A stretch of 64,000 bases of DNA, from contig NW_026516227.1 of the NCBI RefSeq assembly GCF_025602895.1, forward strand, positions 186,001-250,000. Reading direction: 5' to 3'. The notes under the pieces are model-generated. The model did not search any database. It had not been told where the DNA came from and was given only the letters and a program-made list of their open reading frames with translations. Within the stretch, counting starts at the first letter, position 1. Every line of letters begins with the position of its first letter. Both the position numbers and the translations under genes were made by a program. This DNA comes from Polychytrium aggregatum (Eukaryota > Chytridiomycota > Chytridiomycetes > Polychytriales). This document shows, in pieces, positions 1 through 64,000 of this stretch.

Positions 1-3000
1 GGCGGCAACTCGACGGCGACGATCGCTGATGTGTTTCTGAACCGATCGCTTTGCAACACTCCCAAAACCAGTGGCGAGTTCCAAAGCAGTACTCTTCGCT
101 TGTGACCATCACGCCTGTCCGGGGTCGTCTCTCGCCAAACTCAACCGAGACGCTGACATGCACCTTCACCCCAATGAGCGTCAAGAACTGGACACTCAAG
201 CTCCCATGCTACTACTATCACGAGTCGCCAGACTCTGAGACCATCATCAAGGAGTCTGGTCCCCGGCGCACAACCCTGACGGTCATCGGCCAGGGCACAC
301 TTGGACGAATCGTGTCGGAGCCCAAGGATATTGACTTTGGCGCCATCCTCGTCAACACCGTCGTCGAGAAGGAGATTGTGCTCTTCAATCGATGCGAATG
401 TGATGTGGTATACAGCCTGGAAATCTACCGACAAGAGGCCAAGCATGAGGTCAAGGAGAGCCCCAAGCGCGCGGCCCCGGGAAGTCCAAAGTCCACGCGC
501 TTCTCGAACGTCCACACCCTCGACGACGACTGGGCCGACGACCCTGAGGCCGAGACAGAGGTGGTTTCCGAAGACTACACCACGCCGCTAGTCAATAGCG
601 TCAAAGGTGCGTCTCTGGGCGTTGATTTGCTTCGCTGGTCAGCGGCCCCAAATGAGCATTGTCGCTCCAAGCAACGCTGGCTCAGTGGAACTCATCCCAG
701 GTTTCTCCAATTGTCGTTCGCTGGTTCTGCTCAGAGTCGGAGCTTGAAGTCCTCCAAACACACGCGGTTCTGCCTGCACGTTCCCATCACACTCTCAAGC
801 TGAGGGCGTGTCTGAAAGAGCAAACGCACCAGATGTTTACGATATTCTACAGGCTGACCCGTGAGTCTCATATCCATCATACATGTGACGATGTCTCGCA
901 GCTACTGTGGCGTTGAATCAAGCATTGGCACCAGAGTCCGATGCAACACCTGAACCAGCACATGCCACGGCATTGTTCGCTCTTATCCCGCAACATCGTG
1001 TCTCATTCATTCTACAACCATATTTCAGTCCAGAGCCTCGAGGAAGGATATCTTGACTCCAACACACATCTCAACACATCCATGACCATCAACATTGTGA
1101 GTGCACTCTCTGCCTGTCCGGTTGCTGCGGGCCGGCAAATGTCACTCGTTCTCGGCTCGCAAGAGCCCTAACACCCAGCATCGCTATGCAACCGATATGT
1201 CTTTCGGCCCGACTAAATATGCAGCAAAACAAGTATCATCTGTGCAACGTCTCTGCAACTGGCGTCCATCCCTCAGTTCAGGCGACTGACATTCGCTGCG
1301 AAAGTAAGTCATCCAAGTCGTCACTCATAGGTCGAATTGGGAGGGGATTCGTGGTATCAGGCGCCGGAAGGAACCGCGGCAAGTGCGCTTATCTCTGCGA
1401 GCATCACCAGACATCAGCAAAACGGCCATGTGGAAGCTGTTTTCAATCGATCGCTTCAACGACATTCTGAAAGTTGTCGGCAACGACCGTGGCACACTCG
1501 AGGTACGTTTCTGGTGCATGTTGTCGTCCTGCAGGCTTCAGTCGCACCCAGCGCACGCATGCATACTCAGAGCCAAACGCACCAACCTCACTCCTGCATC
1601 CCCCCTCGCTCAACAGGCCGACATTGCGCGTGGATTCGGCGGCGAGTGTTCCTTCCCGACCGACTCGGTGCCGATTCTGTCCCCCGAAGAAATCGACGCC
1701 AATACCGTGACCTTTGACTTTGGGTCGACGCCGCTCGGGTAGGCTGCGAGAGGGCGTGTGGCCGGCGAGCTTTTGAGTGTTTTGTGGCTGTGGTATCAAA
1801 TGCGATACGTGGCGGGACTGGCTTGATTTTTGCTTTACTCGCTACTAATCTGAGGGTTGTCGACGAACACTCAGCTCGAAATCAACGGTGGTGCACATGA
1901 GCCTCAAGAACTCTGGCGTTGTTCCAGTCGAATGGGCGTTCAACTTTCCCAACGACCTTGAGGTACACGGACTCGCCTGGCAGAGACTGTTTCTTGCTCG
2001 TAGTCGAATCAACCACCGTCGATTCGTATGCCGATGCTCACATTACAGGAATACTTTGATGATGCAGGTGGAGATCGAGCACTGGGCCGACCCTGGCGAC
2101 TACACCGAGGAGCAGCTCCATCACAACCTCATTCTCGATAACAATCTCTTCACTATCACGCCAAAGGTCAGTCGCATTGTGCACTCTTGCGTAGGGATGC
2201 CGACTCTACCGCTAATAACCTCAAGTGCCCTCGATTCGCAATGCAGTCTGGATGCCTGCAGCCAGACGAGTCCATACATGTGGTGATGACATACTCCCAC
2301 GAGTTCTCAGGGTCTCATCGGCTGCCGGTGGTTTTCAAGCTCAAGAACGGGAGCTCCACCACGACTGTCTTTGGCGGAAAGGAGGTCTTGATCAAGTTCT
2401 CGGGATACTCGATCCCAAACGGCAAAAAGTTCATTCACTTTCACACCAGCCAACATACCTTTTCCCCTGTCGACATTGGAACGATGGATCCACCCGCTCA
2501 GGTGGGTGAATATGTGATGGATGAGTGCTGTTCTTGGCGGCCCAGGTTAAATCCATTCATTTGGGCAAGAAGAGTAGCTCACCGTGCAACTGATCCGCCG
2601 CCGTGTGTGCAGACCTACGAGCTCATCAACCGCGGGACCATACCACTCAACTATTCGATCGATCTCTCAGCGCTAGATTGGGTAAGAGGGGCGGTATCTT
2701 GAGTTGTCATGCCATGCTTGCTGGACCGAGACTACCTGTATCTCTGTGGGATCCCGATGTCTGCTGTGATGCCCGAGCTGCATCAGCATCGTTTGTGGCA
2801 CAGGTTTTGATTTATTCTGGTCATATCAAGCCTTGATATTCTGATAATCCGGTTTGCGCCTCTGCCATCGCAGCTAAGAGCAGAGGGGTGCGACTTCCCC
2901 ATATTCGAGTGTCGACAGTCCGGCGGCACTATCTCCCCGAATGGCATCGAGCAGATCGAGTGGATTTTCAGGCCACTCGAGGTGCGGGAGTACGAGGTGG

Positions 3001-5476
3001 ATGTCCCTATCACTGTCGCCGACGGCAAGACAACAATGATCACATTCCGGGGATTCGGAGAACAGCATCTGGCAAGTGTCGCCTGTGAAAGCGAGCTGAT
3101 GGCCATGGACGCCGTGCTAACCCCCACGATATCACACACTATCAGCAACGTGGTACCGCCGACACCGACAAGGAGGACCCAAAACACTATGTCGATCGCA
3201 TCCCCAGTGTGCAGGAGCTGGCCATACCTGAGCAAATTGCAGTGCTGTCGTTGGTGAGCTGCAGCTTGGTGCCGAAAGCGGGTTGTTGGGCATCGTTGGG
3301 TGCACAGTTGCCACTGACAAGCTTGGCCAAAGGGGTGATACGTTGTCTATGTGACTCGGACTCACGAAACCGACACGTTCGCCGGGCTATCTGCGCTGTG
3401 CAATATCCATTTGCAGGAGCGAATCAATTTTGGGTACGTACCGCTTGGCTCTGTTCTCCGACAGATTATCGTCATCAAAAACACAACCATGGATTCAGAA
3501 CTGTCCTTCAAGTGGATCTTGAACAACATGCAACTGGAACAGCGAGATCGTATGTATACGTTCCTTTGCAGTGCATACTATCCCTGTGAACGCGACTGCA
3601 CCCACATCCGCGAGAGCGACGACGAACCCGCGATCACGAGGATGGAGTCTCCTTTGGAAGCCTCGTGTCTGGCGCTTGAATCGACTTGTGTCTGATACGC
3701 CGTCTCGACATAGGGTTCAAAATCACTCCTTCCTCCGGCTCTTTGAAGCCGAATGAAAGTCGTGTTTGCAAGGTCGTGATTGTGCCCAGCAAAGAGCCCC
3801 GGGTGTACAACCTCAACATTGGATGCGAGATCACCAATGAAACCAAAAAGGTATGCACGAGCCTATCCATCAACTCAATCTGTGGGGACAAGCCCATATA
3901 GGATCGCGGCTCGGTGCTCTCCAAGGCGCTGACGAATCGGCTATCGTGCTATCGACAGGCCGAATACACCGCCAAATACGAGCAGTACGAGACGGCGGTC
4001 CGCGAGGGCAGAGAGCCGCCGTTTCTGTTCCGAAGCGACACTCGCGCCGGGAACTCTACTGGACTTTCAAGTGCCCAATCCAAGGGTGACGGGATCACAG
4101 CCCCAGGCAGCGCACGCTCAGCAAGCGATATCCGCAGAACCAAGTACAAGGCGCTGCCTCCCATCACGCCGCCCCAGACAGGCTCGCCGGGCAAGCCCGC
4201 ATCGTCGCCGAATGCTCCCAACTCGACTGCCGAAGCCGGAGCCGGACAGCGGCCTTCGAAAAGCAGCAGATCCAGCAATGGCCCAAACCCATCAGAGATA
4301 CCCGAGCTGCTGAGGGCCCAGTCGGGACTTTCAAGTGAGTTATTGTCTATCGCAAGCCGCGATGCAATTGGCGAATGTGTTCCGGGTTTGATCGCACGGC
4401 CGCGCCGTGAGACACCAACGCAAGGCTGCGACTGTCGGCCTTATACTCACTTCGAGCAATCGCTCTCAATCCTTTGTGGGCCACTGCTATCGGTTTCGCG
4501 CCTTGTTCATTGCCCCGCAGACTACGCCGACATTTCTCAGTACGACATGCCAATGCCGCCAACACCGTTCCTGCTCTACTTGTCGATCGTGGCCGAGTCG
4601 CTTCCGGTAAATGAGTTCAGAACCAGGTTCAGGGACTTTGACACGTATTATCACGAGAAGATGCCGTTCTACACGGAGCTCAGCTCGATGGTGCGTTGTA
4701 CTTGAATTCCGCCAGTGGCCCTATTGGTGTATTGTGGCTGCAGTGCAAAGGAACGCAAAAGTCCAGACATTCGAGGCTCGCCGCTTTGTTCTAATGCCAA
4801 ACTGCATGACGTGCCGACACGGTTCTAACGGCCTCGCTGTTGCCTATGGACGCACAGCAGTCAGAGAGCGACGACTATCTTGCTGAATCAGACCAACGCG
4901 ACAGCCTTGACGCAACTCCGGAGTGTCAGGACATATGCCTATGGGCCCTTTCACAGGGACTCAATGACATTATCCAGGAGTTTGAGGTGCAGAACTTTAT
5001 CGAGTTTGTGCACCTGGACCCACTGCCATTCCATGCACAGTTCTCCAACCAGCCTTGCAACGGGATCTATCTGCCCGAGAGTGGTGCACATTTCAAGCGA
5101 TCCAAGAGTCACCATGAGAGCGCCCTGAGCCGGTTGACGCCGGGAGGGCCTGAGGTGCCCGGATACGGGCCAACGACAGGCATCTACAACCGATGCATCG
5201 TCGAGGACGCCGAGGCAAACGTGCAGCAGGACATTCTGACGTAAGTGGCTGGGAACAGATGCCGATGCGGATGTCGGCACGGCAGTGAGCCTTGACACAA
5301 TAGCTGCAGCGGACACTGACACAGCTGTCTATCAACCCTGTTTGTGGCGGGGCCTCAGGTCGCCCGAGTTCCAGAATGTGTGCGAGAGCATCCTGGAGGG
5401 CACAATCTTCAATTTGATCCAGGAAGCGAACGTTGACGAGTTTGAGATGACGAGGCGATACATGTCGGTGATCTGA
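1..5476 (+). CDS. CFAP65-like ASH/MSP-domain flagellar protein, 5' partial, multi-exon
   Basis: A run of coding exons separated by short introns, entering from the left edge and ending at a TGA after RRYMSVI. The translated blocks are beta-sandwich-like ASH/MSP modules with recurring phrases such as DIDFGAILVNTVVEKEIVLF, EQIEWIFRPLEVREYEVDVP and INFGYVPLGSVLRQIIVIKN. A proline/serine-rich linker (about 4030-4310) is followed by a C-terminal helical part with SILEGTIFNLIQEANVDEFE. Tandem ASH modules with such a tail are known in central-pair and flagellar proteins, and the overall wording resembles CFAP65 (CCDC108). HYDIN or CFAP47 are the alternatives. In these families the protein works in the axoneme, so its presence argues for a flagellated zoospore stage. 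The N-terminus is outside the window and exon borders are approximate. Family assignment (ASH) is firm; the orthologue name is tentative. Confidence 0.6.
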
Positions 5477-6533
5477 CGTGTGGATATCGTCGCGAGCGGG
5501 CACAGCGATCTGGGCCCGACAGCCGTCACGACAGGAGGCCAATACACTCGCTGCCATGATCTGCCTTGAGGATTGCATCACATCGAGGTGGATTGCATCA
5601 CATCGAGGTGGATTGCACCACAACGAAGACGTCCTCTGCCTTTTTGAACAGGACGTGCCAGCCGGGGTTTCACGGCCGAAGCAAACTCCGCCATTGGCAC
5701 GTGTCAGCGGTTAAGCCTTTTCAGCGAGAGCGGCGTCTCTCGCCCAGCATGCAGGTGCACTGTCGACTGCGGGCTGCCCTCGCCGAGAGCCGCGAGAGAA
5801 GCAGGCGTTCTCGCCGTGTTCCTCGAATGCAAGTCGCTTTTGGTTTCTTTCACCGAGGCCAGACGCTGCCCTCCATCAACCAACACTCCTCCGGCCAGCA
5901 CTCCTCCGGCCAGCTACCCGTCAGCCTCGCTGCACAGTTGCTTCTCCCCGCAGCGACTCGAACGACGCTCTTGGTGGCTTCTCAACTGCGCATCCGCATC
6001 GCTGCCATTCTGCGCTCTCGTCTCCCCAGTCTTCCCCACCACCCAAGTCCTCCTCTCAGGGCTGGTGGATTCCTGACCATCTAGACACTCGCCGCCGCCA
6101 CTCTTCCCACACCCTCGCGACAGCAAGCCGGCCGACAACCATGCCCAGCCCTTCTGTCACCCCAGCGGTCTCTGGAGACCTGCGTCAATGTAAATGCTGT
6201 TCCAGTTCGCTGCTCGCTTTCAAGGGAGAGATGGGGGGGGGGTCCGTCGGGGCGACATCGAACGCATGGTCCTGCCATCCCCAAACGGGGGGTTGGGCAA
6301 TCCACCCATCGCCGTTTGGGAAATCATGCCGTGGCCGCTCGCTCGCTCGCTCGTCCGGCCCGTCTGTCCGTCAGGACCTGCTCGCCGCCATCGTTTGGTC
6401 GCTGACTATATCAGCCTGAGCCGCCCCGTCTCTGCTTCCTGTTCTTGTCCTTGCGTTTGCCTTTTGCTCCTTGTCGTTGTGATTCACTTGGTGGCTCGCA
6501 GCAAGCGACTGTGATCTCTGTCTGCTCGACGCC
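5477..6533. other. intergenic region between the CFAP65-like and KCTD-like genes
   Basis: No convincing gene. Open frames here are short and resemble nothing. It holds the 20-bp repeat, a 15-bp unit present twice at 5884-5913, long pyrimidine-rich stretches (about 5880-6140) and a G9 run at about 6234. The pyrimidine-rich part is a plausible promoter and 5' leader for the next gene. Confidence 0.6.
5571..5625. repeat. 20-bp tandem repeat
   Basis: The unit GATTGCATCACATCGAGGTG occurs twice perfectly (5571-5590, 5591-5610) and then as a diverged partial copy. It lies about 95 bp after the stop of the CFAP65-like gene, probably in its 3' untranslated region. Confidence 0.85.
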
Positions 6534-8688
6534 ATGTCCACCGCCGATGACATGTCGTCTACCGATCCTGCAACGTCTGCTGACGGCGATCCCAATCTCT
6601 CCGCACCCTCTGTCGATCCAGCCAATATTGAAAAGAGCTTCACCGACGCCACAGCCAGTCCCGCAGCCAGCAAGATATCGTCCAAGGCCAAGACCCTTGC
6701 CAAGTCAGCGTCGTCAGCCTCGCTCCCGCGGGATCAGTCAGCCGTTTCAACTACGTCGTCCCTGTCGGAGGTGTCCGAGAGGAGGCTTGCACAGGGCATC
6801 GTGGGCTCGCTCACATCGCTGATTCCAAACTCGATCCAAACTTCTGTCAACACCGTTATCGGCATGAGAGAAAAGACTCGTAAGTGGTGTCGGACGGGGT
6901 GCTTCTCGTGGTGGTGAGGGTGTATTGCCTGGAGGCGAGGATGGCATGGGCATGCTAGACTCTGTTCACCAACCACCAAGCCGCTGCCACCCGCTCAAGA
7001 CGGTGGCTGTCTTGGACTCATACACATGGAGATGGCAGCCTAAGCACCTCCGCCGATCACCTGCTGCTGAGCATCCTGGTCGATTGCAGCCTCGGTCGAT
7101 CAATACCGCTGCGCCGCGAGTTGCTGCGACTGTGCCAGGCTCATGTTCGAACTCCCTTCTTTTTCCAGCGGCCGAGTGGTATCACTTTGTGTCCGAAGGT
7201 GTCGCAAATGCTGCAGTCAGTGGTAAGCACAATAGCATGTCGGGCGGACTGGCAAAAGCGCGAGCCATGGTCCTTCCGCCTCCGCTCACAGTGCGAGCAG
7301 TTGGATCTTCCCTCGCAGTATGAGCAGTCGGATTTACTCGTGTGCTTTTTGGTCGATTGCAGCGGCGGTTGTCATCAAAAAATCACCGATCCCTGATGCA
7401 ATCGCCTCCATCACTGGCTCCACGAGCGAGGGGCCCGAGGCACCCGAGGACACGGCCGACCTCGAGCAAAAGATCATGAACGTCAGCCAGATCCTAGTCG
7501 GCACGACGGTCGCTGCCACCGGCATCATGGCCAAGGCTGCCGTTCGTGCCGGGGCCGCTTACAAGCGCACCCCCGGATTCAGCGACAACAAAGACGTTGA
7601 GCAGCGAACCAAGCGATTCCAGAAGGTCTACGACGTGCGCGAGAAGTTGATTCGGGTGGCCGAATGTCCCGGTGCCATGCCCCTTGCGGCCCTGGTCGAT
7701 GCGGCAACGCAGACAGATGACCTCGAGTTTGACGCCCATCTGATGCCTCACGAGCAGGGGCATCCCGACGATGGCGACGGTCATGATGCGGCCCTGCTCA
7801 ATCCGAGTCGTGGCCTCAAGAAAAAGATCAGCGGCATCCTCATCTCGGGCGCCACGATGGTGGCGTCGTCGATTCTGGAGCGTGGGACCAATCTGGTGCT
7901 CAAGTCGCCCGGGGCTGCGGAGCCCGTTGGGTCGGCAGAAGGATCGCCCACGAGCCAGCCCACCCTGCGTAAACGTGATAGTATCGCCAGTCTGCGTAAG
8001 AAAGACAGCTCGTCGAGCCTCTCTCGCCACGGCGAATCCAAGAGCCACTTGCGGACCTTGAATGTCGGCGGGGCGGTCTTTACGACCACGGTAATGACCT
8101 TGACGGCCGACGAAAACTCGGAGTTGGCACATTGGTTTGGAGCCAAAGCGTCAACGGGCACTCCTGCGATGTCGCCCTCTGCTCAAGCCACGCCGTCGAG
8201 CCCGTCCAAGGAGCATGTTCTGGACGACGACAAGGCTGGACACCTGGTCTTGAAGGACGGTGTCTATCACATCGACCGCGAAGGTAAGGAAGCTGCGTGG
8301 GCGGAAGCATCGCCGCACTCCCAGACTGCCACATGGTACTAACCTTATGGACATGCATTGGCATCTAGGCAAGCACTTCCACCACGTCCTCAACTACCTG
8401 CGGCATGGCTGTCGCGTTGAAGCCGTGGAGGACGCCCTCCCGGACGATTATGTATCTCTATGCGAAATCTACGCCGAGGCAGTCTTTTACAACCTCGAGA
8501 AGCTGGCCGCCGTGGTCGAGACCAAGATGATCGAGTCCAAGACGCAGAAGCTAACGACACGGATCCGACACGATGTCTATGAGCTTGTCCTCTGCATCCT
8601 CCAACACCACATCTTCCTGAACACTCTCTTCAGCATCATCACAGGGAGCGTCATTGGCGCGCTGCTGTGGCTAATTTTCATGTCCTAG
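6534..8688 (+). CDS. KCTD/T1-type BTB domain protein with C-terminal membrane anchor
   Basis: Four exons join in frame (6534-6879, 7169-7222, 7363-8283, 8369-8688) to give 546 residues. All introns are GT-AG. The N-terminus is Ser/Thr-rich and probably disordered. A central part with small-residue helices (QILVGTTVAATGIMAKAAVR and GILISGATMVASSILE) looks weakly like a Senescence/spartin-type segment. The T1-type BTB domain begins at LNVGGAVFTTTVMTLT and, after an insertion and the last intron, continues as GKHFHHVLNYLRHG, the classical KCTD/Kv tetramerisation signature. The protein ends in a hydrophobic helix (SIITGSVIGALLWLIFMS) that would make a tail anchor. KCTD proteins usually tetramerise and often recruit cullin-3; I infer a membrane-bound adaptor. 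The BTB call is firm; the central domain is a guess. Confidence 0.8.
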
Positions 8689-9433
8689 ACGGGCGAGGCA
8701 CCAGGAGGCATGGATAGACAGCTCTGCGCTTTCCCGGCCCCACCCTCAAGCGCAACCGCACTGAGGGACATGCCCGCAGCATGCTGCAGCCCGGTTCGCG
8801 GAGATGTCGGCTGTCGCTATCCTTTAGAGCCTCCCTTCCCTTTTGCCGTTCTCTGCTGTCTCTCGTTCAACACCAATGCCCACAACCATGAACTGTTTCA
8901 AGCATTCGTATTTCAAATTTTGCACCACAAAGCCTCCCCTCTGCACAAGCCTGGCGCCCGACTTCAGCCCAAACGCCTTTGGTCCATTTCCCAGGGGTGG
9001 CCTCGCTCCATCTTCTCTGGCCGGCTGGCTGGCTGGCTCGTCCCCAGTAGGATAGCAACACTCGCCAGCCACACCTGCCTCGAGAACCCCTCTGCTCGTT
9101 GCTGCACATATCCTCTTGCCGTTGTCTTTGCTCGTTTGTTCCGTTACTGTTTTGCTTGCTTTTGTGTCGAACCCATTGTGATTCCATTCCAGCGTCCTAC
9201 CCCTACCTCGTACCGACTCGCTCATCCGACTCGCTCATCCGGCGCACCGAACCAACCCGGACGTCCTTCTTCCGCTGCTGCTTTCGTCACGGCGGCACAT
9301 GCTCCACCCAACTCCTCTTCCTCTTTCCTTGCTCCAGATGATCTGCTCAATGTAGAAATTGATCCTCCTCCTCCTCTGTGCACTCGTGAGAATGATGATT
9401 GGTAGGCACATTGGTCAGACGTAAGGGGTGCTT
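8689..9433. other. intergenic region, no gene seen
   Basis: Between the KCTD-like gene and the short transposon copy. The 231-codon plus-strand frame at 8710-9405 is Pro/Ser/Cys-rich with no recognisable domain and no splice logic, so I treat it as chance. The sequence is pyrimidine-rich throughout. Confidence 0.5.
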
Positions 9434-9435
9434 TA

Positions 9436-9459
9436 CAGGCAATCCAAAAAAACGAGACA
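9436..9459 (+). repeat. left terminal inverted repeat, copy A
   Basis: Begins CAGGCAATCC directly after the flanking TA and ends in the A-run plus CGAGACA. It is two bases shorter, with one substitution in the core, compared with the left end of the full copy. Confidence 0.85.
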
Positions 9460-9516
9460 CCCAGGTTTTGACCATTCATCGAATATTTTGTTACCCAATG
9501 TTATCGCGCGCTGGCC

Positions 9517-10095
9517 ATGACCATTCGCCACACATCCGACTTTCGCACCGCCGCATTGCGATGCTACGCCCTCATCCATAGCCTGCGTAAGGTCGCCTCC
9601 ATATTCAGTGTATCCAAGAGCACCATCCATCGATGGCACCGAGGATGCAAGCTGGATGACCCATCCCGGGTCCCAGCTCGCAGATCCACTTTCTTCGAGC
9701 AGGCATGTCCAGTCATTCGCACCCTGATTGAACAGGACCCGTTCCAGACTGGTCCTGTGTTGCGATGCAAGCTCGAGTCCATCCTCCAGAGGAAAGTATC
9801 ACTCTCACTCTGCCACACTGCCATCCACCGAGCAGGTCTCTCACACAAGAGGGCAACACACCTCTACAAGTCCAAGCGACTGGATGAGCGAGTGGCACAG
9901 TTCAGGGACCAGGTCCGCTCCATCGACCCACGACGATTCGTCTTTGTCGATGGGACAGGGATCAGGAAATCCATTTTCCCTCTCTACGGATACTCACCGA
10001 AGGGTGCTCCGCTTCGCCAGCGCAATCACATGAAACACAAGTCTGTCTCGGCTGCATTTGCCATCAACCACTCTGGTGTGCTGCATCGCATGTAC
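9517..10095 (+). pseudogene. truncated Tc1/IS630-type transposase
   Basis: Starts MTIRHTSDF, the same start as in the full element. An N-terminal helix-turn-helix (LRKVASIFSVSKSTIHRWH) is followed by the beginning of the DDE catalytic domain with the first acidic residue in a degraded FVDGTGI (FVDETGI in the other copy) and YGYSPKG. It reads on through NHMKHKSVSAAFAINHSG, a stretch deleted from the other copy. At about 10095 it is cut and fused out of frame to Fanzor sequence; the frame closes at 10146. The second Asp and the Glu are missing, so it cannot be an active transposase. Confidence 0.9.
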
Positions 10096-10447
10096 CAAGG
10101 GCTATGCATCCAGCCCTCGGAGGCAGCGGTTTGCTCAGTACTTTGAGCAATTCGAGCACCACCGACGCCACCCACATCGCACTCATGGAAGCGTCAAGGT
10201 GGCCTCGACGAACGAGTTCAACACCACCTCGCAAGTGTGCTCCAAGTGCCTGGAGCCAGTTCGGTTGGAAGGACTCGATGCGCCCAGCGTTGCGAATTCC
10301 CACTTTGTCAGGAGCTGCAAGAATCCCAGCTGCCGGACAGTGTGGAATCGCGACGTCAATGCGGCGCGCAACATGATCACAGTATGCAGGTCGATTGTGG
10401 AGATCGGAGAGCGACCGGCGGTCTTCACTCGGAGGCTGCCAAAGTGA
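10096..10447 (+). pseudogene. Fanzor C-terminal fragment
   Basis: About 116 codons matching the end of the Fanzor at 40398-42836, from GYASSPRRQRFAQYFEQF to the shared end FTRRLPK and TGA at 10445-10447. It includes the alternative catalytic Glu (NEFN), the zinc ribbon cysteines (CSKC and CKNPSC) and the last RuvC Asp in WNRDVNAARN. Differences from the other copy are a one-codon insertion (NEFNTTSQ versus NEFNTSQ), changes just before HGSVKV, and an Ala/Val change near the end. The first RuvC Asp and the guide-binding parts are missing, so no nuclease activity is expected. An ATG at 10058 could open a 129-codon frame. Confidence 0.9.
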
Positions 10448-10545
10448 TCTGTTTTATTTCTTGTGGCTTTGCTTGACGCAAGCACAGCACATACTACCTG
10501 TTCATGGAAACGGCTATGTTGTCCCGTTTTTTTCTGAATAAAGTG
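10445..10545 (+). ncRNA. candidate Fanzor guide (omega) RNA 3' scaffold, copy A
   Basis: The 101 bp from the Fanzor stop to the element's right end differ from the other copy at only three positions. They contain a perfect 6-bp hairpin, TGCTTG-ACG-CAAGCA, at 10470-10484. Known TnpB and Fanzor guide RNAs overlap the 3' end of the nuclease gene and the element's right end, with the guide read from the DNA outside. Here the guide would start at the TA at 10546. Position and conservation are seen; RNA expression is inference. Confidence 0.4.
10520..10545 (-). repeat. right terminal inverted repeat, copy A
   Basis: Read inward it begins CACTTTATTCAG and ends with the 13-base core AAAAAACGGGACA, also present in the left end of the full copy. 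It is followed by TA. Confidence 0.85.
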
Positions 10546-10547
10546 TA

Positions 10548-10879
10548 GTGTATTGATCAAGGGCTCATTCGAAGGAAAGATAAGATCAGAGCAAGGGGGT
10601 AAGGAAGGCGGGGCGAATGTACATATTCAAAACTGCAGCGACTGGTGCACAAGACAGGCTTTGGTGTACCGTCGAGGGAGCACTTGGGCTCGCTTGTTGC
10701 CCAGTGAGGGCTACGAACTAGATACAGAAGGGCGATCCAAGGAGCCAAAAATTACGGAGACAGGAAAGGAGGAGGGGGTATGTCATGGGGTTCTGTGGGT
10801 GGGATGTGGTGGGGAAGCGCACCGGGTTGAAGCAGGCAATCACAACAGCAAGTACGTTGTCAGGGGCAGGTCAGACTAG
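10548..10879. other. intergenic region downstream of OMA1-like gene
   Basis: Lies beyond the stop codon of the minus-strand OMA1-like gene and probably holds its 3' untranslated region and terminator. I see no gene or repeat. Transposon copy A was inserted about 330 bp past this stop. Confidence 0.5.
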
Positions 10880-12353
10880 TTAAACTGCACCCAGCCCCCA
10901 TCCGACGTGGATCCAGTCGGATGCGTCCGCCAGCTTCTGCTGCTGCTCGCGGACGTGGTGGGGAAGGAACGTCTTGAACTTGGTCCGGAGGATCTGGTTG
11001 GCCTCACGCAGAGACCGCGGAGAGCGCTCGGGCCCAGAGAGGGCGGGGTTGGACTTGATGTGGCGGTAGAGGGCCAGGGCCGCGGGAAGGTGCTGGCGCA
11101 GGGTCGCCGCCCGAGTTTCTTCGGACGGGTGAGTGTTCTGGAGCGGCTGGATAAGGGCTGGCTGGCCGTAAGCGTCATGGTCGAGTGGCTGCTGACGATG
11201 CTGGGGCTCGGCCAGAGCGGGCTCCGGCAGGGTCTGCGGATGGAGCGAGGGTGAGTGCTCGTGGACGATGGCAGCCCATTTCTCCCAGAGTCGGACGGCA
11301 TCAGTCGGATCGTAGCCAGCAAGGGCCAGCAGGTACATTCCCACGAGATCGGCCTCGAACTCGCAGGTGCGCGAGTGTGCGTTGATGATGTCGGTCTCGG
11401 TGCCGACGAGCATTTCCAGGGCGATCTGGAGAGGCCCCGAGAGAGGCGACGAGGCTTTGAGAGGGCCCTCTGTGGTCAGAGACGAGGCTGGTGTGTGCTG
11501 GTGTCCGTCGTCGTGCTGGTCATGGCCGTGGCTCGAATGATAGTGGTTGCCCCACAGCAGATCGGCCACGCGCTGGCCACAGGTCTTCTCGGCAGTGTGC
11601 ATAGAAAGGACATGGGCGAGCTCGTGGCTGAGAATCACGGCAAGCTCGGCCTCGGACTCGGCGATGGCAGACAAGCCAGTGAAGACAAAGACCTGGCCCG
11701 AGGGCAGCACCAGGGCATTCGGGAGCGAGTCGTCCTGGACCAGGTGGACGGTCCACTCACGCAGATCGGAGATGCCGGCGGCCGCGACGAGCGAGTGGAC
11801 GATGGATGAAACAAACTGGTGGGCCTCGTGCGTGGGTGGAACCAGTTTGTTGCCGTAGGCGCTGAGCAGCTCGGTGTAGCCCGTTTCGCCCAGGCGCTGC
11901 TCAATCGCTTCGTCAAAGAACAAGAACCGGCTTCGGCCAGTGAGCGGGTGCGGGTCGTAAGTGGCCGAGGCAACGGTGGCGACACTCGAGAATCCAAAGA
12001 CGAGGAGGCCGGCAGCCCAGGGGAAGTGTTGTGCTGATTCTGAGTCGGACTCTGGGGGAAACCGGAATACAAGACAAAAGATGAGTGGGATCAAATACTG
12101 GCTCAAGTGTGGGAGAGGCGTAAGGAAAGGCGGTGGTTGTGGGCAACGAGCTAGCGGGCCAGAGACAGATCCGTGCTGCAAACGTCGCCATGTACGTACC
12201 CGAGTCTTGCTCGTGGTGCTTCTCCCAGTCGGGAAGGTTGCCGATCGAGGATGGAATCCAGTGGCCAAGGGGCGACGGTGAAGGCGAATGCGAAAGCGTG
12301 GCTAGTCGGCGTACGGGTCTCCAAAGCACGCAGGGAGAGGATGCAACCGCCAT
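10880..12353 (-). CDS. OMA1: OMA1-like mitochondrial M48 metallopeptidase
   Basis: Two exons: 12353-12200 and 12051-10880, with a 148-bp GT-AG intron that rejoins in frame as EQDSESDSESAQ. The start MAVASSPCVLWRPVRRLATL is Arg-rich without acids, a typical mitochondrial presequence; in-frame ATGs at 12413 and 12446 are alternatives. A hydrophobic segment (WAAGLLVFGFSSVATVA) follows. The M48 catalytic core has NALVLPSGQVFVFTGL, the zinc motif HELAH and the third ligand in CEFEADLVGMYLLALAGYDP. In the family OMA1 is an inner-membrane stress protease that cuts OPA1/Mgm1-type substrates. An unusual His/Asp-rich insertion (GHDQHDDGHQH) sits after the HELAH helix. Identity is strong; the orthology to OMA1 rather than another M48C member is likely. 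Confidence 0.85.
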
Positions 12354-12834
12354 GACAGAGCTGGATCGAGGGGGGCTGAGGACGAGTCTGGGGCCATGGA
12401 AGTTCCGGGCCATTTTTGTCCAGGGCAGTTTGGAGGATGAAGACATGACGGCGAGACGATGATCGGGCTGGAGACAGGTGTGGATAGGCCAGGCGAGCTC
12501 GACAGCGGACTTGGAAAGGAGGCTTCAGCGGGCCGGTGGCTCTGAGCTTGTGGGTTGGAAGAGAAAGCGCCGCCGACGTGGGAGAGGGCGGGAAACAGAT
12601 GTGTCAGCGCGGGGACCATGGCGGGGTCATGAGAGTTATATGGGGCACAGAGCCACACGTGACGTGAATCATGCTGGCGAGGCGCGTGCCGGATTTGGAA
12701 GGAGTGAATCAGCGCTGACGCAAAGGGCGCTCACGGCGCGTCACTGGCGGTGAGTCAGAGAGAGAGAGAGAGCAGTGGCTGTGTCAGAGCGCCATTCAGC
12801 CAGCATGTGGCCAGGATGCATGTGGCCACCCAAT

Positions 12835-12866
12835 CCGGCTGCATCCGGCTGCATCCGGCTGCATCC
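12835..12866. repeat. 10-bp tandem repeat
   Basis: About three copies of GCATCCGGCT in the OMA1/F-box intergenic region. Confidence 0.85.
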
Positions 12867-13317
12867 AGCACAGCCATGCCGCCATGCCACGTGCCCCCAG
12901 ACACGCCGCTGGCTTGGCGCCCGCCCTGTCCGCATTTTCGATTGGCTGCGAGGCGGGCGGCCAATCAGCGCCGCGCGTGTCCGCGTCAGCAGGGACATGT
13001 GTCCTGCGATAGGAGCGCGGCGTGTGTGTGTGCGCGGCCAGAAATAGGCGATTGGCCCACCACGCCACAGCCGGACACAGCCGGACACAGCGACAGCGGC
13101 GCCGACAACTGCGACAATGCACAGGCGGAGATAGCGATGCGGCCACACACACACGCCATCACACAGACTCACACACACACGCCAGCCCACGCCAGCACAT
13201 CGGCTCCACACAGACTGCGGGGCGGCGGCCGCCCCAATCGGCCTTCCGCCCACCCCCAATCGCCCCCAAACGGCCTATTTGACTGACTCAGTCCTCCGCG
13301 AATGGCCTATTTGACTG

Positions 13318-13410
13318 CATCGGTCTCCATCGGTCTCCATCGATCTGCATCGGTCTCCATCGGTCTCCATCGATCTGCATCGGTCTTTGTCGATCTCCAT
13401 CGATCTGCCG
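13318..13410. repeat. 30-bp higher-order minisatellite
   Basis: Two perfect 30-bp units (13321-13350, 13351-13380) and a third diverged one. Each unit is itself three 10-bp variants of CGGTCTCCAT / CGATCTGCAT. It sits in the probable 5' leader or promoter of the F-box gene. Confidence 0.9.
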
Positions 13411-13554
13411 AGTCGCTCTTCTTCCCCCTGAAGAGCCTCTGCTTCTGCTGCCGGCCTCGTCCCCCCGGTCGTTCTCTCGATCGCATCGGCTTCCGGCTGC
13501 CCATTCCCGTCCCTCCCACCTCCCTTCCCCAGACACACCGTCCTCGTCCCCGCC

Positions 13555-15619
13555 ATGAGCACTCTCCCGCCGCGCAACCTGGACTCGTATCTGCCCAACG
13601 AGATCCTCAGCCATGTCTTCACATACCTGCTGGACCCCGAATACCGCATCCACCCTCTCGGCTTCCCGGAGCTGTGGGATCTCTCGTCCTCGGCGGCCTC
13701 GTCCTTTGCCGAGCTCGTGCGGCTCAGGGCCTATATGCGCCAGCTCTTCACCTGCCTCCTGGTCTGCAGGGCCTGGGCTGGCGTTGCCCAGCGCCTAATC
13801 TACAGCCACCTCTCCATCGTCACCGACAAGGACACCCTGCATCTGCTCGACAAGCTCTCGGCCGACTTTTTCGTGCCGCCCTCCATCACAGACCTGCCGC
13901 CACCGCTCCATCCTGCCCTTGCCCTTCCTTCGTGTCTGCTTCTCATCCGCTCCGTCCGCATCTCTGTCTCCAACATCAACATCGCCACCACCCGCGATCT
14001 GATCCTCAACCTGGGCTGCAACCTCACATCCCTGGTCCTCGTCGGCCGCATCTTTGACGACAGTCCGCACTTTGACGCCATCGACGACTCGGCCCACGAA
14101 AGCACCAGCCTCGACTATCTGCTCACCTACCCCAAGCCGCTCTCGGTCTTTGCTCCGCTCTTCTCATGCAACTTTTCCCGTCTGCGCACCCTGGTCTTGC
14201 CCACATTGCCGGCCCACATGCTCTCGGGCCTCGCCAGCCTCCTGGCCACGGCCTCGTCCAAGGCTGCCGCAGGGGCTGCCTGGGAGTTTCCCGTGCTGCA
14301 GACTCTGGATCTGTCGTCTCTCGTAACCTGCTCCGACCAGATCGGCGACTTTGTCGTCACCACCTTTGTGCAGGTAAGCCCCCGTCGTCGAGGCTACTGT
14401 CGGCATCATGGCGATCATCGTGGCAGCGCCACCACGCTGTCTCGTATTCTCCATGGAATCCATGGAATCCATGCTGCCAGCCAACGCATTGGCTCCAGGG
14501 GGGCACCATGAACATACCTGGCAGTGTGGTGGATGCGGCACCGCCACCCATTCGTCGACGCATCTGCCGTCTGATCACTCCGATGCCACCACCATCAGCA
14601 ACGAATGCCAAATGCCGCTCTTTTAACCTCCTCCTCCTCCTCCTCCTCCTCCTCGGCTGCTCCTCGGATGCTCCTTTTGCCAGGCTTGCCCCAAGGTCCA
14701 CTCCGTCTCGCTGCCCAAGGTTTCGACCGCCGCCCTCAAGCGCATTGTCGAAAAGGTCGGCCACCAGTTCAGCCATTTCCGCTGCCCAACCCTCAACTTG
14801 GTCGATGACGACGAAGCCCGCGAGATCCTCGGCCATCTGCCCAACCTCCGCACCTTCTTCATCGGCAACATGTCCACCTCCACCCTCGCTGTCCTTGCCG
14901 AGCTGTGTCCTGGACTCAGTGGCCTCTCTGTCGCCCGCGTCTCTGCAGACCCAACGCTCAACCACACTTCCGAGCATCACCAGCAGCGCTGGCTCACCGC
15001 CCGTGTCGTCGCGCTCCTGCAGAGCCTCAAGCATCTCCGCATCGGCTTTTGGTCGGGCCTGAGCATTGAAACCTTCAAGGCCATCTTCCGCTACTGCTCC
15101 AATCTGCTGACTCTGGACATCTGGGACCGCGACCGCATCAGCGAGTCCAGCGTCCAGGAACTCTTTGTCTGCATCACCAACGCCTGCCCCAAGCTTGTCC
15201 AGTTCAGGGCCAGTAGCACCTGCTGGGACAGCAGCCTGTGCCCGATCGTCTACCTGGCCGCCCGCCTGGAGCATCTCCTGGTCATTGGCGAGGGCCTCCT
15301 GACCCTCAACAAGCGCGGCTATTGCAAGCAGACCAACGTGCTCTGCGAGCTGCTCGAGCGCCAGAACTGCACCGACATGCGTAGCCAGCGACTCGAGAAC
15401 ATTGCGCCTCCTCGCGGCACTTCGTCGACCTTCCGCCCCATCGCTTCGTCCCGCATCGACATTGGCGTTCCCGGCGAGCCCAAGACCTCGTGGGCCGCAC
15501 CCATCCGCCGTGCCTGCCGAGGCGACACCATCCTGGCTCAGGCTGTTGGTGAGGGCGATTACCTTGCCTTCCGCAACCGATTCATGCAGATCGGATCCGA
15601 GGCTTCTGTGGCCATGTGA
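13555..15619 (+). CDS. F-box and leucine-rich-repeat-like protein
   Basis: Two exons, 13555-14373 (273 codons exactly) and 14684-15619, give 584 residues. The intron is GT-AG with a long CTC-rich tract before the acceptor. The N-terminus has an F-box (YLPNEILSHVFTYL followed by LVCRAWAGVAQRLIY). The rest shows irregular leucine-rich repeats such as LRTLVLPTLPAHMLSGLASL, LNLVDDDEAREILGHLPNLR and LKHLRIGFWSGLSIETFKAI. F-box proteins of this build are substrate receptors of SCF ubiquitin ligases; the substrate cannot be told. A long antisense frame covers the gene but looks like a codon-bias shadow. Start chosen because it immediately precedes the F-box and the frame is closed upstream. Confidence 0.85.
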
Positions 15620-16308
15620 GCCGACTCTAGGGGGCAGCCTTGCCCTCAGCAAGCACTGCACCCATGCACATCCCCGTGCTGTACATAGAAATCCCCCCCC
15701 CGAGCTTGCCACCAGTCGTTCGCCGACATGCGGTGACCAGCTCGACTCCCCCTGGCCCTGTCCCCACCCACCTCTTTGCTTTTTGGATCGTCTTTGCAAT
15801 TGCCCATGCTGTGGTCTAGCGGCATTGCGACCTATCCAGTGTGCCTGAGCTTTTGATTTTGCCTCCACCTCCGCTGCTCGTTTGCCCTCATTTTGTTCAC
15901 GCTGTGTGGCACTGTCTCGTGCCTCGGCGTCCTTCCCATCTCGGCCATGCCGACAGATTCTCCATACCCCCGTGTGTGATTGTGCACCTGCGCTCTTCTC
16001 GAGCTTCTGCCCACGCAACGAAACGGGATACTCTACGTTTATCGCTTTTGTTTTTTTGGATGAGAATATATGCACATCCATCATTCGCATGGGCCTTTCT
16101 TCAAGCAGCCCTGTCCTCCGGCGCTGCGTCTTGGAGATCCGAAGCAGGGAGAGGTGGCCCAGTGTCTCTGCCTCCTTTGGTGTGGCTGCGGCAGGGCATC
16201 GACCGTGCATTGCCACCCCACCGATCTGGATATAAGCACTGCATCATCCGGTCTCCCCAAGTGCCATCCAGCCCCCTGCAAGTGCCATCCAGCCTCGTCA
16301 CAACAACC
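15620..16308. other. intergenic region, no gene seen
   Basis: Between the F-box gene and the exonuclease gene. It has a C-run at about 15693. A TATAAG at about 16231 lies 75-80 bp before the exonuclease start, and a 15-bp direct repeat (AAGTGCCATCCAGCC) at 16259-16294 is just upstream of that start. No other feature. Confidence 0.5.
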
Positions 16309-16950
16309 ATGAGTTCCTCCGCGACCCCACACAGAAGCCAGCAGACCACGTCCCAGCGCCTCGACTACATCATCGTGCTCGACTTTGAGGCGACCTGCGG
16401 GCCGACCGTACCCAAGAGCGACTCTGAAATCATCGAGTTCCCCATGATCGTCATCGACACCCAGCAACGAGCCGCCACGCACGAATTCCAGGTCTACGTC
16501 AAGCCCACGCTGCACCCGATCCTCGACGACTTTTGCACCGAGCTGACCGGGATCACGCAGGACCAAGTTGATGCCGGCGTCAGCTTCGTTGAGGCCCTGG
16601 AACTCGCCCACGACTTTGTGCAGCCGTTTGTGAAGCAACGCAACCGAAGCGCCATCCTCACCTGCGGCGACTGGGACCTCAAGACCATGCTGCCGCTCCA
16701 GGCCGAGCGCGAAGCGGTCCCAGTCGTAAGTCCCTTCGACAAGTGGATCAACATCAAGAAGGACTTTGAGCTCGTCTACAAGACACGCAAGGCCGGCATG
16801 GTCCCCATGCTGAACCACCTCGGGCTTACCCTCGAGGGCCGGCATCACTCTGGCATCGACGACTGCCGCAACATTGCGCGAGTTGCATTGGCCATGATGG
16901 ATGATGGTCATGTCTTTGGAAAGCCCGGGACGATTCGCCAGAGATCGTAA
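16309..16950 (+). CDS. ERI1-type DEDDh 3'-5' exonuclease
   Basis: Single exon, 213 residues. The DEDDh exonuclease motifs are in order: Exo I in IIVLDFEATCG (Asp, Glu), Exo II in LTCGDWDL (Asp), and Exo III in GRHHSGIDDCRN (His and Asp). Between them are FCTELTGITQDQVDAG and PFDKWINIKKDF, wording typical of the ERI1/ERI3 (THEX) family. No SAP domain is present, so it is like the short ERI2/ERI3-type or fungal enzymes. Members trim 3' ends of histone mRNA, 5.8S rRNA or small RNAs; which applies here is unknown. Longer in-frame upstream ATGs exist, but the family's usual N-terminus supports this start. Confidence 0.88.
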   Translation: MSSSATPHRSQQTTSQRLDYIIVLDFEATCGPTVPKSDSEIIEFPMIVIDTQQRAATHEFQVYVKPTLHPILDDFCTELTGITQDQVDAGVSFVEALELAHDFVQPFVKQRNRSAILTCGDWDLKTMLPLQAEREAVPVVSPFDKWINIKKDFELVYKTRKAGMVPMLNHLGLTLEGRHHSGIDDCRNIARVALAMMDDGHVFGKPGTIRQRS

Positions 16951-17369
16951 TACATTTGCTGCAATTGCTGCCGCTGCTGCAACTAAAGTTGTTGGTGTTG
17001 GAGTGCACGGTCGCGAGACACTGTATATTCGACTCTCCGGACAGTACCGTACAAAGTGTGTCTTCTCGATGTCCATGGCCAGGTCGAACGAGTTGCTCGC
17101 CGCTTGTTTGGGACGGGCATCGGATGGTTTGGTGCTGCTGGGACACCGACAGCTGCCGAGCAAACGTGGAATAGATCCGTTTCAGGAGAAAGGGTGCTGG
17201 TGCAGTCTCTCGATGCCAGGCGCAACCGACGCAAGGGCCCGGCTACTCGTCGGGGAATCGAGTGAATCGCACTTCCCTCCCGAGATTCATGGCGCGCATC
17301 GTCAGCTTCCAACTTTCAATCGCCGTGTAGTTTCAGCACCCATCGCGGCTTTTATCCATCCAAGTATCC
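16951..17369. other. intergenic region, no gene seen
   Basis: About 420 bp between the exonuclease and the C2-domain gene. A short (TGC)n-like stretch occurs just after the exonuclease stop (about 16955-16985). Otherwise nothing recognised. Confidence 0.5.
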
Positions 17370-19343
17370 ATGGCGTTCCTCAGCAAAGCGTCATCGTTGT
17401 GGCGATCGCTCCTCAGCATTGACGAGCCTGCATTCGAGGCCGGCGGTGAGGCGACACTGGACGACGCCTCGGCCATCCAGAGATACTTCAATGAAGAAGA
17501 AAACGTCCGGCCGGCCCTGGTAAGTGAATGCAAGCAGCAGCATGCCCATACCTTATCCTCGACTGCATGGATGGATGGGTCTCTTGCGAGCGAATTGGGT
17601 TCGTGGGCCCACTCACATTCGTGCGAGGGGAACCAGGTGGCTGCCTCCGGAATCGAGTCTGTGCTCAATGCTTAAAGTGACTGCCGAACCTCGAATCGCG
17701 ATCGATGAAATGCATCGCCGCACCTGTGTCCGCCACAGATGGGCGTTTTGTCGATCAAGATCATCAGCACCACGCTCAAGCCTGGGCGGCACCACCGTAA
17801 GTCTCGACGAAAGGTGCCCAGTGGTGTCCGTTCGGCTGAGGAGGGAGCCCATCCCCGCTCGACTACAATCCCATCGCCGCGATCGCACACTAAATCGCAG
17901 AGTCGACCAGGGATTCTCACAGGATTCTGCAACAAGGCCTGCCAGATATCGATCCGCAACCTGGTCAAGCGGACCCGAGTGGTATCGTCTAACCGACAGG
18001 GCACCGTTGTCTGGGACCAGATCAAGCACTTCCCCGTCAAGGTCAGCGAGCGACGGCTTCGATGGCGAAAGCAACTCGTCCGGCGCCGCTGTTCTGATTC
18101 GCACGCACGCTCGCTCGCTATTGCGACTCGGCGTGCCCTTGTTCATCTATCCTCTTTTATGCTCACAGGTCGTTCGAAACCGCCGACACCCTTACAATCT
18201 CGTCAACGTTTGTGTCCTGGGTCTTCGGTCAGACGAGCCCGAGGCCCAGAGCGAGCTCGGCAGCATCGCCTTTCATTTGCACGATGTGATCAAGGTACAT
18301 CATCGCTGCCATGCGCTCCCCCCCCCTCCTTCGACATCCCAGTTAACCGCTTGCGCCTCTTGCCAAACAGTCGAGCCCGGTCTCGGGCTTCTACGACCTC
18401 TGGAAGGGCAATGACCTGGTCGGTGAGATCCATCTGGAACTCACCTTCAACTACGGCTTCTTTGGATACGGCTACTCTTCGCAGCTGCGGGAAGAAGAGA
18501 TCAAGCCCGAAGACCTTGTGCAGTACTCTTTGTTTCCCCGGATCAATCCGCGCCGAGAGTTTTGCGAACCCGGCGAGAACATCATGGTGGCCCGGGCGAT
18601 GCCCCACCCGAGCTTCATCGACTTTAAGAACAAGGTTGCCCTGAGTTACGGCGGTGAAATCTTGGATTTGCTGAAGGAGATGGAGGCCGAGATCTATTCT
18701 CCCGAACAGTTGGTCAAGCAGCTCACACCGACCGCCAAAGTCCGTGATCAGGTGAGACCCGGTAGTGAGTGAGTGAGTGAGTGAGCGAGTGAGTGGGAGT
18801 CTCTCTCTTGCAACCACTGCGTCCAGTATTGGGAAACATGCATGCAAGCACTGACAGCATTGATACTGCAAGTACTATTCCTCCGGCGACCGAGTCGCAA
18901 GACTGATCAACCTGCACAATCTGCTCGAGAAGAGCATGCATGTGAGTTCTGTTGGCTCAACACGATACCCATTCATGGCTTTGACGGTCAGGTCGGGTCG
19001 TATCATCGGCAACACCACCACCGCCTGTTGAATCATGTCGCAGTCAACTGTGTCTTCTTCATTCGCAAGATTTTGAGAACCTCGCCGCCCCTGATCCCCA
19101 TCTCTCTTTCTCGGTGTTCATCACGCTTTGTGTGAACGAACGCTGTAGAATACTGAAGCCATCGCCGAAGGCGAAGAAGCGTGGGCCGAGGACGCCCTTC
19201 CACCCAAAATGTACACGCAGTTCGTCCATCCCAACTCGCACGAAGTCCGGCCCCGAGATAACATCATTTCGGCCCTGCTGGGAGGGAACATCCTCAAAAC
19301 CAAGGAGTTCAGTAGCGATGAACTCGCCGACAAGAGGAAATGA
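17370..19343 (+). CDS. C2-domain protein of unknown function
   Basis: Several exons join in frame: 17370-17519 (MAFLSKASSLWRSLL...), 17739-17796, one beginning at about 17924, then blocks near 18170-18294, 18371-18751, 18870-18940 and 19149-19343, ending in DELADKRK and TGA. The second exon opens a C2-like beta sandwich (MGVLSIKIISTTLKPG). It continues with CQISIRNLVKRTRVVSS, GTVVWDQIKHFPVK and DLVGEIHLELTFNYGFFGYG. The calcium-binding aspartates are not obvious, so calcium-independent lipid or protein binding is possible. The C-terminal half is acidic and helical without a known domain. I do not recognise an orthologue. A (GTGA)n run lies in the intron starting near 18752. Confidence 0.65.
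18765..18795. repeat. GTGA tetranucleotide repeat in an intron
   Basis: Seven or so near-perfect GTGA/GCGA units just inside an intron of the C2-domain gene, close to the 5' splice site GTGAGACC. Confidence 0.8.
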
Positions 19344-19877
19344 GGCGTCTCGACAGAGGATGGTGGTCCGTGTCGTTGTGTCCTTGAACGTACACACTGC
19401 GTCGATGATCCACACGATGCCCTCCAAAGCAGGGGCCATCGTTCTCTTTCGCCAAAGTTGCAAGGCACTTTGTTTCGTGTTGCGAAAAGGCTACCTGTAT
19501 TGTCGTCATTTCCTTCGCCCATGCAAAAAATGCAGAATGGAGGTATTTCTACACAGTGAGTCTAGGGTGAGAGAGAGAGAGCTGAAGCGAAAGAGTAGTC
19601 GGAGCAAGAACCAAACAAGAGAAAAGAAACGGTCTCAACAAAGAGGGATAGAAGGAGAATAAAACAGGCTGTCGGGGTTCTTGAAAGTGGCAAATCAAAG
19701 TGAGTGGAAGCGGGCCAGTGCGTCTTGCCGAGCCATGGCGACAAGGGGCCCAAAGGGAGAAAAGTTCAGCAGAATCTGGGCAACGAAAGAGAAAGTAAAT
19801 TGGGTGCGAATTGCGAAAGACAGCGCAGAATTTCCGCTGCTGTAAAGGTGTCGCCAAACAGAGGAACAAAATCCACG
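19344..19877. other. convergent intergenic region C2-domain gene / XRN1
   Basis: Tail-to-tail region holding both 3' ends. A purine-rich plus strand (AGAGAGAG at about 19570, AAAGAGAAAG) corresponds to a pyrimidine-rich minus strand past the XRN1 stop. No gene seen. Confidence 0.5.
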
Positions 19878-22800
19878 TTAGGCATTGGAGGGCTCGGCTG
19901 CCGCATAGCCCTTGCCCGTGCCCCGACCGCCGCGTCCTCCGCGGCTTGAATAGCCTCCTCCGTTGTAGTCCCTGCCCGACGAATGGTACTGGCCGCCACG
20001 TCCACGTCCACGGAATCCGCCGCCACGGCCACCGCGGTAGTTTGAGCCCGAGCCGCCTCGTCGAGAGTAGTCGCCGTCGTTGGCTCGAGCATCCGCACCA
20101 TCGACGGGGGCTTCGTCCACGGGCTCCTGGCCCGCGCCCGTGGACGAAGTCGCCGGTCTGTCTTCGTAGGACCGGCCCTTGGCTCCGTCGCGCGCGCCGC
20201 GGGACGCCGGATTGCCGTCTCTGGGTTTGTGCTTGCCGCTGACCAGTTCCGCCAGCTCGTTCTTGGTGCTGACGGCACCGACGCGTGGTGCAACATTGTA
20301 GGGCGAGAAGGCGCTCTCCGCATCCACAGCTCCTTCCGCAGGCTGGTTGGTCTGCAGCAGCGAGAGGATTTGCTTGGAAATGTTCTGGGCGTGCGGGTCG
20401 TGGGGAACGGGCTCGCCGCCCGCGGGTCGCGGCTGGGCCGGCAATGCTCCCTCGGGCTCCGAGCGATCGTGCGGCCGAGCCAGCGGCGGACGCTGGAGAC
20501 CGATCTGCTGCGGGATAAAATGCGGCGGGGCACCGTATGGTGGGTACGGCGGGTACTGCTGCAAATACATCGGCTGGCCATAGTTGGGGACGAGAGGAAC
20601 CGGATAGCCCTGTGGAGGAGCCGGGTACGCGAATGGCTGCTGCTGGGGATGCATGCCGGGCTGAACCGGCATCATCATCAGAGGCATTGTCATCGGATGG
20701 GGTTGGCCAATGCCCATTCCATGTTGCCCATTCAACGGAGCCGCTCCAGCAGGCTGGGTGGAGGTCGGAGCCTTGGTGGTGCCCGGAGAGGGCTCGCCGA
20801 TGTGCAGAACGTTCTTCAGATTTCGCGTGATTTCGCTTGTGTCGATTGCGGCCGCGCTCGTGCCCGCGGCAGGCCGCTTCTCTGCCAGATTCGCTTCGGG
20901 CTCGTTGGCGGCCGATTCATCCACAGGAACCGAGTTTCGCTTCTTGGCGACGGGGGGAGCTTTCTTGGGAGCTTCACCACGGGCGCTCGGCGGCCCATCG
21001 TACGGTCCGGCCGGGTGGTGACGGCTGCTGGGACCAGCAACTGCAGAAGCGTCGGGGGCAGGCTTTCCTCCTTTGCCGACTCCTGGCGCGGAGGGAGCAG
21101 CCGAATCCCGCTTTAGCGGCTTTGGTCCTTTGGGTACATCGCCATCGCCACCGCGAGTAAACTGTGGTGGGGGCGGCTGTCGGCTTGGAGTCTCAGCGCC
21201 GGCAAAGCGCTGACTGGTTTCTCCTGCGGCCCGGTTGGGCTGCGAGGCCGACTGCGAGCCCGTCGTCTGCGGTCGTGACGAGCCATATCCGGCATGCGCG
21301 GACTGGCGCTGGACTGAGCTCTGCCCACCAGCTGCCTCTGCGCGTTCCGGGGTCCCAGCGGGTCCTGCGCGAGTCCAGGGGTTGATCTTGGGGGGAGGTG
21401 CCGCCTGGACCTGTTCGAGATTGATCGGCGGCTTGAGCGAGTAGGCGACATGTCCAGGCTTAGGCTGGCTCTTGGCGCCCGTGCGTGTGCCGGGTGCCGT
21501 GGGAGCTGCATGGCCGGCCGAGGCGGCAGGCTGGTATTTTTGATTTTGTGGCGGCTGTGGGTTGCTCAGATTGAGGAGGCAGTCCTTGTGCACCGACAGC
21601 CCGCGGCCTGGCGAGCAGCGCCGGTCCAGATCTTGGCCGGTCATGAAGGGTGCATCGAATAGAATGTCGAGAGTCTTGCCGTCGATTCCAACGACAGTGC
21701 CCTTCGCACCGAGCCCCACCGAGCCCTCATCAAAAGCATAGACGACGCGATCGCCGAGACCAAAAGTTTGGTGCGAGAGACGATGCTTTGCGTGTGCTGG
21801 CTTGAGAACCGCCTGAGATCAAACAAAAGTGCATAAGGAGGGCTGCCCGCGACTGGATGCAAAATAGCCCGCTGCGGACGTTGGCATGCTTCCCAAGATT
21901 TCACGTCGGTCCGTTGACTGTGGCGCACCTGTCGTGGGACATTCTTGACAGTAATGTACTTGATCTTGATCGGGCCTGTCGACTCGACGATCCGGTCGAT
22001 TTCTTGCTCAATGTTCATGATGGTTTCCTGTCAGGCGCGGCGAGCCATGCGAACAACGCAAGTCAGTGCCGCAGCCGGAGCGATCTTGTTGGGACTGTGC
22101 AGCAATCGAGCAAAGCCGCCATTGGGGATTCCGTGCATCGCTGTCGCAGCATACCTTGGCCAAGCTCTGAGCATCCAGGGGGGCAATGTCCAAAGACTTG
22201 ACGCCGGCCTGCTTCAAGAAATCCTCCATCTCTTGGAGCTTGTCCTTGGCGATTTCCTCTGGATAAAAGTCAGTCATGACATGGAAGTCGCCCTTGGGTT
22301 TCTTGTCCAGTCCTCTGAAGAGCTCAGGGAACCGCGTCTGCCCAGGACATCGGATGAATGGATGGTGCGGGCGGTAAGCTACGATGATTTTTGATTCCGC
22401 GTGTCCGACCAAGTCATCCAGGGCCGCTCCCTACACTGCACCAACGATCCGACTGCTACACAACAGCACATCCATAACAATGCCTTACCTTGTAGGAGAT
22501 GATCAGCTCGATAGCCTTGTCGGAGTACTCCCATCCACCGCCGCTCTTGCGGGTGTATCCGATGACCTTCTTTTGCTTGCCGTCAAATTTGAGGTTCAGG
22601 CCCACGTTGTACTTTTGATCAGAGCGGGGCAGCATCACCAGGAGACTCGAGGTGATCTTGGAGAGCGCATATGAGCCGCAGCCCACGGTCTTGGTCATTT
22701 GCCAGGCCGGGATGAAGCGGATGCTGTGGTACTCTCGTTCCGCCATTGATGTGACAAACACAAAGTCAGATTCGTATTCGGGCTGGACGGGTTTGCGCAG

Positions 22801-25800
22801 TCGAATGTTGAGGAAGCTGTTCTCCTGGTAGCCAATAACCTCCGACAGCGCGCCGTAGTTCTGGCCTCCGAGGAAAAAGACAGGCGACTTTTCGGGAAAC
22901 TCGGTCGGCAGAGGAGGGGGAGGGAGTTCCTGGAAGGCAGTGGGAACGGGTTTGAGTCAACAGCGGTGCCACCTCCAGCGATATCGTTAGCGGTGTCACG
23001 CGGGCATCACGGCCACCGATGCCCATGGCTGCTTCGACAGCAATAGCGACGGTCACGCACCACAAACCGAGCGTCGGGAGTTGCCACGGTGTCGACGACC
23101 AGCTGGAGCGGCACAAACTCTTCGCCCACTCTGGGCGAGTACTCCTTGACGAGCGAGCCGTCCTCCTCCAGGCGCATGCCCTTCAAGGGCCACACATAGA
23201 ACATCGCCTCCACGGGACCAAGCAAGGTGCCAAAGCGCTTGCTGTAGAAATGCTCGATTCTCTCGGCAGTCTTGAAGAACTTGTCGGAGGCTTCGGGAGA
23301 GTGCGGGGTCTTGACGACGTGGGGGCGGCCAGAGGAGCCCTCAACAAGGTCGTACTTGAAAAACTCGTCAACCATCCCCTTCACGAGCGCCTCAGTCAAG
23401 AAGGGCCAGCCTGTGACGCGGAGGTAGCGTCAGTATCGACGTGATCAGTATGCGCAAGACACGACCAACATATTCTGTCGGCTCAGGATCGCGAGCCAGT
23501 GCAGGGTTTAGCTGATTCGGCATCGGAGCGCCCACTCAAGACCGGGATCTGATGGGCCAGAGTGCGAACCACCAGCATGAAGCGCGGCATGATCCTCAGA
23601 GGGCACTCACCGACAAAGATAGATGTGCCAATCTTATCTCTGGCCACCTGGTCGAAATTGGCGCCTTGGTAGCGATTCACAGGCGTGATGACCATGCTTT
23701 CGTTGCTGTAAAACGAGGCCAGAGTGCGTAAGCAACAACAACCAGCAGAAGCGACGTAGCTCCCGTAGGCTTTGGTCGCCGCAGTACATCTTGTGCAAAA
23801 GGAGGGCTTACTGGCTATCTGAATTGAAGACGTTGACGCCATGGAAGCCCAGCGTGGCCGTATACGTGATGGAGCCCAAGGCCGGGAAGCCAGGCACGTT
23901 GGTTCCGCCAACTTGAACGCCGGGAAGAAGTCCTTTAATAAAGCCGTGCGGGCCAAGCTCCGGTAAACTGTAGGACTCTGCTTTGCAGGTGCATGCGGTG
24001 ATATCTTTGTTGTCACGGGTGGGTTGATTTGTTAGTGCGCGTACAGCATCCTGGGCGATGGCCGACCTGAATCCAGCGTACTCCGAAAGAAGCTCGGTCG
24101 ACGCAATGTGACAACTGCAAATACTGCCCACACTCACTCTACTCACCGGGGAATCGGCCAGGCAAAGGCGAGGGGAAGTGGTGAACGTGGTCCGGGTCAT
24201 ACTTGAAAATGACCGCGGAACCGTGTGTGTTTCGTCGCTTTTCCTCCTTGGTGAGCTGGGACTCACGCGCTACAAGAATGAAGGGAGAGACGAGCCATCA
24301 ACAAAAACGCCATGCATCGCAGAAAGTGGCAGAGCACCAGTACTGGCAGCCCGTGTCGAACGACAGCGCTGTGCCGAAAAAATGCAAGTCGGAAATAGCA
24401 GCTACCTTTCATCGCCTTGAGGAGTCGCACCTCATCAATAAACGGGATCTTGACAACGGCCTCCCAGTCGTTCTTCTTTCCGTTCAAATCGCACTCGAAA
24501 TCCAGAGGGTAGAAATCGAGGATAGGTGATCCGGCATCGGTCATCAAGCTCTGCCAAAGATATATATGGTCAGTGAATTCACATTCATATGCAGACTGGC
24601 CTTCATCGGTCAGAAGACAGGACAGTATGAGGCACTGTCTTCTGACTGCTCTATTGCCCGCAATCTCGCAAGCCCTTGGTAATTGATGCCGTGCTACCAG
24701 TTGCGCCGGATGGCCGCCCTTCCGGCACATCTCTTGTGACCACTTACTTTGAACGCTTCTGGAATCATGCTGCGGCTGGCCGCAGGAAGAACACCCATGA
24801 GCTGCTCGAATGGAAGGAATGGGGTGCCGATGTTGAAGGTGATCTTGAGCTGGCCAATGTCGACGATATCTGATCGGTCCCCAGAGTCAGTATGCTTTGC
24901 GACCAACCTCATCTGAGGCCTTCGCATACCCCGAGTGGCGCCAGGGCAGCCTTACCAGAGACACGGGGGGCGTAGTGGTACGGGAAGAACCAAGACCACG
25001 ATGGGACACCTTCGTAATAGTAGAGCATAACCCACTGCAGGCCCTCGATATACGAGGCAACCAGAGTCGCAATCTCTTCTTTCATGGCGCCGCTCTTCTC
25101 GGAGAACTCGAGCTTGGACTGCACAAGCAGAATGATTGCAGTGGGTATCAGAGACGAGCGAGCCGGATATCCACGATCAAAACACGCGCGGCGATGGCAA
25201 CGGGCAGAAGTGGGTACGGATCAGCCACCAGTGCTCGCATCGCGGTCGTATCGTTTAGCCCAGGCGTGGCAAATTGAAGACACACGCATCGGAGCAAAAT
25301 GGACAGCAGGCACCTTACCCGGTAGTAGATGTGTTTCATCTTCTCAAAGTCGCTCTTGAGGCGTTCTTCAGCTGATAGCTCCAGGTCTTGGGCGACCTGC
25401 TTCTCATCGGTGATCCTCATTCCGGCGTATTTTTTGAGCACACGCTCTTGAGCGGCAGAGCTTTCTTGGTCAAACTCCTCCTCGTCGTCGTCGCCGCTCT
25501 CCTCCCATTCGATCACCAAATAGTGCTGGCCATCATCGTCTTCTGTCTCTCGAAACTCGATGTTGTGGCGCAAACCGAGTTGCTTGACAAGCTCGATAAT
25601 GAAGGCGCGATCACGGGCGGGCAGCATGGTCGAGAACTCGATTCGATCAGAGCGGCCGCGCTTGTGCACAAAGGCCTTGATCTCGTCGAAATACGCTTTC
25701 TGGCTGAGCGACATTGCTGGCGGCCAAAGAGACCGTGTTAAATCGGCATCGCCCACACCACACAAGCTTTGCGTAGCATCGTTGTTGTGAACCGATGAAT

Positions 25801-27774
25801 CGAGTGACGCATTTGCTCGTTGTCTGGCCACATAGATGCACAGCCCCTCTGATCAGCAGCATGCGGCAGATCAGATACTCGACTCACATGGCCCGTTTGT
25901 TTCATGAACCGGCTGCTGTTGGCTCGACCCTTTGTCTCCTCGGTGTCCGCGCTTCTTTTTCATCCACTTGTCATCCTGGGCCTGGCTTTCGACAAAATGC
26001 TCCCATTCGAACTGGCACAAGGTGCCCATGATCGTCTGCAGGCGATCCAGGTTGATGTGGCCGCCATTGTTGATGTAGCCATCGAGCGTGGGAAGAACCT
26101 GCCGGTAAATTTGAAACACCATAGCCAAGGCACCTTCGTTGATATGGAGGTCGGGAAGATGTGGCAAAAAGTCGTTTCCGATGAACAGGTTGAGGAGGAT
26201 AAAGTCGTCGATGATATTCTCGACACTGTAAGCAAACGGCAGGGTGTTTCGGATGTCGGAAAACTCTCGGTCCAGATACTCGCGGAAGAGGCACAGATGC
26301 ATCAGATAAAAGTTCTGTTCGCCGGGGTTGTTCGAGGACTTGCGCGACTTGCGGCCAAAGGTGACTTCCTCGCGGAGCAGCGAAAAGTAGGGCTCGTGCG
26401 TCAGCAGCCCAAGCATGATCAAGTCGGCGTCGAGTCCATACAGACAGTGGCGGAGGTTGGGCTCGTAGTTGGGCCGGGACTTTGCTAGGCGAATATACTC
26501 CATGATCTTGTGCTCGCCCTCGCCGGGAACCTCGTGTCCGGAGAGGATAACCTTGACATTGCGCCATGCGGCATCCTCGGTGATCTTCTTGTTCACAAAG
26601 TACCTGAGTTGGTCCGACAGGCGGGCCATGAACTCGGTGCCTGTACGAGACGGCAGCATAGCCATGGTCCAGTGTTGAATACAACGTGTCAGCGCAGCGG
26701 ACAGATTGAACCGCAGCAACAGGGGCAGTCTGGTTGGGCCTGAGGCGACGTGGCCGCGACATCCGTACCTGGGGTGATGCAGTTGCTGTCAAATGGAGGC
26801 TCCTCGGGAAGTTCCTCGCCCCGGGCGAGTGCCTTCCTTCTGTTCTCGGCAGCGTCTTTGGCGGTTCTGAAGCGGCGGGCGCGCTGCTGGTTCATCTTTG
26901 CCCTTGGCGCACAGCCATCGACGGCCATGAAAAAGAGCTTCTTGGGCTTGATTTTGGCAAAGAGATGCTCGATGTAGTTGAAGATGCCCAAGAACATCTG
27001 CTCTTCCGTGAGACGGAAGTGGACGTCGTCGTCGTTGGAGTGGGTGCAATTGTGGATGATGCCGTTCATGTCCAGATACAGATTGTCTGCGAGTCCAGCG
27101 ACGTGTCCCGTATCGACGGTTGCCCATGGATCCAATTAGATGGGATCGGATTAAATCGGTCAAATAGGACCAGATTAGATCGGATCACATTGGTGGGCAG
27201 TCGCTCGTTAGTACATGGCTCTTGCTGCCGACCAACTTGGCCCAAACGAAGCCAGACACGCGCCGACATGCCAGACCCGACGATGTTCTTGCCGTGCCCT
27301 GGCCCTCCTCCCACGGCGTACATCCAAACGATCGATCCACCACACGGGTCATGAGCGTCAGCTGCGGGAGAGATCGAGATCGACCCACCAAACTCTGGAA
27401 TTCTGTTCTCTTGGATCATTTGGCTCGTGAGAGGATATCTCTCGCTGATCCAGCGGAAGAACTATCGGACAGCGGCAGGCGGCAGAGTTCCATGCACACG
27501 AGAGGCGTGGGTGATCAGCGGGCGGTGTCATGATATCCTCAAGCCGATCAACGGCATCGAGGGTAGCTGCCTGGTCTACGAGCAGCCCCTCTCCCAACAC
27601 CGCAGCGACAGGTCGTTGGTGGCGACGACAGGACGGCCGAGGGGCGAGAGAACCGAGCCAAAGGCGTGTGCTGTTGCCCAAAGCGCAGGCCCGCTCTCGG
27701 CAGGAGCCCACCGGTCAGCCGCGTTGGTTGCAGTGCAACGGTTCTGGATGCGGGTGTACCTTTGGGATACCCAT
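19878..27774 (-). CDS. XRN1: XRN1-type 5'-3' exoribonuclease with RGG-rich tail
   Basis: A long multi-exon gene. The first coding exon is only 15 bp (27774-27760, MGIPK) and joins [20 protein letters not shown] at 27461-27389. It then joins [14 protein letters not shown] from 27086, giving the canonical XRN1 N-terminus. The exonuclease core continues with [53 protein letters not shown] and [19 protein letters not shown], covering the acidic metal-binding residues. Downstream come [38 protein letters not shown] and a KOW/SH3-like segment ([18 protein letters not shown]). The last exon (about 613 codons) is Pro/Gln/Ala-rich and ends in an RGG domain ([20 protein letters not shown]). XRN1 degrades decapped mRNA in the cytoplasm. 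RGG tails commonly bind RNA or drive condensates. Some middle exon borders are approximate. Confidence 0.93.
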
Positions 27775-28388
27775 GGTTTATCTGCTGGACTGCGGCTGAG
27801 AAGCTGGACGGATGGTTGCGTTTGGCGAAGAGGAGCTGTGATCCAATGGGGGCAGTTAGCGACGATACAACGCCCACGGGCCGCGGCAGCATGCATATGT
27901 GCGCCGTCTGCTCCGATGGCCGGCCGCGATGCTCACATCGATGGCTTGTGCAGGAGGGCTGCGGGGCGGGCGTGCTTGCACGGCAGCGATCGTGAAGCAG
28001 ATGGAGAGCGACGGCCATCCGGCCAGGCCCGGCACGCTAGCGAGAAGAGGTCTCGTCCGGCTGCTGCGCCTCAGCCAGGGATCTGGCCAGACAACTTTCC
28101 CACAGGACTTCTCCACCGGGCTTTCCCACCGTGCCGCCATGCACCGCCATGCGCCGACAAGCACCGCCATCCATCGACCAAGACGCATCGCGCAGGCCGA
28201 GAGGGGGGGGGCATTGCAAAGTCCGGCAACAGAATCGGATCGCACTCGGAGCAGTGGCGGCGATCAGAAAGTACAAATTGCCGCTCGCGTGAAACTATTC
28301 TTGGCCGGTCTGCCGCTTCCCACGCTCGACCTTTGTTCGCACAGGCCCCGGTCGGAGAGAGAGAGAGCGGTCGCTTTGGGCTCAGGAT
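27775..28388. other. intergenic region, upstream of XRN1 and downstream of the ankyrin/coiled-coil gene
   Basis: Both neighbours are on the minus strand, so this holds the XRN1 promoter and the 3' end of the next gene. It has a G8 run at about 28203. No gene seen. Confidence 0.5.
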
Positions 28389-31300
28389 TTATGGTCTTTC
28401 TGTGGTCCGGGACAGGCGATAGTCTGTCGGCTCCAGCTGGAACGACAGCACCCGGGTCCGGCTGGCCCCCCGCGATCGTGGGTTGTGCTCGGTGAGCAGC
28501 GTCTCGACCTGCTTCTGGAATGACACCGATGTGCGTCGCTCCTCGTTGCGCTCACGCTCGGACCGCTGGGCTCCCATCGAGGCTCGCCGTCGGGGCGAAG
28601 GTGACCGTCCACGATCGTCTGCCCAGGCCTTCGTTGCTGATCCTCCGGCGTTGTGCTTCTGCCGCGACTCCAGCGTCGCAATCTTGTTTTGCAGGAGCTG
28701 GTTCGAGAGCTTTATGGTCTCGAGCTCTGCTCGCAGTTCGACCTCGGCCGAGCGCGGCCGCTTAGATTGCATCAGCACCGACCGCTTTTCGATCGCCAGC
28801 ATCTGCTTGAGCGACGAAATCTCGTCCTGGAGCGTGTGGATCTCTCGTTGGTGCACCTCCTGCAGCTCAAGGGTGGCCTGGTCCTTGTGCTTGTTGACCT
28901 GCTCTCGCTCGGACGACTGCATCTCCAGCCGAGCTACAATTTTGCGCAGCTTTCCATCGAATGACTGCTTGTGGTGTGCCTCGACGTTTTGGATCTTGGT
29001 CTCCATCCGCACGATCTGCGCACGCAGCAGGCCGTTCTTCTCCTCCAGCTCGTTGCTGCGATCGATGAACTTCTTGGCGGCCTTATAGGCCACATCCATA
29101 TCCTCAAACTCGCGGCGCAGCTGCGCATGTAGGGACTGCAGCTTTCGGTAGTCGACCTCGGCCTCGGCAAGTGAGTCTTTGGCCTCGCGCAGTTGCTGCT
29201 TGAGACTGCGGTCGCTTGTGATGGTGTCGAGCAGCTCCTGGGTCTTGACGTCCGAGAGCCGCCGCTGGTTCTCGAGGAAGGCGATTCGCTCTTCGAGCTT
29301 GGTGCGGACAGAGTTCATGTTGGCAATCTCGTCCTCAAGCTGCTTCTTGGCCCTCTCGAACCGGATTTCGTTGTTGCGCTTGGCCTCTCGCTCGACATAG
29401 AGCTGTGACTCGAGTTGCCGCTGCGAGTCGAGGCAGAGCTCCAGCTCGCGGCGCGGCACCTTGGATTCCTCCTCGAGCTTCTTGATATAGTCCTGCTGCT
29501 CCTGCGACCGCCGCTGGACAATCTCAAGCTTGGACAGGGTTTCCTTGTACTGCCGCGTCACCGCCTCGATGTCCCGGCCGGCCTGGTTGAAGTTTGCCTG
29601 CTTCTGTTCAAGGATGCCGACGAGGTTCTCCTTCTCGATCCGCAGCGACTCGATTTGGAGCTGGCTTTCCTTGGCACGCTTCTCGAGGTTGCCAAAGGAC
29701 TCGGATCCGACCTGCATCTTGCTCTCGAGCTGAATCATGGCTTGCTCCAGGCTCTCGATCCTGAGATTGGCTTTCTTCAGCAGCAGATCCTTGCGTCCGG
29801 ATGCCTCTGCGAGGGCCTTCTTCTCCTCGTCGACCTCCTTGTGTTCGTTTTGCAGCCGCTGGAGATCTCGATAGACATGATCGGCATGGTCTTGCTTCTG
29901 GCGAAGCAGGTCGTCCGTTCGGGCCTTTTCAGCCTCGCTCTGCTGTCGCAGCTGCCACACCGTGACGTTGCTGCTCTCAAGCTCGGCCGCCAGCTTGGAC
30001 AGTTTGAGCTCGCCCTCGGAGAGCTGCTGCCGGAGCCGTTTGATCAGCTCATTCAGCTCGGCAATGCGTTCGCTGCTCTGGTCCAAGGCCCTCTTGGACT
30101 GGGCGCTCTGCTCCTCGCGCGTTGCTGTTTCATGGACGAGAGCGCGTTTAGCAATCTCCGCTTCGTTTCGGCCCTTGACCAGCTCCAGCTTCAACGAATT
30201 AATGTCCTTTTCCGACTGTACTAACTTTACGTTTTGCTCGATAATATGGGCCTCGCCCTCCTTCAGGGACTTTTGCAGCTTGGCGATCTTCTGGTCCTGC
30301 TCCCGCTTGTCGTCCTCCAGGGACTTGATCTGCCCGAGAAGCGCAGACCTGTTTGTGGTCAGCTCGCCCAGCTCAGCTATCAGCTTCTGCATCTCCTTGT
30401 CTTTTGTCTGGAGGATTCGCTCGTAGCCCAGGATTCTCTCGCGCTGCTCCTCGTCAGACACGCTGGCCTTGATCCCAGCGCGCAGATGCTTGATCTCGAC
30501 CTCCAGCTCTTGTGCCTTGACGTAGATCTGCAGCTTCTCCTCCTGGATCTCGTTGAGCCGCACGTCGCGCTTCTTGATGTTGTTGCGCAAGTCTTCGTTC
30601 TGCGTCTCGAGCTCACTGATCTGCACCTTCATCGCCTGGATCGCTCGCTTGGTCTCGTCGGCTGTGTCCTCCTTGACATCCTCCATCCGGCTGTAGATGT
30701 TCTTGAGCGTCTTGTCGACACGATCCAGCAGCCCACTCTGCTCAGACTTGTAGTACGAGATAATGTCCCGGGTCTTGCCGATGCGGTCAATGTGCACGCT
30801 CACTAGGGTCTCGACAAGCTCGCGCAGACTCGGCTCGGTGCCCATGTCGCCTTGCACCTCGGCCAAGAACTGCTTGGCGTTGACATAGTCCTTGCGTCGC
30901 TCCTCTTCCAGATCGTTTAGGATCGACACCGGCATGCTGACTTCATTCTGGATGAACGACGAGATGCGGCCGAGCATCTGCGGCATGGGCCCCGAGAGAT
31001 CCATCACCGTGAGTTGCTCGACCAGAGGCTTGGGGCTGGGCGCGCCAATGCCTTTGATATCAAAGTACGAAACCGTCTTGCTCTTGAGCTGGCGCACGGC
31101 AGCGTACACGGCCTCGGTTTTCTTGCGCTCGTCCTCGAGGCATCGGCGGAGCTTTTCGATCTCTCGGTTGAGATCCGCCGCATGTTTTTGCTGCTGGGAG
31201 CACGCTTCGTTGCTGGCCTGGAGATCCTCTTTCATTCGAACAATCTCCAGGTTCAGCTTGGCCACGCGCTCGTCGGTCGACAGGGTGAGCTCGACTTGAC

Positions 31301-34300
31301 TGGCCTCGTGCCGATTGACGTGGGACTGCAGTTCCGCGATCTGCTGGGTCAGCTGTCCGATGAGTGCCTTCTGTTCGAGGTCGTTCTTGAGATACGACGC
31401 ATGCGTTTCTTTGTATATCTGTTCCTTGGACTCGTTGTCATGCTTCAGGAGCTCCACTTTGCTCTTCATTTCCACGAGCGACTTTTCTTGGGAAGAATGC
31501 ACTTTCTGGATTTGGCCCATTTGCTCGCGCAGATCCCGCTCGAGCTGCTTCGAGAACTTGACTTCTTTCTCCAGGACCTCGTTCTCGGCGCTTAACACCC
31601 GTTCTCGCTCCGTGAGCGACTCCAGGGCAGCTTCTTGCTCCGCAATAGTTTTTTTCATCTTTCGCACGCTAGTTTCGTATTCCTTGATATCAGCGCGGTA
31701 TATCTCGATCTGTGCTGTGTCTTGGATAATTTGCTCGTTGAGCTGGCTAAGGGTCTCCTCGTATCCCTTTGCGTTGGCAACTTCTGCATCGTAGAGCGTT
31801 CGTAGATCCCGCAGGTTCTCCTCCAGGACGCTTAACGACTCGATCACTTGCTGGTACTCGGCCTCTCGTGCTTGCCGCAGGCTCCGCTCCTCTTCGAACT
31901 GCTCGGTCAGGAGCTTGATCTCGCCTTCATAATACAGAGCAATGTCGGCAGCCTCCTCTTTGGACTTTGCGCTAGCGGGCCTGCTCTTGTCGTGGGATGA
32001 ACCCTTGAAGGCAATGCCCTTGATTTGGTTCCGGAGAGCATCAATCTGGCGGCTGCGCGAGTCGACAAGAGTCTTCTCGGTCGCGAGCTCGTCCTTGAGG
32101 AGATCATAGTCGAGCTTGAGCTTGTTGTGCTGCTGCTGAAGTTGCTCCTTTTCATAGATCTGCTGCTGGATCTCTTGGTTCTTGTGCTGCAGCTGCGTCT
32201 TGATGGCCGAAATCTCCTTCTGGCTGGTGATCTGGCTTTCGGTCGTCTTCTGGGCTTCGCTGTTGAGGAGCCCGATGGCTTCGTTGAGCTGCTCGGTGAT
32301 CTTTTTCTCTGCCCCTATTTGCGCTTGGAGCTCTTGGATCTCCTCGACAAGCTCTGAGTTCTTGAACTCGTACTCGGCAACAGTCTTTTCGAGGGCAGTC
32401 TGAGCATCCCTCTCCCTTTTGCTGCGCGCCGTGAGCTCGAGTACCTTGGCCTCGAGTTTGAGATGGGCATCCCCGAGCATTTCCTTGAGATCCAAAGCAG
32501 GCACAGCCCTCAGGATCTCCTCCTCAGTTTTGGACTTTGCTCCATCGCTCGTGGCTGTTTCTCCGAGCCGCTTGGTCAGCAGGTCTCGCTCCCGCTTGCA
32601 GAGCATGTACTGCACCACTGCCAGTCGAGTAGCGTGGCCGATCGTTTCGACTTGGGCCTGCAGCTTCTCCACCTCCTCTTGGTGCTGCTCGGCCGTTTCT
32701 TCACGCTCGGCTTGAGCATCGTCGACGAGCTTGCGGCGCTCGGCAGCAGCGTCTTGTCGCTCCTTCTCGAAGCTACTGAGAATCTGCACCTTCTCCTCCA
32801 TGTGCTCGACTTTGATGCGAGACAGTTCCTCGGATGCACGGCTGGAGGCTTTGGCGTACTCATCTTTCAGCGCCGTCAGCTCGTGCATGAGCCGGTCGTT
32901 CTGCGATGTTAAGGATGCAATTTGTGTCGACGATTCAGCTTGGAGCGCATCGTGAGAGGCTGTGATGAGCCCCAGCTGCTTCTCCGCCGTGACGAGCTTG
33001 GAGTTGGTGCTGTCTAGTTTGGTCTCGAGATAAGAAAGCTGGGCCCGAGTGTCGTTTGCGTCCCGCTCTCGCGCTTGAAGAGCAGCCGATAGCTCACTAA
33101 TCTTATCCTGAGCCTGGAGATGGCTTTCTCTTTCGGCTGCGAGCTCGGCTTGGAGTGACCGTACGGCGGCCTCGCCGTCGGCCCTGGCCTTGTCGATCTT
33201 GCTGCGGGCCTCGGCACCGGTGCGTTCAATTGTGTCATTCTTCTCTTGGATGATTTTCTGGAAGCCGGTGAGTAATCTCGTGATCCAGCGCTCCATCAGC
33301 GACTGCCCCGACTCTGCCCCGAGGGCATAGTCCGAGATCTCGGTCTCGGGACCAGAGAAAATCGGGAACGAAAACTCCTTCATCTTTTTTTCCATGGTGG
33401 CTTGCAGGTCATAGAGATACTTTGGATTCATATCAGGTGCACCCGGAGCGACCCTGGGAGGGAGGGCTGCCGAAGTGACCAAATCGACCCGCTCGCTCAG
33501 CTGGCTGATTTCGGACAGGTCAGTGATTTCTTGGATCGACTCGTCGTCGTGCTGTGCCCTGGACGAGCGACTGGTTTTGCGCCCGTCGCTAGATGCCTCC
33601 TTGGAAACGCTCGAGTTGTCCGAAAGCGTCTGCTGCCCAGAACGGTGGGCTTCCTGCGTTGCTTCTCGTACGCTCTCGACAGGTCTCCCGGAGGGCTTGC
33701 CGTTGCTCACGCCGTTCTTGGATGGCTTGCGGGTGGCGATCTCCGAGGTCGGGCGGGGCTTGGAAGATGATGGGCCCGGCTCTGACTGCTGGCTGGCCTC
33801 AGATGCGTCTTGCGACTTTGGACGAGAGCCCTTGCCTCGAAGCTGCTCCTGGGCCTTGGACGCATCGTCTGCCAGAACTGGCACCAGAGGGGTCACCGCA
33901 ATCTTGCTTGGTAGCGGTGGCAGTTCATAGATCGATGAACTTGCTTGGGTAGAATCCTTGCCTGCTTTTGCGCCAGTAGTCGAGGTGGCCGAGGAAGCCA
34001 CGCTCGCAGATCGACTCTTGCTGGGCGACTTGCCTTTGCCACTTGCACCAGAACGGGTCAATGGCTCATCCGTGGAGGTTGAAATCACGCTTGTTCCCAG
34101 AACGTCGAGGATATCCGACTCCTCAGGCTCGATCTGCCTCTCTCCGTCGTGGATTTTGATGGACGGTATGGAGTGAAGGGTCTGCGCGAGAAAGCAGTCA
34201 TGAGCACCAAACAGAGCAGCGTCGATCTGGTACACAGAGCTGCCGAGATGCTCCACTTACAGGTTGTTTCTTTGGGGCTGGTTGGCCCCCAGGCGGCAGA

Positions 34301-36665
34301 GACACGAGCGAAGGACCTTCGTCGAAATCATCTTCACCAGACAGCTGAAATGAACAGTGGTATCAGTCAGCGCGCATCTCAGTCGGCAGCCTTGTGCTCG
34401 AGTAGCATGAGCACTAGGTGATGCAACAGCGCCAAGCACATAACGCAGCCGAATTAGTACCTCCGAGCCCGTATCGTATCCCGCTGCTTTTGACCCAGCA
34501 GCTTTGGGTTCCTTGGTGGGGGTCGGAAGCTCGCCCCCATCCTTCTCACTCTCGGTGATGCGTGTCGGCGACTGGTCAGCATTGCCACGGGCCGACTTTT
34601 TGGAAGCAGAGTACTCCTCCTTGGAGAGCCCAAGCTGCTCCAGAAGCGCAGAGTTGGATTGGTTGGCGCCCTCGGAGTCCGAGATACTGATAGAAAAATC
34701 GGAGAGGCTCTCACTCTGCGATGCAGATAGATAAGATATGGTCAGAGCACCCTCATTTTCTGTCGGCGCATATCGAGAAGCAGGTTTGATATCGGAGTAA
34801 CGTAGCGCATTGCTATCCAGTTGAAGGTTCTCACCGATTGTACTCCATCCAGACCAGACTTGCTGAGCTCGGACTCGGAGTAGTTGATCTGTCCGAGTCC
34901 ATCGGTTGGGTGCTTTGGCGAGCTGGTAGCCGAGTGCCCAGAGACGGCCTTCTTTGGCTTGCTGTACGGAACAGTTCCGGCTCTTTTGGCGTCCTTGTTC
35001 TGTCTAGAGCTGCCAGACATAGCTTCTACTGGAACCGTTTCGGTCTCCTCGAGCTTCTGTGCGGCCTCCGAGACCACCTGCTGGATCTCTGAAGACTCCA
35101 GGAAGCTCTTTTTCACGATGACTTTCTTGGCCTCGGTGGCTAGCTCCTTGAGCAACAGCAGGTCCTTGAGCGCCTGGGCTTCTGCCTCGGGGTCGCTGGG
35201 TACACAGTCGATGGGCTTTCGGTCGTTGACATCGGCCAGCATGGGATTGGCGCCCTTGGCAATCAGTAACTTTGCTATCTCCAAGTTGCCGCGTGCAGCA
35301 GCCAAGTGAAGTGGCGTTCTGCCAAAGCACAAAGTCGAGGCGAGCAATTAGCGCGGTGCGTCTCGAGCAGTCGCCCGGAGTGGCTACAGAGGCTATTACT
35401 CGTCCAACCCAATCCAGTGCTTCCAGCCGTCAGAATGCAGCAAATCCGGTGGCATGATGAGATTGTGAGACGGACGGCTCAATAGGAGCCAGATGGACGC
35501 CAGCCGCACGTACTCTCCGATGTGGTTTTTGATGTTGATTAGCTGATCGCAAGCTGTCATTTGGACAAACTTGAGATCCCCAGTGCGGGTGGCATGGTGC
35601 AGCAGAGTGAATCCGGACTGGGAGGTGGACGATGCGCAACGCAGAAAAGCATATCAGCAAACGGCGCCTCATGTTCCGTGCCGCGCTGTGACGCACTTGT
35701 CAAGCAGCACCCCATCCAACTTCAGTCCATTCCATGCCAGACGCACGTCTCCACTCGCATCAATGCAAAAGAGCCGAGGCAGAGTCACAGTCGTATATCT
35801 AACCTTGTCGACGACCTCCTTCGAAGCACCGTGGCTGCAGAGAAAGTCGAACATGGCATAATCACCATTGAGCATGGCGTAGTGCAGCGTTGAACAGCCG
35901 TAGGCATCAATCAGATTGATGTCTGCATGGTGCTTGAGCAGCAGCTCGACGATTTGGTAGTTGCAGCCAATGACGGCCTGGAGCAGAAGGAGGGTGAAGG
36001 CAACAGGGGGTTGTGGGACGGTGAGAAAATGAGCCTGTGCTGTGCTGCGGTTACAGACCAGCCCAAGTGCACCGATCCTGCACCCGGAGCCAACAAACGT
36101 CGCCTACCAGCATTAACGCCGAGCGGCCCTCGGAGTCCTCGATGTTTGGATTGACTCGCTTCAGCTCGCTACCTTTGCCTTCGTGGTCAACGTACTCGAG
36201 CAGAAGCTGGCAGATGTCAAACAGACCGTGTTGGACGGCGACGTGCAGGGCGGTGAAGCCGTGGTAGGTGTCGGTCTTGTTGATGTCCCGTTTCTTCTCA
36301 AGCAGGGCTTTCTTGAGCTTCTTGATGTCCTTGTCGTACACTGCCTTTTGCAGGGTGTTGAGACGCTGGGGACTGATCGGCGAAGGCGTCTGAACGAGCC
36401 CTTTGGTGAAGGTCAGGAAGTTGCCTGTGAGGTTGGTGTTGATCCGAAGCTCGCTGGGGTTGCGGCTGTTGAGCCGGGAGGCCAGTGAGGAATTGTGGGA
36501 GGCTTCAGAGCCAGCTGAAGTCGAGCGCTGCCGCCGCAGCGAGCTAAACATGCCGCTGGACCTGGATATACTTGTGCTGGATTTTGACGCCAACGCGCTG
36601 ACGGAGCGACTCACGTCGTTGCTGGACTTTTTATCGGCACTGGGCGTGCCCAGCCTGTTGAACAT
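28389..36665 (-). CDS. ankyrin-repeat plus giant coiled-coil protein
   Basis: Starts at MFNRLGTPSADKKSS. A Ser-rich leader is followed by about five ankyrin repeats spread over several exons (TALHVAVQHGLFDICQLLLE, STLHYAMLNGDYAMFDFLCS, TLLHHATRTGDLKFVQM, RTPLHLAAARGNLEIAKLLI). Small linker exons lead into one enormous exon of about 5.87 kb ending at 28389. That exon encodes roughly 1700 residues of almost continuous heptad coiled coil (Glu/Lys/Leu/Gln-rich). It ends in a Ser/Arg-rich tail with RGRSPSPRRRASMGAQRS. Ankyrin repeats followed by a long coiled coil is the build of ANKRD26/UACA-type proteins, some of which act at basal bodies. I infer a scaffold at the centriole, basal body or cytoskeleton. 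Architecture is certain; the named family is not. Confidence 0.8.
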
Positions 36666-36791
36666 CTTTGGCGAGGCCGAGGAAGCACGACGCGAAGGGT
36701 GTGGGTGCTGGTGCGATTACCGTCGGCGAGGGCGAGTTCCGTGGGCTGATACGACAGAGCGCAGAGATGCCTGCTTCGCGCTGGAGCAGAC

Positions 36792-36866
36792 GCTGTTGCC
36801 GCTGATGCCGCTGTTGCCGCTGATGCCGCTGATGCCGCTAATGCTGATGCCGATGCCGATGCTGCT
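36792..36866. repeat. 9-bp minisatellite
   Basis: Tandem variants of CTGATGCCG / CTGTTGCCG, about eight units, roughly 130 bp upstream of the ankyrin gene start. Confidence 0.85.
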
Positions 36867-37019
36867 GGAGAGCCACATTCCCCGGCCGCGCGAGCGGGTG
36901 ATTGGGAGGGGGAAAACAAGCTCCAACAGGGCCTGCGATCATGGAAGGTTCGATCACGTGGGGCGGTCAGGTGTGGTGTTGGGTTTGGCACGGCGGCCTG
37001 GCGACTCGATCCAGCAACG

Positions 37020-37110
37020 CCGACAGCATCGGCATCGGCATCAGCGATATCGGCATCGACAGCGACATGGATATCGGCATCGACAGCGACAGCAATATCG
37101 ATGTCGATGT
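37020..37110. repeat. degenerate ATCGGCATCGACAGCGAC minisatellite
   Basis: Nested repeats of GATATCGGCATCGACAGCGA and shorter CGGCAT / CGATGT units. It is periodic in 3 and 6 and so leaves open frames on several strands. Confidence 0.8.
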
Positions 37111-37669
37111 CGCCCACCAACGACCCGGACGACAGAACGTGCCACACCCCACCCGCCCAGCCCGCCTTCGGCCCCCTCTCTCGGCTGTGGGGTCTTGTCG
37201 CCACCCGGCTCAGCCCAGAGAGCACTGCAGAACAGCGTGGCTGCTGGAGGTCGTTCCTCCGTGCGCGGTCCGTTGGTTGCACGGGCACCCCAGGCCTTTC
37301 TGCTCGGTGCCCAGAGGGTCCCAAGCAAGAGTCCCGTGCATGCTCGTCAGAGACGGCCGGGAATGGGGGGGGGAGAATGCAGCAGAAAAAAACGGGAGGC
37401 GCTCAAATAGCCCCGGACGAGGAGGACCAGCAGACGAACCTCACCCCTCCCTCCGCATCCCCAGACCGCCAGCGTCGTGAGTGTCCGCCATGACTAAATC
37501 CCAAGCCAAAGGCCGACCCAGGACCCCGACGGGCCCGTCGTTGTAGGTATCCTTGCTCCGTGGGGGCATCGCCGGATCCGACCGCCATGCTCCCCCTGGT
37601 CGATTCTGCCGTTTCCTGACATATGCTTTGTCGTCGCCATCTCCGTCGAATCGATGGCGGCTCTTTGGC

Positions 37670-40207
37670 ATGCCTCGCATCTGCAGCCTGGATATGTATG
37701 ATCCTAAAGAGAACCACGATATCTGGTTCAAGTAAGTCCAGTCTGGCTGTTCCTGCTGCTGTCTTGCAACTGCCGCACCGCAGCAGCAACACCCTGGCGA
37801 CCGCATACGTCCTCGCTAACACAACCACCGTTGGATTGGCGGCGCTGCAGATGGACGGGCTCGGTTATCCCAAAGACTCTTCCTCTCGTCGCCGGATTTA
37901 CGGTCTGGGGCGCCATCTGGGCCTGCGTCTTCCATCTCACGCCGCTTCAGGGCGTCGGCACCTGTATGACACCGTGCCCAAGCATGCTGAGGCCGCTCGG
38001 GTGACTCGGGCACTGTGCCTGGTGGTCACGCAAGCTAACTCCCCTGGCTCTGCCTTGGCTCTGCACCCGCAGCCATGATTCCCGTGGTCTCCATCGTCGT
38101 CGGCTTGCTGCTGGTCTTCCGAACGAATGCTGCATGTAAGCTGAGTTCCGGGTGCGGCTCCGGTCCTATCGGCCAAGTGCGACGGGGCGGTCCAGGCGTC
38201 CAACGACTGGATGCAGCGACTGGCATGCAGTGGCTGGTGCTAATAACAATATCTGGTGCCGTCCAGATGACCGATTCTATGAGGGACGACGCCTCTGGTC
38301 TCAGGGTAAGTCGTCGCTGCTCTGTGCTGCTCACTCCGCGCCGCACCCAGGACTGACGCCGTCGATTCCAGTTATCACGGGCACCCGCAGTCTAGCGGCG
38401 AGAGTCTGGAGTCTCTGCCCCGAGGTGTAAGTGGTCTTCGTCATCCTCATGCACGGCAAAATGACGGCTGCATGAATCGAGAGCCGTGCCGCTCAGCCAG
38501 CCATCCGGCGGCCCTGTGATCCGCGTATACCATGCAGCTTTCTACCTGCTCTCCTGTTCAATCCCGAACAGTCGCATCTCTCGGCACCCAAACGGCGGTG
38601 CCGCTTTGCTCATCACATCTCACCAACTGACTTGATCGTTTCTGCGCGCCTTGTCACAGCACCGATGACGACCGCAAGCGAAAGCGCATCGCCATGCGCC
38701 TCATGAAGGCATTCCCAATTGCCCTCAAGAACCATCTCCGCGGCCATCATGGGCTGTGGAACGGCATGGATCTCGAAGTCGTCCGGACCGACCTCAAATT
38801 CCTGCATCCCGTTGTCCAGGTCTTTGAGCCTGCGATCGAGCTGAATTCTCGGCCCCAAGACGATCTGCGGAAGCTACTACCGCCGCTGCCCGAGTTCCGG
38901 CACATGTATCAGGAAGACATGATTGCCTATGTCAATGCTGAGCAAGTGAAACTCAACAACATCCAGAGCGACACTGGCAGCGAGCACACCGTTCCCTTGC
39001 GCAACCGCCAGTCAATCAGCTCGTTCATCTCCTATGCCACTACTGCCCGGAATCAATACCCCAGGGTCCGCCGGCCCTCGGTTGTTTCCGCGGCCTCGAG
39101 CACCGAGCATTTCCATGACTACGCCTGTGGGTGCATCAACTTGCCCCTGGAGATATGTCACATGCTCATTAGTTTTATCAACGAGAGCCGCCGACTCGAA
39201 CAGGTTCATTTTATCAACGGTTCCTCCATGCTAAACCACGTCCTGTAAGTGCTGCATTATGCGCATAGCTGACATTGATGTCTTGGCCAACACCGATGCA
39301 TAGGAGCCGCCGCTCCGTTCGTGTTTATCGACTGATGCAACGATGGCGGGAAAGCCTGCGGATCTAGTGCCGATGGTGTCGTAGTCGCCATGGGTGCAAG
39401 CTAGGGCATGAGTGCCGAGCCGATACCGACTGATCCGGCCGCTCCCTTGCCTCCCTGATCATCATAGAACACTCATCGATGCTATGACCGGACTGGAACG
39501 CATCTTGACCACCCCGATCCCGATCGCCTATACTCTCCATCTGGTCGGTGCTTACAGTGCTTCCTCATGCATGGTGGATATGGGAAGGCCGGTGTCGCCG
39601 TGAATGCATCCGTGTTACGCTGCGCTAACAGCGTTCTGTCCTTTAACCTGGCTCGGACACTCTTTCCGATCGGCCTCCGCTGTCGTGATGCACCCTGTCG
39701 GATTACTGGTTTGATGACATCAGAGACACACAGTCTTCCTGTTCATCGCCGCTCTCCCTTTCCAAACAGACCAATACCTTGGTTGGGGAATGATCCCGTT
39801 CATGACACTGGTCTCCTTCACTCTCCTGGTGAGCTGCAATCCTGCATAGAGATACCTTATGAGCGCGGGCGCATTCCTCCGAGATCGGCTGGGCCGTACT
39901 CGGGGTGCTTCGCTGTGTATACTGCTAGAGAGCGAGTCTGCGACGGGCATTTATGGGATCTGCCTGGCAACTTCCGTAGGGTATTGAAAAAATCGGCAGT
40001 GAAATTGAGAACCCGTTCGGGCTTGAGATCAACGATCTTCCGCTCGAGCACTACTGCGATATTATCCTTGATGAAATCAACTCCCTCATGATGCGTAGCT
40101 CCTCCAAAGCCAAGGACTGGCATTACTATACCTCCCAAGTCGAAACCATCACCCCCGATCTGAGCGATGCTTACAGCTATACCACCGTGCAGCTCGAAAA
40201 CAACTAG
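37670..40207 (+). CDS. bestrophin-like (UPF0187) anion channel
   Basis: Multi-exon. It begins MPRICSLDMYDPKENHDIWF (the ATG at 37694 is an alternative) with a first exon 37670-37731. Spliced blocks match the bestrophin family in order: VIPKTLPLVAGFTVWGAIWA, then MIPVVSIVVGLLLVFRTNAA joined to YDRFYEGRRLWSQ and VITGTRSLAARVW. Next come LPLEICHMLISFINESRRLE and MTGLERILTTPIPIAYTLHL. The last blocks are YLGWGMIPFMTLVSFTLL joined to GIEKIGSEIENPFG and NDLPLEHYCDIILDEINSL. These include the pore-helix and carboxy-terminal family signatures, with about four membrane segments. Family members are chloride or anion channels; fungal ones are mostly uncharacterised. The Fanzor transposon inserted 92 bp after the TAG. 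Confidence 0.85.
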
Positions 40208-40299
40208 TGCCAAGCAAGAATGGGACAGTCCCCGCTATCCTTACAGCGATCAAGGCCCGAAGCTTGATGGTCTGTAGGCCGTATGATCGCAACCGCGTA

Positions 40300-40325
40300 C
40301 ACTTTATTCAGAAAAAAACGGGACA
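40300..40325 (+). repeat. terminal inverted repeat, Fanzor-side end of copy B
   Basis: Starts CACTTTATTCAG after TA and ends in the core AAAAAACGGGACA. It matches the opposite end at 19 of 26 positions. Confidence 0.88.
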
Positions 40326-40400
40326 ATATAGCCGTTTCCATGAACATGTAGTATGTGATGTGCTTGCGTCAAGCAAAGCCACAAGAAATAAAACAGATCA
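40300..40400 (-). ncRNA. candidate Fanzor guide (omega) RNA 3' scaffold, copy B
   Basis: From the Fanzor stop codon (40398-40400) to the element end. It contains the hairpin TGCTTG-ACG-CAAGCA at 40361-40375 (minus strand). It is 98/101 identical to copy A, while neighbouring coding sequence carries insertions and amino-acid changes. In characterised Fanzor and TnpB loci the guide RNA covers this position and runs into flanking DNA. The guide here would be read leftwards from 40299 into the bestrophin 3' flank. The RNA itself is inferred. Confidence 0.45.
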
Positions 40401-42836
40401 CTTTGGCAGCCTCCGAGTGAAGACCACCGGTCGCTCTCCGATCTCCACAATCGACCTGCATACTGTGATCATGTTGCGCGCCGCATTGACGTCGCGATTC
40501 CACACTGTCCGGCAGCTGGGATTCTTGCAGCTCCTGACAAAGTGGGAATTCGCAACACTGGGCGCATCGAGTCCTTCCAACCGAACTGGCTCCAGGCACT
40601 TGGAGCACACTTGCGAGGTGTTGAACTCGTTCGTCGAGGCCACCTTGACGCTTCCATGAGGGTGATTGGGACGGCGTCGGTGGTGCTCGAATTGCTCAAA
40701 GTACTGAGCAAACCGCTGCCTCCGAGGGCTGGATGCATAGCCCTTGCCCTGTCGCCATGATGCATTGCCAAAGGCGATGACCACATCGCTCTCCCTCGGG
40801 ACGTGCTTCAGGACGGCCTTGCACATCCTGTCGACGGCCACTTGGCGCCTCTTGTGGCCCGTGAAGCGATGGTGACGGGCCTTCTTGCCAAGGTGGAAGT
40901 CGAGCTGCACTCGCAGCTCCGGTCGCAGGACATGGGTGAGATGGACCTTGAAAGCCTCCGAGGACGACACCTTGGGCGAGGGAGTGGTCGACATCCAGGT
41001 CTCGATGTCGAGTCGATACTTCATGATATTGTACCACTTGGTGTTGGACCTGTGGCCACACATGTGCTGGTAGTGACCATTCGAGAACGAGACCACCTCG
41101 TCTTGGTGGCCCGGTGCTTGGATGACCGCCGTGAAGATGGAGCCGACTCCAGGATCGATGCCAATCCAAGTGGTGCGGTTGGGGTCTGGATTGCCAATGT
41201 GCTCTTGGATACGCTGTTCGGCAGTCGGAGGAGGCTCGATGGTCTCGGTGCGATCGGTTCGACGCACAAACTTGACGAGGCCGATGGTGCATCCAATGCC
41301 ATCGGTGCTGATCTCGTAGTTGAACAGCTTCTTGTCCACGTCCCGCTCTTGGAAGAGGGAACTACGCAGCTTGAAGCAACTGCGCCAGAGACGATCTTGG
41401 TTGTTGATGCCGTCATCACCTTCTTCCTTGAGCATGTCCCAGGTGAGTCTAAGACGATGATCGGTGTCAAGGAGTTCCCAGAGAGTGACCGTGTCAATCT
41501 TGACATACTTGGCCCTTGCAGTGCATAGAGGAACTATCGTGCACACGGCCGGAGGAGTGTCGAGAGCGAGCTGCTTGAGGGCCCACTTGAGTCTGGATGC
41601 CAGCTTGTTGATCTTGGACTTGGTGGTGCCGAGCTCAGACTTGGCCGTGGTGAGCCTCTTGTCGTCGGAGGGAATGCCTTGGGTAGTGAGCTTGTCCAGC
41701 TTGGCCTGGCGCTGCAGCTCGGTGACTCGGAGGGCGGGCATGTCACAGTCGATCCACTTGTGGACATTGTCGACCATCTTGTCTCGGGCGAGGATTCTCA
41801 CATGGTGTGAGAGGCAATGGAGGGCCCGGAAGCGGTCCTGGTCGTTGCTGTACCGAAACTCGTCCAGGATGTGACCAAAGTCTGGATAGAGGAACTCGAG
41901 ATCGGCCTTGGGTGGAGTCTGCCCTGGTTTCTCGAAGAGCTCGAGACAGGCCTCGATGGCTTCGTGCTTATGCTTGTTGGCTGGGAAGACGGCAGCGCAG
42001 AAGCGGCGAAGGAGTCGCCAGTAAGCCAGGTCGAGGTGGGTGGTGCAGTTGGTGGCATAGGCGTTGACAGCCAGTGTGAGAAGCTGACTGTGAGCACCAT
42101 CAGGCAGACGAGGGGCCGGAGGCAGGTCTGCGTGCCGAGTGGTCTGGTAGTCGCGAAAGGAAGCGACCAGATGCTCGTTGTATTTCTCATTGTCCCCGGT
42201 CGGGGAGAGGGCACCGTCCTGGACGATCTTGAAGCATTGGCGAACGAAAGCAGGGGTGGACTTGGAGATGACGGGGATGGGAAGATCCTGCTCGATGCAC
42301 CGGAGGATGTGCAGGTTGAGCAGCCTGGATGCCTCGAACTGGATCTGGGTCATGGCCTCGACGGTGGCCTGGATCTTGTCGCGGAGAGCGGGATTGAGAC
42401 AACAGCCATCCATCGTCTGCTTAAAGCAGCTGAACTGAGGGGCGGATGACCTTCCATCCACGAGTGGGACGACAGAACTCTTGAGGGGGTGATATTTGGG
42501 ACATTTGCTGGTGTTGCAACGTTCGTGATCGGTGCCATCGCACTGGCGACATCGCTTGCCGGTACTCGAGGAAGTAGATGGACCAGGCTCGGTGGGATCG
42601 ACATCCATTGGATCTGCAGAAGCAGTGGTGGTGAGCGACGGAGCAACAGAGAAACAAGCATGCGTGGGATCAGAATACGAACCAGAGACAGGCTCCGACT
42701 GTGACTTGGCTTTCTTGGGCCTGGGTGGCCGAGGCTGGCCATCACCGGTACCCTTGCGCTTCGGAGGCATGGAGGCAGAGGATGCTGGATGTCTGCCAGT
42801 GGTACTGGTCAGAGCAGAGACTTTTTTATCGTACAA
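40398..42836 (-). CDS. Fanzor (eukaryotic TnpB-like RNA-guided endonuclease)
   Basis: One open frame of 812 codons. The Met at residue 23 (42770, MPPKRKGTG) is an equally good start; it begins a basic nuclear-localisation-like stretch (PPKRKG...RPKKAK). A Cys/His cluster at 96-116 (CX2CX7CX4CX3H) may bind zinc. The middle is helical and basic, as expected for guide-RNA and target-DNA binding. RuvC motif I is WIGIDPGVGS with Asp561. At the usual RuvC II place the sequence reads VVIAFGNASW without Glu; the displaced Glu of Fanzors is Glu737 in NEFNTS. The zinc ribbon is Cys744, 747, 770, 775 and RuvC III is Asp782 in WNRDVNAARN. All catalytic residues appear intact. Fanzors cut DNA matching a guide RNA next to a short target-adjacent motif. 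Family assignment is strong; activity is untested. Confidence 0.93.
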   Translation of the reverse strand: MYDKKVSALTSTTGRHPASSASMPPKRKGTGDGQPRPPRPKKAKSQSEPVSGSYSDPTHACFSVAPSLTTTASADPMDVDPTEPGPSTSSSTGKRCRQCDGTDHERCNTSKCPKYHPLKSSVVPLVDGRSSAPQFSCFKQTMDGCCLNPALRDKIQATVEAMTQIQFEASRLLNLHILRCIEQDLPIPVISKSTPAFVRQCFKIVQDGALSPTGDNEKYNEHLVASFRDYQTTRHADLPPAPRLPDGAHSQLLTLAVNAYATNCTTHLDLAYWRLLRRFCAAVFPANKHKHEAIEACLELFEKPGQTPPKADLEFLYPDFGHILDEFRYSNDQDRFRALHCLSHHVRILARDKMVDNVHKWIDCDMPALRVTELQRQAKLDKLTTQGIPSDDKRLTTAKSELGTTKSKINKLASRLKWALKQLALDTPPAVCTIVPLCTARAKYVKIDTVTLWELLDTDHRLRLTWDMLKEEGDDGINNQDRLWRSCFKLRSSLFQERDVDKKLFNYEISTDGIGCTIGLVKFVRRTDRTETIEPPPTAEQRIQEHIGNPDPNRTTWIGIDPGVGSIFTAVIQAPGHQDEVVSFSNGHYQHMCGHRSNTKWYNIMKYRLDIETWMSTTPSPKVSSSEAFKVHLTHVLRPELRVQLDFHLGKKARHHRFTGHKRRQVAVDRMCKAVLKHVPRESDVVIAFGNASWRQGKGYASSPRRQRFAQYFEQFEHHRRRPNHPHGSVKVASTNEFNTSQVCSKCLEPVRLEGLDAPSVANSHFVRSCKNPSCRTVWNRDVNAARNMITVCRSIVEIGERPVVFTRRLPK

Positions 42837-42896
42837 TGGCGCGATGATCAGATCAAGGCGAGATGAGGGAAGAAAGCAGCAGGACGAAGGTGTGGC

Positions 42897-42903
42897 ATTT
42901 ATA
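42897..42903 (-). promoter_or_regulatory. TATA-like box upstream of Fanzor
   Basis: TATAAAT on the minus strand, 61 bp before the upstream Met and 127 bp before the Met at 42770, and after the transposase remnant. It suggests the Fanzor has its own promoter. Position-based inference. Confidence 0.4.
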
Positions 42904-42953
42904 CCCGAGAGCAGGAACCCGTCTTTGCGGGCTGGTTGGGGAAGTGACCCTGT

Positions 42954-43684
42954 TCAAAAATCGCCGAGAGGTTCAAGACAGGGATGTGAGCGTGAAAATG
43001 GCGGTGTGATCGGGGTGGCTCGACCCCAAATCGGTGGGGACTCAACCCCAAAGAAGTTCTCGATGGGATTGAAGTCGGGTGAAGCAGGTGGGGTGAAGAT
43101 CACTGACCATCCTCGGCGCTCGATGCAGTCCAGGACAGCCATTGTCTTGTGCATGCTGACATTGTCCATCCCAATCACAGAGTCGTCTGAGAAGCACCCC
43201 TCGGTGAGTATCCGTAAAGAGGAAAAATGGATTTCCTGATCCCCGTCTCGTCGACAAAAACGAGTCGTCGTGGGTCGATGGAACGGGTCTCGTCCCTGAA
43301 CTGTGCCACTCGCTCATCCAGTCGCTTGGACTTGTAGAGGTGTGTTGCCCTCTTGTGTGAGAGACCTGCTCGGTGGATGGCAGTGTGGCAGAGTGAGAGT
43401 GATACTTTCCTCTGGAGGATGGACTCGAGCTTGCATCGCAACACAGGACCAGTCTGGAACGGGTCCTGTTCAATCAGGGTGCGAATGACTGGACATGCCT
43501 GCTCGAAGAAAGTGGATCTGCGAGCTGGGACCCGGGATGGGTCATCCAGCTTGCATCCTCGGTGCCATCGATGGATGGTGCTCTTGGATACACTGAATAT
43601 GGAGGCGACCTTACGCAGGCTATGGATGAGGGCGTAGCATCGCAATGCGGCGGTGCGAAAGTCGGATGTGTGGCGAATGGTCAT
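42954..43684 (-). pseudogene. DD34E Tc1/IS630-type transposase broken by internal deletion
   Basis: Opens with MTIRHTSDF and a helix-turn-helix (LRKVASIFSVSKSTIHRWH). The first catalytic Asp is in FVDETGI, then YGYSPRGA, where the frame runs into a stop at 43175. Right after the GGTGCT at about 43193 the sequence jumps to DDSVIGMDNVSMHK in another frame, missing the segment that copy A still has. The rest contains the second Asp (MDN) and the Glu of PDFNPIENFFG with exactly 34 residues between them, so DD34E. The tail after FFGV also looks degraded. A deletion with frameshift is the simplest reading. The piece from 43684 to 43175 is still an open 169-codon frame. Confidence 0.9.
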
Positions 43685-43741
43685 GGCCAGCGCGCGATAA
43701 CATTGGGTAACAAAATATTCGATGAATGGTCAAAACCTGGG

Positions 43742-43767
43742 TGTCCCGTTTTTTATTGGATTGCCTG
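43742..43767 (-). repeat. terminal inverted repeat, transposase-side end of copy B
   Basis: Read inward from 43767 it is CAGGCAATCCAAT then AAAAAACGGGACA, followed by CCCAGGTTTTGACC, also shared with copy A. TA follows at 43768-43769. Confidence 0.88.
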
Positions 43768-43769
43768 TA

Positions 43770-44053
43770 ACATTTCTCCGTTTGGCTGGCAGCCAAAGTT
43801 TTGTTGTGGATTTGGGCAGCATGCTCTTGAATACATCCAGTCGATATCTACGGGTGACAATCAACCGGCGCACCGATATGATGCTCCACGAAGCATGGCA
43901 TCCCGTGCAGGGACGATGCAGGGTTGTTGGGCGGAGGTCCGCCGGCATCATGTCCGCCGCGCGCTTTCCCCATCCCCGCCATTCTTCTCCTCTGCCATCT
44001 TGCAGCTCCTTTCGCTCTCATCTCAGCTGCTCACTCAGCCCCCAGAACAAACC
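43770..44053 (+). promoter_or_regulatory. xylose isomerase upstream region next to the transposon
   Basis: The 284 bp between the transposon end and the isomerase start. A pyrimidine-rich stretch (about 43965-44035) precedes the ATG. The insertion may have replaced or trimmed upstream control sequence. No clear TATA box. Confidence 0.35.
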
Positions 44054-46819
44054 ATGTCCAGCCAGAGCTACTTTTCCAAGATTCAAGGGCCCATCCCCTA
44101 CAGCGGCCCATCGTCCAGCGACCCGCTCAGTTTCCAATGGTACAACAAGGATGCCATTGTCCATGGTCGAAAGGTGAACGGTCCATCGCTGTTTGGCTTG
44201 CCGGCTGGATGCTCATACGGGATAGGTCCCGACTGCGAGTCTATCCCAGCACTGGATAACAACTGATGATCTCCTCCTGTCCAGATGAGAGACTGGCTGC
44301 GTTTCTCTGTGTGCTTCTGGCACACCTTCCGTGGTATCGGCGCCGATCCCTTTGGTGCTGCCACACTCGCCCGGCCCTGGGACACTGTCGATCTGGCTGG
44401 GGCCTCCTTTGCCGAGCTCGCCGCTTCGTGCAAGCGCAGGGTCGATGCTGCTTTCGAGTTCTTCAGGTCAGCGGGGACTGCATCTGGATAATTTGCTTTC
44501 CTCGTGCCCTTTCGCCGCAACACCGGATGCGATCGCCGCCACTCCAGCCACCGCTACTTCGAAAGGCTCTCCCGAGCTATTCTGCTGCCCCACGGGATCG
44601 CCCTCTTGGTTCATTGGCGGTGCTGGCGCAGACGGATGCACCGGCGATCCTGGTGTGGTTATCTTATTCAAGGTTGATTCCGCCACCGCTCCCGCTTTCG
44701 CCTCCGGCAGCAAGCTCGGCGTCGATTACTACACTTTCCACGACCGAGACGTTGCCCCCGAGCTCGACACTATCGAGCAAACGAATGCGCTCCTCGACGT
44801 CGTTGCCGACTACCTCTTGCAGAAGCAGAGCGAGACCGGAATCAAGGTCCGTGTGCCCCACCCCGGCTGCTTATCGTCCAATGCTTGCCAATGTTTGCCA
44901 TCTCACGCGCCCACTCCAATCCAGCTCCTCTGGGGCACTGCAAATCTCTTCAGCAGCCCCAAGTTCATGAACGGCGCCGCAACCAATCCAGACGTCGTTG
45001 TATATGCCCATGCTGCTGCTCAGGTTGGTCGCGTGGGCGGTGCCGGAGCCGTCGGATGTTGCCTTGCCGAGACTGATCGGGTTTGTCTTCCGCAACATCT
45101 CCTGCAGGTGAAGAAAGCCATGGAGGTACGTGCGATACATCAGCCCTCTGTCCTGGCCGCAAGCACCATGGTTTTATAACTTCTGCTTGCCACCGCAGGT
45201 CACGCATAAGCTTGGTGGTGAGGGATACGTCTTCTGGGGCGGGCGCGAAGGCTATCAGTCCTTGCTCAACACCAATGTCAAGAAGGAACTGGTAAGTTGA
45301 GGCAACCGGAGCGGATGCCTCAACAGGCTGAGCAGTCACCGTTCCGGGCGCTGATACTGATCCTGCATCTACCCAGGACCAAATGGCCTCGTTTTTCCAC
45401 ATGGCTGTCGCACACAAGCAGAAGATCGGGGCCAAGTTCCAGTTCTACATTGAGGTAGGGCCGGACAATAGTACGATCCAAAGGCACGATCCAAAGGGAC
45501 TGGTACCGAGCTCGGTCGAATCTTCCTCTGACGTTGCCATTGCCTATGATTTGCTTTTTGCCATCCGATGGCGAACCCAACCAGCCAAAGCCTCGAGAGC
45601 CAACTAAGCACCAGGTATATGCATCCGGCTTGCCCATCGGCAATACCGACCGCTTGCCTGTTGGCGACCTGGCCAAATCGTGGGCACATCCATCAGTCCA
45701 TTCACTCGTCCATTCATCTATCCATTCACTCGTCCATTCATCCAGTATGACTACGATGCCCAGACAGTCATTGGGTTCCTTTATCACTATGGTCTCATCG
45801 AGCACTTCAAGCTTAATATTGAGGTAAAGCTCCTCGGCCCTCGAAACCCCGCTCTTGCTTCGCCATGCCCGATATCACATGCGCTATTCATATACTAATT
45901 GGCAACAATGTCTTCCATGCGGTGGCAGCCCAACCACACTACCCTTGCTGGCCATCAATATGACCACGACATTGTTCTTGCGGCTGCTTACAACATGCGT
46001 GAGTATCGGTTCGCAGACGGATATGCGATCGAGATGTTGTTTGATGGCTGCTGACATGCGCTTATCCAATGCCACTTGCAACGACAGTTGGTTCTATTGA
46101 CTGCAACACAGGCGACGAGCTTCTCGGCTGGGACACGGACCAGTTTCTCACCGACGAGCGCAAGGCCACGCTGGTCTTGAAGGCCGTCATCGAAATGGGC
46201 GGCTTCAAGACAGGCGGCCTCAACTTTGACTGCAAGGTGCGCCGAGAATCGACGGATATTGAAGGTGAGTGCAAGTGCGGCTGGCGGGTTGCGCGATAGA
46301 GTGACTACTGGCCAAAAGTCGGGTCGACAAGCGGCTCCTCAGTGGTTTCGTGATCGGATTTGCCGACATTTTACGCACGCTAACCGTCATGGTGTCCTCG
46401 AACAACGGGCCCTATCTGCAATTCGTGATCCCACATGCTCCCCAAAGACATGTTCATTGCGCACATTGGCTCGATGGATACCTTCGCGCGCGGCCTCCTC
46501 AACGCTGCCCAGATCGTCGAAAGCGGCCGCCTGCGTGGGATGATCGACCACCGCTACAAGTCGTGGACGGAGCACAGGGAAGGCCAAGCAGTCACCGCTG
46601 GCCAGTCGTCTTTTGAGGAGCTGGAGCAACTGGCCAAGAAGCACGGTCAGCCAGAGCTGCGCTCGGGCAAGCAAGGTGAGGGCACTGACATTCGCATGAT
46701 ACGCGGCCGTGCGTTGCGTGCCGGGCCCGGCAGCTCATATCAGCCTCTCTCTCTCTGGCTCAGAACTGTTCGAGCGAGTCTTTAACGACGAGCTTACCAA
46801 GTCCTCTTCGAAGCACTGA
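44054..46819 (+). CDS. xylA: xylose isomerase
   Basis: Multi-exon, about 440 residues. [12 protein letters not shown] to IVHGRK (44054-44173) joins [20 protein letters not shown] at 44285. Then follow [20 protein letters not shown] (catalytic His region), [40 protein letters not shown] (metal-binding Glu), a [18 protein letters not shown] block and [19 protein letters not shown]. The end has [37 protein letters not shown] (metal ligands) and [15 protein letters not shown]. The enzyme interconverts D-xylose and D-xylulose in the cytosol. It is mainly bacterial; most fungi use xylose reductase and xylitol dehydrogenase, and fungal xylose isomerases (as in Piromyces) are regarded as horizontally acquired. 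Here at least eight introns show a long-resident gene. Confidence 0.92.
45697..45745. repeat. short tandem repeat in xylose isomerase intron
   Basis: Two copies of a 24-bp unit built from TCCATTCA and CTCGTCCATTCATC, just before an acceptor site. Confidence 0.75.
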
Positions 46820-47351
46820 GATGCCGGCCGCATATGGGTACATATGGACGTGCAGGATGCGCTGGGTGCGCATCCAGATGTATCGATGCTCACCGCCAAC
46901 TACGAGCAGCCAACGATCGAGAGCCTGAGCCTGAGCCTGAACCTGAACCTGAGCCTGAGCCAGGACCGCACCGCGCCAATACAGGCGGATCTATCCAGTC
47001 GACGGTAGCTCCGGCCACATGTTCGTCGTGAGATGCTCGCTCAGCGTCCATGTCGCTCAGGGGGGCAGATGGGACGAGCATTCCATGGGATTTGCGATTT
47101 GGGTACCGAGGGACGCCATGCAGGCCATGTGCGCTGCGACGTCGAGCGGCCTGCATCACCTCAGCCACCCGCCGTGCACCGATATGGCGCTCTGGCCGGC
47201 AACGTGCCTCCTGCTTGGTGCTGATTCGCAGGACCGGTGGATATAAACGGGCCGGAGACTTGACTTCCCAGCACCCCCCGTCCAGCCGCCTCTGCCTCTG
47301 CCTTTCGCCTCTGCCTCTATTTGCCGCCAGCACCGCCTGCCAAATCTCTCC
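46820..47351. other. intergenic region xylose isomerase / DUF4203 gene
   Basis: It holds a hexanucleotide repeat (46921-46961) and a TATA-like GGATATAAACG at about 47238-47248, about 105 bp before the next start. No gene seen. Confidence 0.5.
46921..46961. repeat. GAGCCT hexanucleotide repeat
   Basis: About seven GAGCCT/GAACCT units downstream of the xylose isomerase stop. The repeats read Glu-Pro in one frame but lie outside any convincing gene. Confidence 0.85.
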
Positions 47352-48496
47352 ATGTCGCCTCTGCAGACCCTCTTTGTCTGCCTCTTCGCCTTCCTGCTCG
47401 GGGGCGCTGAGGCCTCTCCCATTGCCCTCGCTGTCCGCAGCACCATCAGCGCCGGTGCCGTCAGCGTCACCCTGACTATCGGCACTATCATCTTTGGCAT
47501 CCTGGCCATCATCGTTGGCCTGCTCTTCTGCTTCTTTGGCTACCGCCTCTTCCGCATCATCTTCTTCTTTGCCGGTTTCTATGTGTTTGGTGAGTGCTCG
47601 CCCGCAACACCGGTCGGCGTGTTACTTGTGCCCGAGCTTCGCCATGAGTATGCATCCTAACCACCATTTCTGTTCTGCAGCCACCATCGCCTACATCGCG
47701 CTCATCCTGATTGAGCCCGCCAATGGCTGGGCTAACCACGACACCATCTACTGGGTCACCTGCCTGATTTTCGGCATCATCGGTGCCATTCTTTCGGGCT
47801 TCCTCTTCCACCTCGGCCTGGCTTGCGTCGGCGCCCTCGGCGGTCTGTTCCTGGCTGGCATCATCCTCTCCTGGCAGAGCGGCGGCTTGATCCAGTCGAC
47901 CTGGGGCCGCATCCTCTTCATTGTTATCATGGTGAGAGCGCTGTTGCCGATATCCTCCCACCTCGATGGCTGTCTCTGGATCAGACATTGCTGGCACACC
48001 TACTGATCCAAGCTGGTGCGGTCTCTCTGCAGGTCATTCTCGGCATCGTGCTTATCTTCGTCCTGGAGAAGCACATCCTCATCATCTCTACCTCGATTAC
48101 CGGAGCCTACTCTGTCTTCTACGGCATCGACATCTTTGCCCAGACCGGCTTCACATCGGCTGCCCAGGCTTTCCTCGGCGACTATCATAGCCTGAGTGTC
48201 TTCATGTGAGTGATCCTGCAGTCGAGCCTCGCAATTGGACCCTGGTGGGCTGCCCAAACCTTTGGCCACATTGCCTACCCACCAGCAAGCCATGCTGGTG
48301 TCCCATTCTGCTCTACTGATGCCCTCCGTCCGCGCCCTGCAGTACCAACTCCAGAATCTTTGCCATGCTGGCCTTCATGATCGTCCTGGCTATCATCGGT
48401 ATTGCTACACAATACTGGATCAACCGCACCCGCGATCACGCCAAGCACATGAAGTCCAGCATCCGCGATCATGTCCGTCGCGCCGAGCGTGTTTGA
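47352..48496 (+). CDS. TMEM198/TM7SF3-like (DUF4203) multi-pass membrane protein
   Basis: Several exons: 47352 to about 47590, about 47682-47931, about 48033-48207, and about 48343-48496. It opens with a signal-peptide-like MSPLQTLFVCLFAFLLGGAEA. About seven hydrophobic helices follow, including IIFGILAIIVGLLFCFFGYR, FGIIGAILSGFLFHLGLACV, GALGGLFLAGIILSW and VILGIVLIFVLEKHILIIST, with the ITGAYSVFYGID stretch near the end. The C-terminus is short and basic (INRTRDHAKHMKSSIRDHVRR), probably cytosolic. This glycine-rich pattern is that of the TM7S3/TM198-like domain, whose function is poorly known (TMEM198 is linked to Wnt signalling in animals). Transport or scaffolding at a membrane is inference. 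Confidence 0.8.
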
Positions 48497-49436
48497 AGGG
48501 ATTTGCCACTGTTTCGGCTGCGGAGCCTGACAGCCGTTAGCCCCGCTCAGCATTCCCGGCAAGGACAGGACTACATCTGCTTCCTATGCCGAGCTTTGCT
48601 TGTCCTCCAACAGAACCTCATTCCTCCCTGCCTGTTTTTCAGACCTCACTCCTGGTCTCGCAATCATTGTTATCATGCCACATGTCATCACCAAGTTTCC
48701 CATCACCGCCACCGCATTCACCACGGCACTCTTTGCAGCATCCGCCTCACTTGCCCATCATCTCAACCTGTTTGTCAGTTGTACAGCCGGCACACTCGCA
48801 CTGCGTGGCCTGCCGGCTTTTGTTTGCATTTGTATCATTCCAAGCGAAACCATCGACATCATCACTCAAAACCCTCCCCCTCCTCCTTCCCCGCCAAAAG
48901 GAAAGAGGGGAGTGTGTGGAGCCGCTCTGAAGCTTTAGAGAGCAATCAATACACTCAGTCCGGAAACACGGCGAGAAACCACCAGTTCCCAATTGGCATC
49001 GTTGCTGCTGCTGTCAGCTATCGCTGGGACGCTTGTCTTCGGATGGGTCTCATTTCGTTCCCCGATGCAATAGCCACGTGCGATTATATCTAGTTCTGTA
49101 TTGTGCTCGAGACAGAGAGACAAGCGGTAACGAACGGACGGAGGCACTATGAGGCCGGGAACACAACCGATAGAGCAAAGTGCGGCGAGAGAGAGAGGAG
49201 TAGAGGGGAGGGCGGAGACATATACGGGAGATGACTGCAGGAAGAGAAAGAGCCGACTATGGAGCAGGAGTGAGGAGTGCCACCAGCGGAGCGGAGCGGG
49301 GCATGAGGAATAGATGTAGGCTGGACGGACATGCAGTTTCGGGCCTGCAGGTCCTCTGCCACTGATCAAGCAGCCCTTTCGGATACAGGGCCGGCTTTGA
49401 TGGCTTCTGGGCTGTTGATCGCTGAGCACTTGTCTG
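48497..49436. other. convergent intergenic region, no gene seen
   Basis: 940 bp between two tail-to-tail genes. The plus-strand frames at 48503-49093 and 48600-48938 are Ser/Pro/His-rich, mutually overlapping and without domain similarity. The minus strand near 49150-49340 is pyrimidine-rich and lies past the ABC transporter stop. Confidence 0.5.
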
Positions 49437-52400
49437 TTAGTCGTCGTCCTCGACGGCGTCGCCGAGCTGTCGTTGGACGAGCTCCCTGAACTTGCCGTTG
49501 GGGATGTTCATGAGCTCGGCAAAGGATCCCTGCTCGGCAACCTGTCCACTCTCAAGCATGATGATCTTGTCGGCCTTCATGATGGTGGACAGACGGTGGG
49601 CAATGGTGATCACTGTCCGTCCCTCGACCAGGCGGTCCAGAGCATCCGAGACCAGGTATTCACTCGTGGCTTTAATTGGAGAGAGGGAGAGAGAATGCGC
49701 GTGCGATCGGTTGTCAAACCAGCCAAGAGGGCCGAGTCAGCAAGCGGACAGCCAGCCAGAGAACAGCCATCCAGAGAACAGCCAGTCAGAGAACAGCCAG
49801 CAAGCGGACAGTTTCGCGCGCACCGGATCTGCCGACGGACCGCATGCTTACCGTCGAGTGCCGAAGTGGCTTCGTCCAGAACCAAGATCTTGGGGTTCTT
49901 GAGCAAGGCTCGGGCAATGGCAATGCCTGTATCGATTCCTGATCGTGAGCAACTGTTTGCTCGATCGATGTATCTTTTGCACATCACATTCCACATTCGC
50001 GCCGACTTCGCCGCCATCTCGCAACAACCACAAATGCAAGCTCAGATCTAGACACAAATACATACGCTGCTTTTGTCCGCCGGAGAGAGCATAGCCCTTC
50101 TCGCCCACAAAGGTGTCAAAGCCATCGGGGAAGGACTCGATAAACTCCCGAGCGTTGGCCTGTTCAGCAGCACTTTGGATATCCTCCAGCGAGGCCGAGG
50201 GCCGTCCGTAGGCAATGTTATCGCGGATCGTAGCTGCAAAGAGAACGGGCTGGTTGCATGCGGCCGTGTGGCCGTGGTCAGTGTGTGCACTGGAACATGA
50301 GTTTGCCCATATGTGTCGGCCCCCTTCAAGTGGGCTTCTGGATCAAGCCAGCTTTGGGTCGCTTGTGCTTTATCAGCAGCTCACAATGCCGCGCTTGAGC
50401 AAAGGCTTCGATGGCAGAGGTAACATACCTCTTGCGAAACAAATCCAATGAGGTTGTCGCGCAGCCAGGCGACGTCCAAATCCTTTACATCCTTGCCGTC
50501 GATTGTAACCGAGCCCGTCGATGGGTCGTAGAAGCGCAGTATCAACTGAGCGACGGTGCTTTTTCCAGAGCCGGAGTGACCTGTGGCAGTGGAAAATACA
50601 GCAGCAGCAACAAAGCCAGACGCTTTAGAATTCAGTCATCCCACGGCTAAGTCTACTGGGCTGCAGCACAGCTGGGGACTTGCAGAAGCGCAAACTGTGC
50701 GAGTCGCTGAGGCTTTCCAGTTTGCACTGCTTTTGCTGCAGCTCGGCCTACCAACGATGGCCACGCTTGTCCCGGCCTCGACCTCAAACGACAGATCCTT
50801 GAAGATCTGCACGTCGCTTCGAGTCGGGTAGGTAAAGGCAATGTTTCTGAGCTGGATGTGCCCCTTGACTCGATCGGGGTCGAGCTGCAGGCCTTTACTC
50901 GGGAGGGACTCGATCTCTGCTTTGGTGTCAAGCAGATTAAATAGTCGCGAGCTGGCGCCCACGCCTTTCATGAGATCACTATAGACTCCTGAAATACCGA
51001 TCATGGAGCCACCGACATAAGCCTGGTAGAGAGCAGCGACTGGTTGCATGAGCGAGGGCGCATATACGAATAGCGCAGCACATTGCGGCTATGGTGGGCC
51101 GAGGGGCACATTGGACATGACGCCCCGCATACGAGAATCGCAGATCGAGTGGCACGCGTGCACAACAGCGTCAAAGACAGCGTCAAAGACAGCGCGCGGT
51201 TGCGTACCGTATACAGGAAGAACGACGTCAGTTCTCCGACGGTGATGGCGCCGGAAGTCACCATGCTTCCACCATAGTATAACAGGGCCAACATGACCGC
51301 ATTTCCGGCAAAGCCCGTCTGGAGATGGAGCATCCGAAAGAAGGCATCGGCTCGTCAGTCGAGGCATACTATCTCCGAGTTGCTGGCAAAGTGTAATCAC
51401 TCTTTGGCGCTACAGACGACTCGTATCAAGCCCCTAGAGCGAATGGATCCGCGCAAGTAAACGAAGCTATCGCATCCACGGTTCTGTGGATTTCCTACTT
51501 ACGCCGCCAAAGAAAAAGCCCGAGGCCGTTGCCTCGCGCCGGGCAAGATTGTAGATGGCTCGGGCTTTGTCGGTATAGAGATCGATCTCGCGGTGCTCTT
51601 GTGCAAAGGCCCTTACGGTGCGAACGTTGCCAAAACGCTCGGTCGAGACCTTGGTCGCCTCGCTGACAGCGTCCTGTGTCTTCTTGGACAGGTCTCGGAC
51701 GATTCGTCCATACCAGACAGCTGAAAGCGCCACGGGCGGAACAATCATCATCATGATCATCTAGCAACACAGTAAGTATTGTGAGTTGCGCCGCAGATCC
51801 GTGATGGGGACAAAACAGAGACAGTAATGCAGACTTGAAGCATACCGTGAGCTTAAGGTTGATGTATGCCATCATACCAACGCCCATAGTGCTCATGGCC
51901 AGGCTCCTCAGTCCATCGCTCAGGTTGTTTGTGACGGTGCGGCCGACAATCAAGCTGTCCGACGACAGTCTCGACACCAGCTCGCCGCCTTGGTTGCGGT
52001 CAAAGAATGCAATGTCCTGCTTCATGATGTTCTGGAACAGACGCCGTCGCAGCGAAAAGACAATCCTGTGGACAACATGGCGGGGCACAAGGGCACGAGA
52101 GAATGAGAGTGAGAGTGGGTAAGAGCGAGAAACGAGCGATCTCGGCCAGCCGGTTGGACCGTTGAATCGCTGGTAGACTGAGCGGTGCTGGAGCGAGACG
52201 TACTTTTCGCCCGTCAGCCTCATCAAAATGACTCTGCCCGTGTTGGCGGCGGCACCCACTAGTATCCGGTTGCGCAGAGAGAAACAGCAAGGGGATGTAA
52301 GGCTCAAGTCAGTATACTGTCTGCTGGTCGATGCCTGCGGAGTGGACCATCGGAAGCGAACAAAGTCCCAAGGAAGCTGACGATCCCTCGCCGATTTGGC

Positions 52401-53188
52401 TAGAGTCCTCGCTAAACCCACCAGCAAAAACGGCCAAGAGTCCGCCAAATATCAGAGGCAGGCTGACTCGCTCTGTGGACTGGGACTCTGGGTCAGGGCG
52501 CTCCAGTATTGCGCCGAGAGGATTCGAGGGCCCTTTGACATCCTGAGGCTTGGTTGGCTCAGCCGCTGCAACTGCCTGGGACTGGGCTGGGTCGGGTAAG
52601 CCAGAGTCGGTCGATTTGGCCGACTGCTCTTCCTTGAGACCCTCGAGGACCAAATCAATGATCTTGCCCATGCTGAAAGGGACGCTCTGAGAAGGAAGAG
52701 ACGTTTCAGTGTCAGTTTTGCTGGGGGCCACAATACGGATTCAGTCACTGGCTCGTCCGCTGCCCAGGGCAAACGCAACGGCAGCGGCAGCGACAGGCTC
52801 ATGGTCAAGGGCAGCTCCGCTAGTGTAGTTCCGCTAGCACAGCTCACAACGCTCTCGACTTGATCTGGGTAACAGGAATCCGCACCATGGTCACAGCCGA
52901 GGATACGCTGAGAAGCAGCACAGCGCCGGTGAGCGGCAGGGCCTCTGGTCGAGCCAGGAGTGCGATTCTTCGGAGCTCGCGCCAGAATCCAGGTGAGCCG
53001 GGCTTTGGCGACGAGGAGGTGCCCGATGAAGAGAAGCGGACCCTCTGCCAGGGATTGTGGGTTCGGGTCAACTGCAGGACATGCATTCTGGGCGGGCCGC
53101 AGGAAAGTAGATGGTGCGAGCTGCCAGAGGCGGCGAGACGGGTCGAGATGGCCGAGGCCGGTTTCGCCGAGGCTTGCAAAAACGACAT
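49437..53188 (-). CDS. mitochondrial ABCB10/Mdl1-type half ABC transporter
   Basis: Multi-exon on the minus strand. The start [20 protein letters not shown] followed by further Arg/Ser-rich sequence ([10 protein letters not shown]) is a mitochondrial targeting sequence. The membrane domain includes [60 protein letters not shown] and [20 protein letters not shown]. The nucleotide-binding domain has an A-loop region [19 protein letters not shown], then a Walker A region split by an intron near 50580-50750. The signature is [10 protein letters not shown], Walker B is [12 protein letters not shown] and the H-loop is ITIAHRLS. It ends in an acidic AVEDDD. One membrane and one ATPase domain make a half transporter that dimerises in the inner membrane. 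ABCB10/Mdl1 relatives act in peptide or heme-related export. Short repeats sit in one intron. Confidence 0.88.
49739..49815. repeat. 15-bp tandem repeat in ABC transporter intron
   Basis: Three units of GAGAACAGCCATCCA-type sequence framed by two copies of AGCAAGCGGACAG, inside the intron between the Walker B exon and the final exon. Confidence 0.8.
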
Positions 53189-53551
53189 TACGAAGGACTG
53201 TGGGATTCAAAGATGCATTCCGCTGCAGCGGGGGGTCGAAGGGTGAGGGTTCCTATATCAGAGTGAGGAAGATGGCGAGCAGCGCAAGGACGAAGCACCA
53301 GCTCGACAGGCAGCGGGGCGTTGGATTGCGGATATGGAAGGCGCGCGGTGATTGGCGGAGCGAGCCGCGATACGGGCGATTGGAAGCTGGTGGATGCCAG
53401 CGAGCCAGCGGGGCTCATGATCGATAGCACCGCAGCTCAGTTCACCCGCCCGAAAGACTGTATTGCGTTGGCGTGCTCACAAATACAGATGCACAGCCGG
53501 CCAGAGGGCCGACGTGGCAAAGCCAGATCCACTCGGGCTTGGCAGAGCCGC
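53189..53551. other. intergenic region kinase / ABC transporter
   Basis: Same-strand spacing of about 360 bp that must contain the ABC transporter promoter and the kinase 3' end. Nothing else seen. Confidence 0.5.
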
Positions 53552-55564
<2,013 letters not shown>

Positions 55565-56213
55565 CCGGGCTGCGGGGATGGTGTGTGGGCGAGCGGGTTG
55601 GCGATGGCTGCTGGAGCGAGAGCGAGAGGGCCAGTGCCAGAGGACAGAGTTTTTGGTGGCAAAGATGCAAGGACGGATGAGGCGCGCAGTGTGTGTGGGC
55701 GGCACAGGCTGCAGTGTTTCTGTGCGCGCGCGTCCGAATCAAGTGCGACGCAGAGTGACACTATCGAGATATGTACGACAGTCGTGCGACGAGAGTCGAC
55801 ACACTCCCTGTGCACTGGCTGGCCAGCACGCGCACCGGATGTCGCACAGCATGGCGGCTCCGCCCAGGCGGTGGCGCTGCTTGGCGCCGTGGTCTGGGCC
55901 CTTCGGCGCGGGCCTGCCGAGCGCGTCGCTGGCGTTGGGTTGGTGCGACGGGGCATGCAGTCCATCTCGCAGCCCATCTCGCAGTCCGTCTTGCAGCCCA
56001 TCTTGCAGCCCATCTTGCAGCCCATCTTGCAGCCCATCTTGCAGCCCATCTTGCAACGCAGCGCAATCCCTCTCCGGGTTCTGCATTTCTTGCCATCGTC
56101 GTCGCCGTCTCGGCTCCGCATTTCCTGCTCCTCTCGCTTGTCCTGAAGCCCCCTCATCAATCCATACCGCCGCGCCGAGCCTCCAAAGTCTTGACCACAA
56201 CACCAGCCCCAGC
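55565..56213. other. divergent intergenic region kinase / Sel1-repeat gene
   Basis: Head-to-head promoters with a 12-bp minisatellite in the middle. No convincing gene; long frames on both strands are produced by the repeat array. Confidence 0.6.
55957..56055. repeat. 12-bp minisatellite
   Basis: About eight units of CAGCCCATCTTG and variants. The unit length is a multiple of three, so frames stay open through it on both strands. Confidence 0.9.
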
Positions 56214-59200
56214 ATGCCGGCCACCACCGAGCGTTCGCAGAGTCAGGTCCAGCAGCGTCTGGGCGAGCTGTTTATCATCGAGCATCAGCCATTCGTGCTT
56301 AAAGCACGGTTACCAGCACAGATTGTCTCTAAAGGGGTAGGCCGTTGTTTCCCCGGTGCTGCCCGATCGGCAAGATATCTGCCGTCGCTGTGCCCTGACC
56401 CACTCGTCGTGCCCGGCATCCGCTCGACGAAACATCGACTCCCCAATCGGTCCAGCCTGTGGGATTCTCGTCCAATCGTCTCGCTCATCCTGGCGCATGG
56501 CCCGCTTCTGTTCCCTGCAGACCCCCGAGGAGGCACCTCAGCACATGAGTCTCACAGTGTGGCACCAAGGCGACATTGAGAGCGTATACGAATGCTTTTA
56601 CGACCCGCCCAGGCCCGAGATCTTCAGCCTCCTGTCATCTCCAGGTGGCATCCACAGGATTACGCCGCAAGAGGTAGCAGTGCGCTGCATCTGAATACCT
56701 TCCTGATCCGAGCTGGGTCCCGTAACGAATCGATTCGACGAAGGAAAACTTCCTGGGGATACATTTGGTGGTCTTACATTTGGGATGAATGAGTGAGTCG
56801 CTGCTGATGGTCTACTTTGTTCCAGGATAATGAAAGTGGTGCCGAAAGCGCTTCGCCTGAAAAGCTGCTGCTTGTGCTGAAAGACCAGACCGAGTCGGAG
56901 ATCCAAGTCGAGCTTGCCCGAAGACGGATAAGCGACCCGTATGAGAGTCTCCGCAATGAATGCGACCGACTTTCGTTCCTGAGCAGCACCCACAACGATG
57001 AAATCCAGAGCCTGCAGCGGCGTCTGACCTTCCAGGTTCAGGGATCGCTCGGCAGTGTCGACAGCGCAGCAGGTAGCAAAGGTACTGTGCATCGACCAAA
57101 CCGCACACCGCACACCGCCCTCGCTGTCGGCTGTCGGCTGTCGAGTCAACGCTCGCCATCTGCAGTATGGGGTTCCGCATTGGCAGCATCATTGACTGAC
57201 ATCCCTCAATCTGCGGCTCATGTCAAAGCCCGACGCAAGCCGAATGGCGGAGAAGAAGTCGAGGTTCTTATGGCCCAGGTGATCGAAGATTATCACCAGG
57301 GTAGCTACGAGCGCGCCAAGGAGCGGCTGGACGCAATCCTCAAGAGCAACCCCGCATATCCACAGGCCCATCACTACATGGGTCTGCTATACTATTATGG
57401 ACATGGCGTCGAGCTCGACTACACCGTTGCATTCAGCTGGTTCAAGCAGAGTAAGTCTCGGTCGGCCATATGTCATACGCCGCTTCTAAGATATAACGCT
57501 AATGTCTGATCGTGCGACCATGTGGCCGCTTTCGTTGAGTTGACGGCCGGATCGAGCGTCGTAGCTAACATACACCATCTTGTGCTCGCAGGTGCCGAAG
57601 GAGGGTGTGTATCACGCCGACCATGCTTGTTGGAGTGGCCTATGCTATGATCGCATGAACAGAGCAATGAAAGCTGACAATTGCTGAAATAATGTGATTT
57701 CGAACTGCCCAGTGTCGTCGAGTCACAAAACTACCTCGGCGAATGCTATATGTACGGCCATGGAACAGCTCAGGACTCGAAAAAGGTGGGCTGCGTCGCG
57801 TTTGCCAAGACTCCCGCCGGACAGGCTGATTCTATGTCTGCCTCTCTAACGAAGCTTCTGATACCGTGCCTCAGGCCATCCGCTGGTACAAGAAGGCTGC
57901 TGAGCAAAACTGCCCTTTTGCACAGACAAGTCTGGGACTCTGTCACCAGTCCGGTACCGGAGTCGACCAGAGCGACGAGCTGGCAGTCTCCAATTTTGTG
58001 GCTGCTGCACAGCAAGGCCATACAGAGGCACAGATTCTGCTGGCATCATGCTATGAAACCGGAAGCGGCGTCGCCAAGGACATGGAGCAGGCGGTCCATT
58101 GGCTCCGGTAGGGTGGTGCACCACGAGAGATCCTCCAAGAGGTCGCCTGATGACTGAATCGACATCAGTGGCGATCCTCAATGCCCAGCTGCATACGCTT
58201 ATCATTCTTGCTGATTTTCGATATTGTGCGACCATCCAGGTTGGCTGCAGAGCAAGGCGATCCAGATGCCCAGTGCCGACTTGGTCTTTGCTACCAGAAC
58301 GGCAGCGGCGTCCCAGTCGATAATGAAAAGGCAGTCGAGGTAGACCATTTGCGGCACTCTTTGATATTCGCTGATATATCGACCCTTGAAAGCGGTGCTT
58401 ATGCGTGTGCATGGCTCTGCTCTTCATCTTGCAGTGGTTCACCAAGAGCGCCGATCAAGGTATGTGCGCCCTTCGCCGGGTCTCACCATCGAGCTTGATC
58501 ATCCGTGCATCCTCGTTAACTCGGTGTCCCAACTCAGATTTTTCCGATGGACTGAACCACCTTGGCTACTGCTACGAGCATGGTTTGGGCGTCGAGGAGA
58601 GCGCCAAGACGGCCGTGCGGTATTACCGAAAAGCCGCTGACCATGGTGAGACCCATACACTTGTATCGCCGCAGCCTCATTGTGTCATCGTAGTTCTGGA
58701 CTGAATGCCCATCGCCTCTCACCGACAGGCAATCCCGTGGCATACTTCAACCTCGCCATTTGCTTCGAAAACGGCATCGGTACCAAGATCAACCTGCCGA
58801 TGGCGTTTTCATGTTTCAAGGAGGCCGCCCAACACGGCGATCCGGATGCACAGTACAATATGGGTCGATTTTTGCAGCTCGGTATCGGTGTTTCCGTCGA
58901 CATCAAGCGGGCAATTGGACTCTTCAGAAAGTCGGTAGGTTATCGCCCCACATTCAGAGCCTGCAACAGTCCGATGCACTATGCAGCGGCTCGTCCGCTT
59001 CGCCATCGAGGCCTTTGAATTGTAGCTTCGTTTCTTCTACCAGTCTGGCTTGCAGAAACCAGATGTTTGATTTCGGTAGCGGACGCTAGTGCTGAGACAT
59101 GCCGATTAGTATTCGCTGGTCGCTAATGCAGTCTTTCGAATCGGCTAACAATGATGGGACCTACTTTTGTGTGATTCAATCTGCCAGGCCGACCAAGGTA

Positions 59201-61873
59201 ATCCCGTTGCGGCTAGCATGATGCCTCCCTCTGCCCACCCTTTGCCAGACTCACCGTATCTTGCCACACAGACAACGCGGACTCTCAATTCAGCCTTGGA
59301 GAGTGTTATGCCAAGGGGACTGGTGTGAAGCAAGACTGGACCCAGGCTGCGATGTGGTACAACGAGGTATATCAAAGCCGTATATCAAGCGGGCGGTAGC
59401 AGAGGCTATGCGAACAGGGTGATGTTTTGGTATGATTGCAGCGTAGTCGTCACAGTCGATCCCTACGACCTGGCTGTGTGGGCAGGCAATGCGTGACTAA
59501 CCGAGTCGCGGCGCTTTGAAAGGCATCGATCAACGGACACCCTCTGGCACAATATGCACTCGGTCGCTGCTACAAGAAAGGACTTGGTGTGAAAGTCAGT
59601 CCGGAGCTGGCCGTGGTAAGACTCGATAAGATATGACGCTAATTCAAGCTCTGGATGGTGGGTAAACTGCGAGTTTGCGCCTCCGTACTACATCCCTAAC
59701 GCACGAATGGCGGCAGAAATGGTTTTCCAAGTCGGCGCATCAAGGCGTCGCGGTTGCCCAAGGCAACTTGGGTCTCTGTTACGAAAGCGGCTTTGGCGTA
59801 CAAGTAGATCTTGAAAGGGCCGTCGAGTGGTATACCAAGAGTAAGCGACATGGCAACTACTTGTGCACAGTTTTGTCGAGCCGTGTGTCACCGCGATCGA
59901 CGCTGACCCAGGATCTTCCGCGATAACCGCTCTCCAGGTGCCGATCAAGGCAACCCAGGCAAGTGCCGACGCTGACAAGCGAGACGTGACCAAGCATAAT
60001 TTGACCGTCGGCTTATGTTTCGACCCGATCTGTCGCTTTGCAGCTGCCCAATGCAACCTCGCCATCTGCTACGAGCATGGGTTTGGCGTCAAGCAGGACT
60101 ATCTGACGGCCGTTTCATACTATCTCAACTCTGCGTCACAAGAGTCAGTTGCGCCTCTTTGTCTCTTACCCTATCCATCTCTGTCACCCGATTGTGCATC
60201 TGAACGACGAGGGCGGAAGTCGTTTGCAGCAGTTTTGGTCAGCACCAGCGACCTGACACAAGCATGCTGTGGCTGCAGTCGAGTGTATGGAGTAATTGAC
60301 ACTCTCCTTCCCCTCACAGCGATAGCCTCGCGGCGTGCAATCTCGGCGTGCTCTTTGAGAACGGACACGGAGTGCCACAAGATTATGAAGAAGCCGTGCG
60401 CTGGTATCGACAGTCAGCTGAAGCCGGATATGCAGGTATGCCGTGCTTCCAACCGGGGCGAGCGCATGGCCGTCGCAGATGCTAACGCGACCCATGGCTT
60501 CAACAGCCGGCCAGTGCAACCTTGGCCGCTGCTTCCAGAATGGCCATGGCGTACAAAAGGATGTCAAGGAGGCCGTCAAGGTAAATGCATAAAGCACCAT
60601 GGCCTGCCTTGGTCGCCGAGCGGTGATTGCTGACGAAACTGCACCGGTTTCACTCTGTCTCCCACTGTCAGTGGTACCGGCTTGCTGGCGAGCAAGGCGA
60701 CGTCGATGCCCTGTTGCTCCTGGCATACTGTCTCGAAAACGGAATCGGAAGCGAGAAGAACCTCGAGAAGGCCGCCGAGTGCTACATGAGAGCGGCGGAT
60801 CTGGGCGAACCCTCGGCTTACTACGGCCTGGGTGTCTGCTACCACAAGGGGCGTGGTGTCAACGAAGACTACAAGTAGGTATCTCGCCGGTATTGCCGGC
60901 AGCAAATGGTGTCGGTGGCGGATCAAGATCTCATCTGGGCTCGGAAACTAATGCCCATTGCTCGTGATCCAGGGAAGCAGCCAAGTGGTATAGCAAGGGC
61001 GCCGAGGCTGGGTGAGTTGGAATGGCGACCCGCTAAGCAGCTTGTGTCCTGCATATCCGCTCGCCAGCGTTGGTTTGTGCAATCAAAGTCGCCGGTGCGA
61101 AGCTGCTATCCTCCTCCATTGGAGCAGACTGCAATCTCACGGCGCTGGCTGATGCAGAATTTACCGATTGTGCCAGCCACGCCGAGTCCCAGTACAGCTA
61201 CGGCCTATTGTTTGAGAAGGGATATGGTGTCCATCGGGATCTCAAGGAGGCTGTTTTCTGGTACAAGCGCGCCTCTGACCAAGGTTTGTGTGGTTGCCAT
61301 GAGCCTGAGTATGTCCGAGGGCCTTTCTCGAGGAGAGTATGAGAGTATCGACGAGCCCTCTCACCTCACCCACAATCGCGCTCTGACATGATATCCCGCT
61401 CGAACCCAGGCCTGACACAAGCCCACTGGTCGCTGGGTCTGTGCTACGAGCGCGGACTGGGTGTCGAAAAGAACTATCCAAAAGCCCTCGACCTCTACGG
61501 AAAGGCAGCCAAAAAGGGCCATAGCCGAGCGATCGCCCGGATCAGCGCGCTTCACAACCTGCCTCCCATCACCAACCAGGGGCCCACAACCCTCGATGTC
61601 ATTCTAGAAGAGCCCACTCTTGAGGCTGCTGAGGATACGGCCGATGCGCTTCCCGAACGCAAGCCGTCCATCATCGACAGGGTCAGCAACCTCCGGACGC
61701 GAATGAGGCCGATCTCTGAGCTTATTCCCAGCTTTCGGGCTTCTGAGTCCAAGAGCACAAGCGCTGTGGCCGGTGCAGGAATTGGTACAAAGCTGCCCGC
61801 TGCTGTCTCCAGACTTCGCCAGAAAGGTGCCCGCGAGTCGTTCATCGATTCTCTCAACACTGCATGTAAGTAG
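56214..61873 (+). CDS. Sel1-like repeat (SLR) protein, exon-per-repeat
   Basis: Begins MPATTERSQSQVQQRLGEL. Early exons (to about 57080) are charged and partly coiled-coil (DQTESEIQVELARRR, NDEIQSLQRRLTFQVQG). From about 57234 there is a long series of TPR-like Sel1 repeats, each near one exon: YPQAHHYMGLLYYYGHGVEL, FAQTSLGLCHQSGTGVDQSD, AQYNMGRFLQLGIGVSVDIK, AQGNLGLCYESGFGVQVDLE, YGLGVCYHKGRGVNEDY, TQAHWSLGLCYERGLGVEKN and others, roughly fifteen in total. SLR proteins are adaptors (Hrd3/SEL1L, Skt5/Chs4 chitin synthase activators). The stop at 61871-61873 lies within GTAAGTAG, a perfect splice donor, so the frame may continue into the next entry. Many small exons are approximate. Confidence 0.75.
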
Positions 61874-62203
61874 ACTCGACATGATTTGTATGCGGCTTGG
61901 ATCGACGCAAGCCGAGTCGCTGCTTGAAGTGCGACACTTTGCTGCCCGTCTTGATCTGAATCTGAATCTGAATCTGTGCTCCTCTATGCCATCCAACTCG
62001 AATACGGCTCAAAGTCAGCACCGTTTCTGTTTCTGCCACCTCTGCTGTCGTCTCGGCTGCGACGACGGCGTCAACTCGTGAGTATCTGCCACTGCGTACC
62101 CTTCCTAGAGCGCACATCGATTGGCAAGCAGCGGTGCGACTGGCCGGGGTACCCCGCCAACATTGTTCCATGCGTGCTGACATTGGCATAGTCATTTCGG
62201 CAG

Positions 62204-62961
62204 CCGGCAGCACTGTCGAGGTTGTGTCCAGACAGATGGTCAGCTCCGAGACCGAGACTGAGACCGAGACTGCATCACCTGACGATGGCCCGTCCGAGAT
62301 GTACGCCAAAGCGGTCCTGAGCTTCATGGGGAAGCGATACGACGATGCCTTCCGCCTGTTTCTGCGAGTTTCCCGGCACGACCACCCGCGAGCCTTCTAC
62401 TATCTTGGACTCTGCTTCCGGCACGGATACGGAACCGAGCCTGATCCCGAACGCGAGTTTATCAACTTCAAGCTCAGTGCCGAGCTCAACCATCCCGAAG
62501 CGCAATGCTGCCTGGGCGAGTGCTACGAAAAGGGCCGCGGTACCGCCCGAGACCTCGTTGCCAGCTTCAACTGGTACCAAAAGGCGGCCGAGTCCGAGTC
62601 TCTCCCAACCGTCCTCAATCTCGCCCGGGCGTATGAGCGCGGAATCGGAACGGAGCCGTCGGTACCGGAGGCGTACAAGATATACAAGAAGCTCGCGCAA
62701 ACGGGGTACCCCGAGGGCGAATATAACCTTGGGCGTCTCCTGGCAGTCGGGGTGGCCTCCGACGGCAGCGATGCTGAGATCAAACCCGATCTCGTGGCTG
62801 CCTTTGAGCTCTTCCGGAGAGCCGCAAGCAAAGGCCTGCCACAGGCACAGGCTAAGGTCCAGGATCTTTCCGCGCTGATGGGCATCTCTCCGCAGCCACA
62901 GGACGAAGAAAGCGAGGAGGAAGACGAAAATACCGATGGATACTACGCCTTCTATAGCTGA
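62204..62961 (+). CDS. Sel1-like repeat protein, probably the 3' exon of the preceding gene
   Basis: An open frame ending in YYAFYS and TGA. It has a Glu-Thr dipeptide run (SETETETETA, from a GAGACC/GAGACT DNA repeat at 62248-62272). Four or five SLR units follow: AFYYLGLCFRHGYGTEPDPE, AQCCLGECYEKGRGTARDL, VLNLARAYERGIGTEPSVPE and GEYNLGRLLAVGVASDG. It closes with an acidic tail (DEESEEEDENTD). If it were a separate gene it would start at ATG 62236 or 62134. A splice from 61866 to 62204 (GCAT|GTAAGT ... TTTCGGCAG|CCGGC) keeps the frame, so I favour one continuous SLR gene. Sel1 repeats are certain; the gene boundary is not. Confidence 0.75.
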
Positions 62962-63329
62962 GGACGAGAGAACATGGATGGCTTGGCGAGTGTGTCTCCA
63001 ATACAGCCGTTCGAAACGAAACGGGACGGTGCCCATTGTATTCTTCCGTAGATCGGTCACCGGGCCTTCCCCTTCTCCCACGAGGCCCGGCGACAGAGCA
63101 CCAGAGTGCCCGAGAACGGCGGTGCTGGTCCTCGCTTGACACATCGCTGCACCCCGGAGTCGCACCCCAGAGCCGAGCAAGGCCCTCCATGGCGTGCCCG
63201 CCAGGGTCGCGCGCCACCAAACAAGCAGCCCGATGGCGGGTTCCCTGGTCTGCCACCGACTTCAGCGCCCATCGGACTGCAAACGGTGGCCGCAGCGAGC
63301 ACTCTCCTCGCCCCGATATTGCGCCCATC
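62962..63329. other. intergenic region Sel1-repeat gene / alpha-mannosidase
   Basis: Holds the 3' end of the Sel1-repeat gene and the upstream region of the next gene. An in-frame upstream ATG at 63189 might extend the mannosidase N-terminus. Nothing else seen. Confidence 0.45.
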
Positions 63330-64000
63330 ATGCAGAAGGTAGATTCCCATCCAGCAGGGGCTCTAGTGCATTCAGTCTTGTGGAACTGACCGCCCGCCGC
63401 TCTGCAGCACCGCAACATCACCCTCGAGCGTCTCGATAAGTTTCTTCAGGAGGGCCAGTTTTCGGACGTCAACCTCCAGTCGGTTCTCTGGAAATACCGA
63501 GACGAGGGCAGCGTCAGCCTCTCTTACTATGGTAGGTGACAAAATGGCTGGACGAGCAGCGTTGATGGGCTGCTGGCCGGCTCGCTCTTGCTTCGGCCCA
63601 AACATCGGCAGAGTCGGCCGCATCCCCAGGATCTGCTCGGACGGAATCTCGATGCTGACCATTCAAGTATACTTGATCCACACGCAGCTGTGCCTGATCT
63701 CAAGCGCATGTAAGCATGGCTATTATTCCGGGAAAGCCAGATGATCACACCATATGAAAGCACGCTGAGTGCCGCAGAGATGCTGTCCACTGGATCAGAG
63801 CGGGTGCTTGAGCCGCGATGTTGGGCGATGTTAGGCGATGCTGGGAGCTTTGCCCGTCATACACTCATATCATACAACCGCCCGCTCGCCATCTTTGCCA
63901 TCAATGCAGTTCTTTTGACGAAGCGTCCAGAGCTGTATACACTCCCACAAGCGTCGGCCAGCGGCTGGGCCCGAGTATGTATTGAGCCGGCTCACCGAGC
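63330..64000 (+). CDS. GH38 alpha-mannosidase (Ams1/MAN2C1-like), 3' partial
   Basis: Three exons are visible: 63330-63338 (MQK), 63408-63532, and a 22-bp micro-exon 63688-63709. They join in frame to HRNITLERLDKFLQEGQF, SDVNLQSVLWKYRDEGSVSL and SYYAVPDLKRM. The pattern ITLERLDKF...F.DVNL...L followed by a YxVPDLKR stretch is the start of class II cytosolic/vacuolar alpha-mannosidases (fungal Ams1, animal MAN2C1), which trim free oligosaccharides. The catalytic domain lies beyond the window. The next exon, expected after about 63735, was not resolved. Start codon uncertain; the assignment rests on about 50 residues. Confidence 0.55.

Follow-up and report, generated by a model that had tools for sequence, protein, structure and literature searches.

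A high-copy Tc1/mariner transposon of Polychytrium aggregatum with a predicted Fanzor1 nuclease and scars at its left end

Introduction

Fanzor-bearing transposons are already known, and a 64,000-nucleotide stretch of Polychytrium aggregatum DNA (the whole of which is referred to here as the window) contains a further one, which raises the question of what the nuclease does for the element that carries it. For the TnpB proteins of IS200/IS605 a role as retention and drive nucleases was reportedly described by Meers in 2023. For Fanzor, the biological role of cleavage is called unknown in the available part of a 2023 description (PMC10432273). What is new here is a set of scars at the left end of the element, and the explanations for them are weighed below. 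Feature coordinates are collected in Table 1.

Table 1. Positions, in the window, of the element, its parts and its sister copy
Feature	Position	Strand	Basis
Whole Tc1/mariner (IS630-type) element, 3468 bp	40300..43767	-	Ends mapped across 48 retrieved loci
Left end (LE), transposase side	43767	-	
Right end (RE), Fanzor side	40300	-	
Predicted Fanzor1 coding frame, 790 aa	40398..42770	-	790 codons without stop
Fanzor landmarks	D539 (IDPG), TDG 489-491, E715, zinc ribbon C722/C725/C748/C753, D760		
TATAAA, putative Fanzor promoter element	42898..42903	-	GTATAAATG in 49/51 compared copies
RE-side TA (target duplication)	40298..40299	-	TA in 41/42 loci
TTA beside LE (TA target duplication and preceding T); candidate TAM	43768..43770	-	TTA in 49/51 compared loci
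Candidate omegaRNA scaffold, formed by the final ~75 nt with the TA	40298..40372	-	Predicted terminal pairing; position by analogy with SpuFz1 (available part of PMC10432273)
Candidate guide, flank directly past TA	40278..40297	-	Suggested by Fanzor/TnpB anatomy
169-aa transposase remnant with HTH and the first catalytic D, after which the frame is lost	43175..43684	-	
Out-of-frame transposase remnant, second D and E (D-34-E; MDNVS, NPIENFF)	43030..43170 (approximate limits)	-	Other frame
Sister copy, 1110 bp, both ends retained, TTA beside LE	9436..10545	+	

The element and its transposase

The inverted ends and the TA on each side that a preliminary description had reported were both recovered (TA at 40298-40299 and 43768-43769), the TIRs being related but imperfect. 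TA flanking, which with TIRs marks Tc1/mariner elements, is nearly universal in the family, with 40 of 42 loci having TA on the left and 41 of 42 on the right. A transposase with D-34-E spacing had also been reported. The motif residues are present, 34 residues separating the second D from the E, but the frame breaks between the first and second D, and the transposase encoded by the window copy is dead. Because the second D and the E sit in another frame, this copy is not the complete unit that it had been taken for. A 310-aa DD34E transposase is found in some related copies of ~3.74 kb, and its frame is open in 10 of the 51 compared copies. In the full-length copy L011 it includes D145, D221 and E256, and matches the NCBIfam IS630 model at 123.6 bits (cut-off 100) and PF13358 at E 1e-23. 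The carrier is, thus, an IS630/Tc1-mariner DD34E element.

The sister copy mentioned previously lies in the opposite orientation and is internally deleted, having lost most of the transposase C-terminus and most of Fanzor. Searches of Rfam at gathering thresholds found no match anywhere in the 64-kb window, and Pfam, at E up to 1e-4, none for its six other large frames.

The Fanzor protein

The uninterrupted Fanzor frame was borne out (790 codons, zero stops), and the RuvC residues given earlier as Asp561, Glu737 and Asp782 are D539, E715 and D760 when numbered from the ATG, which stands 22 codons past the listed TTG start. The promoter-like TATA is a TATAAA 133 nt 5' of that ATG. The reported four-Cys zinc ribbon, followed by RD, is of the TnpB type and matches PF07282 (E 6.2e-9; 36.3 bits against a cut-off of 26.3), so that the Fanzor/TnpB profile match whose absence had been named as grounds for rejecting the protein was found. 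As judged from sequence, the D-E-D triad is identical in the window family (family A) and in family F, a paralogue with a Fanzor protein 43% identical to that of family A, and E715 occupies the alternative position of the RuvC Glu, directly preceding the zinc ribbon. The DPG motif and the WED TDG motif, given as marks of Fanzor1 in the available part of PMC10711439, are both present (IDPG at 538, STDG at 488).

When profiles of families A and F were compared with the PDB, SpuFz1, a Fanzor1, was the top match (E 0.023 and 0.0084) and GtFz1 was next. The sequence similarity to SpuFz1 is weak (E 0.0084); the alignment covers the C-terminal part (residues 566-789) and places the catalytic E715 and D760 opposite SpuFz1 E541 and D606. 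The single sequence gave weak matches alone (LaTranC first, E 0.4; GtFz1, E 0.71), and with a profile that also included the Fanzor2-like L059 and L061 the mimivirus protein L79 came first. The AlphaFold model was poor (mean pLDDT 54.5, pTM 0.37), and scans of viral contigs found no Fanzor relatives. The earlier interpretation of the window protein as a Fanzor nuclease is supported by these comparisons, and an RNA guide probably directs it.

Family size and selection

The genome contains 302 exact right ends. Among the first 100 of these listed, 61 were pairable, 48 of the 61 spanning a full-length element and none of the 61 falling between 1110 and 3385 bp. The Fanzor frame is more than a chance reading frame, for homologous ones in the same genome were without a stop in 48 of the 57 scored (the best of 1282 candidates). 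Variants shared between copies gave an omega of 0.31-0.38 against a mutation-matched null, and 0.36-0.37 in 20 copies not picked by Fanzor score; hence, shared Fanzor variants are under purifying selection. For singletons, omega was 0.59 in the 20 copies, 0.78 in the mutation-matched test that gave 0.31-0.38 for shared variants, 0.96 in an unbiased set of 14 copies (93 of 165 singletons dropped as clustered) and 1.48 in eight DNA-ranked copies. Parsimony dN/dS, which includes no mutation-spectrum correction, was ~0.37-0.38 on terminal and internal branches alike and so failed to part recent from old changes, and the mutation-matched tests were relied on for this reason.

At first sight Fanzor has stayed open more often than the transposase (35 against 10 of 51 copies), but 40 of the first 48 of these copies were picked by Fanzor score. 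In the unbiased 14, Fanzor is open in six (seven with the in-frame indels of L053 allowed) and the transposase in five, and Fanzor is therefore not clearly better retained. Strictly counted, Fanzor is changed or broken in eight of the 14, where private changes are also near neutral, as would be expected if it were a passenger with no present role, decaying neutrally in an element amplified by transposase only. The constraint on shared variants argues against this, as does the lack of paired elements between 1110 and 3385 bp, since partial Fanzor deletions, unlike transposase deletions, have not visibly spread. We consider a passenger Fanzor improbable.

Target context and right-end RNA

A T precedes the LE-side TA in 223 of 240 pattern-matched left ends genome-wide (background 13.8%), while the RE side has no excess of A (6/50), and the TTA context is one-sided. 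The frequency of this T suggests 5'-TTA as the predicted TAM. In the right-end RNA, predicted pairing averaged 0.78 over the last 13 nt in family A and 0.73 in family F, values reached by 2.5% and 4.3%, respectively, of 400 random TA-ending windows, and 0.62 in the control, the left end read outward. In family A the final A of the TA was mostly unpaired (0.10). These predictions give moderate support for an RNA able to adopt a fold in which the terminal bases are paired.

An AATAAA lies three bases from the right end in 49 of 51 copies and could, through polyadenylation within the flank, fix where the RNA ends and thereby define guide length. However, a conserved terminus is expected in any case, and the right terminus of family F is GGATAGACTG followed by TA, with no AATAAA; for the latter reason this very improbable idea was dropped.

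Left-end scars

Private left-end changes often copy, in register, target sequence immediately downstream of the insertion, and private variation at this end is confined to positions 1-3. The changes are one-sided: the first base of the LE is altered in 24 of 240 left ends and the last base of the RE in none beside the 302 exact right ends (Fisher 1.6e-9, or 6e-6 with duplicates merged to a guessed 14). In the 12 compared copies with a changed LE, the match to their own right flanks summed to 20 bases and was no greater than 16 in 20,000 random re-pairings, the pattern having first been noticed in those same data. Seven copies have an NNGGC flank; four were previously known (two scarred, two unscarred), and the three new ones (C24, C156 and C179) all have exactly that sequence at the LE. 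The 24 first-base variants comprise four that match the flank over five bases, eight that match at the first flank base (a single base read), four without a flank match (C124:162029, C401:129388, C386 and C400) and eight in which the first base was not compared, none of which has an NNGGC flank. Seven of the 24 sit at ATA rather than TTA. Short Fanzor-less copies carry scars as well.

Literature listings on Fanzor (TSDs, chytrids, copy number, homing or microhomology), on TnpB retention and on aberrant mariner strand transfer yielded no report of such end scars, in coverage that took in few of the subscription papers.

Origin of the scars

We lean towards a high-copy Tc1/mariner Fanzor1 transposon in which Fanzor cuts the empty site and copying spreads the element, leaving the left-end scars, and rate this account slightly better than even. 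Transcription of the right end would yield a ~75-nt scaffold extending as far as the duplicated TA and, for that reason, the flank directly past the TA would be the guide. Fanzor would recognise the empty site, where 5'-TTA adjoins that flank, either on the other allele or at an excised sister, and would cut within the flank; repair templated by the occupied copy would then restore or spread the element (homing or retention). The left chromosome arm would bear a tail of target sequence, kept as a scar where it paired with the left end. Elements whose own transposase is dead, the window copy among them, would rely on the transposase of other copies and, as short Fanzor-less copies are scarred, Fanzor would have to act in trans. 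That the scars are footprints of eukaryotic Fanzor homing, many insertions having entered an empty allele by copying, one or more times, after a cut in the guide-matched flank behind a TTA TAM, is a more tentative proposition to which we give rather less than even chances.

The scars and the TTA could instead come from the transposase alone, with Fanzor perhaps doing something else. Strand transfer of the RE would come first, the left arm would then be lengthened by a few bases of target sequence, and template switching would later join the LE. Mariner transposases leave an overhang of a length like that of LE positions 1-3, to which the private variation is confined, and asynchronous integration could leave such changes. 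The scarred Fanzor-less short copies, and the TTA beside the Fanzor-less sister in the window, also fit. However, it is the left end and not the right that is scarred, and this requires a fixed order of ends. Furthermore, scar frequency seems to depend on a flank match to LE positions 3-5, although simple gap filling would call for no such match (5/7 against 4/47, P 0.0007, including the genome-wide seven; 2/4 against 4/47, P 0.063, in the compared loci alone). An origin from the transposase alone thus appears somewhat unlikely.

Homing as favoured here involves empty sites, and it counts against it that searches with the flanks joined, covering the sister copy and 32 of the 42 distinct flanked loci, found no empty allele. 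The first set covered 12 loci (40 of 41 candidates scored), and the second 20 loci and the sister (40 of 242 scored, with no match listed for the sister). Junction-spanning matches of L028 and L029 were look-alikes of the insertion's own left end, and those of L005 were diverged repeats (79-82%), in a comparison ambiguous by one base. The L007 comparison was gapped, with the nearest gap ~12 bases left of the junction. One diverged stretch that lacks the insertion, at 73% identity, accords with a 2-bp duplication and supports it weakly. Five of the first 12 sites (L001, L021, L025, L044 and L045) recur on a second contig and are occupied there too. Also weighing against the homing account are the first-base variants whose flank match is a single base or absent, the seven at ATA, the P of 0.063 in the compared loci alone, the mostly unpaired final A and the control value of 0.62 in the pairing predictions, and a Fanzor frame not clearly better retained than that of the transposase.

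Comparison with known systems

SPu-1, which carries SpuFz1 in Spizellomyces punctatus, likewise has a Fanzor in a single frame, TA-flanked inverted repeats and gene-less ghost copies, according to the available parts of PMC10432273 and PMC3627910. On the same partial texts, bases upstream of its left end are also conserved, though these are CA in SPu-1 and T in the window family, and the TAM is CATA where we predict TTA. No transposase is described within the SPu-1 repeats in the parts seen, whereas some copies of the window family encode one. A published TA-flanked element with a mariner transposase and Fanzor1 resembles the window family, as likened by description, and the accessible part of that description makes no mention of one-sided end scars. 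TnpB of IS200/IS605, in the portion of PMC11870625 available, shares the proposed logic of a flank guide, a cut at the empty site and copying back, but the window family differs in having a DDE transposase and a eukaryotic host, and for it we infer this logic.

Implications

If the scars are homing footprints, they would show what Fanzor does for its transposon. The family supplies full-length copies in large number, a transposase and a Fanzor carried together, and a predicted TAM; the left-end signature lends itself to counting wherever a genome has a Fanzor transposon, and may help to test the purpose of Fanzor. Should the scars depend on Fanzor, the question of its role becomes a sequence test; should they also arise without it, they would reveal an asymmetry of mariner integration that is itself worth explaining.

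The Fanzor transposon and its family

The transposon in the window is real and of a known kind, a TA-flanked element with a long Fanzor frame (see the table), and its nuclease matches PF07282 in a Fanzor/TnpB profile search. The preliminary description had also seen a transposase with D-34-E spacing and taken the locus for a complete unit. At this locus the transposase frame ends after 169 aa and the copy alone is non-autonomous; the D-34-E transposase is found in some other copies, which encode 310 aa with D145, D221 and E256 and a D221–E256 spacing of 34 residues. That of locus L011 scores 123.6 bits against the IS630 model (cut-off 100) and matches DDE_3 with an E value of 1e-23.

Features of the window
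Feature	Position	Strand	Description
Whole element	40300-43767	minus	transposase remnant first (left end at 43767), Fanzor second (right end at 40300); TA on both sides
Fanzor frame	40398-42770	minus	790 aa counted from ATG
Sister	9436-10545		internally deleted copy of the element
Diverged repeats	57930-60775		58-nt repeats; putative Sel1-like motifs (YEHG.GV) by eye
Short tandem array	13305-13414		units of 10 (or 30) bases
Short tandem array	55944-56075		units of 12 bases

The exact motif of the right, Fanzor-side end (RE) occurs 302 times in the genome (64.7 Mb, 418 contigs), whose genes and transposons are eukaryotic in type. When the first 100 listed REs were compared with the listed left, transposase-side ends (LEs), 61 pairs were formed, 48 with lengths of 3385–3786 bp, 13 of 279–1110 bp and none in between, and 39 of the 100 were without a partner under the strict LE patterns. 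Such counts take in repeated contigs, as 5 of 48 retrieved loci have both flanks in common with a locus on a different contig and one place is present twice among them (L003 and L010). In all, 57 loci of this family (family A) were retrieved, 51 of them distinct. The Fanzor frame is open in 35/51 and the transposase frame in 10/51, 40 of the first 48 loci having been picked by Fanzor score; in a sample independent of that score (14 paired full-length elements on contigs C1–C13) the figures are 6/14 (7 if the in-frame indels of L053 are allowed) and 5/14.

In both proteins, shared variants are poor in amino-acid changes compared with the same mutations placed randomly. This ratio (omega) is 0.36, 0.37 and 0.31 for Fanzor at minor counts of 2–3, 4–8 and 9–25, and 0.39 (minor counts 2–3) and 0.52 (4–25) for transposase codons 1–160, while a sample of 20 copies taken without ranking by that protein's score gave 0.37 (Fanzor) and 0.18 (transposase). 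For Fanzor singletons it is sample-dependent, at 0.59–1.48, and 0.96 in the independent 14. We take this to mean that the family needed both proteins while it was spreading and that single copies decay afterwards.

Relationships of the nuclease

A second, probably Fanzor1-type family in the same genome, family F (L058, G000:C402:40120-43300), encodes a Fanzor sharing 43 % identity with the window protein. When profiles of families A and F were searched against PDB, SpuFz1 was the top match in one search (E 0.023) and again in a second (E 0.0084, residues 566–789), and the SpuFz1 Glu and Asp that align with E715 and D760 lie 65 residues apart, the same spacing as in the published numbering, E541 and D606 (PMC10432273). 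Other searches were less clear-cut: with the window Fanzor as single query LaTranC was top at E 0.4, with GtFz1 at E 0.71, and a profile including Fanzor2-like proteins found mimivirus L79 first. The L058 protein has two CX2CX4HX7C motifs at its N-terminus and the window protein one, at residues 74–90; the right-end TIR of family F is CAGTCTATCCAGAAAGAAACGGGACAGT.

Shorter Fanzor2-like proteins, L059 and L061, are also present. L059 (G000:C124:405150-406960; frame 340-1767, minus) encodes 476 aa with a weak N-terminal MerR match (E 0.0058), a stretch that we read as serine-recombinase-like and a Fanzor2/TnpB-like nuclease, and resembles an IS607 relative in which TnpA and TnpB are fused or collapsed. 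Fanzor-type proteins abound in this genome: 150 PF07282 matches, family A included, were scored among 663 candidates, in open frames of 101–977 aa from several families.

The element flank of L005 matches the Fanzor gene of family F, in its 3' part, at 80 %, and those of L004 and L007 match the same stretch indirectly; family A elements seem to have landed in or beside F copies. The right flank of L028 starts TA-CAGCGTACCCAGAACGAAACGGGACACCC, resembling the terminus of another related element with a common TA.

Target site and predicted right-end RNA

The LE-side TA is preceded by T in 223/240 pattern-matched LEs; over all TA dinucleotides of the window the share is 13.8 %. The RE side has no corresponding A (6/50) and some excess of G (22/50). 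In Spizellomyces punctatus, according to PMC10432273, the left end is preceded by two conserved bases, CA, and the motif beside the target (TAM) of SpuFz1 is CATA, i.e. CA plus TA. By the same logic, TTA would be the predicted TAM of the window family. TTA also lies beside the sister, which has no Fanzor, and hence the context alone is no proof of a role for a copy's own Fanzor. TTA is replaced by ATA, CTA or GTA in 17 copies, seven of which are first-base LE variants (C124:162029, C168:155993, C168:490666, C334:1082768, C362:2141, C362:328124 and C401:129388), some of them probably duplicates on paired contigs.

Target duplication within the scaffold of Fanzor RNAs is described in PMC10711439. 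In predicted folds of the last 60–75 nt of A and F, the terminal bases can pair upstream; the T of the TA has a pairing probability of 0.76 in family A and 0.89 in family F, and its A one of 0.10 and 0.63, respectively. Equal terminal pairing was seen in 2.5 % (A) and 4.3 % (F) of 400 random TA-ending windows; the control, LE read outward, scored 0.62, with a random mean of 0.48. A duplex test was significant in F only (P 0.048; A, 0.39; LE, 0.44), the z-score of the whole sequence was -1.5 for A and -0.2 for F, and in family F the end is unpaired when the last 112 nt take their best fold. Support for terminal pairing of the predicted right-end RNA in the two families is moderate.

Sequence changes at the left end

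Variation in LE positions 1–12 of the 51 loci is confined to positions 1–3 and 6, and 12 LEs depart from the canonical CAGGC. Five are a common heritable form, CGGGCG, that matches the flank over no more than one base, and L044 has no match to its flank. The remaining LEs resemble the target sequence beyond their own RE-side TA, over five bases in L011, L034 and L038, three in L042 and one in L051, with L031 matching TAGTGCAATC shifted by one base. The summed in-register match is 20, compared with a maximum of 16 in 20,000 random re-pairings of the same data in which the match was first noticed.

Genome-wide, seven REs are followed by TA-NNGGC. Four were already in the sample, L034 and L038 being scarred (altered in the first LE bases) and L004 and L006 canonical; in all three new copies (on C24, C156 and C179) the LE bases are exactly those of the flank. 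Scarring was associated with this microhomology (5/7 against 4/47, P 0.0007; for the retrieved loci only, 2/4 against 4/47, P 0.063). The first LE base is not C in 24 cases genome-wide, of which four match the flank over five bases, eight match its first base, T (single base read), and four have no match; none of the remaining eight has an NNGGC flank. Among newly found T-first variants, 7/9 have a T flank versus 73/302 REs (P 0.001), or 4/5 (P 0.014) with likely duplicates merged by eye. An altered last RE base was found nowhere in the genome.

A transposase cut at the TA leaves a left arm without flank. If an empty site were cut within its right flank, some flank sequence would stay on the left arm as a tail. 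On copying from an occupied allele, this tail would lie opposite the LE in register and, if it ended in a match, could be retained there. A retained tail would leave the RE precise and the opening bases of the LE changed, in a manner dependent on microhomology. The rival explanation is that one-sided integration with template switching was the source of the scars. For the proposed flank cut, SpuFz1 is reported to cut 16–21 nt past the TAM, on the same side (PMC10432273). Many scarred copies are, by position, short (~270–380 bp or 1.1 kb) and too small for Fanzor. In S. punctatus, ghost RNAs function with SpuFz1 in a human-cell test (PMC10432273), and scars in short copies are thus compatible with Fanzor acting in trans. 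While Fanzor transposons of this kind were already known, the new feature is a set of asymmetric scars at the element ends, in a family with enough copies to count them.
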